In this document: positions 1-64,000 of the stretch, piece by piece
Layout of the letters: each line of letters starts with the position of its first letter
How positions within the stretch are numbered: position 1 is the first letter of the stretch
Assembly: GCA_905250025.1 (NCBI GenBank)
Contig: CAJNOJ010000186.1
Location: forward strand, 1 to 64,000
Reading direction: 5' to 3'
Length of the DNA: 64,000 nucleotides
DNA from: Adineta ricciae
Lineage: Eukaryota; Rotifera; Eurotatoria; Adinetida; Adinetidae
Notes under the pieces: model-generated
What the model was told of the DNA's origin: nothing
Seen by the model: the letters and a program-made list of their open reading frames with translations, nothing else
Database searches by the model: none
Translations under genes and position numbers: made by a program

Positions 1-3000
1 GTGTCTCCGATGATTCGTACAACGGTAATTGTAATTTGAAACATGAATGATACAACATCAATCGTTCTAATAGTTTCGGTATTAAGAAAAATTCTTGGAC
101 TGTACATCCGTGATATTTCTTTTCTGTTCGCAGCTCATTTCGAACTTTTTGAATGAAATTCTCCACGACTCGTGCTGATTTTACGGTTGGCTCGGAATCA
201 AGCTTCAAACGTTGCATACTTATATTTTGTTTTATAAATTCGTCTAATGCTTTCTGTTTCAATCCTTCAATTTCACTCATAATCGCCATATTCTTCATGA
301 AATCATTTGTTTCCCTTTGTATATCTTTCCACGGCTCCAATAAGGTATCTTGAATACATGAGTCCTGTAGTGATAATAATATTTTTCGAAGATGTTCATC
401 GAATTGCTTCTTGTATTCAACTGTTTTCTCGCGTAAGAATTCGCCGAACAATTGCTTGTATTCGTGCCACGCCTGTGCACGAGTCTTCACTTTGCTCAAA
501 ACATCTTGCATCATGGTTTTCATCGTCCGATTCAGTTGACGCTGATAAAATTCTTTGGCGGATTTAGCTACATTTAATAACGTCCATATACGTCGAAGTA
601 CGGCTTTGAATTCATCGTGATGTTTAGGGAAACCGGTGATAACAACGATGTATTGTCCATCTTGTTTGTGAAAGAGTAGTTTTGGAATTCGATCGGCAAA
701 TGATGGGTCCAGAAGCAGAACTGCTTCTCTCAGCTTTTTCAAAATAAGGTGTTGTTTTGGTGTAAAGAAATCGTGTATGACTTCTTCTTGAATGTTTTTA
801 TATTCAGCTGATTTGATACTATTCGACAGTTTCTGGAGTCTCTCTTGTTTGCGTTTATTTTCATCCTGTTCTGCTTTCATACGTTCTAAGCATTCGAATA
901 GACTAGCTAACTCGTGTTCGTAGTTCGCTGATTGAACACTGCTCGACTCAAGCATACGCTGTACTTGATTTTGTTGTTGTTCAATTTGCTGTTCTAGTTG
1001 GTTATTTTTTTGTTTGAGTGCTATTAATTCATCATTCATCGCAGCTACTATTTTGTCATTCACGGATGGAGATGTTTTCTCATCTAGAGCGTTTTCTTTT
1101 GTGGAATAATCATTTGCGGCAGCTTCATTGATACAATCTTCGATGCTATTGTCGGCTAGTTCAGTAGAAGATGAACTACTTGACTTGGTTGTCACTGATT
1201 CTGTAGTTGTGACAGGAGTTGGTGAACAATCATCGTTCGAAATTATGTCGGCCGCAGGTTTAAGAAGATCAGAGATCGATCGTGGAATAGTAACTGGCGT
1301 TTCCAATGTCTGAAAGAAGAAAATGATTCTGTTCAAATATCTTTTCCGTAAGATCAGTTAGTAGTAGATGAAGGTTATTGCTTTTACCTTGTCTGAAGCA
1401 TCAATCTCTTCATCACCATCATCATACGGTATGGTATTATATACATCAGTGCCGTCATCGCCGTCGCCATCGTTATTAAAATTATCCAACTCTTCGTCGT
1501 CATCTTTTGTTAATGCGTGAGCCGTAGCTGCTGAGATTCGTTTGAAACGGGCAGTTGTTAATGGTACAGGATCCAAGTTCGCCAAAGTCTCATATTGATC
1601 AATACTAATTATTTTATCCCTATGTCTTGGATTGTTCGAGATCATTTTTGGTATCCACCGAATATACCCTCGAATGGTATTTTCACTATTGGCAAATGCA
1701 AACGTTTGAAGATTAAATGTTACTTCATCTTGGTCATACAGGGGTAATTTCAAAGTAACTTCTTTTCGTCGAAAACTCATCGTCTTTTCCAGCTGATCGC
1801 TTGTCCGCGCATCACAATAATACCATGAACTCAAATGAAGGACAAAAGTGCTGTCATATAGAATCGGTATTGGCCACATGTCTAGAGTGGAGCCAGATTT
1901 GCCCTGCGGATGTTGAAGAAACATGATTTGCCAAACGGCATAGCAGCCAAAGTTTAATATTGACGAGCCCCGACAACGAACCCACGCTAAGTTCTGTTTG
2001 TAGTCTTGATCTTTACCGGAACGTAAAAACTTAATCATCGAAACACTATAAACGCCTTTGCTGACAACCAGATGAATTTCTTGTTTGAATTTCTCTTCAG
2101 ATTCGATTGTCAGAGCCCTCTGTAATGTACCAGCTTCGGGCGCACTGAATTTATACCAGTTTTTGTCGGCACATGGTTTGTATTCCCAAAAGCAGTCGAC
2201 AATTCGTATTGCATCGTCATCAATAGGTTTTTCGGGTAAATCAATTGTCTGTAGCGAATAGCCAAGAACTAAATAATCATTAAAAAATTTCAAGATATTC
2301 TCTCGACTACGGGCATTCATGATGGGTGTTTCACAAGCATGGTTTAAAAGATAATAATTCGCCTTGTGTTCAACTAAATACTTCACTATTTGTAAATGTC
2401 CTTGAAAGCAAGCGCCATGCAATGCTGTTGAACCCGCCGTAGGATTCGCAGAGCAATCCTCAGTAGAAAATGTTGTGGCACCTGGCAGCGCTCGTGCAAT
2501 GTGTTGTTGGTTTTGTGCGTTCACTGAACATCGTCCGTCTTCGATCAGATACTTCACTACATGCATATGATTGTTTCGCGCAGCTGAATATAACAGTGTT
2601 GTACCGAAAAGACCGGATTTGTCCTTGAAATTCGGATATTTTTCAAGAAAACTTTTTACTTGTTCAAGTTTTCCATCCCATGCTGCTTGGAAACTTTTTA
2701 ACGAATGAAACACACCTTGTGCTTCGTATAGAAATGAATCGATTGTACTGACATTGAAAGAACTATTAAATTGATGGTTTTCATTGTTATAATCAAATTC
2801 GTATAAGAAATTCAACAGGTAATTTTTACAGTTGTCCAACCAACGAGGAATATCTTTTTTTTTCAAAATTTCTTCTATGTCGGTTTGTAGTTGTTGCATC
2901 ACATCCTGCTCTAACGCATCCAACGAGAATGAATGAGTATTCATATCCAACGCAGAGTTTGTCGAATGGCCATCGGAAGTGGCATCTACTTGCGAAGAAG

Positions 3001-3094
3001 GTACTGGCTTGAGTTTATTTATAGCCGCACTGAGTAGCGATATAATCTCCTGTAAACATTGTTCTAGTTTCAGTTGTCCTTCATGCCCAGGCAT
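1..3094 (-). CDS. Ankyrin-repeat protein with WWE-like domain and long coiled-coil C-terminal region (3' end outside window)
   Basis: Two exons are visible, 1388-3094 and 1-1309, joined by a 78-bp GT-AG intron in phase 0; the frame is still open at base 1, so the C-terminus is missing. Residues about 135-280 hold ankyrin repeats (for example the TALHGACFQGHLQIVKYL stretch). Residues about 300-376 look like a WWE domain, starting FWEYKP..NWYKFS and ending in WVRCRG; WWE domains of other proteins bind iso-ADP-ribose or ADP-ribose ends. An acidic D/E/N-rich patch closes exon 1. Exon 2 is Ser/Thr-rich, then Gln/Glu/Lys-rich coiled coil, then a mixed helical region without a recognised domain. The start is the first ATG in the frame. 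The WWE call rests on spacing and aromatic residues only. The gene fits the ADP-ribose theme of the window, but its function is unknown. Confidence 0.75.
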
Positions 3095-3323
3095 TTGTAT
3101 TTCCTGGAAGAGAAAAATTTACGACAGAAGTTACACAGGTTAAATCACGAATAAAAATTGTCGACATGCAATTCTCCTTATATAGATGATGAATGTATCG
3201 TTCTTGTTCTTCCTAGCTTACTCGCGAAAGCAACGTGCACATGGCGAAAGGCGCCAACTTGACTGTTCTGTTTTTCTCGACAATAATGGCATTTTTTTTT
3301 CTGAAATTTATGCGACGATAAGT

Positions 3324-4121
3324 TTATTTTTTATTGGCTGTGAATAGACGCTTAATAAAACATGTTTGAAATGAAAAACACACGAAAATGATGAGAATGT
3401 GGACGGATGCCCATCGATTGATCCAAAAGAAGGTTTCTTCTAGTAGATACAAATCTTTCTGATTCAGCATTTCAAGTTCGATTTGATGCTCGCGGGAGAC
3501 CATTATATGATGCGTGATTGATCTAATTGCATTCTAAAGAAAACATGGTATCGATTGTTGAACTCGTCGAAAGAGAAACTCTCTTACACGAGCAGCACTC
3601 GAGACATTATCGAAATGTTCAATCTCTTTGATCTTTTCTAATACTTTATCAACTTGATAAACATGAAGGAAGACAGACATGTACTTTCCATAATGGTCTG
3701 TAGTTTCATGATCCATACAGATATCGATCAACGCTAAAAATGTCTCAATACTCATTCGAATGGAATAGAAACGTTCGATCTTACTTGTTTCATTGATAGT
3801 CAAATCTAAATGACCTCGTTGGGGTGTTCGAGATAGAGCAAGCACACTTCCATTGTATGCATTTCGAAAAAAGGCGACGATACGATCATCAGGCGTATTA
3901 GCATTCAAGATTTCATACATGAAATAGATTCGGGAATCTTTTTCTAATAGTTCATGATAACATTCTTGAATACCCGGTTCAAGCCAAAATTTAAAACCGA
4001 TTTCTAATCAAGGATTCGAATGGCATCTATGTATAGCACAAAGGAAAACTTTACCTTTGATATGCTCGAGATCGCCCCGAATTAATGGGCAAATAAAAAG
4101 AGTGAAAATGATCACCTTCAT
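3324..4121 (-). CDS. TMED: p24/TMED (emp24/GOLD) family cargo receptor
   Basis: Three exons, 4055-4121, 3588-4003 and 3324-3533, split by introns of 51 and 54 bp, give 230 residues, the usual p24 size. The order is p24-like: N-terminal signal peptide (MKVIIFTLFICPLIRG), GOLD beta-sandwich (ECYHELL, then FMYEIL), coiled coil (VDKVLEKIKEIEHF), the REHQIELEMLNQ helix and one C-terminal transmembrane segment (WASVHILIIFVCFSF) with a short cytoplasmic tail FIKRLFTANKK. p24 proteins cycle between ER and Golgi and select cargo for COPII and COPI vesicles; the tail has dibasic character and aromatic residues. I start at the internal Met at 4121 because it opens directly into a signal peptide; an in-frame ATG at 4220 would add 33 residues. 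The last exon is needed to recover the membrane anchor. Confidence 0.8.
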
Positions 4122-4332
4122 TCTATCCTTGCACTCGTTACTGCATTGTGTTATAACAATATATTGATTCAAAACAAGAAACGAGTAGACCGTTTGTAAT
4201 AGAAAGAAACACGAGAACATGCTAAAACGATATTGATTTGAGGATTATATTTATATTAAAATCTAGGTTTCAAATAAACAACAACGAAAGGAATAAATAG
4301 GTAACAAGACGCGCAAAGTTTAGTTTCAATGC

Positions 4333-5082
4333 TTAAATTTGACCGGCACCACCATCGACGAAAAGTTCAATACCAGTAACATACGAACTATCACTTGACG
4401 CTAAAAATAGTGCAGCTTTAGCTATTTCACTTGATGTGCCAAGTCGATTCATCACAGTCAATGACGTCATTTTATCCACAATATTTTTCGACACTTCATC
4501 TGTTGGACCCAAGTTGTTCATCAAATATGTATCAACCGGACCTGGACTGATCGCATTGACTCGGATTTGACGATCTTTCAAATCCACACACCAGCAACGT
4601 GCAAATGATCGCACCGCAGCTTTACTCGAAAAATAAACACTTGACGCCAATCCACCTTTGATGGAAACTACGGATGCATTTAAGATAATGGAGGATCCAT
4701 TGTTTAACAATGGTAAAGCTTTTTGAACAGTAAAAAGAACACCCTTGACGTTAATGTTATACATGTTATCGAAAAATTCCTCCGTGATCTCGCTCAACGG
4801 CATTGCACCGGCGATACCTGCGTTGACGAAAAGTACATCTAATTTACCTTTTTCTCGTTTGATTATTTCATAAACACGATCGAGATCTTCTAGTTTCGAT
4901 GAATCAGCTCGAATACTGAATACATTTTGCCCAATTTGTTTCACTGCGGAATCGAGCAATTCTTGTCGACGACCGGTTATGAATACGAACGCACCTTCGG
5001 CAATAAATTCTTGAGCTGTTGCTAAACCAATCCCATCGGATCCACCTGTGATCAATGCAATTTTTCCATCGAGTTTACCCAT
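4333..5082 (-). CDS. Classical short-chain dehydrogenase/reductase (SDR)
   Basis: Single-exon gene of 249 residues, the standard length of a classical SDR. Visible motifs are the Rossmann dinucleotide-binding loop TGGSDGIG (residues 12-19), NAG (87-89), catalytic Ser137, and the YxxxK pair Tyr150/Lys154 (YFSSK), followed by SPGPV and a C-terminal DGG. The family performs NAD(P)-dependent oxidation or reduction of alcohols and ketones; the substrate cannot be read from sequence. The arginine pair after the first beta strands (TGRRQ) hints at NADPH preference, which is inference. The protein resembles bacterial and fungal SDRs, and the absence of introns is unlike the gene next to it, so horizontal acquisition is possible. 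The next gene upstream on the same strand is a tautomerase; the two may have arrived separately. Confidence 0.9.
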   Translation of the reverse strand: MGKLDGKIALITGGSDGIGLATAQEFIAEGAFVFITGRRQELLDSAVKQIGQNVFSIRADSSKLEDLDRVYEIIKREKGKLDVLFVNAGIAGAMPLSEITEEFFDNMYNINVKGVLFTVQKALPLLNNGSSIILNASVVSIKGGLASSVYFSSKAAVRSFARCWCVDLKDRQIRVNAISPGPVDTYLMNNLGPTDEVSKNIVDKMTSLTVMNRLGTSSEIAKAALFLASSDSSYVTGIELFVDGGAGQI

Positions 5083-5193
5083 GATCGAAAATATCTACAA
5101 ATAAGTTTTTTCTGATAGATATCGTTGAAAAAAGGTAAAGAGCAAGAAAAAAAATCATCGAAATGAAAAAAGTTCAGCGAATACAATGTCATG

Positions 5194-5666
5194 TTAATAA
5201 GGTATTGGCTTGTTCAATCGAGCCCATTCCTTTTCGATTTCTGGAAATTTTATTGGCGGGATGAGTCCGTTCTCCCGCCACATTTCCGGTGGGACTTCTT
5301 CCACGTGTACCTCAAAGAGCGAAATGATTAAACATACAATGAGATCATATTACATACTTCCCAATCATAACCTTTGTCTTTGATGAACGGCGCTATAGCC
5401 TCTTCATATTTCTCTGAAAATTCGGCCTTCCGCTGATCATTTGGAAGCTGTCGTGCGAGATGTTGAACAACGATTCGAATGAATTTGTCTGTTGATTGGC
5501 CACCGACGAAAAAGGAATCCTTTTCAATGGGAGTAAACAGAATAACGACATAAAATGCCGGTAAGCCACGATTGGTATAAAGTTTCGTTATACGTTCAGA
5601 AAGTGATGTCTTCTCGGCGACTGAAAAAGCACCTGGCGGATGAAATATTCGATGTAATGGCATTTT
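5194..5666 (-). CDS. cis-CaaD-like tautomerase (Tautomerase_3 family)
   Basis: Two exons, 5358-5666 and 5194-5310, with a 47-bp intron in phase 0; 141 residues, the expected length. I start at the internal ATG at 5666, not the in-frame ATG at 5690, because this places a proline second (MPLHRIFHPPG). In the 4-oxalocrotonate tautomerase superfamily the processed N-terminal Pro1 is the catalytic base. An arginine in IVVQHLAR and a glutamate in WRENGLIPP sit where cis-3-chloroacrylic acid dehalogenase carries catalytic Arg and Glu residues (alignment from memory). The position of its His28 is occupied by Tyr here, so dehalogenase activity is doubtful and plain tautomerase activity more likely. 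The family is mainly fungal and bacterial, suggesting horizontal transfer, although this copy has gained a typical short intron. Confidence 0.85.
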
Positions 5667-6126
5667 GTTTGGGATGCATAACCCAACCAAAAAGTTGAGA
5701 TTTTATACTGTCGAATTTTACGCTTCGTCATCATGCATATGCAATTAAATACTTTATTCTTTTCTTGTCATATGTTCGTTCGGTAGACGTGCACACAGTA
5801 TATACGAGAGAAATGCCTAGTCATCATGTATCTAGCTAAACGGATGAGATACACTACAAGGCGTCTAAATAATAAGTATATGAGAGTTCGATATTAACAA
5901 TTCTTTTCTTGCTTTCTGTCTTTTACTTCAATCAAGACCTTGGCGGTCTCTTCTTAACGAGATGGGATGTTAATCCAAAATTAATTGTACTTTAGCTTTA
6001 AAAGATAGCCATGAAACATGAAACTCAGTCGAGATATGAATATCATGGTTGCATGACTATGCAAATAGGTGGGGAAAAGTATAAGAATTCAGTTTTGAAT
6101 AGTTCTATAACACACCAACGCAGCTC
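5667..6126. other. Intergenic region between divergent tautomerase and GPCR genes
   Basis: No coding potential seen. It is AT-rich and must hold the promoters of both flanking genes. A TATA-like element (TATAAG) at about 6080 lies 45 bp before the GPCR start codon. Confidence 0.5.
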
Positions 6127-7160
6127 ATGTCTTCTTCATCGGCAGTAGTTGAAATTCTTGTCATAATACAACGTGACTTCCGTTATATAAATTACCTTGT
6201 TTTCACTGCTGGCCTCATCGGCAATATTCTCAATATCCTAGTCTTTACTAGATTGAAGCTCTTTCGTAGAAATCGTTGTGCGTTTTACTTAACCGTCGAA
6301 TCCGTCGTCAGTATTATTATACTAGTAATTTATTTCATCTATCAAATCGTCCAGATAACAGATTCACGTGACATAGTCAACACTTCATTGATAGCGTGTA
6401 AACTGAAAACTACTCTAAATCAATCTGCGCGTCTTCTCATCGGTTCAATTGTCTGCTTCGAAGCATTGGATCAATATCTTTCTACACATCACCGACCACA
6501 TCTACGACAACTCATCACTCTCAAACTTGCACGAGTCCTCGTCATCTTCTCAGCTACTCTCTGGACTATACAAACAATTCCATATATCATCTTCTTTGAC
6601 ATTGTTCCCTCGTTTGGCTGCATCATCACCAATCAATCTTTGGTTTACTATTATTCATATGTATATTACATCTTTCTCAATGGTTTGTTACCTATCTGCA
6701 CTGCATCTGTGTTCAGTTTGTTGGCTTATCGAAATGCCCGTCATTTGATTCGTCGTCAAGTGGCAATCGAAAGACGTCGACTTGATCATCAAATGACAGC
6801 AATGATCTTTGCGCGAGTGATAATGTTTGTTGTTGTGTCACTTCCATACACAATCTTTCGAGTCTATATTTTGAACAATAATACATCGCAGCTGGAAACT
6901 TTTCGGTACGCGACTGATGGTCTGGTTTCAACAATTGTGACTTCATTACTTCTCTTGACTTATGCGGTAAGATTTCATTTGAATCATACGTATGAATTAC
7001 CTTTTTAAACTTTTAGATGACCTTTTATCTGTTCTTGTTAACATCATCCCGTTTCCGTCGACAAGTGAAAACCGTTCTGTCAAAGCGGTGTATACAATCG
7101 GTGAGAAACTGGTGTCGAGTTACTCGAAATCTGCGACACATTCCGAACGCCACTTCATAG
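6127..7160 (+). CDS. Rhodopsin-like 7TM receptor, array copy 1
   Basis: Two exons, 6127-6966 and 7017-7160, with a 50-bp phase-0 intron inside TM7; 327 residues. Seven hydrophobic segments can be counted. TM1 carries GNILNILVFTRLKLF, TM3 begins after a Cys (CKLKTTL) that can pair with the extracellular-loop-2 Cys (SFGCIITNQS), and the cytoplasmic end of TM3 reads ALDQYLS where class A receptors have DRY. Exon 2 supplies the end of TM7 and a basic tail (FRRQVK) in place of a canonical NPxxY. It belongs to a bdelloid-type orphan or peptide-receptor-like group; the ligand is unknown. Residues about 95-255 are almost identical to copy 2 while the ends differ strongly, which suggests gene conversion. 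Confidence 0.85.
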
Positions 7161-7580
7161 GTATATATGAAGATGTTGATTAAGAAGCATGTTTCTATAT
7201 TCTAGCCTTTCTCGGCATCTACTGTCACATTTCCCATACTGCGGCTGGTTCTTCTGATTAAAATAAAGTAAAGCAAATAATATGATTTCACTACTCGGAA
7301 GTTTCCAAGTACAAACTGGTAGTCACAGCTTTTATTTAACTTCGATTTATATATTTCTTATCTATCATGTTTCTTCATATCTTTTATACGTGCATGATAT
7401 TCTCGGGAATCAGTGACTAAATACGCCATGACTTTCGTTATTCGATTTGTGGTGTAATACGTGTCGTAAATCCGTAGAAGGAATTGGACGACTATAAAAA
7501 GCTGTGCACATTTGCGTTTTATTTCAGCTCCCATTTGGATAAGATCAGTAGACTTTGCCTGTACATCGTCAGTTATCGTC
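7161..7580. other. Intergenic region upstream of the membrane ART gene
   Basis: No gene seen. A TATA-like box lies at 7493-7499 and a 3' splice site without an obvious donor at 7526-7527, both placed as expected for the ART gene start at 7581. Confidence 0.5.
7493..7499 (+). promoter_or_regulatory. Candidate TATA box of the membrane ART gene
   Basis: TATAAAA, 82 bp before the chosen ATG at 7581. A start site 25-35 bp downstream would leave a short leader containing the orphan 3' splice site at 7526-7527. Positional evidence only. Confidence 0.35.
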
Positions 7581-9224
7581 ATGGACGAGCTTTCTCAATT
7601 TCAGTCGCAAATAGACGTCAGGAAAAATGTTGACCGACGCTTAATTATCGAGCTCATATGTTCTTCTGAAGGGAATAAAGCAGAAAACGGTATGTCCGAA
7701 CTTGGTATTATCAAAATTCCAAATATTGAAGAGCACGAGGAGAATGACAAAAAACTAAGTAAAGATTTCAAGGGTTGGACAGCAAAATCGTCGAGAACGG
7801 AGTATGTTTTTTGTGAAGATTATGACGAATGCATGCGGCACATAAATTCTTGCCGGAGAAGACGGGTTATTCTTATAGTATCTGGTTCCCATGACAACGA
7901 CAATGCACGCATGAAACAATTCAGAAGATCTCGTAAAGTTGCAAGAATCTATCAACGTTTATCTCCAAAACAACTGCAACCATTGCCGAAACACCGATTA
8001 TTCAACAACCCATTCTCCAGTCAAAGCAGACTGCCAATACATGTAATGGGTACCCTTGCACAAAAATTGGACAACAGCAGCCAGATGCAGCTAATTCAAA
8101 TACTATTCAATCAATTTATCGTGGCTCTTCCAAAGCGTGATGAAGCTACGAGAGAATTCTTTGAATTCTGTCGTAAGAAATACAACAATGAAGAAGTTAG
8201 CTTGAAAAAAATTCGTAGATACGAAAAGAATTACCATCCAGAAAAAGCTATCGAGTTGTATACAGATCCTGACAATCTTATCAACGTGCTGGTCTGCACC
8301 ACATGTTCTAGCTTTAATTTTAACGATTTTTTCAAAATTCGATTGATTCTTCATGATCTTCACGCACAATTAAAAAAACTACATGATGAACAGTTATCAG
8401 AGTGGCCAGAAACGCCATTAGACCTGTATCGAGGTAAATGCATAGCAAAACAAGAACTAGACCAGCTTCTAAATGTCGGGGTACATGTAATGACAAGAAA
8501 CATCTTGTCTTCTACAACTGATTTACAGGTGGCAAATTTTTTCGCTTGTGAAGGTCAAGGTGATAAAGACAAGTTGTCTGTTACCTTCCACATGCGTATT
8601 GATCGCGAAGAAGGTGCATCGAAACCAATAGCGTCCGTCGACAGGCAAAGCAGTATGAAGGGCGAGTGCGAAGTCATACTGCCTATGGGTATTGTATTTC
8701 GCATCGAATCTTACGCAAAAGATGACGCCAAGAATTCAGCACGAGTAAACATGGTTCGTGGTAAAGCCGAACAGAACATCGAGAAACAATGCAATCGTCT
8801 CTCACTCTTCATTGCTGCAGCAGGAGCTACTACAATCGGCGTATCACTCGTTGCTCTGTTTCTGCAGTCTATGGAAGGCAGTGAATACTATGGAGAATAT
8901 TCTAAACTGATGGTTCGTGCAGTTGAATCCGAAAAGGCAGAATTACTTGACCAAGTTCGCAGTGTGATCAACAGAGATTATCTCACCGATATAGTAAGTT
9001 GTGAAATGCACAGCTTCGAGATATAACATTTTTGTTCATTGATTTAGGAACAGCTCGAAATTAATGAGCTGGTAACGACTATTAAAGGCAATATCCTAAA
9101 TGCCGTAACAGACGTCATCCCGATCGATCCAAATTTCGTGCCACCAATCAACACTGAACTACGTGACATTGAACCACCTTCTTGGAATCGATTTTGGTCG
9201 AACTTAAAAAATAAATTTTCATAA
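7581..9224 (+). CDS. R-S-E type mono-ADP-ribosyltransferase with C-terminal membrane segment
   Basis: Two exons, 7581-8993 and 9048-9224, with a 54-bp phase-0 intron; 529 residues. The ART core shows the full R-S-E triad: Arg284 in DLYRG, the LSSTTD Ser/Thr motif (residues 309-314) and the ExE pair Glu362/Glu364 in GECEVILP. The double-glutamate form is typical of arginine-modifying ARTs, which move ADP-ribose from NAD+ to a protein. A hydrophobic segment at residues about 407-429 (FIAAAGATTIGVSLVALF) should anchor the protein, followed by a Trp-rich tail. The first 200 residues match no family I know. The start at 7581 was preferred to the in-frame ATG at 7512, which lies before a 3' splice site (7526-7527). 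It sits between two members of the GPCR array. Confidence 0.85.
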
Positions 9225-9916
9225 ATATGGCGTTTGTTATTTAATCTGAAAAACATTTTCAATATATTTTCCTAGCTACACTAGGTTTCCTCATTAGTAT
9301 CGTTTAATGAACTCTATTAGACGATTTCAACGCTTCGAATTGTCTCATCTCAGGCATGTACAAAGTGGATTGAGTGATAATGAGAACAATTCATCGAAAA
9401 AAAAACATGCTTCTTTCTTTCATTTTCTAGAATAAACATGATTCTTTTCTGCATTTCATATTCTTCTGATTTAACCGTGCCTTTTCGCATTACAGAAACG
9501 GCCTCTGTGATTAATAAAGTGTACTTTTTTTCTACTATCTATTTGAAATCATAGTACGCAATTTGGTTCTTTTTATTTGAATACAGCATTAATGCTGAAA
9601 GAATAGAGCAACTGATTGTACTTCATTAGCAATCATGCATTATGATGAATGTCATTTGACGTTCTTTTACTTTTGAACACTTATTTCATCGGTTGCGTGT
9701 GCAAGTGCATACTCTGGAAAAAACCTCGCATCGCTCTGATGGAGAGAAGTCTTCATTCTTACAGATAAAAGCTATAGACACGGCTGTTTCAGGATAAAAA
9801 CCTATTATTTTGTATAAAAAGAATATAACTTACTTGACTGGAGGATTGTCGACAGTGAATTCTTATTTCTTGTTGTTGAAGTAACAGTGGTTTATTTAGA
9901 GGCAAAATTTTTGCTG
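9225..9916. other. Intergenic region upstream of GPCR copy 2
   Basis: AT-rich with no gene seen. A TATA-like box (TATAAAAA) at 9813-9820 and a possible 3' splice site at 9898-9899 precede the GPCR start at 9917. Confidence 0.45.
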
Positions 9917-10968
9917 ATGGTTCGATCTGTAACTGAGATTGATGGATGGATAGAAAATTGGGTCTTGTATGTAATTAATATCATCCTCTGTATTGGAATC
10001 GTCGGTAATTTCCTCAATATTATTGTTTTCGCCAAACTTAAGCTTTTTCGTGGAAACCGTTCTGCATTCTATTTGACTGCGGAATCTGTTGTGAACATAT
10101 ATCTTCTCTTCGATACTGTGTTACCTATGCTATTTCAAACGATTTATCACGTTTATCCTGAAAATGTATCGTTGCTTTGGTGTAAATTGAAAACTACTCT
10201 AAATCAATCTGCGCGTCTTCTCATCGGTTCAATTGTTTGCTTCGAAGCATTGGATCAATATTTTTCTACACATCACCGATCACATCTACGACAACTCATC
10301 ACTCTCAAACTTGCACGATTCCTGGTCATCTTCTCAGCTACTCTCTGGACTATACAAACAATTCCATATATCATCTTCTTTGACATTGTTCCCTCGTTTG
10401 GCTGCATCATCACTAATCAGTCTTTGGTTTACTACTATTCATACGTTTATTACATCTTTCTCAATGGTTTGTTACCTATCTGCATTGCATCTGTGTTCAG
10501 TTTGTTGGCTTATCGAAATGTTCGCCATATAATTCGCCGTCAACTACCAATCGAAAGACGCCGACTCGATCGTCAAATGACAGCAATGATCTTTGCGCGA
10601 GTGATAATGTTTGTTGTTGTATCACTTCCATACACAATCTTTCGAGTCTATATTTTGAATCTGAACGGATTGGTGATAGATAGTGCTCACATTGCGGTTA
10701 ATCAGTTAGCGCTCACAATGGCAACGACATTACTTCTTGGAAATTATTCGGTAAAACTGCTTTAGTATGGAGTATATTATGTTTTATTTTTCTCTAGCTG
10801 AGCTTCTACGTATTTGTGGTAATCTCTACGCGATATCATCGACAAGTGAAGTATGTGTTGCTGAAACGATGTTGGCATTCATTGAAACAGTGCTGGCAGT
10901 TTGACGAAAACAAAATTCATCCAGAAAATAATATTTCCAATGCGCATAGAGAGGAGCTCATAGAGTAG
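9917..10968 (+). CDS. Rhodopsin-like 7TM receptor, array copy 2
   Basis: Two exons, 9917-10750 and 10798-10968, with a 47-bp phase-0 intron at the same place in TM7 as the other copies; 334 residues. Seven hydrophobic helices are visible, with GNFLNIIVFAKLKLF in TM1, the TM3 end FEALDQYFS (DQY in place of DRY), Cys in extracellular loop 2, and a TM7 end LSFYVFVVIS without NPxxY. Residues about 90-250 are nearly identical to copy 1 at the nucleotide level, including silent positions, while the N-terminal third matches neither neighbour closely. The third cytoplasmic loop is basic (IRRQLPIERRRLDRQ). The ATG at 9917 is the first in frame and opens an uncharged-to-hydrophobic N-terminus without a signal peptide, as usual for class A receptors. 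Confidence 0.85.
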
Positions 10969-11215
10969 CAGTGGCATGATGTGAACGAAAAAGTAAATGC
11001 GATATTTTCAAAATTCATAGATGAATAAGACATATATCCATTTGCAATTAAAAACTTTACTTCATTGGTGCGCGAAAATAAACTATCACTTAAACACAAC
11101 ATACGGTGCTGCTTAAAGCTTTCCTTCTCAGATCACTGCAAAGAACAGATGAAACTCAATTCATCATTGTCATTGTATCATCCCGTACAATTGATCCTCA
11201 GTACATTAAAAGCAA
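10798..11215 (+). repeat. Duplicated GPCR 3' exon and flank (unit A)
   Basis: The last exon of GPCR copy 2 and about 250 bp after it recur, diverged, at about 14340-14770. The flank shares blocks such as AATTAAAAACTTTA and AAAATAAACT in the same order. This marks an old direct duplication that included non-coding DNA. Confidence 0.65.
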
Positions 11216-11871
11216 TAATGATGAACATAGAAATCGCCATCTTCAATAAACTTTCAACAAAAGTCATGAAAATTTGGATGATCTCGAGAAGAGACAGAAC
11301 AGAAGCGATTCTAGTCCATTCCCAACTGCGTACTAATTATATCTGGCTGATAGTGTGAGGCGTCAAGACTCAGATACGACAAACCTCATGAGCAACGATG
11401 CATAATATCTCCAGAGTGTTTCTTATCAAAAGATTTCATAAGGTCTATGGATATTCTACTTTCTGACAACTTCATCTACCATGATGCTGCCATATATTCA
11501 ATGGCTTTTCATTTGTGCATCACTTTCACCCACATCCTGTTGTTAGTTTTTATTCGTAACTCCTAAAGACGGATTCACGCTAAAAAGCACATAAATGATG
11601 TATTAATGAATATAAAAACTATAAATCTTCTGAGTAATTTTACATAAGTGAATTTTAATTAAAAAAAATGAAAAGAATTGAACAGAAGAAAGTACTTTAT
11701 ATAGTCAATAACGTTTCGTTGTGGAAACGCAATCGAATGTCTTCTGAGATATTGAAGAATAAAATTCTTTGCACTTTGATATATTTTGCTTATCACTCCA
11801 TATTGCTATCATCCCTTTTTGAATGTGACAAACAATCTTAGAGACGTTCCTTTGGCATCTGATGCTTTCGT
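11216..11871. other. Non-coding region
   Basis: No credible gene on either strand; short open frames lack composition or splice support. The start may be decayed continuation of the duplicated GPCR flank. Confidence 0.4.
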
Positions 11872-12110
11872 TTAGATTTTTTTACCATTTTTCATACAGC
11901 AACAAACTATCGTTCCAATCAAACAGAGTCCGCCTCCATGCCAGTTATCTCTACGTTTTGCATCTGCTGATTGGTTGTCCAAATGCATATTTGATGCTTC
12001 TACAATAAGCATCGCAGCTCTTACCATTTGGATCAGTTAACAAAACGTTGCCAGAGAAAAGATCGCTAACGGCTTTAGCTGCTGTGCCTGCTATTAGGCG
12101 AACTGTACGT
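11872..12110 (-). pseudogene. Decayed cysteine-rich secreted-peptide gene (minus-strand copy)
   Basis: On the minus strand a frame runs from about 12110 through a segment with CDAYC, then another Cys, then a Gly-rich stretch with GLC and a CCC cluster near the end (stop at 11872-11874). The frame breaks near 11954-11961 (a run of four T on the plus strand), after which the Cys-rich continuation lies in another frame. The C-x3-C, single Cys and late Cys cluster recall invertebrate defensin or macin antimicrobial peptides, but no family is certain. It flanks the left arm of the inverted repeat; a similar frame on the opposite strand flanks the right arm. Could also be a gene with an unrecognised intron. 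Confidence 0.3.
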
Positions 12111-12114
12111 TTGC

Positions 12115-13064
12115 ACTAGCCAAGCACATATTATACAGAGATAAAATAGCCAAGAGATTCTTCATTGGTGTTCGTGTGCTTCAATAGATATGTTAATCGA
12201 TGGAGTATTGCGATAGTTTGATGAAAATCAGTTGCTTTCTTCTATACTCATGTTTCTCAAAGAAAAATTCAATCATCCACATATCTGATAAACGGAATCT
12301 GATCAATAGGCCGGTTTAAAGCTGCCACAGGTTCCAGTTGAACTATCAATCATGTAGGTTTAATTATCTATCATAGATAGCAGTACAAATATGAAGGTTA
12401 GAAGGATGATTTATGGTTTTATCTGATATTGGAGAGTGATTAAGTACTTAATTCCTTAGTTTGACACCAAAGTACGCATATAGAGAAAAGAAAAAGAAAA
12501 CTACGTCATATTCATTTAGAATAAATAACTACGGTTCATGTCAAGAATATCCTTTAGAAAATGTCCTCAGACAAAATATCCTTTTTTGATCTTCACGTGT
12601 GTATCCATGCAGGAGCATGAAAAACAAAAGGGTATTTTCTAAACGATGTTCTTGACGTGAATCAATAATTACTGTATCATTTCCCTTTTCTTTTCTCTAT
12701 ATGCGTACTTTGGTGTCAAACTAAGGAATTAAGTACTTAATCACTCTCCAATATCAGATAAAACCATAAATGATCCTTCTAACCTTCATATTTGTACTGC
12801 TATCTATGATAGATAATTAAACCTACATGATTGATAGTTCAACTGGAACCTGTGGCAGCTTTAAACCGGCCTATTGATCAGATTCCGTTTATCAGATATG
12901 TGGATGATTGAATTTTTCTTTGAGAAACATGAGTATAGAAGAAAGCAACTGATTTTCATCAAACTATCGCAATACTCCATCGATTAACATATCTATTGAA
13001 GCACGCGAACAACAATGAAGAATCTTTTGGTCATTTTTTTTCTCTGTATATTTGCTTGGTTAGT
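12115..13064. repeat. Large foldback inverted repeat (arms about 12115-12520 and 12660-13064)
   Basis: The left arm read forward matches the reverse complement of the right arm over about 400 bp. The match is near-perfect from roughly 12165-12485 against 12695-13015 (for example CAATAGATATGTTAATCGAT at 12182-12201 against its complement at 12979-12998), with diverged outer and inner ends and a short centre around 12590. No transposase frame is present inside. It may be a MITE-like foldback element or a palindrome formed by head-to-head duplication of the surrounding peptide locus. Bdelloid genomes are known to contain palindromes, but this one is much smaller than the published kind. Confidence 0.85.
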
Positions 13065-13230
13065 ACATATTCTCACGAAAGCAAACATGCGGTAAAATCA
13101 AAGACAGATGCAAAAGCTAGAAGCTCTATGTTAGATGCTCCATCATAAATATCAATTGATCCTATTAACGCGGACGCAAACGTGCCACTGCTTGTAAACA
13201 GCGAAAATATTCATATTCACAAGTTATAGA

Positions 13231-13490
13231 TAATGGTTCTTGATGATATTATTCTGTTTCCAATGCTAATTTATTTAGGCATTGAACCATTCTGTGCTGG
13301 TGATTGTAAGTATTGCACAGAGAAGGGTGCACAGTGTTTCCAAAATTAGAGTGAAGGTGTCTGGTGCATGTTCGATGACAAAGTTTGCTGTTGTACAAAA
13401 AGGATGCAAATCAAATGTGAACTCGAAACGATAAATGAAGAGCTGACACTGAAAGTGCAGAATAAGCAATTTATATGGAAATTATAGAGT
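13231..13490 (+). pseudogene. Decayed cysteine-rich secreted-peptide gene (plus-strand copy)
   Basis: After a hydrophobic start (ATG at 13231) and a possible 3' splice site at 13277-13278, a frame encodes CAGDCKYC, then GAQCF, then an in-frame TAG at 13347-13349; beyond it the same frame continues with a WC and a CCC cluster followed by a Lys-rich tail to a stop near 13483. The Cys order is similar to the minus-strand frame on the other side of the inverted repeat. The premature stop suggests a pseudogene, unless an unseen intron removes it. A defensin- or macin-like fold is a guess from spacing. Confidence 0.3.
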
Positions 13491-14157
13491 GGCTTGTTCT
13501 GGAATTTCTCACAGAACATTTCATCGGATTCGTAGGACTTAACATGAAGAATCAACCTATTTTCCGTTGTTTATTTCTCTTCACTCTTTTTATTAATGAG
13601 TCTCCGTAGAGAATTACTCGAAAAATCCTGACATTTTTTAAAAAATATTGAGCAATAAATTTGTCTTAAACTTTTTGAACATGTTGTTCTCCTGTTTAAG
13701 CATAGATGAAAAGAAGGAAGATGAGTAGATTGATAAATGTAAATATATGACGTTGTTTACACAGGAGATAGGTACAAAAGCCGAGCGTAGGTGACTCTTT
13801 TTCGCTACACATTCACATAGTTACGTTTAGCTAAAACGACGTCTCAAAATTTGTGAATATTCACATATGAGACAAACTCGAAAACACCGTCGTAGATTCA
13901 GGTAGACCCACGAAATTTGTGCAGAGATCAGTCTAGAAGATTAACAAACCAGAAATGTTACTTACTGAACTTCTTCAACGTTATTTTCTTAACAGTGCTA
14001 TACAGATATTTTTGAAACAAGGAACGCTGGTCGATACATAATAGATCTACCTCTCACTCCATCATAACATGTTCTCATTTACTTGATGCGTTAGGGAAAA
14101 ACGTGGAATGTCAACGGCAATCTGAAAAAACCGACGTTTTAAATCAAGTAGAAGTGC
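13491..14157. other. Non-coding region
   Basis: No gene, RNA or repeat recognised; AT-rich sequence between the peptide relic and a GPCR relic. Confidence 0.4.
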
Positions 14158-14490
14158 TCGTCACCTAGCTTGCCGTCAACTTTTGACCGAACAACGACTA
14201 CTTGATCGTCAAATGACCGGTCCGTTGACACGGAATGGATTAGTAAAAAATACCATCCAAGCAGTAATAACATTACTTCTTCGAAACCATTCGGTACGAC
14301 TATTCTAACATGAATTATGTACTGTTTTGCTTTTCTCTGGTTGAGTTTCTGTTTGTTTGTGACAATCTTTACACAATATCGTCGACAAGACAGAGTATAT
14401 GATGCTGAAGCGATGTTAGTAGTTTAAAAAAAACGAAGCTCATCTTAAAAATTGTATTCCAATTACTCATAGAGAGGACCTGATAAATTA
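14158..14490 (+). pseudogene. 3' relic of a GPCR of the array
   Basis: The sequence resembles the end of GPCR copy 2: a third-loop remnant (CTTGATCGTCAAATGAC), the TM7 region, the intron position, then the tail exon including CATAGAGAGGA. The reading frame is interrupted, TM1-TM6 are missing and the 3' splice site has GG in place of AG at 14339-14340. It is clearly non-functional and older than the second pseudogene at 15.4 kb. Its downstream flank is also shared with copy 2. Confidence 0.65.
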
Positions 14491-14770
14491 ACCATAGCAT
14501 GTAGTGAATCCGAAAGTAAATGTGACATTTTCAAAATACATAAACTATCAAGACAACAAAGGCATATATCCACGTGTAATTAAAAACTTTATTACATTAG
14601 TGTGCTAAAATAAACTGTTCCCTAAACACAGAACATATGTATCTAGAAATTTGTTTCACAGCCTTTCTAAAGAAATCTCATGAAACTTATTTAACTCGTC
14701 GTCGTTGTTATATCATTGAATATAATTGATTTTCAGTACATCCAAGTCGATACTGATGAACAGCGGAGCC
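14340..14770 (+). repeat. Duplicated GPCR 3' exon and flank (unit B, diverged)
   Basis: Diverged direct copy of 10798-11215, covering the decayed tail exon and following non-coding DNA in the same order. Confidence 0.6.
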
Positions 14771-15360
14771 CTCACCTCCTCTGTAATTTCCATGGAAGCG
14801 AAATAATGATCTAAGCTCTGGATTATCCTCCAACAAAACCTCGCAAAAATTTGGATGGCGTTGAGGAGCAACACATCAAAAGTAATACTAGTACACTGCA
14901 CATGCGTATTATAATTGCACTTGATTCGATGAATTTCATCAGCAACAATGCACGAACATCTTCACAAACAGTACATAGGACTCTATACGTGTTTGTTTGC
15001 ATGTATAGATGGACAGAATATGTTTTATGGATTATAGTTCTCACTGTCTCCAAGTCGTAATTTTATTTGTTGAGAACATTTTCCTATTGTGCTGCTTCTA
15101 TGGAAAACACACAGAAAATGAGAAATGTATCACTTAAACCATACTGGGAGAGCATGTTTTTCTCTTTTGGACACTAAGATGGTTTTGATCAAAAGAACTT
15201 CCTTTCCAACCAGACTATATGTTTTCTGCAGTTTTCTTCATACTCGGCGAACACTACATTAAAATGCGTTCCAACGATCTTTTTTCCATATAGAGCAGAC
15301 TAACTGACAAAGATACAGGAAGAAAACTTCTCATACCAAGACACTGTTCAACTCAGCCAT
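14771..15360. other. Non-coding region between GPCR relic and pseudogene
   Basis: No convincing gene. Overlapping short frames on both strands around 14850-15060 have no domain, splice or start support and look accidental. Confidence 0.4.
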
Positions 15361-16065
15361 TTCAACGAATATTCAGTTTATACGCCAGCAACACCATTTT
15401 CGTTCTTGGAGTCATCGGAAATATTGTCAGCATTCTCGTCTTCACCAGACTCAAACTCTTTCGTGGTAATCGATGTGCATTCTATCTCACTGTCGAGAGT
15501 ATAGCAAATATCTATCTCATCTGCCTTGTTGAAGTTCTCATCCTCGTGTCAGACATAGCTCAAATCAATCTCGCTAACACATCGATCATATGGTGTAAGC
15601 TGCAGACAACATTAGGTCAGCCTGCTCGACTCTTCATCGGCTCCATTATTTGTTTCGAAGCACCGTGGATCAATATCTTTCTACACATTACCGGCTCTAT
15701 CTGGTTCGTCGTCAGATGACAGCAATGATCTTTGCACGAGTGATGATGTTTGTTGTTCTATCACTTCCATACACAATCTTTCGAATCTATCTGTTGAATC
15801 TGAACGGATTGGTGATAGGCACGATTCACAATGCAATCAATCAGTTGGTGACGGTATTAGTGAATGCACTTCTTTCGTGTAACTTTTCGGTAAGAGCATT
15901 TAAGAATGATTGATGTGCGATGTTTTATGTATTTGTGACAGTATCATCACGATTTCGTCGACAAGTGAAGTATGCGTTGGTCAAACTATACTTACTATCA
16001 ATGAAACAGTGCTGTCAGTCCGACGAAAAAATGATTCATCCGATGAATGATGGTTTTATGACATA
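15361..16065 (+). pseudogene. GPCR pseudogene, close relative of array copy 4
   Basis: Very similar to 17880-18790 but broken in four ways: the N-terminal start is absent, a short insertion near 15661 shifts the frame (GAAGCACCGTGG against GAAGCACTGG), roughly 290 bp covering TM4, TM5 and most of loop 3 are deleted, and the 3' splice site before the tail exon is lost after 15913. The tail resembles copy 2 (AACAGTGCTG..CAGT). High identity of the rest to copy 4 implies a recent duplication. Confidence 0.85.
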
Positions 16066-17838
16066 AGGGAATAAAACTGCTGTGTGGTCACATCTGTTGA
16101 GAACAGTTCAAACAGGTACGCATAATCCTGATTTAACAAGAAAGCGGAGGAGAACGGCAAAATCAAAATGTGTTTCAAAAGAGCATTTGGGATGTCATAT
16201 ATTTAGAAGATTACTAAGATGAAATGATTGCAAAAATAATGATTAAAGAGAAGTCGTGATTTTTACAGATTTATTAGCTTAAAAATAATTTTTCTAAATG
16301 AGTATTTTTTATTGCGTGCTTTTTCGGGGCATGAGAGCGCGAGAAAGATGAAACATGCTGAACTTCACTGCTACACATTTGTAGCATAATTATGGGGAAA
16401 ACTTTCAAAGTTCAATCTGCTCTCTTCTTACCGGCAGGTCTCATATACAAATGGAGCGTCATAGTTTGTGTGAAGGCACTTCTAGTATTACACTTATAAT
16501 CCTGAACCGTACGGATGCCATCCAGTGAAATCTAAAGCTCATCAAAAACCATGCGATCTATTAGTAACCGAAGGTGATTTTGGCATATTTCTTCCTAACG
16601 GAAGGATTTAGCTTAGATTCCTAGGGATATCAGGTTAGATTGATTAAAATTTATGAAAATCCATCGGAAGATGCTGTGCGTTGATAGATTCATCATAATC
16701 GATGAAAAGCTAATAAGCTCTTCACAAAAGCTCAAGTAATATAGAAGATGAATTCTGAGGAATGTCAAGATCCGCTTCTCCTCTCGGATTTTGTCTTCAA
16801 AGGACATGCGATGCATGAAGATTGATGAAATAACATTTTACGCATAGAATTAAAGTTGTGTGTTTTAAATTTGTTTAATGGAAACGAGTTTTCTCAAGAT
16901 CGATGAAGTCACTCTGTGAATTAATGGTATTTTCTCGTCTAAAAGTTCATAGTATAAAAAGCATGCCCGAATGTATTTATCAAACTGACTATACTGCGTG
17001 ACAAACGGGAGGCGATAATCAAGAATCCAGAAGAACTGATAATACTCATCCGCTTTACTTTTTAAGAACGTGCGCGTCTAAGATAGTAAGAGAGAAAAAG
17101 TATTAATCTACAACGCAAAATAAAAGCGTGAAAGAATAATATTTTACAATGTTACGGCTAAATATTTTTGCAATCAAAGAAAATTCATACAGAATTTTTC
17201 CAAAAATACGCGGGCGTGATTATATCACTGTTTCTATCGCTTTTCGGAAAAGAACTTCCTCCATACGAGCAAGTTTTCCCTATCGGTTCCATTAGACGTA
17301 ACAGCACCATGTATTTGATTGTTGTTCGCTTGAAGACAATTGTACTTATAACCTTGCCACCATAAATAAATATAGAGCACAAAATCTCACTCTTATTCAA
17401 TGGAATATTCACGCCCATCTGTGCACTTAAATGTATGGATGACATTCCATAGAACATTACTTTCATATATATGCATCTCCATTGTGAACCGCTTCTAAAA
17501 ACCTATATTTAAGCGTTCATTTGAATCTTCCATGATAATTCTTGTATCACAATGTTTTCTTCTATTGAAGACGAACAAAAGAACAACATCATTTCATCGC
17601 TCAACAGACCGTGCTAAACTATAATGATACATCCTGCCTGCGAGGAATTTTGATAGGAAGAAGATTAGTGATATATGAAGAATTTACGGACGGCTTTTTC
17701 TTTTTCTCTCATATCCATTCTTTTTAAATAATAGAATCTATGGTATTTCGAGACGATCTTCTCTTCATAAAACACGAGCTAATTAAGCAAGAAAGCTGAG
17801 CGGCAGTCTCGTATTCATACATAGTGCCGATCTCAGCC
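16066..17838. other. Non-coding region upstream of GPCR copy 4
   Basis: About 1.8 kb of AT-rich DNA with only short, unsupported frames on both strands. No RNA gene or element recognised. The promoter of GPCR copy 4 must lie at its right end. Confidence 0.45.
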
Positions 17839-18894
17839 ATGTCAGCATCATCTTTGGTAATTAAGATTCAACAATTTCAACGAATATTCAATTTATACGC
17901 CAGCAACACCATTTTCGTTCTTGGAATCTTCGGAAATATTGTCAACATTCTCGTCTTCACCAGACTCAAACTCTTTCGTGGTAATCGATGTGCATTCTAT
18001 CTCACTGTTGAGAGTATAGTAAATATCTATCTCATCTGCCTTGTTGAAGTTCTCATCCTCGTGTCAGACATAGCTCAAATTAATCTCGCTAACACATCGG
18101 TCATATGGTGTAAGCTGCAGACAACATTAGGTCAGCCTGCTCGACTCTTCATCGGCTCCATTATTTGTTTCGAAGCACTGGATCAATATCTTTCTACACA
18201 TTACCGACTCCATCTGCGCCAACTGTCCACTTTTGCACTTGCACAAATTTCCATCATTGCAGTGAGCTTCGTATGGATACTTCAAAGTATTCCATATATC
18301 ATTTTCTATGACATTGTTCCCTCCTTTGGCTGCATCATCACTAATCAGTCTTTGGTTTACTACTATTCATACGTTTATTACATCTTTCTCAATGGCTTGT
18401 TACCTATCTGCACTGCATCTGTGTTCAGTTTGTTGGCTTATCGAAATGTTCGCCATATAATTCGTCGTCAACTGGCAATCGAAAGACGCCGACTCGATCG
18501 TCAAATGACAGCAATGATCTTCGCGCGAGTGATAATGTTTGTTGTTCTATCACTTCCATACACAATCTTTCGAATCTATCTGTTGAATCTGAACGGATTG
18601 GTGATAGGCACGATTCACAATGCAATCAATCAGTTGGTGACGGTATTAGTGAATGCACTTCTTTCGTGTAACTTTTCGGTAAGAGCATTTAAGAATGATT
18701 GATGTGCGATGTTTATGTGTTTGTAGCTGAGCTTCTATGTATTTGTGACAATATCATCACGATTTCGTCGGCAAGTGCGACAATTATTATTAAGGCAATG
18801 CTGGAGATCAATGAAGCGTTGTCTTCATCTTGACTTAAATTCTGTTCGACCTATAGGCGTCATATCTGATACATCTGATTGGCAAAGTCAGTAA
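17839..18894 (+). CDS. Rhodopsin-like 7TM receptor, array copy 4
   Basis: Two exons, 17839-18678 and 18727-18894, with a 48-bp phase-0 intron in TM7; 335 residues starting MSASSL. Seven helices are visible, with GNIVNILVFTRLKLF in TM1, FEALDQYLS at the end of TM3, a Cys in extracellular loop 2 (SFGCIITNQS) and TM7 running into LSFYVFVTIS. The TM4 region differs clearly from copies 1 and 2, whereas extracellular loop 2 to TM6 is nearly identical to them, so the sequence is a mosaic. The tail ends in SDTSDWQSQ, with possible phosphorylation sites. A pseudogene copy lies 2.4 kb upstream. Ligand and G-protein partner are unknown. Confidence 0.85.
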
Positions 18895-21536
18895 TGGAGA
18901 TAGACGTTATATAGAACGACATTTGTTTTTGAAATTTTATGTGTTGATCACAAGTTGTGGCTGTTGACTCGTTACGAATGTAAATTATACTGGCGGTGCT
19001 GAATTAAAGATGAAAGGCTTTCTATTTAATGAATGTAGTGTTAGAAAACTAAAGTGGAAAGGGTTTAGGATATTTGTCGCAGTAGATTATCCTTTGATGA
19101 GTGATGCACAAGAAGAGTGAATATACAGGCCGTAGAAAATAAATAGATGAAAACTTTTTAATATTCATTTGGTTTGCTTTCTTTTGTTAAGCAGTCATTG
19201 GATTTTTATGGCACAAAATGGTTGTTTGCACAGGATAAACCAAACGACGAACTCTGCGTCGAATCAACGTCCTGCATAGTATATAAACTATTATGTTTGA
19301 TGTATCAGATTGTTCACAATTGTAAAAATTGCCTTTGTTTGAAGCTTATTGCAGTAACGATCTCGCAAATTATACTTCCATCGGGCAAACTGTAGCGAAA
19401 TATATAAAACAGAGCATAGTAAATGCTAGCTTTTTCAAGAAAAGATTATATCTAATACCATAAGAATTCCAAGATACTCTTTAGCTATAACCCTTGTAGC
19501 CTATTTTTTGCCATTGCGGCGCAGTCTTGCATAGATGCGGTGAAAAATGCGCAATTACAGGTCAAAATTCGATCGCAGTAGAATACATGGGAAATGAAAA
19601 CAAATGTGTGAACATTTATGAAGAATGAATCCACGAGAAAACGAATGAGAATTGATTTGGATTTCAAAAATCAACAATTTGTGTAATATATGTAAAAGAG
19701 ACAAACTCGTTGTTCAGACTTGTGATCATCTCGATTTTTTAAAATGAATACATTTAGCAGATGCTAATACGTTTGAAAATGATCGAATTGTTAAACTTTC
19801 CTGTAATGCAAGACAGTTTAGTCGAAAACAATTTAAAAATTAAAAGTTTATAAAAGTTTCATGTATCCAACTTTATTTATTACAAACACATATCCGAATT
19901 AGTTTCTAGAGGAGCAGTGAAGGAATGAACGGAAAGATACAAAGTACAAATGGCAGATAGAGCACTGTTATCCATGATATTCTGATGGTTATACTTTTTA
20001 TATTGGGCGAAAACTAAAAACAGATATTCAAGCTTTCGTGTTCGATCTAAGCACTTACAAAGTACGAGATTATAAAATGCTTTGTCGATAGGAGTTAATT
20101 TTAAAACGGATATGATCTCTGCACTACCGTTCTTCAAGCTTTAAACAACTTCTATTACAGGATGCCAACACCAGAAATTTTTACGTAAAATATATCCCAA
20201 TGGGGAGACTATTTGCATTGACTATTAAGGTGCAGTATCTTCACAGGGCAAATCGAAGTAAAAGTTGCTGTTTTTTATAAGTTTCTTAATTGCGAACTGC
20301 GACGAATACTTTGTTGGAATCATAACGCGGAACCAAAGGCAAATGATCATTAATAATATCGTCATTGCAGCTGTTTATCAAATAAAAAATACCGCTGCAG
20401 CTTGTTTTCAAGGGCGGAATGAACTCTTGTATTCAGAACCAATTTATAGAAAGTTAATTTCGTTCGAAGTTCAAGAAAAAGAGTAATTCTAATTACTGTC
20501 CCATAGCATGTATAATCCTGTACTGGTGAATAGATGACGAAATGATGTAATTATCTTAGCCAAATCAAGAAAATACGTTGAATACATCGAATTTTTTCAG
20601 CTATAAACGAATAATCATAAAAGCATCATTGGCCAGACCATGGTAATATTACCGCGCGTTTTTTATAATCAACACCTTAAATTTAAAAAAAAAACAAGAC
20701 ATGATCGATAGTACTAGAATTACTTCCATTTATTTTGTCAAGGTGAAACATCAACTTTCTGCATCTAAAGTAAACTCAGAATGTTATTTCTTTACTCCAC
20801 AGATCTCATTCTATCACCGAATTATAAAGTCAAGTGTCGCTCTCACACTGATCTTACCTAGCTGAGGTGTGTATTTTTAAGTATTTCTCCTAACCATTAT
20901 GACAGTTGATATTATTTAGCGTAGCTAATATTCCATTTATACTTCTTCAAAAGATCGACGACAAATTAAAGTGAAGTACAGATGGTTGTAAATCATGGCA
21001 ATGTTGACTATCTTTGCATATATAGCTTCATGTGGACAATGGAAGTTACTGACGTTCAATAGCGAAAGAAGCTGTTTGTTTTGCATAACTGTAGTTTTTC
21101 TTATTATAGTATTTCGTTGGCTAACATCATTATCTTTGATTTATCCATACAGCATAGTATTGATGCGAACTGTCAGTGAGTTTAGTACTCGTAGGTCTAT
21201 ACCTAACATACTATACTTACAAGACCAGTAAGCATTCTTTTGATTTATAGAGCTTCACTGAATTGAACGTGGTGTCGCACATTTATTGCGCTCAATTAAT
21301 AAATTACGATGTTTTCGTTCTCGATTCTGCAAAAAACCTAAAACTAATGAGGTAGAAGTTACCTGTTCTATCTAAAAATGTATTATCAGAACTGAAAATT
21401 GATCGAAATTCATGTTAGTTCTCTTTCTATTTTTTATTTCCAAAGAAACACAAATAATTTCTCTCGAGACACGAGCAATAACAGAACGTAGGAAAAGCTC
21501 GTTTACTATACATCACGTAGACTGATCGGCGAATAG
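18895..21536. other. 2.6-kb region without recognisable genes
   Basis: Several frames of 60-85 codons occur on both strands, but none has a domain, splice partner or coding-like composition. No tRNA, rRNA or transposon feature was seen. It separates the receptor array from the conserved gene block. Confidence 0.45.
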
Positions 21537-22157
21537 TTAACAGTTCTCTGCCCACTGATGCTGCCATTTAACATAATCACAGAGGATCCTATCTTTCTCA
21601 CAATTTTTATTCAGAATATTATCCATTAAAATTTGAGCATTTTGAATTGTATCTGTGTTAGTTTGACTATTGATTTTTGGTAATCGACGACGAAATGTAG
21701 CCGTAGAAAGACGTGGTAGAATATTCGCAATACGCTTTGATGAATATACATTAGCTAAATGAGTAACTAAAGTGTCTTCATAGGTTTTAATCATAGCTTT
21801 TTGTCCAATAGGTGTTAGAGTGGATGAAAACTGATAGGATGATTTTATCTTAGCTTTATCATCAATAGAGTAGGATCGACGAAGGATTGATTTCGGCATT
21901 GCTTCTTCTTGTCTACGAGTACGATCGATTAACTAAAAAGATTGTATTTATAGATATAGCCAATAAAAAGAAAGAAGCTTTCCGTCAAATACTTTAAGAG
22001 CTTGAAGATAATCGATATCAGGTTCTTTCGGTTTTTGAATAGTCGGTAAGATAGTCTGTTGTCGTCTTCGAGGCGATCCATTCATACAGGTGGCTCCTCT
22101 TTGAATCACTGGTGTTGTTTTAGTCTTTCTTATTCTTTGTGCCTGTTCTCGATTCAT
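21537..22157 (-). CDS. Small basic protein of unknown function
   Basis: Two exons, 21993-22157 and 21537-21932, with a 60-bp phase-0 intron, giving 186 residues. The protein is rich in Lys, Arg, Gln and Ser, has no signal peptide or membrane segment, and carries basic patches (RRRQQ, RRRLPK). The C-terminus YVKWQHQWAENC is aromatic. I do not recognise a family. Coding status is supported by the in-frame splice and by a divergent start next to EXOC4, with about 500 bp between the two starts. Could be a cilium- or microtubule-associated small protein, which is only a guess from composition. Confidence 0.6.
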
Positions 22158-22662
22158 TGATTTGATTTTATGAGGAAAAAATGTAAGAGAAATCGAGTGA
22201 AGTAGTCGATTCTCATCAATCGAGAATGTAAAAACAAAAAGCGAACGATAGACAGAGCAAGAAAAAACAAATCGATTTTAACAAAGAAAGTAAAAGAAAA
22301 TCATTGTTTATGTTAGTTAGAAGAAAAGAGTTTATCGATTTTATGTTAAATTACCATCATTGCCAAATGTTGTTCTTCTTTTTCTTCTCTAATTCAACAC
22401 TCCTTTCGTACTTTATTTTTGCTAGTCATAAACGTCTCGAACGCGCTTCGTTTACGATCATTAGAAAATTCTGTCTTGTGCATAGATGACGCTAGTATTG
22501 CGAGTCATTTTTTATATTTATTTTTGGAGGTCAATTCAATGTCTTTGATTGGATCGAAAGCGTTGAAGAGAAAGAAGAATGAATGAGTTGATCGTGATAC
22601 GGTTGATTTGATTTAATTTAGGTAAAAGATCTGTTTTATTTGGATAGAGTTTTATTGTTAAC
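22158..22662. other. Divergent intergenic region upstream of EXOC4
   Basis: AT- and T-rich, without genes. It holds the promoters for both directions. An orphan 3' splice site at 22620-22621, 42 bp before the EXOC4 ATG, is a candidate trans-splicing acceptor. Confidence 0.5.
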
Positions 22663-25600
22663 ATGGAACGTCAATCGACGACATTTATTCTTATGAAAAT
22701 ACTTCGAGATTTAAGTTATAACACCAATGTTGAAGTATGTCATTTTTTGTTGTTGAATTCTTTACCATTCTGTTTTTGACACGCGTTATCTTTCGTCAGG
22801 CTCACGAACAACAACGTCGTTTTGTTAAAGAACGCTTTCAACGTTCGAATAAAAATATCGAACGTTGCATACAAACATCATCAACAGATCTGACAGAATT
22901 AATGGTCAATTATTCGGATATTTACACTTCAATTGAACAATCGAAACTTCGAGTGGAAAATGTTCGTGAACGTTTACGTGAGTGTAAAAACTTACTACTA
23001 TTAAAACGGCAAGATATACGCAAGCTATGGATATTATCGTCAGAACAAAATGCTCTCGTTCAAATTTATGATAATTTAAGCGAATTAAAGTCTGTTCCAT
23101 CGCGCCTACAGTTTTATCTAAGTAAACAATTATATATTCATGCTTCACTCCTGCTGATTCGCGCACGGGAATGTCAAGAATTACGTTTAATTAATGGCTT
23201 GGTTGACACTGATATCCGAATAAAAGAAGAACGTGTAACATTAGAAGATCAATTACGTTTTCAATTGATCGATCAGTTATTCGATAAACCTTGTCGAGAT
23301 ATCCTTGGAAATAAAACCTTATCGGCAACAGCAAGTAAAACAGATCAAAATACATTGAAACGTCTCAGAGAAAATCGCCTTCTACGAAAGCAACTCGATC
23401 AAGAATTCGAAGAAGGAAAACTCAAGCTCGAATCTCATTCGCTAGCTATCATACCGGATAAATATATGCTAGTCGACATTCGTCAACAAGCGCCAGATTT
23501 ATACCTTGATGTTCTATTGCAATCATTATCAGTTCTTTCGAACCTTAACGAAACACTTGATTTCATACAAAAACAATTACCCGAGCAATTCTATCGATGT
23601 GTGTTACGAGCGACTCAACATATAATCGATTCGAACTACATGTCAAATAACAATTCCAATCAAAATCTAACAGTGAATAATCCCGATTGTCTTCGAGATT
23701 TATTAGAAACTTGCTACGAGCAATTCAAACTTGTGATTAAAACATTCGAACATCTATTAAGTACGTTGAAACAAATCCAAGAACACCAATCGCCCGTTCA
23801 AATCCAACAAGACGAATATTTGAAGTCATGTCAACAGCGTGGTTCGTAGTTCTCTCTTGCCTCTTTCAATCACTTAACTGATCTCTCTTTAGGTCAAAAG
23901 CCATCAGCAGTCCCATTTGAAATTCCTTTTATTTTCTCTATCGAACTTCTCTGGGAAACTTTACAACAAGTTCTCAGCGATGTTTTGAATGAATATATTG
24001 ACTATCATAATACAATGAATACGTTAACAACGAATTCATCGTCGATATCGGACGCAACTGAATACGTCGATCGTCCGTCGTTGATTGATTTTTCTCAATA
24101 CTTAACAAAAAAAGCACCGGCACGTCCTCAGCAAATTCCACGTATCTTTGCTTTTTCTCAATCGGCGCAATTTAATTCAATGATCTCGTACTTACAAGAA
24201 CAAAATCGTTTCGTTATCGAACAGAAATCTTCGACAACCAAAACGCCTACCATTGCTTACAAACAATATGTCTGTAAACCGAACTATCGCAATGTTACCG
24301 TTGTGCACGATGTTCTTCAACGCATCATTGAAGACATCGATATGAATTACAAGTTGCATCCAACTAAACGTACACTCGATCGGTGAGTTTCATTCAGACT
24401 TAAATATCGCTAAGAAAAGTTTTTCCTCTTAGAAAATTAACTGATTTCATTCGTGATTGTTTCATTGGTCGTGTTATTAAAGATATACGTGAATCTGCTC
24501 AATTGTCTTCAACTTCTTCGACAATTGCTGATCAAAATCGTCTTGTCGAATTAATTCCATTAGTTTTACAAAAACAGCTGCAATTACCTACACCAATTCT
24601 TCAAACATCTTATTTAATCTTCAAATCTTGTGAAGAATTATGTGCATTAGTGAAATGTCTTCCGACGTACGCTGATGACTTTTGTCAAGCAATTGCTGAC
24701 TTACTTTTCAATCACCGTGAATCTTGTAATAAAACATTCCTTTCCATTGTCGAAAAAGTAGATTCAACGGGCATTTCAATCTATTCGAATGAATGGGTTA
24801 AAGATCCGGATATTAATCGACATTTACGAACATTACCCGCATTTGATACATTTATTCGAACGACTAGACAACAACAGTTCAAAATTGATGAAGAACGTGA
24901 GAACGTGGACAATATCCGATTCCGCCAAACAAAAGAAACTGAAACGCTATTCATCAATCTTAGTCCAAAGGAAATGAATCCAGATGATATTTGTACGAAT
25001 TATAAACACATCATGATCTTAGCAACTATTCATGAGAGTCTAGATTGGTTATATGTTAATTTGTTACACTACTTCGATATCTTAGATAGATGTCTAATCG
25101 ATCCAAAACATTTAGATGCGTTAACACAGACTACAGGTAGAAGCAGGTTAATTTCCTAGGAAGAGATCATTATTGATAGTTCTTATATTTTAGTCACCTC
25201 TGCTTTTCCATCGCGATCGGTCAAACAGACTTTTTCCAAGTATGACCAATTGAAACTTTCTCGTGCAAACTTAGAAATGTTGTCAAGTGCAATGAAAACG
25301 ATTTTCACTCTCTCCTACGACATTCTACTTGTTCTATTCCTCGAAGTTCGTGTTCATTGCTTCTATCATTCATCGTTACTGTTCAACAATTCACTGATGT
25401 ACTCCTATGCAGTCGATTCTGATCCCGATGAGAACATTATAACTCTGAATCGTGATTTAACACGCCTACAAGAAACCCTGCGATCATCATTAACCGAAAA
25501 AAAGTTCACATTCATTCTCCAAGGCATTGGCCTTGTTTTAGCCACAATAATGATTCGGTCAGCACCACGTTTTCATCGTATCAGCGAATCAGGTATCACC

Positions 25601-25897
25601 AAAATGTGTCGCAATATATTCACCCTTGAGCAAACTTTGGCACAAACTCGAACAGTCGGAGATGCGGAACTGATGCGTGCACATCACTATTACGAGTTAT
25701 TGTACACAACCAAACCCGAAGAAATTCTTAATTCAATTGAAGAACATGGACCTCAGTATAGTGAGCAGGACTATATTAATTTATTACAGTTACAACATCG
25801 AAGTTTCCTTGCGAATGATCGTGGAAACTTTGATTTGAGTAAATATGAAGCTTTGATTCGTAATCTCTTACGTCCAAAGCCCGAAGCCAGTAATTAG
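22663..25897 (+). CDS. EXOC4: Exocyst complex component 4 (Sec8)
   Basis: Five exons, 22663-22734, 22800-23841, 23893-24382, 24433-25136 and 25194-25897; the third donor could lie 3 bp earlier. Total 1003 residues against about 974 in vertebrates. Recognisable Sec8 features are the N-terminal coiled coil with CKNLLLLKRQDIRKLW, the ASLLLIRA stretch, and the C-terminal segments FLEVRVHCFYH and RISESGITKMCRNIF. Sec8 is a scaffold subunit of the exocyst, which tethers post-Golgi vesicles to the plasma membrane. Introns are 50-65 bp. It is followed after 119 bp by IER3IP1 and then LIN7 on the same strand, with no AATAAA in the gaps, consistent with one polycistronic transcript. Confidence 0.95.
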
Positions 25898-25993
25898 AAA
25901 CATTGAACATTCCATGTTTTTTGTGTTTTTTTTTTAAATCTATGATCAGTTCTCAATATTCTTATTGCAATATTTTGCATTTATTTATTTTTC

Positions 25994-25995
25994 AG
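25994..25995 (+). promoter_or_regulatory. Orphan 3' splice site before IER3IP1 (candidate trans-splicing acceptor)
   Basis: A pyrimidine-rich TTATTTATTTTTCAG lies between the EXOC4 stop and the IER3IP1 ATG, with no matching donor in the 119-bp gap. In spliced-leader organisms such acceptors receive the leader exon. Confidence 0.45.
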
Positions 25996-26016
25996 ATCTT
26001 TTTAAAAAAATCGACA

Positions 26017-26392
26017 ATGGGATTTTCGTTGTACAGTCTTATCGAAGCTGCTCTCCTCTGCGTCAATGCAGTGGCCATCTTAAACGAACAACGATTTCTT
26101 TCTCGAAGTAAGCCTTTATTTTCTGCAATTATCTTTAGAAGAAATCTATGTGCTTAGTAAGTGGTAATGCGAATAATCAAAACTATCCAGGTGCTGGTGG
26201 CTATGGTATGGAACATCAAAACACGGGTGGAGCTAAGCAACAATTGTTAACATTGATCCGGTCGGTTCGGACTGTTATGAGAAGTAAAGGAATTTTCGTT
26301 TATGTTATGAAAACTTTCGAATTGTTTTCTTTCTAGTTCCATTGATTGCATTCAATATTGTAACGATTATTTTCTTGATTTTATTTGGATAA
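26017..26392 (+). CDS. IER3IP1: IER3IP1/Yos1 family small membrane protein
   Basis: Three exons, 26017-26107, 26158-26283 and 26337-26392, with 50- and 53-bp introns; 90 residues against about 82 in vertebrates. The ends are strongly conserved: MGFSLYSLIEAALLCVNAVA at the N-terminus and LIRSVRTVMRIPLIAFN with a terminal FG at the C-terminus, forming two membrane helices around a Gly/Asn-rich loop. Yos1 proteins act in ER-to-Golgi transport. For exon 2 I used the acceptor at 26157, which gives a 50-bp intron; an upstream in-frame AG would leave only 31 bp. An unpaired 3' splice site at 25994-25995 lies 22 bp before the ATG. Confidence 0.92.
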
Positions 26393-26442
26393 ACTTGTTG
26401 TGTGTGTTTTTAAAACATTGTCTGACCTTTTGTTTTTGTTTT

Positions 26443-26444
26443 AG
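26443..26444 (+). promoter_or_regulatory. Orphan 3' splice site before LIN7 (candidate trans-splicing acceptor)
   Basis: TTGTTTTTGTTTTAG ends 3 bp before the LIN7 ATG inside a 55-bp gap that has no donor, promoter or AATAAA. Confidence 0.5.
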
Positions 26445-26447
26445 ATC

Positions 26448-27115
26448 ATGTCAGTTATTACAGGAGATTCGCCGTTAAATTTAGAAAAAGATGTCGAACG
26501 AGCTATTGTGTTACTTGATCGTCTCCGTACGACAAGCGAAATTCCCGAAGCGAAGTTAACAGAACTACAACGAATTTTACAAAGTGACTTTTTTCACGCT
26601 GTCTTAGAAGTTTACGAAAAGCTCTATGAAACTGTCGAAATCACGGGTTCACCAGAAGTTCGAGCGAATGCAACGGCAAAAGCCACGGTAAGTAATGGAA
26701 AGAAAATTCTCTTTTCACATCAACGAAGTTTCAATTGATCTAGGTTGCTGCGTTTGCTGCTAGTGAAGGTCATGCTCATCCTCGAGTCGTTGAACTACCT
26801 AAAACAACTGAAGGACTGGGCTTTAACGTCATGGGTGGACGAGAACAGAATTCTCCGGTTTACATTTCGCGTATAATTCCAAATAGTGTTGCGTGGAAAC
26901 ATGGTGGTTTGAAAAAAGGTGACCAACTATTATCTGTCAATGGTGTCTCAGTGGAAAACGAATATCATGAAAAAGCGGTCGAGTTGCTGAAACAAGCACA
27001 AGGAAGTGTCAAATTGGTCGTTCGCTACTCTCCGCAAGTTTTAATCGAAATGGAAAATCGTTTTGAGAAACAAAAAGCAGCGAAAAAACCGGCCGCATCA
27101 CCTGTAAATAAATAA
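26448..27115 (+). CDS. LIN7: LIN7/Veli polarity scaffold (L27 plus PDZ)
   Basis: Two exons, 26448-26687 and 26744-27115, with a 56-bp phase-0 intron; 203 residues. Residues about 10-65 form the L27 domain ([28 protein letters not shown]) and residues about 95-180 the PDZ domain, with the carboxylate-binding loop LGFNVMGG and HEKAVELLK helix. LIN7 pairs with CASK/LIN2 and LIN10 to place receptors and channels at basolateral or synaptic membranes. An orphan 3' splice site (TTTTAG, 26443-26444) lies 3 bp before the ATG, only 52 bp after the IER3IP1 stop. A canonical AATAAA follows the gene at 27268-27273. Confidence 0.95.
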
Positions 27116-27267
27116 ATCCGTTCATTCCTCTATATGCCGATCTTCTGTTGTACATAATTAATTGATCGTTTTCACTTTGTAGTTCATGATAGCTATTTGT
27201 CATATACTAATAATCTCATTGTTTTCTCATCTATTGATATCTTATCTGTAGAATGTCATATTATTTC

Positions 27268-27273
27268 AATAAA
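27268..27273 (+). terminator. Polyadenylation signal after LIN7
   Basis: AATAAA about 150 bp after the LIN7 stop, followed by a GTTTTTCTTG-type downstream region. It is the first such signal after EXOC4, supporting shared 3' processing of the three genes. Confidence 0.55.
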
Positions 27274-27853
27274 GTTTTTCTTGTCTCGCATAGCTTTCGA
27301 CTTATGATTTATCGTTTTTATTGAACCTAGTGTAACTTTTCGCGGTTGTAATCGATCGTTAGGTCCTGAACATCAATAGATTCGAAATCCTGGTCAGATA
27401 AGGTGACTGAGAACGATTTCTCGACTGAAATGCTATTGTAGTACTCGCTGTACAGCATCGTTTACGATTTAACCGAATCCGCGATAGAGGTCACTCGTAT
27501 ACAATATATGCGTGTCTAATTCTCGCGATACGATGTGTGATTACCATGGAAAGATCAAAAAAAATCTGTACAGAAAAAAATTACCGTTTAGTGATTTTGA
27601 AAAAATCGTCATTCTCAATCATCCATCTAAATAAACAATGTTGTACAATCGTCGATTTTGTTTGATAAACACTGAATGGATATTGGATACGGTTTAAGTA
27701 TCGAATAAAATAGCAAGAAAAGAAGAAAAAAAAAGGCGAGAAAGAAGACAGATAAATGTAACCATGACTTTTTCCTTTTCTTCTTCCGTTCTATTTTGGG
27801 AAGAATCTCACCGATGACTTCTTCGGCTAATTTCAGATATTATTTATTGAAAA
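27274..27853. other. Intergenic region upstream of taxilin
   Basis: No gene seen. It contains A-rich tracts, and a 3' splice site without donor at 27835-27836, 18 bp before the taxilin ATG. Confidence 0.45.
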
Positions 27854-29552
27854 ATGGCATCAACGATCGAACCTGAAGCCAATACGGACAAATTGTCAGA
27901 GGAGAATCAAGTTACAACACAAGAAACAGATGAAACTCCGTCAACGACAACTCGGACAGCTGGACAAACAGCAATTGGTGCGAAGCTTGTAAAGAAACTT
28001 GAAACGCTCGGTATGTGTTCTTCGATTGACTGAATATTTCGTTCGACTTTGATAAATTTCAGCAGCAAATTCCAAAGAAAACAAACAAACCAATGGGAAA
28101 AGTTCATCAAATGCAACTAATGAATCAGAAGCACGTCGAAATATCAACAAAACTGCTAGTATGTTTGCTGATTCTTACTTTCCTTTGTAAGAGTTTCTTC
28201 GACTTTAGAAAATTTACTCAAAACTCTGACTGATGAAGATCCACAAAAGAATCTTTCAACATTAGCAACCAAATTAGCTGAACTACAAGAGCAAAACCGT
28301 TCGATTCAGGGCAAAATTCATGATTTTGAAAAGAAATCCGTCGTCCTTATGCGCGAAAGAGACCAAGTCTTGATGGAAAATGGAAGAATATCCGCTTCGA
28401 AGAGCAAATTGGAAAGTTTATGTCGAGAACTTCATCAACATAATCAACAGATTCGAGTAGGAGGACGTTTTGTCATTGGAATGGAATTGAATTGAAGCTC
28501 TTACTTTCAGGACGAAAATATCCAACGGCAACAAGATGATGAAACTAAACGTCGGGAATTAGCAACGAAATTTCAAGTAGGTCCTTACTGATTCGTTTCG
28601 TTCGATTGCATTGGATGATTTAGACAACCATCGATGAAATTGCATCGCAATTATCAAATTATAGCGAAAAATCGACGTCATTGCGTGATCAAAACGCTCA
28701 ATTATCGGAACAATTAGCCTCGGTCATTAAAGATTATGAACTTCGTGAAAAGGTAAACTTGCTTCTCTTCATTGTTGAACACTCCGAATCTTTGCTCATA
28801 GGAAATCCAAGAAGCATTGAAGAACAAAGAAGCAGAGTTACGTCTAGCTGAAACAGCTCTTGAACAAAGTCGAGTCGTACTCGCTGAACGAACGGACTTG
28901 ATCAAACAAGAACGACAAGGCGTAAGTTACGAATGTTTCGTCTTTTCTCACGCAGTTCTCGTTCAATTGATTTGCAGAGTGAATCCGAGCAATTGTTATT
29001 GTACAGAAAATGTCAGGAATTGGCTGCTTCGGAGCTTAGTCTTCGTTCGCAATTGACTGTCTATGCAGAACGTTATCAAGAATTTCAAAATGCTATCGAA
29101 CAGAGCAATCAAATGGTCACGTCGTGTGATACTCAAATCCAGAAAATGCAGGAGAAAATCAAAAGATTAGAAAAAGAAAGAAATGAATTTCGGCAACGAT
29201 GGGAAGCGGCGGAAGCTAATCAACGGAAAGCCAATGATGACGTATGAGAGAAACATCTCTTTTATAATACATTCGAATTTTTCTAGATGAAATTATTGGA
29301 AAAAGAAAAACGACAAGCAGATATTAAACTCGATAAACTCGATCGACTATGTCGAGCTTTACAACAAGAACGGTCGGACTTACAGGCAACGATCAAAAAC
29401 TTGACAAAGTCTTCATTTAAGAATGAAACATCCATTCTGTCGACTGGTAGGTATTTCCTCTGTTTTCCGAATCTCCTACTGAAGTATGTCTTTTAGTTAC
29501 TCCATCGTCATCCGAAACTAATGAAAACGCATCACCTAATCTCTATGGTTAG
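27854..29552 (+). CDS. TXLN: Taxilin family coiled-coil protein
   Basis: Nine exons: 27854-28010, 28063-28158, 28209-28456, 28511-28576, 28624-28752, 28802-28921, 28978-29241, 29287-29446 and 29497-29552, all with GT-AG introns of 45-56 bp; 431 residues. The protein is one long coiled coil from residue about 90 to 410. Family-like segments are ESLCRELHQHN, the LSEQLASVIKDYELRE stretch and the C-terminal LDRLCRALQQER repeat. Taxilins bind free syntaxins and act in vesicle traffic; some also bind the nascent polypeptide-associated complex. The N-terminus is low-complexity Thr/Glu. Exon 2 may start 3 bp later at a tandem acceptor (CAGCAG). Confidence 0.92.
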
Positions 29553-29923
29553 GCTTATTTTCTGTTATTGCTCTATATAAAGAATATGCTTGTTTAATTT
29601 AGATAGTGAATTAGGCCGTATCGCTAAAACAGTTGATTAATTTGCGTATGTGTGTGTGTGTGTGCGTTGAAATGATAATAGCTCAAACATTGGCTCCTTT
29701 TTTTCTTTTATCTATCCAATTTAGTGCTGTGTTTTCTTTTCTACCAATGTAAAACTCTGTTTTTCTTTCACTTACGTAGTTGTGATACATGTTCACACTC
29801 GTCTTTCTATGCATGTAATAAAGAAGAGCGCGGGAGCAAAGGTAGTTTTATTCATCGAGCTGTAAACAAAGGAACATAAACTATTCTCATTCGTTTTTGA
29901 GTAAAATGTGTGAGCAGTTGTGT
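29553..29923. other. Convergent 3' intergenic region
   Basis: 3' ends of taxilin (plus) and the ADP-ribosylglycohydrolase (minus) face each other. No gene; contains a short TG microsatellite. Confidence 0.5.
29649..29664. repeat. Short TG dinucleotide repeat
   Basis: Eight uninterrupted TG units in the taxilin 3' region. Ordinary microsatellite. Confidence 0.8.
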
Positions 29924-31836
29924 CTATGTAGCAGTTTTGTGTAGTGTAGAGTACTTTATCGGACATTTATCACGTAATTTTTCGATACCATCGAGAATTC
30001 CCCGTTGATGCCCTTTATTCTGAATACCATATCCTGAAAGTACTTTATCATCTATGCAATTGAGCAACCAATAACCATCGACGCCGTAGTATTTGAAGAG
30101 TTTGGCATATGTTACATATTCATCGCCGAGTCCTTTGACCCATTCGCATACATCCGCAACAGAATTGAGACGATCATGGAAATAAAGTCCTGGAAGGAAT
30201 GAAATAAGAAATATTTATTGAAGGAACGATCCGCTTACGCTGCGGTTGAAGTTCAAGATTTTTTAAGTCTGATGATTTCGGACGGTAGATACTGGGTGGT
30301 TCATGTACAGTCGGACGTTTTACAGTCGAACTGTTTTCCACAACAGTCTTACCACGAAGTCGAGGACGCTCGTCAGGTACGTCCAAAGTTGAACTGTTTT
30401 CCACAACGGTTTTACCACGAGGTCGAGGACCTTCATCAGATATGTTCGAAGCTAAGCTGTCCTGAACGAAAGAACGACGTCGTGGCCGGGCATCATCTTG
30501 AGGATCGAATAAAGATGGATTGGTCGCCGGTGCCAAGTTCTTTGGTGACCATCGTTGACCTTCGTATGTAAGCCATTTGCTTAAACAGGCGATAAACTGA
30601 TTTGCATAAACTTGTTCCACCCAATGTGAAGGAAGTTTCTTGTAACCGTAATAAGCTCCTGCCAATTGCCCATAGATCGCTGCTGTTGTATCGGTATCGT
30701 CGCCTAGATTAACAGCTGCAAGCACACCTGTTTCAAACGAGTCTTTATCGGACCAAAATGCCCACAATGCGGCTTCCAACGCAGCAACAATATACCCTTT
30801 TCCTCGAATTCCTGCGTCGTAGCCTCGCTCTTTCTTGTATGATCCACTTGCAACACGTAGAACATCTGCATGCAACGGTTTATTTCCAAACCATTCTTTA
30901 TGTTCCTCGCAGAAATTCTCTGAAAGCAGTTGTTTCTTATTCGCACCGCGGACAGCTGCAACGATCAAAGCACCATAATAACGACATGCGTCGTATGCTT
31001 TCTGATCCCCATGTGTAATTTCTCCACTGTGTCCAGAGTATTCAACAGCATAAATCGGATGCTTATAGAAGAATAGTGGCACTGGAGCCAGCCGCATCAG
31101 AGCTCCGTTTCCAGCTACACCTTCTTCACTACATTTGACTTTGAATTGATCAAGAATATCGAGATCCGATTGAAAGTCAACATCTTCGAAAGAAATGTGA
31201 TATTTTTCGGCAAAGTTCCTTTGGCGTCTTTCAAATTCTAATAGAGAATGTTTTGTTGCTGAGCCAATATCAAAACACTTCCCTGTGGAAGACATGTAAC
31301 CCTCCCGAAACCACCATTTGTATCGAACTAATTGATCATACGGATCGTAATCTTGCCGAACTATCAGAGAATTTGCAAGACAAAGCGCCATGGAAGTATC
31401 ATCGGTGAACTGATATATAAATGACAAATCACATTTCACAGATTCTTAAACAACTTATCAAATCGTACCTGCCCTTTAGAAAGTCCCCAAGTACCACCAC
31501 CTTGTAGGTCAGTTACGGGATGTTCTACTAGATATTCGTGAGGACGAAATTCGACGTGAGCACCGAGAGCATCACCCAAGGCCATGCCAACCATTGATCC
31601 GTGAATACGATCGAAGACACTGATGTCAAAGCTTTTCGGAGGATTTTCGAGTAATTTCTCTAATTGATCAGGTTTCATTATTGTTCCATCTGTATTATGT
31701 TGTTTATGAAGCCAAGCTTTTTCTAAGCGAATATTTTGTTAAAGATTCTTCTCATTCTTCAATTGAAAATTTCCTTATCTTTAATACCTGTTTGTCCTTG
31801 AGAAGCAAAAGAACTGTCTGTCGTAGCTGATGCCAT
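29924..31836 (-). CDS. ADP-ribosylglycohydrolase (DraG/ARH type) fused to a C-terminal SAM domain
   Basis: Four exons, 31788-31836, 31469-31722, 30239-31409 and 29924-30189, with introns of 65, 59 and 49 bp; 579 residues. The ARH fold spans residues about 40-330, with GMALGDALGAHVEF near the start, the metal-binding FTDDTS (102-107) and the second Asp cluster GDDTDTTAA. The dinuclear-magnesium family removes ADP-ribose from modified proteins or nucleic acid. A linker contains two imperfect repeats of about 20 residues (RPRGKTVVENSS and RLRGKTVVENSS). The last 85 residues read as a SAM domain (VCEWVKGL..YAKLFKYYGVDGYWLL..GYGIQNKGHQRGIL). A 3' splice site lies 2 bp before the chosen ATG. A SAM fusion to ARH is unusual to my knowledge. 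Confidence 0.88.
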
Positions 31837-32355
31837 TTCTACAACAGAAATAAATGATTTTGCAGATGAGAAGCTAATTTTACAATATGAATATTCAGAT
31901 AATGTGAGTAAAAGTCTTCAACTTGGAGAACGGTAGGAAGTAGAAATACTGTTGATCGATGTTTATACTCTCATGTAAAACGTCTGAGTTACAAAGAGTA
32001 AAATAATAACTCACATGCGTATTTTTCAGTAAGTGAAGGTTGTCGTTGAATTGTTTTCTTTTTGCTCACCTTTGCATATATAAACCCTAACAAACAAACG
32101 GCACGGCTAGCGAAAGCGCATTATATTATACTCTCTCGTAATCAATCGGTGACTATTTCCGTGAAAGACAACGCTGATCTCAAAATATTTACCTATTCTA
32201 ACAAGACTGATATTGTCCAAGATTAAACTAAAAAATCGTCGACATCTCAGCGACATAGATGTCACCATGTGCAGAAAGTTTTAGTAAATATCGTTGGTAA
32301 ATTAGAACAAAGAACTGTACCGGATAATTTTGATATTTTCATTGGTTTTGTTCAT
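31837..32355. other. Divergent intergenic region between ARH-SAM and PRC1
   Basis: Contains the promoters of both genes. A frame without ATG stays open from about 32231 into the PRC1 start, so an extra 5' exon of PRC1 cannot be excluded. Confidence 0.4.
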
Positions 32356-34877
32356 ATGAACATGCTTCAATCAAAGAAAACATCGATCTATCCAGATTTA
32401 CCGCTTCCAGTGTATGTAATCGATCATTCCGAATGATTTTCTGCAATTGTTTAACTTTCACAGTGATAAATTGAATGTGCTTGATGGTCCAACAACGTGC
32501 ACTGAGTGGCATCGTCTATGGTCGGCATTCGGCTTTAATGATCATCAATGGACGTCCCGTGCTACTAAAGTGGAAGAATACACTCGGGTATGATTCACAA
32601 TTGAAAACTTCTTTTTTTTAAAAATTTGTTCCATTTAGAAACTACTTGCCGACAAACTCTTTCTTTACAAAGAACAATTAAATAAACGTCAGCAACTTCT
32701 TAGACAATCGCTTGATGATTACGAAGATCTTCTTCACCGAACTGGACTTGAGTCTTCCATTGAAGTATGTCCTATAAAAATGAGTTCAGAACTCTTGCTC
32801 ATTATCAATTTAGACATCGTCGTTTGAAGGATTGAAATTAAAAGAGCAAGAAATTTATCTTGATAGAAAAATGCATGAATTATTAATGCATGAAGATCAA
32901 CTGATTCGTCAACGAACTGAACTTGAAATTAAACAAAAGCATCTCTGTACATTACTTCACACAACTCCTATTGAGCCCGATAAAAGTTCGTTTTTTGTTG
33001 TTCGTTGATCTCTTTAGAAATCATTTCTATGTAGACATTCCTCTTTCACTTGTACAGATCAATCAAAATTTACAGGAACATGTAAAAATGCTCAGCGAGC
33101 TAAAAGTTCGAAATGATCATCTCATGTGTCATCTGTTTTCAAAATTCACCTTTCTAGGAATCACGCTTAGCTCAAGTTTCAACATATTACGTTAGACTGA
33201 AAGAGTATTCGGAGCTGTTAGAATGGACGCCATCGTCATCAACTGTTGAACATCTTCTTCTACAACAGTATGACGATTGTTTAACTGCAGATGATCTCAA
33301 TGAAATCGAAATGACGATGCGTAAAGTGAGTTTTCGTTGAGAAATGTGACTGAAATCATTGTTTGATAATAATCTCAGTTAGAACATCGCATTGAAAATC
33401 AAAAAGCTCGCTTTTCCGCACTACATAATCAACTCGGACATCTCTATCGACGTTTGAAGAAAGATCCGAATAAAGATTATTGCTTGGCGTACAAAACCGG
33501 ATGCGAACATATAAATGCATTTGTGATCAAACAAGTCAGATGAAAACTTTAAAGTGTTGGAATCGAAACAATGATTTTTTTATTTAGCTCGAGCACGAAA
33601 TCGAATGTTGCCGAAGTGAACGCATGAAAAATGGCAAAGAATATTGTCAATCGATTCGGCAACAGATTGTTGATCTATTGGAGAAAGCGCATTTAAACAT
33701 CGAAGAACGAGCGACTGTGGAAAAACTGGATTTCGGTACGAATGACATTTCGTTTGGAATTTTACATAGTATTAGATTCTTTTGATAGAAACTTTATCTC
33801 CAGAGTTACTTGATGCTTACGATACGGAATACGAACGTGTATCTGAACTGTACGAAAATCGTAAACAAGTTCTTGATGCATATCACAAATGGCTTTCTTT
33901 CTGGAATGATTTTGTCACATTTACGGTTTGTTCAATTCGCCATCTCTTTTCGTTTAAATTACATGGAGAAAATGATTTTAGAAAGCATCAACTGATCCAG
34001 GACGATTTCATATTCGCGGTTATAATGCTGAGATGGAAGCACGACAGCGTAAAAAGTTCCATCGGGAATTACCGATAGTTGAGCAAGAATTCTTGAGTAC
34101 TCTAACTGAATTCGACGATCGAACGTTTTTGTATGACAACGTGCCAATACGACAAAAGTTTGATGAAGCCCATCAGCAAATTCCAGCAGTTTCAATACCA
34201 ATCAATACACCTGGAAGAACACCAGCTGCAACACGCTTATTGGGTCTTACACCGGTTCGAACTCGAACACCTGTAATAACGGTATGTTGAAAAGAAAACG
34301 ATTTACCTTTGATTGGATTTGTCATGATGTTTCATAGCCTCGTCGAACAGTAGCTAAGGAGCCATTCGTACTGGGTACAGCCATTACAAATACAGCACGA
34401 CGTGCAATAAAAACACCAGCCTCTAATGTAGCAAGAAGACTATTGAGTAAAGGAACACATCATGTAGAAACAACACCAGCTCGTGTCAAACCACGACCAC
34501 CGCCACCACTTCAACCATCAACATCATCAGCTGCATTACAATTATCACCACCAAAAGCTAATGTTGAGCTGCCAGTTTGTCCTCCGACAAGTACAAATGA
34601 TCAATCATTGGATTTCTCACTTTTGCATACAATGAAAAACATCTATGGCCAAATAAAAATTATGACATCAACTCCTAATACATCGTTCTTCCCCGTGGAC
34701 AATCATTACAATAAAACAGCTCACAATACAATCGGTGAACGTAAATCAAAAAGACAATCCAAACGAATGCATCAGCCATTACATGTAAGCTAAAAATACA
34801 TATTCTTCTTCATGTACAAGACGTTTTTTTTGCAGAGAATTGAAGACATCAATGACGAAACTATCGTATGCTTATGA
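32356..34877 (+). CDS. PRC1: PRC1/Ase1/MAP65 microtubule bundling protein
   Basis: Twelve exons: 32356-32411, 32464-32587, 32639-32764, 32814-32985, 33035-33105, 33158-33325, 33379-33534, 33588-33735, 33789-33925, 33982-34281, 34338-34784 and 34836-34877; 648 residues, close to human PRC1 (620). N-terminal helices are dimerisation and rod segments. The most conserved part is the spectrin-like microtubule-binding region around KASTDPGRFHIRGYN, followed by RQRKKFHRELP. The C-terminus is basic and Ser/Thr/Pro-rich (TPGRTPAATRLLGLTP), as in PRC1, where CDK sites regulate mitotic-spindle binding. Family role: crosslinking antiparallel microtubules of the central spindle. The first and last exons are the least certain; GTATGC in the last exon might be another donor. 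Confidence 0.88.
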
Positions 34878-36133
34878 TTATAGATACATTTAATGATCTG
34901 CTTTTACCTTGTGTATTTATTTGAAATAATAGTTCAAAAAATATTCTTTTTTTTTCATACTCTCAATAAACATTCGTGTAATTGCTACAGACGAAAAAGT
35001 ATAACAAAAAGGCCGGAGGCCTTTTCTGCTTTTTTTTGCTTTTTGCACTCGGACATGTATGTTACCAATGTCGGTGCAGAGGTTTTATACTTTTTTTCGT
35101 ATTTTTCAATACTTCAAAGGAAATTACGTTCACAATGAAGCTGGAATTTTATACTTTTTAAAGTATTTTTACTCCGGAGCCGGCCGGCTAACTACCTGCT
35201 TTTTCGAACTGCAATATAAATGTTTCAATGTTTGATGTTGTGCAATTACGTTTGTTTGCAAATCGCAAAGCTTCTCACAGCAATAGACACAGAACAGAAA
35301 TTGTAAACACGTGCTTCTTTTGTATTCTTTGAGACATCGATAACCATCGAGTGTATCCAGGGAGTGATAACACATATGATACATTTGAAAATCGTACTTA
35401 CTCTCTCCTGTGCAACGCATGAGGTTCTTCTATCGACTCACTTTCGGCTCGTCTTTATGCTAAAGAACAGGACACAAAAAACAAGTGAATAACTGCTCTC
35501 TTCTCAGTTTCTTGCCGCTGTTGGGGACATCTGCGATACTGCTATTTCGTGCTCCGCGGCAATCAATCGAGAAGAATGAAGTACAAAAAACTCGTCGGAG
35601 ATGTCAAGCTAAAATAAAGTGAATCCGCAGAGATAAAGATACTAGCCAGTACGTATGTAATCCATTAGCATAATACGTATCTTGTTCTTTATTTTCACAT
35701 ATTAAAATGACTAAATATTGCACAGAAGCCTTGTTTTCTTTCCACCTTGGTGAGACAGGACGCACAACTATATATTTGTTGATTGATACTCGCAATATGG
35801 TAAAATTAAGTCGATATCATGCATTTATATTGGATAATAATACACATCCGCCACGACATGATAAACGCTGGAATTTTGATGCCATGGAGTCTTATCTCTT
35901 ATCGTTGCTATGACGCAAATTGTAAAGTCTAATAAATGTGTCAGGTCTTTCTAGTTGAAGAACTAACTACAAATGCGTTTATAACTCTTAGATATATATT
36001 TATTAAAATTAACGATTAGTAGTATAACATTTTGCTTATCAAACATGAAACAAATTTATCTTAATCCATATGTGCACGCTTTATTCATTGAGGAACACTA
36101 TATAACTGAGCGTTATTTTAATCATTTCATTTG
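34878..36133. other. Region with hairpin cluster and unsupported short frames
   Basis: Contains AATAAA at about 34965 for PRC1, then a cluster of palindromes (34991-35189). A 68-codon plus-strand frame at 35707-35913 has fairly coding-like composition (RHDKRWNFDAMESY) but no domain, splice partner or homologue known to me; it may be a fragment. Confidence 0.4.
34991..35189. repeat. Cluster of short perfect and imperfect palindromes
   Basis: Within 200 bp: an outer imperfect pair ACGAAAAAGTATAAC (34991-35005) against the complement at about 35082-35100; an 8-bp stem AAAAGGCC/GGCCTTTT with 3-base loop at 35007-35025; an imperfect hairpin at 35045-35078; ATACTTT/AAAGTAT at 35151-35166; CTCCGGAG at 35172-35179; and the perfect 12-bp AGCCGGCCGGCT at 35178-35189. 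GC-rich stems stand out from the AT-rich surroundings. It may be a degraded foldback element or a structured RNA. Confidence 0.6.
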
Positions 36134-36699
36134 ATGATGAACAATAAAAATAGTGTATGGTTTTTTTTTGTAACTGTGTTTGGCTAGTATTTTTACTTGT
36201 GCTTTTTAGCTCCGGCTTGCCAACGAAACTGCTCAGACAGAATCCAATGGCTTACGAGCACGATTGTACTACCTGCATTGTTCATTAACAGAATAACAAG
36301 AACTTCATTTTTTTTAGGTGTGCATTTATCGGAACGAAGAGACTTCTCGTAATTCTTGCCGTTATTGTCAGTATCCTGGTGATCGTTGCTATTACATTAG
36401 CCGTTGTTCTCACTAGAAAAGCCAAAGCAAAAGAGCCACTTACTACACCTGTATCAACTGCTATCAACAGCTCAGTCGCAACAATACGAGAGGAGGTGAT
36501 TACATCAACAGCAGAACAAATAAGTGTATCAGCAGTGACAGAAACAGCAGAAGAGAAAGCAACTGCGTCAACAATAGTGACAACAGAGCAAGAAACTGCG
36601 TCAACAGCAAAAGAAACAATTGAGTCAACACCAGCGACAACGGAAGGAGGAACTATGGCAACTATATCGAGTAGTGGTTTTTCTGAAGTATTTCAATGA
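36134..36699 (+). CDS. Small single-pass membrane protein with Ser/Thr-rich domain
   Basis: Three exons proposed, 36134-36154, 36210-36265 and 36318-36699, with introns of 55 and 52 bp in consistent phases; 152 residues. A short polar N-terminus (NETAQTESNGLRAR) leads to one strong transmembrane helix (LLVILAVIVSILVIVAITLA), then a positively charged KAKAK and about 90 residues rich in Thr, Ser, Ala and Glu with ETAEEKAT-type imperfect repeats. This looks like a type II protein with a mucin-like, O-glycosylated outer domain. No family recognised. Low-complexity sequence makes the assignment moderate; the matching intron sizes and phases are the main support. Confidence 0.55.
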
Positions 36700-38036
36700 T
36701 TTTTTACGTTATTTTTACATTTTACGAACAATTTTGCTTCTTTCACATCATCATCTGTAAAAAAAAGTATAAATAAACAAGAGAAAATTTTGATTTTCTA
36801 CTGTATGACAATGCTTTGTATTTCACACTTGTTACTAACTAAGATTATGTGCCAACATATCTGCCATAGGGCTTACTATAAACGGTACTGATCCATGTTT
36901 AAGCATATTCCAAAATCTTGACAGTGGCAAATTTTCCAATGACAAAATCCACATTCACTATAAGGACTGGATATCATTTTTGGCAACAGGTAATATTATT
37001 GGTAAAAGGCCCGCGAAGATGACTATTTTCTATAACACTGGCAAAATAACTTTTAATACTCGAAAAACTATTTCGCTCACACGGAAAATGACATTTTTAC
37101 TCATCAAATAACACATACAACACCTTTGGCGGGATAGGAACTAACAGTGACTGATATTAATTACAATAATAGATCCGACGTCATTGTTCAAAAAAAGGTA
37201 TAGCGGCATGTATTACAACGATATGTATAGAAATCTTCCTGAAAAACGATCTATTCACATAATATCAGTGATGATCCGATTCTCTCGCGTAATTTGAATA
37301 AGAGCAAGAGTTAATATTATTATTTCAAATGACAATCACAAATTAATCATACTTCTTCAAAACAAAGATTGCATATTTCAACATCGGATTGTCTCAAAAT
37401 TGGTTCCCAGAAGTATCCAATTCATAGATGATATACGTAACAACAGCAGGAAAAGTCTCATTTCGTCTGTCATTTAATGCTCAACTTCAGACTATTAGCA
37501 GCACGTCAACAAATCTTTGTTGATCACAATAAACCGAACAGGCTGCATCATTATATTTTTAAGCGTTCTTTTATGCTTATTACTTTTTTGTTATCATTTT
37601 AACGGCGTGTGTATGTTCTCTTTATAAACCATCTCCTCTATTACATGTTTACACTCGTTTATGTAATTCTCTTACAGTTTAACTCACTTATAGTACAAAT
37701 GATTGTTAAGTGTGCAGTTTATATCCTATTGGTTGGGAGTTCGAACGTAGATCATAAGAGAATTTTGTGTTTGTCTTCTCTTATACATACATGACGAAGA
37801 TAACATTTGTCATTTGATCGCCGCTTGTACACAGTAGGAGAAGAAAAGAAAAAGAATTCCTGATCTAAGCTGTGCATATCACAGGCATAGTTCAGAGTAC
37901 GTTCGTCGGTGAAAAAGATTTTTCCGAACATTTTATCGTAAAATGGTACTTGTCGTCAACTTTTCACAAACTTGTTTCTTAATGTTAAGAATAAATGAAG
38001 AAAGAAAATGTCTATTTTTAGATCACCACACTAGTA
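36700..38036. other. Intergenic region upstream of cyanase
   Basis: 1.3 kb without a credible gene. A hydrophobic frame at 37609-37794 is AT-driven. A 3' splice site without donor occurs at 38020-38021, 16 bp before the cyanase ATG. Confidence 0.45.
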
Positions 38037-38492
38037 ATGAATATTTCTAAACTAACACAACAACTATTGAGGGTAAAACGCGAGAAATGTTTATCCTTTG
38101 CCGATATTGGCAAGAAACTTGGACGTGATGAAGTTTGGACTGCTGCATTGTTCTACGGACAAGCAAGTATGACTGACGACGAATGTAAAAAGTTGGTTAA
38201 CACTCTTGGAATTAATCTAACATCTCAAGATATATTTGACTTAACTCATCCACCATCAAAAGGAACGTTAATCAAAACATTTCCACCGACTGATCCACTC
38301 CTGTATCGTTTTCATGAGATTCTTGCTGTTTACGGCGTGCCGATGAAAGAAGTGATTCATGAAAAATTTGGTGATGGAATTATGTCAGCAGTTGATTTTA
38401 CAATTAAAATTGATAAGGATGAAACGAACAAAGAAGCACCAAGAGTCAATGTGAACATGTCGGGAAAGTTTCTACCTTACAAAAAATTTTAG
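38037..38492 (+). CDS. cynS: Cyanase (cyanate hydratase)
   Basis: Single-exon gene of 151 residues, near the length of bacterial and plant cyanases. The N-terminal helical domain ([24 protein letters not shown]) is typical. The catalytic triad is complete: Arg91 and Glu94 in LLYRFHEIL, and Ser117 in [10 protein letters not shown]. The C-terminus [11 protein letters not shown] matches the conserved family end. The enzyme converts cyanate and bicarbonate to ammonia and carbon dioxide via carbamate and works as a decamer in the cytosol. Cyanase is rare in animals and mostly explained by horizontal transfer from bacteria, fungi or plants. An orphan 3' splice site 16 bp upstream of the ATG suggests the mRNA is trans-spliced, so the gene appears integrated into host expression. 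Confidence 0.95.
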
Positions 38493-38547
38493 TTTAATAC
38501 GAAAAATGGCAGTTTTACTCTTGATTTTTATTGGATAATAAATGAAC

Positions 38548-38955
38548 TTAGAATCGTTTCTCATTCAATGGTTGAATCAATGAAGGCTTCGAGAACGATG
38601 ATAAGATCGTCACAAAGTCAATTGAGGTAACAGAAAATGTGTTCGCCACATTCATTTGCTGGCCAAACACTGTACTTGTCCAAAGAGTCGTGACACCGAA
38701 TACAGTAGATTCTTGCAAAGCGCATTCGCTTTTGATACTACGAGCTTTAGAAGTCAATGCAGCGATTCGAACACAAGAAGCATTAATTACTAAATCAGTC
38801 AGTTCGATAATTAACTCATTATAATCGAATATATTCGATTTTAATAGCATTCCCGCCCCTGTACTTGCTGGGCTCGTAATCATTTGCAGTTGAAAATGCA
38901 CGTACCGATGTGCATTCATTCTCATCTCTATTTTTTTTGTGTGTGATATATTCAT
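38548..38955 (-). pseudogene. Possible fragment of an unknown minus-strand gene
   Basis: A 135-codon minus-strand frame, Ser/Thr/Ile-rich, without a recognised domain. It lies directly after a broken GTPase frame on the same strand and could be part of the same decayed gene. Weak evidence; the frame may be accidental. Confidence 0.2.
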
Positions 38956-38966
38956 GATCTATTGAC

Positions 38967-39479
38967 TGCGCTCTTCTGAAGGACTTTCCCCATAACATTT
39001 ACCAACCATTTCACAAAACTTTTTCAAATATCATCTAGATAATTTCCTGCTTTCACTCTATCGTTGACTATTGCTCGATCTTTATCGAAAACATGAGTGT
39101 TGACAAGTGTAACGGGTATTTCTATGCCTGGAGTCGATGAAATAAAAGGCTCTCTTCGATCGAATTGCATAGGACAATGCGTACTTTTAATAGTACGTAC
39201 TGGTGCTGCACCATCATCATCATTCAAATATTGTACACCAATGGGACGATTTACCAACGAACTTTTGCCTGTACTTGTGTAGTCGGTCACTCTAATCTGT
39301 GTTTTTGGCAACGTCGGGTTCCTTGAATAACAATTATTTAGATATTTTTCAATTTCTTTCAACAATTCGAAGAATTCAGGTCGAAATTGCTCTGCATTGA
39401 CTTGATTGTCGAGCCATCCTTCTATTTTCGTGATTGTTTTTGAACGGAAACTACAAAATTCCGTATCTGCTATTTCCAT
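38967..39479 (-). pseudogene. Broken P-loop GTPase-like gene
   Basis: A 151-residue frame (39024-39479) contains a Walker A-like TSTGKSSLVN, a possible switch I threonine (PVRTIKSTHCP) and an STPG motif where GTPases have DTPG, a layout recalling dynamin-like or immunity-related GTPases. It ends early at 39024, while a frame shifted by one base continues LKKFCEMVGKCYG to about 38967. No NKxD motif is found, and the normal 300 or more residues are lacking. Further decayed minus-strand coding stretches lie at 39500-39850. I read this as a decaying gene; an unusual splice form cannot be excluded. Confidence 0.4.
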
Positions 39480-40611
39480 AGATAATTATTCACAAATACG
39501 TAGTTATTTCCGACGAATATCTTTATTGTCTGTAGCAGACGATGATATGGCCTCTTCATAAGCTCTTTTAACTGTAACAATACTTGCATTCGTCATTTTT
39601 TTGTCACTGTAGCAGTATTTTTCGAAGGTCATTTGCCATTTCTTCCGTGAGATTCATTGTACCTTGCATTTCTGTTTGTTTCTTGAAACCCTTGAGAGTT
39701 TAAATACGGTTTTTAATTGACGCGACCACCCGTTGATATAGAATATCAGGTAATCCCGATCACATTCAGATGTTAGTAACAATTTTTGTATACGCTCGAT
39801 ATCATAGTTCATAATAATATCACCTTACAGTTTGCTGGTGGCCTCGTCATTCCCAATAAGAAGCTATACAATATAAATATGTATGCAGACAATACACACA
39901 TTTGTAAGGTTGATTATCACCATTAAGGTTTTGCAAAAGTGTTTGCCGAATCCTTCATCCGTGCATTTGCATGGCTGTTTTCCTAAAAAACAATAAAATG
40001 GCCAAGTTTGAAATTAAAAAAGAAACAAACGTGTTCTTCGTTCGGTTTGATCGTTTTTGATTGAGGCATTTTCAAGATTGGTATTCTTAATGGGAGTATG
40101 TCATATATTACGTGTCTGATTTGGTTGTGAGAAACACAGCATGTGAATTAAGAATAGTCATTTTTGGGCTACGTGTTTTTTCTTTTCTTTTGGTCTGTCG
40201 TCGAATTGATGATCGTCAATGACATTAGCGTAATATTGCGAACTATCAGAGCAACGATTTCACGTGTTGTTTCACAATTCGAACTGCAGAACTACTTGAT
40301 AGATGGATTGTGTGGTCCTCATCATTTGTTACCCAGCATCGATCTGGGGAACGTATTTTTTTACATTTGCGTCAACAAAAACAAACTTGTTTTATTCAAA
40401 ATGAAGGAAAAAACGCGAAAGAATCAGTTGTTTTATGGAGTGAGCTTTGAAGGCGTCGAAAGATCGATAATGACTCAGTTCCGACTGAGTTCTGCTTAAA
40501 AAACAGCATGTTTTAGGGGACTATTGCACAGATGATCCTCGTACTTCTGTATAATCAGACAATATAGGGTTAACATTTCGTTGCGCCATCTTTAACCCGC
40601 TTTTTATAATG
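39480..40611. other. Region with decayed coding traces
   Basis: Minus-strand fragments such as a 30-codon frame starting MTNASIVTVKRAYEE (about 39510-39600) suggest remnants of the GTPase-like gene. The plus-strand frame at 40164-40499 (111 codons) is hydrophobic then basic and matches nothing known. Confidence 0.35.
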
Positions 40612-41835
40612 TTAAGAATAAGGATCTTCCGGATTAATTGATTCGTAGATATCAACAAACTTTTCCAATGCACATTCATGTAATTCGATTTGTATTTCCA
40701 GTGGAGCATTAAATGATCGTTTTTCTTTAATCGATACAACTCGAAAGGCTGTACGCGGCATAATCAACACTTCTTTTTCGTCTGGAAATTCTGATATTTC
40801 GGAAATATCAAATGCAGTGCCAGGATTCTTTATTCTATATTTACAAACTGTTGGATATATTCCCACAGTTTTACAATCTCCATTTATTCTTGCAGATGAT
40901 TTGGTGAAATCCTTGGCCCTGTCCCGATCGGTAGATGTTGATAAAAATGCTTTGTTAACGAGCAATGAACCAACTTTGTATTCACTAATATCTGCACCCA
41001 GCATTATCATACCGCGATAGGCTTTGCCGACGAATGAATATTCTTTGAAAATCGAATGATGAGCTATCAGAGCAGCATATCCACCAGGGCCATGCCAATA
41101 ACTGAAATATTCATCTTGGCTTTCGGCATTGTTTTCTGCGAATTGTACAGAATTGTTGGATGCGAGCGCCATGTTCAACGCGGTGTAAAAACCTGTTTGT
41201 AACGTATATATTTTCACTGCTAGACGAAGATCTTTTTGTTCGATAGCTTGGTCGATTAGATGATAAACCTGATCAATCTTCTTGGCATCTGCAAATTTTT
41301 TGTGAGTGTATTGTTTGATTTCTTGTAAATATAGCACATCGTCATCAGCACAGACATCATCGAACCAGTTCTTGCGAGTTTCCTTGTATTCACTGACACT
41401 TTTAGCAGCAGTTGGATCGATAACATTCCATTCGACTGCTGTTGATAAACTCCCGAACCTTTTTGACTGTGGTGTGCGCTCGAACAGCTTTCTAATTTCG
41501 GGCGTTTTTGCCTCATGGAACGGTGTTAAGTGATATCCATTCTTAATTGTGCGTAGGGCGCCGTGGTCGAGCAAAAGTTTGACTATTTTCTCATGGCCAT
41601 AGAACGAAGCTGCATGTAATGCCGTACTTCCAAGTGGTTCGATTCGATTAATGTCCTCTAACGTTGCTGTTTGCAGAAGTCGTTCAACATCTTCTACTCG
41701 ATTTTCTTTACATGCCAAATACAGGTCACTTAGTGGCGTTGGAAAAGCGGTTGGCGCATTGGATGAAGCTCCGTTCTCTGCGGAGTTGGCAGGACTGGGA
41801 GTTGGAAGGGGTGGATGGCTAATTGGCGCACCCAT
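40612..41835 (-). CDS. Ankyrin-repeat mono-ADP-ribosyltransferase
   Basis: Single-exon gene of 407 residues. A Pro/Ser-rich N-terminus is followed by about two ankyrin repeats (residues 35-120, GSTALHAASFYGHEKIVKLLLDHGA split over two helices). The ART domain covers residues 190-390 with an intact R-S-E triad: Arg274 in KAYRGM, FLSTSTD (298-304) and the ExE pair Glu353/Glu355 in PDEKEVLIMP. No signal peptide, so a cytosolic enzyme that may recruit targets through the ankyrin part. ExE is typical of arginine-directed ARTs. It is divergently arranged with the tyrosine kinase at 42.4 kb, with 590 bp between their starts. Confidence 0.92.
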   Translation of the reverse strand: MGAPISHPPLPTPSPANSAENGASSNAPTAFPTPLSDLYLACKENRVEDVERLLQTATLEDINRIEPLGSTALHAASFYGHEKIVKLLLDHGALRTIKNGYHLTPFHEAKTPEIRKLFERTPQSKRFGSLSTAVEWNVIDPTAAKSVSEYKETRKNWFDDVCADDDVLYLQEIKQYTHKKFADAKKIDQVYHLIDQAIEQKDLRLAVKIYTLQTGFYTALNMALASNNSVQFAENNAESQDEYFSYWHGPGGYAALIAHHSIFKEYSFVGKAYRGMIMLGADISEYKVGSLLVNKAFLSTSTDRDRAKDFTKSSARINGDCKTVGIYPTVCKYRIKNPGTAFDISEISEFPDEKEVLIMPRTAFRVVSIKEKRSFNAPLEIQIELHECALEKFVDIYESINPEDPYS

Positions 41836-42426
41836 GTCAATAGAAGAATAAAATATTCTTTTATCCGTGGAAAATAAATATCTATATACGGGCGATGTGA
41901 CTGATAAGAATTTCTTTTTCGTAGAGTTATATGAAAAGAAAATTCCAAGCGTCGTTTTTGAAAGTCAGATCTTTTAGTGACTCACATCGTTATAAAATGA
42001 TAAGGAGAACGAAAAATAAGAGTTTTATATTCGTTGGTTATCTCGATTCAACATGTCTCTGAGAGAAATATTTTACGTGAAAATAGAAGTATCTACAGAA
42101 TGGGAACAACATTCTTGGAGTATTGTACGACTTGTGTAACTGTTTTTATTGACGACGCTTATCCCTAGCAGACGAGCGAGTGTACTTTGACATAGATGCA
42201 ACATATTTTTCAGAAGGTCTATATCAAAAATTCTTTAGCCTCAGGTTTCGAAAGGTATACTGTCCAATAACCCTAATATACCAACGACAGTTCGGTCAGC
42301 ATATCCTCCGTTGTATCGATAACTCGACATTGAATTTCGTTTTATATCTCTATAGCTGATTCGGCTATTTTACAGGCGATATTATATTTTCCATTATTTG
42401 CAGAGGTACGTTGAATAAATAATTTC
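41836..42426. other. Divergent promoter region between ankyrin-ART and tyrosine kinase
   Basis: No gene seen; both flanking genes start here. Confidence 0.5.
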
Positions 42427-44523
42427 ATGCAAAAATCAACTAGAAACAAATCCATCCAAACCCATCCTGTCATTATCTTACCTATATCTGATTACCTCAC
42501 AAAATCCCACTATATGCAGCAATTGGAAGATCAACTGAGTTCAATTTTACCCGAAGATGATACTTATGAGATAAAGGTTAATTATATCAATATGCACCCA
42601 CGTTATGATTCGGTAAAAAGGAAATCGGCTGATGTAAATAATCCCAGTGCAATTGAGGGTTACGAAGGATATGAAGATCTACCTGTATGTTCCGGAAAGC
42701 TGTTAACATTGCTAAGTCCGATATATGTGCTGAAAGGATCGCGGGACACCATTGATCATGATGGATGTGAAGTTGGCGATGAGTTCGAATTCATTAGTGA
42801 AGTGCCAAACAATCCAACAATACTTCGGTTGAAGCATTTGAGAACGGCAAGAGTCCTGAACATCGATCGTTCGCACGTCGAATTAGATATCAACACACCC
42901 TTACGTTTAGGTAACACGAATCGGGCTGTTATCGAATGTTTTCTACTCAAATGTGACACTCGATACAGTTTTCTAATTTACCGAAGTGATCAAGATGAAA
43001 ACGTGTACATTCTGAGTGCGAATCAACATCATCTAACAAAAGATGCTCTGATATCACATTACTCGATACGTATCAATAAGCAAAACAACTGCTTCTATTT
43101 GGAACAAGAAAGAAACCTACGGCATTGTTTCTTTAAGACATTTCAACAACTAGTGAACAGTCCCAAAGTGCATCAGTTCATTCGATTATCGAAACCGGTT
43201 GACCGTCATCTATCCATGGATGAGGATGAACTGTGGCAAATCGATTTTAATCATTTAACTATTGGACATAAGATCGGTTCGGGAGCCTTTGGTGAAGTTT
43301 TAGGTGGCAAATGGAAAAGAAATGGTCTATTCGAAACAATCGATGTTGCCATAAAGAGATTGAAATTAAACGATGTTGTATCAGATGAATTTGCCTTGGA
43401 AATATGTGCAATGAAACGACTAAGAAACAAATATCTCGTTTCACTACTTGGAATTGCTGTCGATCCCGTCACAAATGAAAAACTAATGGTCACAGAATTC
43501 ATGGTCGATGGTGATTTGAAAAAGTGGTTAGAACGTCAGGCCACATTGCCATCGGACGAGATATTGCTCAATTTTTGTCATCAGATCTGCCTGGGTATGT
43601 CATGTTTAGAACGTAATAAATTTATTCACTGCGACTTAGCCTGTCGTAACATTCTTCTACAAGGAAATCGAGCAAAAATAGCTGATTTTGGTATGGCACG
43701 CATCAGTGAGGAAGACGCCTATTATCGAGTTGCAATGAGCCAAACATCCGTTGGCAAAATACCGTATCGATGGACGGCGCCTGAGATATTTGCTGGAGAA
43801 GCTTACACAAGCCGTTCTGACGTTTGGTCGCTTGGCATCTGTCTAGTCGAAATCTGGAGTAAAGCTAGTAATCCATATCCTACACTGGCGCATGCAGCAG
43901 ATGTGGTAGCAAAAGTACGAGCTGGCTATGTACATGAAAAGCCGAAGCAATGTTCAGATAAATATTATAGTATCATCAAAACTTGTCTCGTGTTAGACCC
44001 AGACAAGCGTCCAACGTTTAAATCACTATCGGAGTACTTCAAAATTTTACTTATCGACAAAGATGCAAAAACTATCACACTAGATATCAAACGAAGCAAA
44101 AGTGGCAATGAATACTTCAGACGCAACGGTAATGTCGCATCGCCTTACAAAATGAAAGAAACAAATCCGACTAAGACCAATTCGATAGAAGAGGATGATC
44201 CGCATCCATACATTTATGCGTCTACAACTGCACCTAATCCGTCGAAAATGTCAAAGAACAGTACCTCGACACCAAAAGTAACCCCTGTTGAGAATGCTTC
44301 TAAAACAGTCTCCGCAAGTAAAAAATCAAACGAAAGACATTTCAATAGATCGTGTTTCATCTTTTTAGTAGGACCTTCGAAAGTCGATGTACCATTATCG
44401 AACAATTCTGCTAAATCTTCCACTTTATCGGCACCGAAATCAGCGATGCAAGATTCAAAAAGTTCAGACCAAAATCTCACCGATATCAACGATCGGGATG
44501 CAGATGGCCCGACCCAGTTTTGA
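42427..44523 (+). CDS. Non-receptor tyrosine kinase with SH3-like and SH2-like regions
   Basis: Single-exon gene of 698 residues. Residues about 90-150 resemble an SH3 domain (LSPIYVLKGS..DGCEVGDEFEFI), residues about 165-255 a divergent SH2 domain (ECFLLKCDTRYSFLIYRS), and residues 275-545 a protein kinase domain. Kinase motifs present are GSGAFGEV, the VAIK lysine (Lys310), catalytic Asp403, DFG (420-422) and TAPEIF. The catalytic loop reads HCDLACRN where most tyrosine kinases have HRDLAARN, so the HRD arginine is Cys. The Src-like order SH3-SH2-kinase is clear but there is no N-terminal myristoylation site or C-terminal regulatory tyrosine of Src type; the tail is long, Ser/Lys-rich and probably disordered. 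Lack of introns in a 2.1-kb kinase gene suggests retroposition. Confidence 0.85.
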   Translation: MQKSTRNKSIQTHPVIILPISDYLTKSHYMQQLEDQLSSILPEDDTYEIKVNYINMHPRYDSVKRKSADVNNPSAIEGYEGYEDLPVCSGKLLTLLSPIYVLKGSRDTIDHDGCEVGDEFEFISEVPNNPTILRLKHLRTARVLNIDRSHVELDINTPLRLGNTNRAVIECFLLKCDTRYSFLIYRSDQDENVYILSANQHHLTKDALISHYSIRINKQNNCFYLEQERNLRHCFFKTFQQLVNSPKVHQFIRLSKPVDRHLSMDEDELWQIDFNHLTIGHKIGSGAFGEVLGGKWKRNGLFETIDVAIKRLKLNDVVSDEFALEICAMKRLRNKYLVSLLGIAVDPVTNEKLMVTEFMVDGDLKKWLERQATLPSDEILLNFCHQICLGMSCLERNKFIHCDLACRNILLQGNRAKIADFGMARISEEDAYYRVAMSQTSVGKIPYRWTAPEIFAGEAYTSRSDVWSLGICLVEIWSKASNPYPTLAHAADVVAKVRAGYVHEKPKQCSDKYYSIIKTCLVLDPDKRPTFKSLSEYFKILLIDKDAKTITLDIKRSKSGNEYFRRNGNVASPYKMKETNPTKTNSIEEDDPHPYIYASTTAPNPSKMSKNSTSTPKVTPVENASKTVSASKKSNERHFNRSCFIFLVGPSKVDVPLSNNSAKSSTLSAPKSAMQDSKSSDQNLTDINDRDADGPTQF

Positions 44524-44708
44524 TCATTCTATGAGCAGAACAATTTTGTCTCCTGCAGATATTGTTCACATCGAACTGATAATATAGTTGACACTTTCAT
44601 CGATACGAAATGACATAATTAATCTTAATAAAAAAGAAAATGTTGATAACTCAACTTTTGATTATTACATTTTCAAGGAAAATTAGTCAATGAATACGAT
44701 CTCTGTGT

Positions 44709-47693
44709 TCATTTCTTGGGGGTTCGTTTTGGTTGATTGATCAAACCGATCTGATCGTAAATGTCTCCAATGATTGAGTATGTGTGAGCTATCGGCTGGT
44801 ATTCTGATTTATAAACTTCGATCTGTTTGCCGAGTAGGTTTTCGAAAAAGGCCAACGATTGAAAGTAATCACGCTTTTCCAGAGAGATGTAGGCTAAAAT
44901 ATGGTAAATGTCAAGCGCTGATCTATTGCCATTCTTTTTCTGAAGTAAATCCTGAAAATAAATCAAACTTTGAGCTAAATGTCGTTTGTTAAACTGTGCA
45001 TCGTTTTCGAGTGATTGAATTTTCGTATCTGGGATGTCTCTCGACAGCTTTTTGTCCACATTCTTGTGTGAATTGCTGTCGAAGTAATCTCGTTTCACAT
45101 AAATATTTCCAATCATCGTATAAGTACTCGCGACGGAAGAATGACTATTTCTCTTCGTTTTCAATTGACAATCGAGTAGTCTCCGGAAGTAGATCAATGC
45201 TTTTTCGTAATTACCTTGCTGGAAATAGATTGTCCCGATCGCTCTCAATATATTTTCCAGCGATGGATCGTCGACTGGTCTTCTTTCCAATTGATTCGCT
45301 AATAGACGAAGAAAGTATTCCACTGATCGATCGAAATCCTCTCTCTCGTATGAGATCATTGCTAAAATGTAATAAGTATTCGATAATAGAGATTTTCCTT
45401 TGGGATAGGTCTCAAGCTGCTTGTTGAGAAGGTTCTCAAAGTAGTTTAAAGATAGTTCTAAGTGACGTTTTTCAAAATGGAGATTATCGATGAATCGAGA
45501 ATCGTTCTTCATCTTGTTCTTGTCCATTTTATGATAGTAAAGAATCGTTTTATCAAGTTGCGACTTTTTCAGATAAATTTCTCCGATTGACGCGTAAGTT
45601 TTGTCGATCAACGACTGATCCGTTGGTTTGACTTGGAGATAGCAAGCAACGAGACGGTTGTAATAAACCAATGCTTGGCTTAAGTCGTGTTTCTTCCAAC
45701 AGATTGTACTGAGGGCTTTGTAGAGAAAGGTTAACGATTCATCTTCAGGCAAGTTCGTTTCCAGTTCGTTTTCCAGACATTTCAAAAAGAAATTCAAAGC
45801 ACTATTCAAATCATTTTCATCAGGTTGAACTTGGTATTTATCGAAATGAAGTTCGCCAAGTGTTCTATACGCCACACTCAACGGTGCTTCGCCTTTCTTG
45901 CTTCGTTTCAACTCACTCTCTAGTGCTTTATTGAAATAAGTTGACGCTTGGCTAAAATCTCGTTTCTTTTCCCAGTAAACACGTCCAATGAGGTAGTAAG
46001 TTTCAATCACGGACGGATGATTTGTCGCTAAAGTTTTCAGTTGATTGTCTAATAGTTTATTGTAATAAGAAAGTGCCGTGTCTGGCTGATTCAATTTCAT
46101 GTAGACATCACCGAACTGCCGAAAAGATAGTGCGAAATCGGGATGGTTGGATGGTAGCGTTTGTGATTGTAATTTGTAGGCTTTTTTTAAATATTCTAAG
46201 GCTTTTTGTTGGTCGCCGATTTGAGAGAACATCAGGCCGATTTCTGCGTACGTGTAACTGAGATCTGGGTGATCCGGAGAGAGTTCTTTACTTTGTGTTT
46301 CTAAAGCTTTATCGAACATTTTTGTTGCTTCTTCCTTTCTGTTCATCAAAACATGGAGCTTTCCCATATTAATGTATGTTTTGACAATCGAGACGAGATC
46401 TGTTTGGAGCAGATTCTGAAGAGATTTCTCCAAGAATTCGAATGCAACACAATAATTCTTCATTTGAAAATGAACTTCCGACAAGCCGGCATAAGTAGTG
46501 GACGGAACGTTATTTTTCGTTTGCAAAGCTTTATCAAAATATTCGAATGCAATCTTATAATCACCTCGACCACAATGTGCTAATCCCAAATCATTGTAAC
46601 ATATTGCAATCAGTGGATCGTCATTCGATAAACAATTCAGCGCTTGATTGAGATTTTCTATCGATAGTTTCAAGTTTCCTTGTTTTTCATTCACTTTTGC
46701 AAGTCCATGGTAGCAAAACGCACGCTCGAGATCGGTTATGGCTGCGTTTTGTTTTAAGATTTTCTCGAAGTGTTTCCGAGCATCGTCGTAGCGAAGCATG
46801 TCTATGAAATTGTATCCAATTGCAATCGACTGATTCTGTCCTTTGCTTTGATCGCTCAATGAGGACGAAAACTTTTTCATATCTGGATCTTCTTCTGAAC
46901 ATAGAGTTAAATTCGCCATCCAAAGTTTGTTTTGTTCGTCGTAAACGATATTATCAATGCGAAAAACGCAGCCGAGCATGAAGAGTATTTCCTCTTCTTC
47001 AGGAAATGCACTTAAGGTTCGAATGTCTGCAAATGGTTTTGATTTCGCATTTAAATTTACGTGTATTTCTAACAGAATCGATGTTAGCGTGTCATTTGGC
47101 GGCGGACGACTCGTAGCAAATTCCAAAGCTTTCTTTCTGTTTGTACTCGTAGACAGAAACGAATTCATCGCGATCAATTGTCCAATACCGGACTTTAGAC
47201 GGTTAACTTCATCCTTACTGATAAACTGTCCACGATAGACTTTAATAAATGGTTTCGATTGTTGTTTAACAAATATTTTCCGTTGTTCAGCTAATTGCAC
47301 ATTCAAATCGCGTATAAATGAGTCGAATGGATTGACATCATCAATGTTTTGTGTTCGTAAAGCTTTGTTCAAAATTTTGTAAATACAACTTTCTCTCGTA
47401 TACCAATGAATAGCTTTTTCGGGTTTGTAACTCTTGTCGAATTCATTCATAATTTTGTTGTCATCGACATCGTCTGGTTCGAAGTATTCGACTAGTGCTG
47501 ATTCCTCGCTTAGTGATGACTGATTTTCATCCAAGATTTGATTGAGTAATGATTGATAAAGGAAAAATTCTCCATTTAAAGATTTATGCATGCTTTTATC
47601 ATCTTTGGCTGAATAAACATTGGTGCCCATTGAATCGACACGATCATTGGAGCTGCCGATTGTGTTCTGTTTTCGTCGTGGGGTGCGAGTCAT
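44709..47693 (-). CDS. Mono-ADP-ribosyltransferase with C-terminal tetratricopeptide repeats
   Basis: Single-exon gene of 994 residues. The ART domain (about 85-265) has Arg154 in VYRGQF, FLSTSTNR (179-186) and the ExE pair Glu233/Glu235 in PEEEEILFML. From about residue 290 to 985 there are around sixteen TPR units of kinesin-light-chain/NPHP3 type, about 42 residues each (for example HPDLSYTYAEIGLMFSQIGD and DQQKALEYLKKAYKLQ). The ART probably modifies proteins held by the TPR solenoid. Similar ART-TPR proteins are abundant in bdelloid rotifers. It converges on the tyrosine kinase with 185 bp between stops. The central repeats are less regular, with some helices lengthened. Confidence 0.92.
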   Translation of the reverse strand: MTRTPRRKQNTIGSSNDRVDSMGTNVYSAKDDKSMHKSLNGEFFLYQSLLNQILDENQSSLSEESALVEYFEPDDVDDNKIMNEFDKSYKPEKAIHWYTRESCIYKILNKALRTQNIDDVNPFDSFIRDLNVQLAEQRKIFVKQQSKPFIKVYRGQFISKDEVNRLKSGIGQLIAMNSFLSTSTNRKKALEFATSRPPPNDTLTSILLEIHVNLNAKSKPFADIRTLSAFPEEEEILFMLGCVFRIDNIVYDEQNKLWMANLTLCSEEDPDMKKFSSSLSDQSKGQNQSIAIGYNFIDMLRYDDARKHFEKILKQNAAITDLERAFCYHGLAKVNEKQGNLKLSIENLNQALNCLSNDDPLIAICYNDLGLAHCGRGDYKIAFEYFDKALQTKNNVPSTTYAGLSEVHFQMKNYCVAFEFLEKSLQNLLQTDLVSIVKTYINMGKLHVLMNRKEEATKMFDKALETQSKELSPDHPDLSYTYAEIGLMFSQIGDQQKALEYLKKAYKLQSQTLPSNHPDFALSFRQFGDVYMKLNQPDTALSYYNKLLDNQLKTLATNHPSVIETYYLIGRVYWEKKRDFSQASTYFNKALESELKRSKKGEAPLSVAYRTLGELHFDKYQVQPDENDLNSALNFFLKCLENELETNLPEDESLTFLYKALSTICWKKHDLSQALVYYNRLVACYLQVKPTDQSLIDKTYASIGEIYLKKSQLDKTILYYHKMDKNKMKNDSRFIDNLHFEKRHLELSLNYFENLLNKQLETYPKGKSLLSNTYYILAMISYEREDFDRSVEYFLRLLANQLERRPVDDPSLENILRAIGTIYFQQGNYEKALIYFRRLLDCQLKTKRNSHSSVASTYTMIGNIYVKRDYFDSNSHKNVDKKLSRDIPDTKIQSLENDAQFNKRHLAQSLIYFQDLLQKKNGNRSALDIYHILAYISLEKRDYFQSLAFFENLLGKQIEVYKSEYQPIAHTYSIIGDIYDQIGLINQPKRTPKK

Positions 47694-49433
47694 CTTATAA
47701 TAGAAGATTTGCTAAATAATAGAAATGATCATTCGTTCATTCCATTCTTTATAGATATTTTAGGTCAGTGATTGTCTCGAAAATTGACTCGTCCGACTGA
47801 TTCCGATCTCACGAGTTCAATTAAAAGCTCGCAATTACGAAATGTTTCATTATCGTGTGACTTCACACTAAAAATCTGATATCGAATGGAATGCTACAAA
47901 ATGTCCAATAAGTACGAACAGAATCTTAAGTGGGAGGTCTCATATGTGGCAATGACATTCGAGAAAGTGTGTGTACTTTCATTCTCTCGATCAATATGTT
48001 TTCTACAAATGAAAACATGTGATGACAATCACTGAAATCAATTCAATCGTACATCTATTGAAGGGAGTAGAAAAGTAACTAACTCAGCGACTCTCAAATG
48101 AATGTGTGATAAAACGCGTTCTAATAGATTAAAACTAATGAACATTTATTCCGCGTGTACTGTATAAACTAAGTAATATTCGAACTTCATCTGACTCAAA
48201 TCAAAACGCATCCAATCACCCTCACACTTATTACCTGTTATTAATGATGGAAGCACGAAAACGAAAGAAGCAATTTGAATCAATATGAATATAGAGCATA
48301 TACGTATATATATACGTACTGGCATGTTTGACTCTTCGTTTTCGATCAATTAGTAGTGTATTTTCTTCATATGAAATATTAAGATAGTTACATTAATCAC
48401 ACAGCCTATATATTCGAATACCTTGCAAAGCAAATAGCATTGACGAAATAGTATAAACACCAACACGATACTGAATAATATTATGCTGCATTGCTTTTTC
48501 GTTTATGTGTAAGCGTGCATAATTTTGTAGAACGAAAATATGTCCTGCCGTTGTCGATTTGCGTGACAAATGATAATAAATTAATGTTGACGGCTTTATC
48601 ACAATTACTACTTTTCTGCTGATACCATCTTTGACAGAAGCAGCGAGATATAAGAAGAGGAAATGCTTAGTGCATAACTCTACACAGATATACTATTGTA
48701 CACGATTTCATTGAAAGTATGGCGTTCTTGAATGTCTTCGGTATATCGAGAAGCCTTCTCGACGGACAGTGATTATATCTTGTTCCTTACTTTCTTTGAC
48801 AAAAGATTTGGATTCTGTTACTATTGATTGATGATAGTGTTAAATTGTACGCAAAGTACAATGCGTTTGATCTTTTCTAACATTATATCATATCAATATT
48901 TTGTGGTAGTGTATGAAAAGATAGGGCAAAACTATGAATAATATGATTGGTCCATAAGATATACCTGTATGACGTGCACATTACTTTATTTGTAAAAAAC
49001 AACAACAGAATACAACCATTCATATTGATTACTTTTACTTATTATATCGGGTTACGTGTGTGAAGTGTTATGTATGAACTATTGTCTTCGAAGCATTCAA
49101 TAGAACATATTGGAACTAATGAACATGTACACTCTACCTATATGATAAACATTCGTTCTTTGTTTTTCTCAATACAGCGAAGTATCCACCATGCGGCTGG
49201 AAATATCATACAAATAAGAATTAGTGTTGACAATTTTGGTATTTCATATAGCATTATTTCAATGCAATCGCAAACGAATTAGCGACAAAAGCTTTATATC
49301 ATCAAATGACCTTGATTTTCTATATTATTTTGAAAATCCTCTGTTCTGGATTAAAATGAACACGAAGCATTATATACAATCCCAACACCGATAATGTTCT
49401 TGTTACAACATTTATGATTCGTCAATAGTCACT
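47694..49433. other. 1.7-kb region without recognisable genes
   Basis: AT-rich; only short frames without domains on either strand. The ART-TPR promoter must lie at the left end. Confidence 0.45.
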
Positions 49434-50442
49434 TTATTTCGGCTTGTTCCCCAGTCGTGCTTCCATAGGTGTAGCAGTCCATGTGGTAACTGCTCCTAGC
49501 GCTTGTGCCTGTACAGAATGTACCCTCTCTTGACTTATGTCGCCGAAAACACTCGAGTGAGGCTGAGATAGTATTTCTTGAAATTCCTGCGGATTCGGAT
49601 AAGATATCGACGTTGATGGAACGCCAACATTCATGCCTTTCATCTGCGTAATAATTCGGCAAAGGCTCTCCGCTTGTAATTTTTTCTGTTCGAAATCTTT
49701 CGAATCATGCTCTATGTTATTAACCAAATAGAATTTCTTCTCCGTAGCTGGTTGAAAATGATCCTTGTAGAATTGTTGCCGATCATCTCCAGACAAAATG
49801 CGCGCATTGGACACTGTATCCAAATTACTGTGCTTAGAGTATTGTAGATGGATTGTAATCATTCGTTGGACATGATTTTCTGTAGTCATTTCTGTTTGGT
49901 GTTCAGGCTTAGGCACCGCACAACAGCAGCATCCTTGTTGATCGACAACAGGTACTTGTCGCATATTTTCTTTCAATTTTGTACTTTTCTTTAAATCTAC
50001 GGTGTAGTGAATGCTGATAATATCCTCCACTGGAATCATCGTGACCATTTCATTCAAAGAGAAATTTTCTTCCTTTGTTTTAACCAGGGAATGTATCTGC
50101 TTGTCATACTGCTTTTTATTGGACAATTGCATTGACGCATAGTCAACGGAAGTTTTGTCAAATGATTGATAATATGTATGAATGGAAACTATTGGACAAG
50201 TGTAAGTTTGATGTACTGTTGGAACACCTAGAAATATCCGAGTTCAGGGTTACTGTTAATTTTTAAGAGTATTATTTCTAAGGTAGATTCTAGCTTAACT
50301 GTTAATGTTTCTTAGAAATGAACTTGCCTGGATAAATGAACACATATCCGAAAGGTAATTCCGTTGCAACCGTGTTTTGAATCTGTACGATAGACAGTGA
50401 TGCATCGACAATTACTGCTTTCTTGCAACAACCACTCCCCAT
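49434..50442 (-). CDS. Unknown protein with putative N-terminal lipid anchor
   Basis: Two exons, 50328-50442 and 49434-50227, joined by a 100-bp intron that starts GC and ends AG; 302 residues. The N-terminus MGSGCCKKAV offers Gly2 for myristoylation and two cysteines for palmitoylation, so the protein may sit on the inner membrane face. A second cysteine cluster (GCCCCAVPK) lies in the middle. The rest is Gln/Glu/Lys/Thr-rich with predicted beta and alpha segments. No family recognised, though similar CC-anchored proteins may occur as families in rotifers. The GC donor (GCAAGT) is inferred from frame and phase. Confidence 0.65.
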
Positions 50443-51427
50443 ATTTGGTTCTTTTATATCAACTAGAAATGTAGAACACCGACTTTATCGCTCTATTTCA
50501 ATCGATAGTAAATCTCCGTCGCACTGACAACTGCGCAGAATGCACTTGCTATATGAAGTTTAATAATAGCTGAACTATGGTATCTACAAGCAGTCGGCTA
50601 AAATGTATTTAGTTGCTCGCAACGATCTTTCTGACGGTTTATTTCATTTTCTCCAGTGAGACTTATTGTGCGTTGGTCTGTGTAAACGTTAATTAATAAA
50701 TACGATGTCTGATTGGTTGATAAAATTATACTATGTTTCCTGGTTTCCAGGAACAAGTTCACAGACTGCTTTGTACCGATACAAGTCGACTGATGTGACG
50801 CACAGGAGGAATAGCCGAAGAATATTTCCTAGCATAGACGACACGCTACGGAAATGAAGTTCTTTTTTTTGTCTTCTTTAACAGTAGATCATCATTAGCG
50901 TAGTTTTTTTTTGTTAACATGCTTTTCGCGTTTGAAAGAAGTATCGCTCATGGATGAAGCTTTCCGAGATTCTGTCGGAGAGAAAAATAATTAACAAATG
51001 CAGTCTTCCTGCCTCTTACAGTTCTTTATGGAAATGGCAGACCTTATGAAAATATTTTCTTGTATGATTATGACTCCTAGCCATCTAACTTATATGGAGA
51101 AGACGGGCCTGTGTCTGAAAACGAAGCTAAACTCAACATGCACCAACTTGAGATAATTTCCTAATGGGAGATTGTTGTTCCGTTGACATGTTCTTTTCAC
51201 TGTGTTTCTATAGAGCTATGCTGCTGAAACTTGTAATGACGATATCGATTATACGTGTATCTATTCATCGAAAACAATGGACAGGTCAATATGAGCAACT
51301 TTCGTTTCACGTTGTGAAAAAAGTGCTTGAATGATGTGACATATGGTAAGAAAGAGGCTAAGAGTAATAGAACAGTACTTATATTTAAGGTTTTCTTTTG
51401 TTTTATCAAAAGAAAATTTCGAAACAG
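50443..51427. other. Non-coding region
   Basis: About 1 kb with no credible gene or RNA on either strand. Confidence 0.45.
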
Positions 51428-52000
51428 TCAGTGGTCGAGAATCTTTCCATCAACATTAGCGTAGGCAAGTCTATAGAAGTCCATTTGCGTTCCCCACCAA
51501 TTCGGAAATGCTATACTGTTATAAGTGAATATGAAAAAGATCCAATATGTAACAACCGATGTTCCCATAAACATACCAATTTGAAATAAGAACGCATAAC
51601 GATCAGACCACCATCGATGTACTACTTTTCGAAAAATGATTCCCAGCAAAACCCAGCCTGGAGCAATAGCATAGCCATAAGTTGGCTCCGTCAAGCTCAT
51701 CATATAGATGAATGCTGCAGGAGGAACATGTACACGTTTTAGCCATTTTGTGGTTAAAAACACATGTTGAGCGATCTAAAATAACACAGATGAAACACCA
51801 AGAGCAACCATGGATATGGTGAGTTAAGACCAGCTAGGTTCCTCAAATCTAGACAAAACTAGAGCACATATTTACATATGAAACTCAAAGATCTTCTAAC
51901 TTGGAAAAATGTTTTCTTGCGATGGGTCACCCCGGGCATCGCATAGCCAATCGTCGCTGACACAAAAATCTGCTTTATTCAATATTAAATAGCGAAGCAA
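51428..52000 (-). pseudogene. C-terminal relic of an oligopeptide transporter (OPT family)
   Basis: A minus-strand frame at 51428-51763 (about 111 codons) matches the end of OPT transporters: VHVPPAAFIYMM, APGWVLLGIIFR, then RWWSDRYAFL and FPNWWGT, with two to three transmembrane helices. Upstream, near 51930-51965 on the same strand, TIGYAMPG recalls the conserved GYxxPG segment, but frames between the pieces are broken and the other helices are absent. Intact OPT proteins have 12-16 helices and 650-900 residues and import peptides or metal-chelate complexes with protons. The family is found in fungi, plants and prokaryotes, not normally in animals, so this is a probable decayed horizontal acquisition. 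Confidence 0.6.
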
Positions 52001-52708
52001 AACGAAATACATATGTGCTTTCGCTTGTATTTCGCTCGATAGGGTATGAAGGCCGATTCATATTTGTCACTTCCTACAAAAAAAAAGAAATGAACTAATC
52101 CGCATGAAAGGCTCAGATTAGTTGATTTTTTCCTGTATTGATCGTCATTGATAAAAATTCGAGCAATGACTAATCTTCATCCAAGCGTATCTTCATAAAA
52201 CAAGTTTTAGTGGCATCTAGTGCATTGCGTCGATACGTATGCACATCGTTAAGCAAAGTTTGAATGAAAATGCTCAATTTTGTAATACGATCGGACAGAA
52301 ATATAAGATAGAATATTGAAGTAGTATTATAACTGCAAATCTCGTTTTATAATGATGCCGAGTCTAATAAAATACAAGCAAAGTTAATTTCTGAAGAAGA
52401 AGCCCGATTTTTTCGATCATGCTACTTCGAACGCAGACTATTGTTAAAGTTAGAACCAACTATCTAAGACATTTTTATTGAGTAGGCCTACGGATAAAAG
52501 CTCATGATGACTGTTCTAGAATATCGATATCTGTTCTAAAATACAAGAAGATGCACATCTGTTACGCTCTCTCATTGCCCACTGAGCATAGCTTTTTATC
52601 ATAAGATTAATTTTATCTTGCAGTCTTCATTTATTCTCATAGACCACTTTCCACATTATAAATAACTCACGCCAATTTGTTTTCTACTAAGTGCAGTACA
52701 AAATCTAC
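52001..52708. other. Intergenic region upstream of the M23 peptidase gene
   Basis: No gene seen. A good TATA box lies at 52657-52664. Confidence 0.45.
52657..52664 (+). promoter_or_regulatory. Candidate TATA box of the M23 peptidase gene
   Basis: TATAAATA, 45 bp before the ATG at 52709; transcription would start at about 52685-52690 with a very short leader. Confidence 0.45.
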
Positions 52709-53149
52709 ATGTTGAATAACTTGTTCTTCGTTTCTCTCTTAGCACTCTGTGCTGTCGTCTTTGCTCATCTACCTGTCCCAGGCAGACCAGTCACTACTCC
52801 ATTTGGCAAGAAAGGCAGTTGGGCAGCCGGTTACCATACTGGCGACGATTATGCATGTCCAGTTGGGACAAGTGTTCGTGCAACAGCCAGTGGCACAGTA
52901 ATCAATGCCAACTGGGGTGCTGACTACGGTACTCATATTGTTGTTGAATCTCCTGATAGAATTCGTCAACTTTACGCACATTTGAGCAAGAAAACGGTTG
53001 GTGTCGGACAAAGAGTGTCAGCAGGACAAGAAATTGGTAAAAGTGGAAACACAGGAAGAACGACTGGACCGCATCTTCATTATGAAGAACGCGTTTCTCC
53101 ATATGCTTATAGAAACCACCGAAAACCACAATTGAACATAGCGCATTAA
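52709..53149 (+). CDS. Secreted M23 (LytM-type) metallopeptidase
   Basis: Single-exon gene of 146 residues. The ATG at 52709 opens a clear signal peptide (MLNNLFFVSLLALCAVVFA). The mature part is one compact M23 domain. Zinc ligands His43 and Asp47 (YHTGDD) and His124 (GPHLHYE), plus the catalytic-type His91 (YAHL) and His122, are all present. M23 enzymes cut the peptide crossbridges of bacterial peptidoglycan; a secreted animal version would act on bacterial walls in digestion or defence. The family is overwhelmingly bacterial, so acquisition by horizontal transfer is likely. Two cysteines remain outside the motifs (one in the signal peptide, Cys50 in the domain). Its own TATA box shows adaptation to eukaryotic expression. 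Confidence 0.92.
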   Translation: MLNNLFFVSLLALCAVVFAHLPVPGRPVTTPFGKKGSWAAGYHTGDDYACPVGTSVRATASGTVINANWGADYGTHIVVESPDRIRQLYAHLSKKTVGVGQRVSAGQEIGKSGNTGRTTGPHLHYEERVSPYAYRNHRKPQLNIAH

Positions 53150-53155
53150 TCAGCA

Positions 53156-54500
53156 AATCGACTTTTCATCCTATCGATTTTATAACGTGACAAAACAGTT
53201 CTTTTTTTTGTTGAAATAAACATGAACTTGGTCAATCGCGCAACGTACAGAATCTTTCGATTTATTCGAGAATTTCAACAAGAAAATGATGCCATTGAGC
53301 GATCGTAAAATGAATTTTGTAGACTAGATCACGTACTATGCAAATCCTCCGCTCAACAGATAACTCGAGGAAAATCATTTCGAAATCAACTCAGCAGATT
53401 TTTACCCCTCTGCTAACACGTCATGTATTTTATTTTCTTCGGTTACAGCAGCAATAGTCAAACATGATGGTGGTAAAGTTACTAACACGAACAGTAATAG
53501 GCAAGAAATATTAGAAGCACAGAGGGCAATTGAATGAATCCATATCATTAATACGCAAATCATCTATTACAAAAGACGACATTATATGTGATCAAATAAC
53601 AGAGCTATCCAGAACTTCGATTTTGACCTTCACCTAGTATTTTTCCCATAAGAATAAAAATATTAGGCATCCAATAATAGTCGCTGTGTGTGTGAGATTC
53701 GAGCCGCGAATATCGCACATTTATTGACATTATCTATCATTACTCTCATTTTGATTTATTTTATGGCCGTTATTTGTTAACGATAAGAGTACTTTTGCTT
53801 TCCTCTCCATCGTGATCAAACATAAAGATATTTTGCACTTTGGTATCAAGCGTAATTTTTCATAGATACAAGGTTCCTTTCTCAGAAATATTCATTACGT
53901 CTATCATCATGTTCACTCTCATTTTGAACCACAAATGAATATATCAACTGATCTGGAGTAACTATATACTATAAACGATGGGTTCTGGTAGCTTGTTCTG
54001 ACGAAATGCAAATTAACGAAAAAAAACTATATCGTTGGCATCGAAGAACACATCCCTGAAATATAGATGCATGATCGAACTGCATCTGCTCGACTTTTGA
54101 CGATGGGCATTCATACCGAAAGATTTTTTTGATATTCTATGCTTACATAAAGTCTTGGATATTAAGACATACCATCTCCTGCAAAATAAAGATTGTCTGG
54201 TCCAATGAAATTTTCAATGATTATCCTAATGAATACTTTTCTTTCTTCTTTTTCTTGTCAATTAGTTGTTCGCTTCTCTTTCGGTCTATAATGATGACTC
54301 ACATACGTATATTATGATTAGATATTCTATTTCTATGAGAAAAACGTAAACAATGGTGAATGCAAATATGACTGGCGAAAATGGCGTTTTATGATATGAT
54401 TCAAAATACTTTTGGATGAAAAGTGACATGAATGACTAGTTATAACAATAAGTATCTTATCACGGTTGATTTTCTCCTCGCATAATATACTATTAGTAAA
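53156..54500. other. Intergenic region upstream of the MFS gene
   Basis: An AATAAA-type signal near 53215 probably ends the peptidase mRNA. Otherwise no gene or RNA is supported over 1.3 kb. Confidence 0.45.
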
Positions 54501-55865
54501 ATGCTACTAGGAGCTAATCAACAACAGAAGCAAAATTTACCCAGCATTTATAATGTTTATAGTCAAACAAGAAAGTATTTAATCCTTTATATCATAAGTG
54601 GTCTCGGTTTTTTATATACATTTGATGAAACTGTTTACCTTCCATCGATGTCAACTATCGTCAACGAGTTTCAGTCGACAGAGACGCTAGGTTTACTTAC
54701 TGTTAGTATCTATCTATTCACAGCCAGTCTTTCTGGTTTATTATGGGGAGTGTTATCAGATTTCTACGGACGTCGACCAGTGATTATCTATGGATTGAGT
54801 ATATTTACTTTCTCTGTCATTATGTGCTATTTTTCAACCAATATTTATATGTTTATCATCTGTCGTGCAATACAGGGAGGTTTAATTTCGATAACAATTG
54901 TTGTAGTACAAGGAATAATCAGCGATCTGTATGAGCCACGAGTTCGGGGAGTTGCATATGGAATTTATTACACTGCATATTTTACTGGAAATGCTCTCGG
55001 ACCAGTGATCGGCGGACAAGTTTCTGCGTATTTTGGATGGAGATCAACACTGTTAGTAGCTGCATCAATCTCATTCGTTCTGCTTGTAAGTTATGTCATA
55101 TTTGTGCCGGAAAGTCAACAATACGCGGTAATGTGTGCATATGAAAAAGAACACGGAGGTAGTTTATTGGAATCTGATGAGATCTGTAAACCAACATTCG
55201 TCAATCCATGTGCCAATTTGTTGTATCTGACTGACTCCACAGTTCTTCCTTACAGTGTGATGCTTGTGGTGGGATATGTATCTATGAACTGGACCTTTCT
55301 ATTTCTTCCTCTCAAACTTTCCCAACCACCATATTCATATCGAGAAAATACAGTTGGAATATTACTCACTATGAGTGGAATGGGCCTCATTGCAGGTTCC
55401 CTCTGTGGGGGTATTCTATCGGATCTGGCTGGTAATAAACGCTTTTTGATTTCTGCAATTCCCGAAGCACGAATCATTCCTGGACTAATATTTTCTATTT
55501 TGACCGTTGTTGGTTTGATTTTGTATGGCTGGACACTTCACTATTATTGGTCTGCTGCTCTGCTGATCCTTGGCTCTGGTTTATCCTGCTTTGGCCAAAC
55601 AGCTGCTCGACCAGGAGTAATGTCCTACTTTACTATCAAATATCAACAGCATGCCGGCGGCATCATTTCAGTGAATAGCTGTTTACAACAAATGATGACA
55701 TCAGTGGCTTTACCATTGACTGATTATATCATTAATTTCATGCGCCAAGGACCACTCTTCACAATTTTAGCGACCTGCAATCTCTTATCAACGATCGTTG
55801 TTGCTGTCATCGTCTGGAGAAAAATTCATCTAGTAGTGAATCTCGAGAAAAAGACGCTTCTTTGA
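54501..55865 (+). CDS. Major facilitator superfamily transporter, DHA1/Bcr-CflA-like
   Basis: Single-exon gene of 454 residues with 12 predicted transmembrane helices. Motif A (GVLSDFYGRRP) follows TM2, RAIQGG lies in TM4 as part of motif B, and GNALGPVIGG in TM5 is motif C of the drug:H+ antiporter-1 group. The second half repeats a weaker motif A (GGILSDLAGNKR). Proteins of this group export drugs and small metabolites by proton antiport, usually at the plasma membrane. The sequence is closest in style to fungal DHA1 exporters, and the intronless structure is compatible with horizontal transfer. Together with the M23 peptidase and OPT relic it forms a stretch of foreign-looking genes. Confidence 0.9.
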   Translation: MLLGANQQQKQNLPSIYNVYSQTRKYLILYIISGLGFLYTFDETVYLPSMSTIVNEFQSTETLGLLTVSIYLFTASLSGLLWGVLSDFYGRRPVIIYGLSIFTFSVIMCYFSTNIYMFIICRAIQGGLISITIVVVQGIISDLYEPRVRGVAYGIYYTAYFTGNALGPVIGGQVSAYFGWRSTLLVAASISFVLLVSYVIFVPESQQYAVMCAYEKEHGGSLLESDEICKPTFVNPCANLLYLTDSTVLPYSVMLVVGYVSMNWTFLFLPLKLSQPPYSYRENTVGILLTMSGMGLIAGSLCGGILSDLAGNKRFLISAIPEARIIPGLIFSILTVVGLILYGWTLHYYWSAALLILGSGLSCFGQTAARPGVMSYFTIKYQQHAGGIISVNSCLQQMMTSVALPLTDYIINFMRQGPLFTILATCNLLSTIVVAVIVWRKIHLVVNLEKKTLL

Positions 55866-56131
55866 TTTTTATTACAAGAAACAATAAAATACAGCATTTC
55901 ACTGTAAAATCCACGGCCTAATTCGCATAATCGTGTCTTTTAATTTTTTTTTAAATATGGGTCGCAATTACTTTACCGACAAATAAATTCTAGTCTGAAC
56001 TTGTGTGGCCATCATTATTTTGAAGATCAGGGTCTTGGGGAAGGTCTTAGTGAGGATAGTGTAACTATGGCAGAATCTGGTTAAAAGTGGCTGTTGCATC
56101 GGTTCCCTCAGGATTCGATTACAAAAAGATT
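55866..56131. other. 3' region of the MFS gene
   Basis: AATAAA at about 55883; no gene. Confidence 0.4.
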
Positions 56132-56450
56132 TTATGTTTTGAAATTTTTGGCAAAAAGATCAGCCGGCGAAGTGTACCGGATCCCAATGACGGCTATGGA
56201 AAGATTAACTTTCTCTTCCACAATGTATCGCACATTGATAATCTGTTTCAAAACTGAAATCGATGTCATAAATACAAACAGTAGGGCTGTTTTATCACTG
56301 GGAGTATGAATTGTCGATATTAATTTAGAAACAAGTCGGTGTCCATAAGTGGTAAGTAATGAATACTGCATGTATGGATTGATTGAGCGAAGCGCAGCTG
56401 GAATTGTTCGATAGACAAGTGAAGATCCTTTCTGTGAGCGATCAGTAAAG
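56132..56450 (-). pseudogene. Unidentified coding fragment
   Basis: A minus-strand frame open for about 105 codons, ending at 56132 and including LVYRTIPAALRSINPYMQY and a hydrophobic ALLFVFMTSISVL. It has no start or splice partner that I can support and no recognised family; it looks like the end of a decayed gene. Confidence 0.25.
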
Positions 56451-56702
56451 TCTTGCGATGTGTTTTATTCGACATCATTAACAAAGAGAAAATGCGAATA
56501 ATATAGAACTACGTATGTTTCGAAAATATGACAGGAATGATGCTTTTCAGCATCTGTAGACTATATTCATCATTGGTTTGTTTCTTAACTACAAGGAAAA
56601 AAACAAAGATTGTCACATCTACTATGAAAATGAATCATGTTTGCTGTATGACCGAAGTTGGCAGGTAACGCTGAATTTGTGGGTAAATGTTCGTGTGCTA
56701 GA

Positions 56703-59700
56703 TTAGTTGTTTAGTGATACTGGTTGTTCGTAAGAGAAAAAGCATAATGTGTTGTTGCGCAGTGATTTTCGATTACAATCGTCTTGTACTCCATTCCAAA
56801 CAAATTTTAGCGGAAGATCGGTCGCAGGACGAGTTTTTAAAGCTTTTCTTGGTCGAGCATCACTGGAAAACGGACACGGAGTGAATATGGCGGTTAGATT
56901 GATTTTTGTTTTCTCTTTTGCCAGATTTCTTGACTGGGGTTTATACTCTCGACATACCTTTTCGAAGATAATCCAGCTCTGCCTCATGCGTTTGGCAAAT
57001 TCGGATTGATATTTCTTGAGTTGCTCCTTAGAGTACGAAGAGCCACGTTGATCGTTCTTACCTTGAGATTTGGAACCGCGTGCTATATTCTTTTTCGGTT
57101 CACGGTCGCGCTTCGAGTCTTCAACCTTTTCCTTTTTGAGTTTGGGACCGACTGAGTCTTTGTGTGTCTTTTCACCTTTAGAATTCTTTAATTTATCGCT
57201 CTTCGCTGCTTTTCTAGCTGATTCTCTCAAATCTCTTTTCGTGTTTGGTAACAGATTCCATATCCAAGAATCTGGACTGACGCGGCCCGACAAATAGCTA
57301 TTTTGCAGTACGACATCAAGCACTGGAAATGGCGCATCATTAATATCGCCTGTGTACGTAAATGGATGAAGATTTAGTTTCGATAGTTTCTGCATAATTC
57401 CATCGATCCATTGTTTTAGCGACGATATGCCAAAATCATAGCGCACCATCTCGAGAACAATAGCACGTCGTTGTTCGTATTCTGGATCACTTGTATCAGC
57501 CGCTCGTGGCAGGAAAAAGGATCTATGATGTGCATTTTCCAGTAGATTTTCTCTCTCTTCGATCATGTCTTGAACATCTTTGATAAGATCTCGTCTTTCT
57601 TTGTCCTGTATTCTTCCTCTCTTGAACTTCATCAATTTCTGTGAATATTCTTCATAGATCGATCTGCGCTGCTTTGGAATTAATAGAAAATTCAAATGTG
57701 GATCCTTTCGAACATACTCCAAAACCGAATCTTCTCGTTGTTGACTCGATCTGATATTCTGGAACTATGAAACAATTCCAAGTTTACACTAACAACAAAA
57801 TTCTAAGAAGATCTACTTACAATTTTCAATAATAGCCTATCGAATTGTAAATTGAAATACTCCCGTGATCCGAAGAACGAGAAACAAGTCTCTTGATCTA
57901 TTATTTGCCGTAACGATCTGATCGGTTGACAGTATTCCACTTTAATTGGTATAATACTTTTGTGCTTTTCATAAGCACATCTAGCTTCGTCAATACAATT
58001 TTGATCTCGAAAATAATTTTCGCTTAAGCACAAGATAACTAAATTCGATCGTTCAATTTTTGATGAACTCTTGTCAGAAGAATCAGATCGCATCCAAACA
58101 AAAAAGCCTTCGTTGACCAGATGTGTTCGTAACTGTTCACATACTCTCGAATCTTCGAGCGCATAACTCAACACTATTTTGAAATTGTTCATAGCATTTG
58201 CAATTCGATTCTCCTCTGTTGACCCCCGAATTCGCATCAAGACATGGGTCAACCGATATTTTTCATAAGCTTGATTAACGTTAGTTATCGGACCAAACAA
58301 AACAAGTTGTTCGTGTTCATTCATTTGTGGTAGCACTGATATTTGACGACAGTATGAATAAAATCCGTTGATTGCATCTTGGTCCCATTCAGTGAAATCA
58401 TAGACTGTTCGACTACACATCGATCGTTCTAAGTAATGATTGATTTTCTGTTCACATTGAGTTAGATGCTGCTTGTTCGATGCAATCAGAGTAACAGTCG
58501 CTGCTGCAATAAAATAAATGATCAAAAAGCAGTGATTTTCTATATGAGTGCTGTAACTAGTCCTTACTTGACGTGGGACAGTAAAAATATCCGCAAGTTT
58601 TATCGTCAGTTTGGAGAGGCTGAACAATCTTCACAAAATGTTTGTATAGATTTTGTTGGTCTGGTAAAAATATGAAAGATACGTTGAGTAAAGTGGAATT
58701 GACTTGTCGAATGTGACAGAGAGTTTCATCGATCATCTCTTCGGCAATAGTTTGTTCATTATGAATTGAATCGGGCATGACAATTGCAATCGATAATGTC
58801 TCACGATTCGACCGTCTTTCAGCTTTGAGTATGTACTGAATCACATGAGACACAAACGTTCGAACGGATTCGCATAAGAGATCTTCATCGATCGACTTTC
58901 CAGGCAACGACCAATTAACGAAGAGAATCTTCTTGCAATTTAATCTTCCTGCGCTTGTTTCGGTGATAAATGGCATGGACTCGTCCTGATGTCTTCGATT
59001 AGATTTTGAAGGTTGTTCCTCTATATGACCTGCTCGCTCGATTAAGTGTTCTTTCAATCCTGAAGTCAGCGACGGAATGATAAAGACATCCGCCTAGAAT
59101 TGTATGTCATAGTCAGAGAATCTTTTAATGTTTTCCTATGCTTACTTGTTGGTCTGTGATGTCTGCAATTGAGACGGTTATAGCTCCTCTTTCAAATTTG
59201 GCTTCACATGCAAAGAATGGCAACGGAGCGGTTGACTCGTGTGTTAACGCAAGAAGTGCAGATTTCCCGGTCGATCTGCGCAACATTGGAAACGATCGGA
59301 AGTTTTTCTTCAGTTTAAATTTGCAATAACAATGACTGTTCTTTGCGAGGTATTCTATATGAGACATGGCCTTTTCCGCAATGTCATAGTAGAAACCATG
59401 TGTGTCAATGACAAGTCGATTGAAACTAGATAGCACAGTTTTTAGTCGAGATTCGACATCATTTGAGAGATAGGGTGGAGCGTAGAATACACGTCTTTCC
59501 AAATCGATTCTCACGCCAGAACTATTCAAATCTTTCTGGGTCATTTTCACTGCATTCGAACCAATTTGAATCAAACAATCGATCTAAACATGCGTAGTTC
59601 TCAAAAAATAAGGCCTTCAAAGAAATGGGAACATACTTCTGTTGTCGACAATTGACTGAATTTGTATTTATTCACTCGATATTTTCGAAATAAACTTTCG

Positions 59701-61181
59701 ACTTTAGATAGAAAGGAATTAACCATGTTTTTCTTTCCGAATATATCGATAACAGTTTGATCTGACCGCCTGATAGAGTTGCTCTTGGTAATTGTCACGA
59801 ATGTTTTGTTTTTCTGTTGGAATTTGGCGATTAAGTCATCGAATTCCATCTGATATTCTTTCCTTGCATAGATTTTCTCCTGTTGAATGATTCTGCAAGA
59901 GTCCACATCGAAATATTCAACTAGAAGGGAACTATCTATCTTGGAAAGAAACAATCTCTCTTGAGAAATGTGATTTTCAATAATATCATCGATCTCAGCA
60001 ATTCGATGAGAATTATTGAATTCATCATCATCAAAATAGACTATTTCTAACACTGCTGCATTTGTTTTATGCTGAAATGGAAGTGAAACATAAACATATC
60101 AAATTTGCTTTCCAGATTGAGCATACCGCTTTTGCTGGGATCGTGCTTATCCGACATATTGTGAACATTTGACATTCGTGATCGAGAATACGTTGCAGAA
60201 TGGAAAGAGCTGATGCATGGGAAAGACATTTCTTGACTATAAAGGGCTAAATATAGGTGGTAGGTGACATTTTGATGTTAACACTTTACCCTTTTGTTGT
60301 TTGTATGTTCGAATCTGCACTGTTTGAAATAATTTTTCGATGAAGTTGACAACTGTCTGGTATTGCTCTTCTGTTGCAGTGAAGTGAAGAACAAATTTCG
60401 TTGATGAGATTGCATCACCACACAATGCTTTTTTAACATCAATTGGGATGCTAATGGTTTTCTCTTTGACATATCCGAGGACATACGAAACAAACGATTG
60501 ATTTTCAAAGAATTGAGTCAGGTCGGTGTTATCAATCGGATACTCGTACTGACTCTTCTGATGTCCATTCTATATACAAATTGACATCTTGAAAATAAAA
60601 GTTTCCAAATAGAACTTACATGACCATTTTCATTTGGTTGAGATTGATGCGAACTCCTGATTGATGATGAATCACTCTCTTGTCTGAATAATAAAAGGAC
60701 ACTAGCCAAGTTATTAACAATTTAGTATGTTTTTACTAACTCATGCTTGGTCTTGCTTAGTTTTTGTTTGATCGGGAAGGAAGATGATGGATCAGGGTTT
60801 TTCGAGCTTGACCGTTTCTTTTTGTCTTTAATGATTACTGTTGTCGGTTGATTCTCATCATGCTGTGATGGTATTTTCGAATTCGCTTTTAGTTTTTTCA
60901 ACTCCCTCAGTTTTTCACGGAATCGGCTTTGAGCTCCAATAGTAGGTTTCACAGTTGTGCCATCATCAGCAAATTCAGAGAGTGCGTCCACGATCTGTTC
61001 GTCGGTTAAAGCTATCAGAGCGTTGCCATTTATATTCAGCTCTAATTAATAGATGAAATGATTGCAATCGGTGATCGCCAAATGAAAAAAAGCTTACTTT
61101 ACCTTGAAATCTTTTCATGTATCTCTTGAATCCATTCTCTTTCAACCAGCGATTGACTTGGCCTACGGTCCAGTTAGCCAT
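56703..61181 (-). CDS. SAM / KH-like / degenerate macrodomain / TIR protein
   Basis: Ten exons: 61103-61181, 60741-61041, 60620-60683, 60290-60569, 60127-60246, 59637-60055, 59146-59583, 58568-59093, 57821-58503 and 56703-57764; phases agree throughout and give 1323 residues. Order of parts: SAM domain (1-65, WTVGQVNRWLKENGF); basic Ser-rich linker; KH-like segments (about 150-240 and 285-530) of the type seen in PARP14-like proteins; a macrodomain-like region (about 540-740, ITVSIADITDQQADVFIIPS, later TSAGRLNCKK) that lacks the NAAN and Gly-rich ADP-ribose loops; a TIR domain (about 850-970, KIVLSYALED..GFFVWM..IIPIKVEY) with Glu915 where NAD-cleaving TIRs have the catalytic Glu; and a Lys-rich C-terminal region. 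Likely an NAD+-linked innate-immune or stress signalling protein; inference. Confidence 0.8.
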
Positions 61182-62031
61182 AACCTATCGCGTAAAAATG
61201 TTTATTAACCTGAAATGAAAGAAATCTGAGTGAGGATGTAGTGCACTGCAAAGCAACTGAATTTTTGTTGTTTCATTCTCCAATGATTAAGAGTTCTCTC
61301 TTAGACATATTATTCGCATGGTTTTTTCCAACTTGTCACTATTATTCCGCACAAAAATTCAATAAAAAAATTTCAATCATAAAATTTTGTTATATTCCTC
61401 GTTCGCTTCTTGTCAAATAAACTTTCAATCAAGCAAAAACACACCACTTTCCATATGCCAGTGATTTATTGTTATTGCTTCCTACTCTCTCTACTTGGTA
61501 AATTTTCGATCGGCAAATAGAAATTTGTTATTACTTTTCTTCGCTACATCTGCTTTTTTACGACACTCAAAAGAAATTCATTCCGAGAAGAGTACAGCGT
61601 AGAGAAGTGATTGAAAGCAAGTACAAATAAACTGTAGTATGTAAATACTTCACTCTATTTCAAACGAGCCCGACAAACACTTTTCATCACAAATTGCCAG
61701 AACAAAATTTTATACAAATACTTACGTACCACAATCCAAAGACTAAACTACGAGGTAGGGCTTATACTGATGAAACTGAATCGAATTATACTCCTCTTCG
61801 ACGTTGTAATCAATCCATGATTTACGGCGAAAATATGCAACATAAGTGTTTGATTCCCGTGTGATAAAAATCTTATGTTACATATTTACTGAGTACATAT
61901 ATGCATGTGAAACTCCATTTGATTATGATACGAAAACTTTTGTTGAAAGATGTATCTAATCGGAGGTCACTGAAGTATAATTCTTCACACGCTCTCAAAT
62001 ACAATTCTAATTATGATTTGTAGATTGATCA
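61182..62031. other. Shared divergent promoter region of the SAM-domain gene pair
   Basis: 850 bp between two head-to-head paralogues. No gene seen. The orphan 3' splice site at 62022-62023, 8 bp before the plus-strand ATG, suggests trans-splicing of that mRNA. Confidence 0.5.
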
Positions 62032-64000
62032 ATGGCGAGCTGGACTTTAGAAGAAGTGCTCGAATGGTTGGAAACCAATGGTTTTGAACGGTATACACAA
62101 ACTTTTATAAGTAAGTTACTTCGGTTATACTGTCATATTTGACTTCGTTACTATAGATGAAGATATTGACGGCGCAGCATTGCTGGGGTTGTGTGAAGAT
62201 GATATTGTGAAATTGCTCGCGACGGTCGACGAAAACGGAAGAAGACGAAATGCAACGCTGAGAACACGACGGAAGTTTTTGGCTAAGTTGGAAGAATGTA
62301 AATCGCTTGCCAATGAGAAGCAGAGTCAGCAAAGATTCCAAAATAAGTAATTAACTAATTGATTGATTGCTGATCACTCTCTATAATGTTATCTTTCTCC
62401 ACAGCGGAATGGTAAATGGAATATTGCACACAACTATGAGCAACAAGGAACACAGGTACTTAGTAAAATAGAGATTTAAAAGCTTGTTTTTTCCCCCCAA
62501 GGCATGAAATATCATTCTGATACTCTAGTTCATTTCCTCAATCCACCGGCAAAACAACTGATGATTCGAAATCATACTCCAAATTACTCATTGTTGATTC
62601 GGCAAGTACAACAATGAAGTTTTTTCGGAGTGAATTGATCTGTGAGTATTTAACAAATTATTTATCAACAACCTTTGATGTCAAGTGCGACATCCCCATA
62701 ATCACTCTTCCCGTTCCAACGAACGACTTATCCGTTCGACTATTTGGCATGCAACAAAATGTACTAACTGCTTACAGTAATCTCCGATCATTGTTCACTA
62801 CAATATGCACTCGAGTTTTCAATGAAGAAAACACAAACCCAAAAGGTTAGTAGATCATCAGTACATTCACAAAGAATCCATGTCGTTTGTTTCATCCTAC
62901 AGTAATCAGATGGTCCAAGAATATTTATTGTGATTCAGCTGTTGTTGTCTTGCAAAAAATCTTCCTCGGCAAGCGCATCTTGACTGTATGGGAGAAAACT
63001 AGTCTTCTATCTGGGTACTACATCGTGTATTACCTTTCTGGAAGTCAAGAAGCCAGTGTCATCGAAAACTCCATCGAACATGCTTTAAATCATGAGATAT
63101 CTTTCGTCAAAGATATAATCGTATCGAATGTTCGCGGAAAGTATCAGAGTGAATTGAATGAATTCGTCAATAGCCGGAAAAACGAGCAGCGAACAAGTCA
63201 ACCCATGACTATCATTTCCTATCAGTCTCCATTTCAAACAGATATGAAAATTAGTCTTTTCGGTATGAAAGAAACGGTTCACGTGGTAAAGAAACAGTTA
63301 AAACTACTCGTACATAAACATCAGACAAAAACAACAGTACTCAATCTGGATTCGCAACAGGTAGGATACAATGAAAGCATTGTGACAGTCAATATAATGC
63401 TTCTGGTTTTAGCGTGAATATCTATTGAACAACTGCGGTTCTTCTTTGAAACAAATTGAGTTAAATTATGAAGAAGACAATGTGAAAATACAAATTCGTG
63501 AAGATTCGTTCATTTCGCCTCAATATCTTGTGAAAATCATCAAACAATTGATTCAGTCGATGATTTTTCAAACAGTCAATCTAACTTTTAAATCCCTCGA
63601 AAATGTATTTCACTTGACCGATCAAGATCGTTTACAGTTACATGGCCTAGCCAGAAATCACAACTGTGAAATCGATAATATTCTAGTAGATACGCAAGAA
63701 GAACTTATCAGTTTACCCAAAGGAAAGATTTCAATGAGGTCCGAGAAATCAAGTCAATCCTGCTCGACATTGTTTGTACCAAGAGCTATCTCTATAGCAA
63801 ACAAAACATTAGAAATTCAAAGACCAGATCGTTTCAAAGCTGATGTGATCATACTATCAACTGCCGAGGATTGTGTGCAAAACAAAATCGAACCAAAGGG
63901 TCAGCATGGATACTTTCAAACAAATACAGGTCAGAAGCTTCTCTATCTATCATGGTCGCCTCCTCAAATCAAGCATTACAACAATCAATCAGAAATTCTT
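62032..64000 (+). CDS. SAM / KH-like / degenerate macrodomain protein (3' end outside window)
   Basis: Six exons so far: 62032-62110, 62157-62346, 62405-62455, 62529-62845, 62903-63360 and 63413-64000 (open at the window end), 561 residues visible. Residues 1-80 are a SAM domain (MASWTLEEVLEWLETNGFER). KH-like alpha/beta segments follow (SKLLIVDSAS and the DMKISLFGMKETVHVVKKQL block). The visible end begins a macrodomain-like region (FKADVIILSTAED, then KLLYLSWSPP) parallel to ADVFIIPS and KILFVNWSLP in the minus-strand gene. The first exon is 79 bp ending in phase 1 in both genes, which supports common descent by inverted duplication. Whether a TIR domain follows lies outside the window. Confidence 0.78.

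Follow-up and report, generated by a model that had tools for sequence, protein, structure and literature searches.

Divergent rotifer genes with a TIR domain in the PARP position of a PARP14-type frame

Architecture of the gene pair

The window, as we call the whole 64,000-nucleotide stretch of Adineta ricciae DNA that was analysed, contains all of one gene (A) and the beginning of another (B) that points away from it. A third gene, C, lies on the same contig (C186), and the paralogues of A and B at a second locus, on contig C132, are designated A' and B'; C353, C361, C16 and C200 denote other contigs of the genome. Gene A (56703..61181, minus strand) is a spliced model of ten exons and 1323 amino acids whose only stop lies at its end. 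Gene B (62032..64000 in the window, plus strand) runs to position 66379 of the contig, its spliced model having nine exons and 1300 amino acids, and the window holds its first five exons and part of the sixth, with the end of the gene 2.4 kb beyond. The exon borders of both models were placed by reading, and every intron of both is GT-AG. The initial annotation had described divergent genes starting from a shared region of 850 bp, and a spacer of this size (61182..62031) indeed separates the start codons of A (61181, minus strand) and B (62032, plus strand).

The order in A is SAM, KH-like, degenerate macro, KH-like, TIR and C-terminal extension. Both genes begin with a 79-bp exon that ends in phase 1 and encodes the first part of a SAM domain (61103..61181 in A, 62032..62110 in B), as had been proposed, and the remaining SAM is encoded by exon 2 (60741..61041 in A, where a charged linker follows; 62157..62346 in B). 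Pfam SAM_1 recognises both domains above its cut-off of 23, with 24.5 bits for A (amino acids 3-45) and 29.7 bits for B. The second SAM exon of A matches nothing but itself, its copy and, at a non-significant E of 0.45, that of B. The first KH-like segment of A lies in exon 4 (60290..60569) and further ones in exon 6 (59637..60055), the KH label in both exons coming from homology only; the exon 4 region has a weak match to A' (A 158-242, E 0.006) within a longer A-A' alignment. Exon 7 (59146..59583) encodes the pre-macro KH-like segment and the first strand of the macrodomain and is collinear with a PARP-type gene on C353; exon 8 (58568..59093) encodes the degenerate macrodomain and matches PARP-type genes of the genome; and exon 9 (57821..58503) joins a KH-like segment, alignable with PARP-type genes, to the TIR. 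The corresponding parts of B are KH-like segments in exons 4 and 5 (62529..63360), a KH-like segment followed by the degenerate macrodomain in exon 6 (63413..64000 in the window, to 64313 on the contig), and a KH-like segment with the TIR in exon 7, outside the window.

The last exon of A (56703..57764) encodes a C-terminal extension for which no Pfam match was found and which carries the motif PF....D.NDA.F, its P, F, D, N, D, A and F being invariant in an alignment of A, A', B and B'. Used as a query, the C-terminal part of A' recovered A, B and B' with E values no better than 0.006 to 0.015, and C361, along another stretch, at E 0.02 and 0.08; that of B recovered B and its copy only.

A PARP14-type frame ending in TIR

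The macro part of A and B is a diverged macrodomain (residues 546-735 of A) that, together with the segments on either side of it, is homologous to, and collinear with, PARP-type genes in this genome. These PARP14-like genes run KH-like, macro, KH-like, WWE and PARP domain. The match between A and the C353 gene extends over 450 amino acids (E 2.6e-27), and B, A' and B' have collinear matches to a PARP-type gene at E 1.5e-13, 2.7e-37 and 2.5e-27, all four values being optimistic because they come from a six-sequence set and are uncorrected for composition. When the genome was searched with the KH-macro part of A', the C353 gene matched along the entire query (E 3.8e-16). The identity of the TIR-type to the PARP-type genes is 20-25%, and an intron of the C353 gene recurs at an identical place and phase in A and B. 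Comparison of the TIR-type and PARP-type macrodomain profiles by hhalign gave a probability of 99.9% (E 8e-31), and the PARP-type profile in turn matches the macrodomain structures of PARP14 and PARP9 in the PDB. The kinship with PARP14-type proteins suggested by the initial annotation is thereby upheld, and the two pairs of landmarks to which it had pointed, ADVFIIPS/ADVIILST and KILFVNWSLP/KLLYLSWSPP, sit at homologous places in A and B. As judged from these comparisons, the macrodomain of A and B is a PARP-type macrodomain by descent.

This homology is shown by way of the PARP-type intermediates, since PDB searches with the macro exon of A and with the TIR-type macro profile returned no significant match; nor does Pfam Macro match the macrodomain of A or B. 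The conserved FPAIGCG-type loop, which we take to be the ligand loop and some form of which is present in five PARP-type rows, has been lost from A, B, A' and B'; neither TIR-type nor PARP-type rows have the GG loop of canonical macrodomains. The annotated macro-like part is a macrodomain by profile comparison, and to call it part of an ADP-ribose module overstates the case for a domain too diverged for Pfam Macro and the PDB search. The KH identity of the KH-like segments is putative, drawn from homology and from a single sub-threshold match, to Pfam KH_PARP14_2 (14.7 bits against a cut-off of 27), which occurs on B' only, in the stretch homologous to exons 4 and 5 of B, and is no better than the 15 bits of an unrelated family there; a PDB search with the last KH-like segment gave no significant match.

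In the position of WWE and PARP, A and B have a TIR and a new tail, and no Pfam WWE or PARP domain was found in either. Pfam TIR_2 matches both above its cut-off of 28 (A 52 bits, amino acids 852-966; B 33.2 bits, amino acids 790-874). The earlier statement that the complete gene carries a TIR is correct for A, and sets A apart only because the window cuts B, whose match falls beyond the edge. Like PARP14-type proteins, A and B have a KH-like, macro, KH-like order and share the intron described above; unlike them, they have an N-terminal SAM, the altered C-terminal end and no FPAIGCG-type loop. A protein with this domain order was not found in the literature searched, in keeping with the earlier suggestion that it is undescribed.

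Copies, paralogues and genomic distribution

The block 51994-71711 is copied at 78919-98501 with 92.3% DNA identity, the spacer being 89.9% identical. With exon borders projected from the first copy, the frames of A and B stay open to the same end in the second, and the three indels between the copies of the two genes (39, 9 and 3 nt) are all in frame. Point estimates of dN/dS between the copies are 0.376 for A and 0.325 for B, and the ratio is below 1 in all 17 parts (0.105 to 0.710). Single-N gaps with repeated 221-bp flanks, both at this duplicated block and at C132, suggest linearised alternative haplotypes, and the second copy is probably allelic; it may instead, less probably, be a true tandem copy, since the 7.2 kb preceding it (71713-78918) have no counterpart in 1-52000.

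The divergent pair recurs with the third TIR gene at C186 and C132 (E <= 0.001), the three-gene order being kept at about 30% identity (22 to 31% between paralogues). No SAM was found at C132 by tblastn, where about 0.2 kb separates the two open frames, so the architecture does not always include it. The difference may reflect either a gain of SAM at C186 or its loss at C132. As the SAM exons of A and B flank the spacer, a single deletion in the middle could remove both. A genome search with Pfam SAM_1 overlooked even the SAMs of A and B, which are split, and is therefore uninformative on the absence at C132.

Across the genome, the 33 macro places examined, which are not genes because copies and double macrodomains are counted repeatedly, have a PARP match downstream in 24 cases, a TIR in seven and neither in two. 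They comprise 31 of the 33 places from the search with the KH-macro part of A' (the two omitted are KH-only exons from A and its copy) and two of 15 from another genome search; the downstream check used 24 of 125 PARP matches and 13 of 140 TIR matches, chosen by contig. All seven macro-TIR places are at C186 and C132, copies included, and none of the seven has a PARP match within 5 kb downstream. The two places with neither domain inside 5 kb are on C16 and C200; on reading, the C200 place has an intact macro loop and no recognisable effector. The four TIR-type genes fall on one side of a branch both in a TIR tree (96/88), built from the 28 rows nearest A minus one and with SARM1 orthologues left out, and in a macro tree (96/96). 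Support for the grouping of A with A' is weak (91/46), and long branches drew a warning from the tree program.

Candidate functions of the pair

The PARP14-type proteins have an antiviral role and attach ADP-ribose to their targets; the TIR proteins act in immunity as effectors able to spend NAD+. On balance we lean towards regarding A and B as chimeric immune-type genes, in which a TIR has replaced the WWE and ADP-ribosyltransferase parts of a PARP14-type frame and which would act as a putative sensor/effector pair. Recognition of non-self or damaged nucleic acid or protein would fall to the KH-like array together with the degenerate macrodomain, the SAM (and the TIR) would assemble an oligomer, and the TIR of A would then cleave NAD+ or produce an ADP-ribose-type signal. 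B, from the other side of the spacer, would join without catalytic activity of its own, setting the threshold or providing recognition. A is perhaps an NADase, and B its putative regulator.

The division of labour is suggested by the Glu at the C..E position, presumably the catalytic Glu of the TIR, as fits the alignments to TIRs in the PDB. Among the 28 TIR rows compared, those nearest to A out of 140 genome matches, 27 keep this residue; only B has lost it, with Val in both of its copies, and A, in either copy, has Glu, as do A' and B'. Since B' keeps it, the pairing of an active with a dead TIR is not an ancestral state. In the BB loop, 23 of the same 28 rows have a Gly that A, A', B, B' and gene C lack, so that the TIR of A may itself be inactive. 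This absence favours an appreciably less likely reading, in which the architecture is the same and both TIRs are enzyme-free scaffolds that signal by TIR-TIR assembly alone, as does the scaffold MyD88. A nine-row TIR profile, five rows of which are other TIRs, does find MyD88 in the PDB; however, its best-scoring matches include NADase TIRs (Cat1, Roq1, RPS4 and TIR-1 are among those matched), and this and the retained Glu of A, A' and B' speak against the scaffold reading. The TIR of A alone matched only RUN1 in the PDB (E 0.92), and NCBIfam gave no match for the TIR exons of A and gene C.

A SARM1-type axon or immune NADase fused to PARP parts, the kinship originally drawn, is improbable. 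Like SARM1 and C. elegans TIR-1, A joins SAM and TIR in one chain with Glu at C..E, and the TIR profile finds TIR-1 and, further down, human SARM1 in the PDB. Human SARM1, however, reaches 17 bits where Cat1, Roq1 and RPS4 reach 30 to 37; Pfam finds one N-terminal SAM in A and B rather than a tandem before the TIR, and no ARM domain, the region in question being PARP14-type; the genes are paired; and the second locus is without a detected SAM. An association of TIR and macrodomain is described for bacteria: Thoeris with a TM-macro ThsA and a TIR ThsB unites the two in one defence pathway, as two proteins, the ThsA macrodomain binding ADP-ribose (PMC11204291). Unlike Thoeris, A and B are each a single animal chain with a degenerate macrodomain. 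PADLOC had no match for the TIR of A or B and one weak ThsB match for gene C (E 0.005).

More doubtful still is the notion that the models are wrong, or that SAM/KH/macro and TIR belong to separate neighbouring genes. Exon borders set by reading, from genomic DNA alone, leave some room for it, and of all junctions in the models the SAM-to-KH one has the least support. Against it, in both A and B the TIR is encoded by the same exon as a KH-like segment, a single open frame spans macro, KH-like and TIR in B' (430 amino acids) and in the second copy of A (429 amino acids), and no indel between the copies shifts the frame; the exons speak for a single chain, as first annotated, and not for two genes. 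Least probable of all is that A and B are decaying relics without function, for which the lost macro loop, the lost Glu of B and the low identity between paralogues might speak, but against which stand the dN/dS below 1 in every part, the unbroken frames of two copies and the gene order kept at C132.

A bolder form of the sensor/effector reading, which we consider unlikely as it stands, would make the three adjacent TIR genes an animal immune cassette, in which a PARP14-type frame swapped ADP-ribosylation for TIR signalling and in which A, live, and B, its twin with a dead TIR, are expressed together from a single divergent promoter and form an obligate sensor/executor pair, the animal counterpart, in unrelated parts, of paired plant TIR-NLRs. 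As with head-to-head plant pairs such as RPS4/RRS1, the genes are divergent, both have a TIR and one partner possibly lacks enzyme activity; A and B differ from these in that their frame is unrelated (Pfam finds no NB-ARC or LRR in either) and that the pairing is inferred from gene order alone.

The presence of a TIR in the PARP slot suggests that the long KH-like/macro part is a recognition unit independent of the effector, to which different NAD+-using immune effectors may be attachable. The question of what the PARP14-type frame targets becomes testable by comparing the binding of its PARP-ended and TIR-ended versions, and the kept A-B-C order provides a defined set of genes for joint testing.

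The divergent gene pair

Genes A and B lie head to head on a 207-kb contig (C186), whose first 64 kb form the window, of the Adineta ricciae genome searched here (130 Mb, 1033 contigs; other contigs are likewise designated C plus a number). Gene A runs on the minus strand from 61181 to 56703 (10 exons, 1323 aa) and gene B on the plus strand from 62032 to C186:66379 (9 exons, 1300 aa); exon borders were placed by reading, with GT-AG at every intron of both models. The initial annotation had correctly described the 850-bp spacer, the 79-bp first exon of each gene ending in phase 1, and the SAM domain in both. It also assigned a TIR domain to the complete gene, which holds for A, but B too has one, beyond the window edge. 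Both chains have the order SAM, KH-like, degenerate macro, KH-like, TIR and a C-terminal extension. SAM_1, SAM_2 and TIR_2 exceed the Pfam cut-offs in both proteins, and the same search returned no other family above cut-off in either.

Searches with KH profiles gave no significant match in A, B, their paralogues A' and B' on C132, or two PARP-type genes (PARP14-like genes of the same genome, ordered KH-like, macro, KH-like, WWE, PARP). The best KH score, for KH_PARP14_2 on B', was 14.7 bits (cut-off 27), and MukF_C reached 15 bits on the same protein. For this reason the KH label is a putative one, given by position and by homology to PARP14-type genes, a family known to carry KH-like repeats.

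A TIR domain in place of PARP

The macro exon of A, used as query, gave 15 genome matches, and surroundings were read for seven outside C186 and C132 (C353, C397 twice, C188 twice, C252 and C302). A PARP match lay downstream at 7/7, and Pfam Macro exceeded its cut-off at all three places tested (C353, C302, C397); in the C353 gene a WWE match fell slightly under cut-off (20.9 against 21.1). A TIR-type macrodomain profile (six rows, from A and B, from the copy of each, and from the paralogues A' and B') was compared pairwise against a PARP-type profile (five rows) and gave 99.9% probability, E 8e-31, and in a PDB search the PARP-type profile matches PARP14 (E 7e-22) and PARP9. The TIR-type profile alone finds no macrodomain in the PDB, and Pfam Macro has no match in A, B or A'; by descent, then, the middle domain is a macrodomain. 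The TIR-type rows have lost the FPAIGCG-type loop seen in the PARP-type ones.

Homology to the PARP-type genes extends beyond the macrodomain. Positions 376-825 of A align with the C353 gene at E 2.6e-27, as do A' (2.7e-37), B (1.5e-13) and B' (2.5e-27), all values from a six-sequence set without composition correction and hence optimistic; in a genome-wide search with the KH-macro part of A', the C353 gene was matched across the entire query (E 3.8e-16). What lies between macro and TIR is the counterpart of the stretch that separates macro from WWE or PARP in the PARP-type genes, and in B it matches two of these genes (E 3e-5 and 8e-5). A phase-0 intron occupies the same aligned place in A (between STTE and IDCL), B (DSQQ and REYL) and the C353 gene (ESIQ and INYL). 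Among 33 macro places examined, a PARP match follows within 1.5 kb downstream at 24, neither PARP nor TIR at two, and TIR at seven, confined to C186 and C132 (four genes and their copies), where TIR has replaced PARP.

KH-like/macro genes with neither domain in the 5 kb downstream were seen at C200:142557-143279 and C16:143957-144670, both on the minus strand. One macro match and one PARP match occur together at C186:202924-203968 (plus strand), so that C186 carries both arrangements.

Copies, constraint and neighbouring genes

C186 carries the block 51994-71711 a second time, at 78919-98501 (92.3% identity). When the exon borders of the first copy are transferred to the second, the frames of A and B are open there to the same end, and the indels between copies measure 39 nt in A and 9 nt and 3 nt in B. 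Between copies dN/dS, estimated without a significance test, is 0.376 for A (dS 0.122) and 0.325 for B (dS 0.143), ranging from 0.105 to 0.710 across 17 parts of the two genes. These signs are consistent with constraint on the proposed spliced form. Single-N gaps occur at C186:71712 and 98502 and at C132:12326, 13603, 15601, 18054 and 20506, several with repeated 221-bp flanks, and probably mark alternative haplotypes set in tandem by the assembler; because of such gaps the second copy may be the other haplotype. Tandem placement of this kind, if true, would inflate apparent copy numbers.

On C132, A' and B' form a second divergent pair, their open frames about 0.2 kb apart. Each runs from KH-like through macro and a further KH-like segment to TIR and a C-terminal motif common to all four proteins; no SAM domain was found at this pair. 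Identity over BLAST alignments is 26% between A and A', 31% between B and B' and 22% between A and B. Gene C, the TIR gene following B (C186:66463-68902; TIR_2, 43.8 bits), has an N-terminal part without clear family (ARM match under threshold only), and at E <= 0.001 its single homologue outside C186 lies directly after B' (C132:22846-24060). Given this adjacency and the low identity of the paralogues, the A-B-C order has outlived large sequence divergence.

In a tree of 27 TIR rows, one branch sets A, A', B and B' apart from the rest (96/88), with B+B' at 98/89 and A+A' at only 91/46; a macro tree (11 rows) separates the same four (96/96), with B+B' at 100/99 and A+A' unresolved. The program warns of long branches. 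The simplest history is a single TIR capture preceding the A/B duplication.

Gene D (C186:69037-71034) encodes a TPR protein, as Pfam shows for its copy, and its ART match stays below cut-off (12.6 bits against 22.3); its N-terminal 321 aa have at least 124 genome matches (908 candidates, 124 scored), a very large family. An ADP-ribosylglycohydrolase (PF03747, 202 bits) lies at 29927-31445 on the minus strand, with a SAM exon (SAM_2, 30.2 bits) immediately downstream that possibly belongs to the same gene. An ankyrin-ADP-ribosyltransferase gene (40615-41964) and an ADP-ribosyltransferase-TPR gene (44709-47711) lie on the minus strand. The contig is rich in NAD+/ADP-ribose genes, yet these are very numerous genome-wide.

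TIR residues and a proposed function

A nine-row TIR profile headed by A (four rows of the A/B family, five other TIRs or paralogues) matches Cat1 (E 2e-8), Roq1, a TLR, RPS4, MyD88 and C. elegans TIR-1 in the PDB, and human SARM1 much lower; the TIR of A alone has RUN1 (E 0.92) as its sole match. The Glu of the C..E motif, which we take to be the catalytic one, in agreement with our alignments, is present in 27 of 28 TIR rows, themselves part of 140 genome TIR_2 matches. The exception is B, with Val in both copies; B' retains Glu. The BB-loop Gly is absent from A, A', B, B' and C and present in the other 23 rows. Enzyme activity of the A TIR is plausible. That the TIRs of A and B are both scaffolds seems less likely than not.

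No description of a KH-like/macro/TIR chain was found in the open-licence literature searched, which included PMC9503650, PMC8195603, PMC12700824 and PMC11204291; this is weak evidence of absence. Cnidarian TRADD-N proteins with fused Macro and PARP domains are mentioned in PMC8195603, so shuffling around these domains has precedent. On balance we lean towards reading A and B, each a PARP14-type frame with TIR in the place of PARP, as an immune sensor/effector pair: the KH-like/macro part would perform recognition, SAM would drive oligomerisation, the output would be NAD+ cleavage or TIR scaffolding, and B may serve as a dead-TIR regulator.
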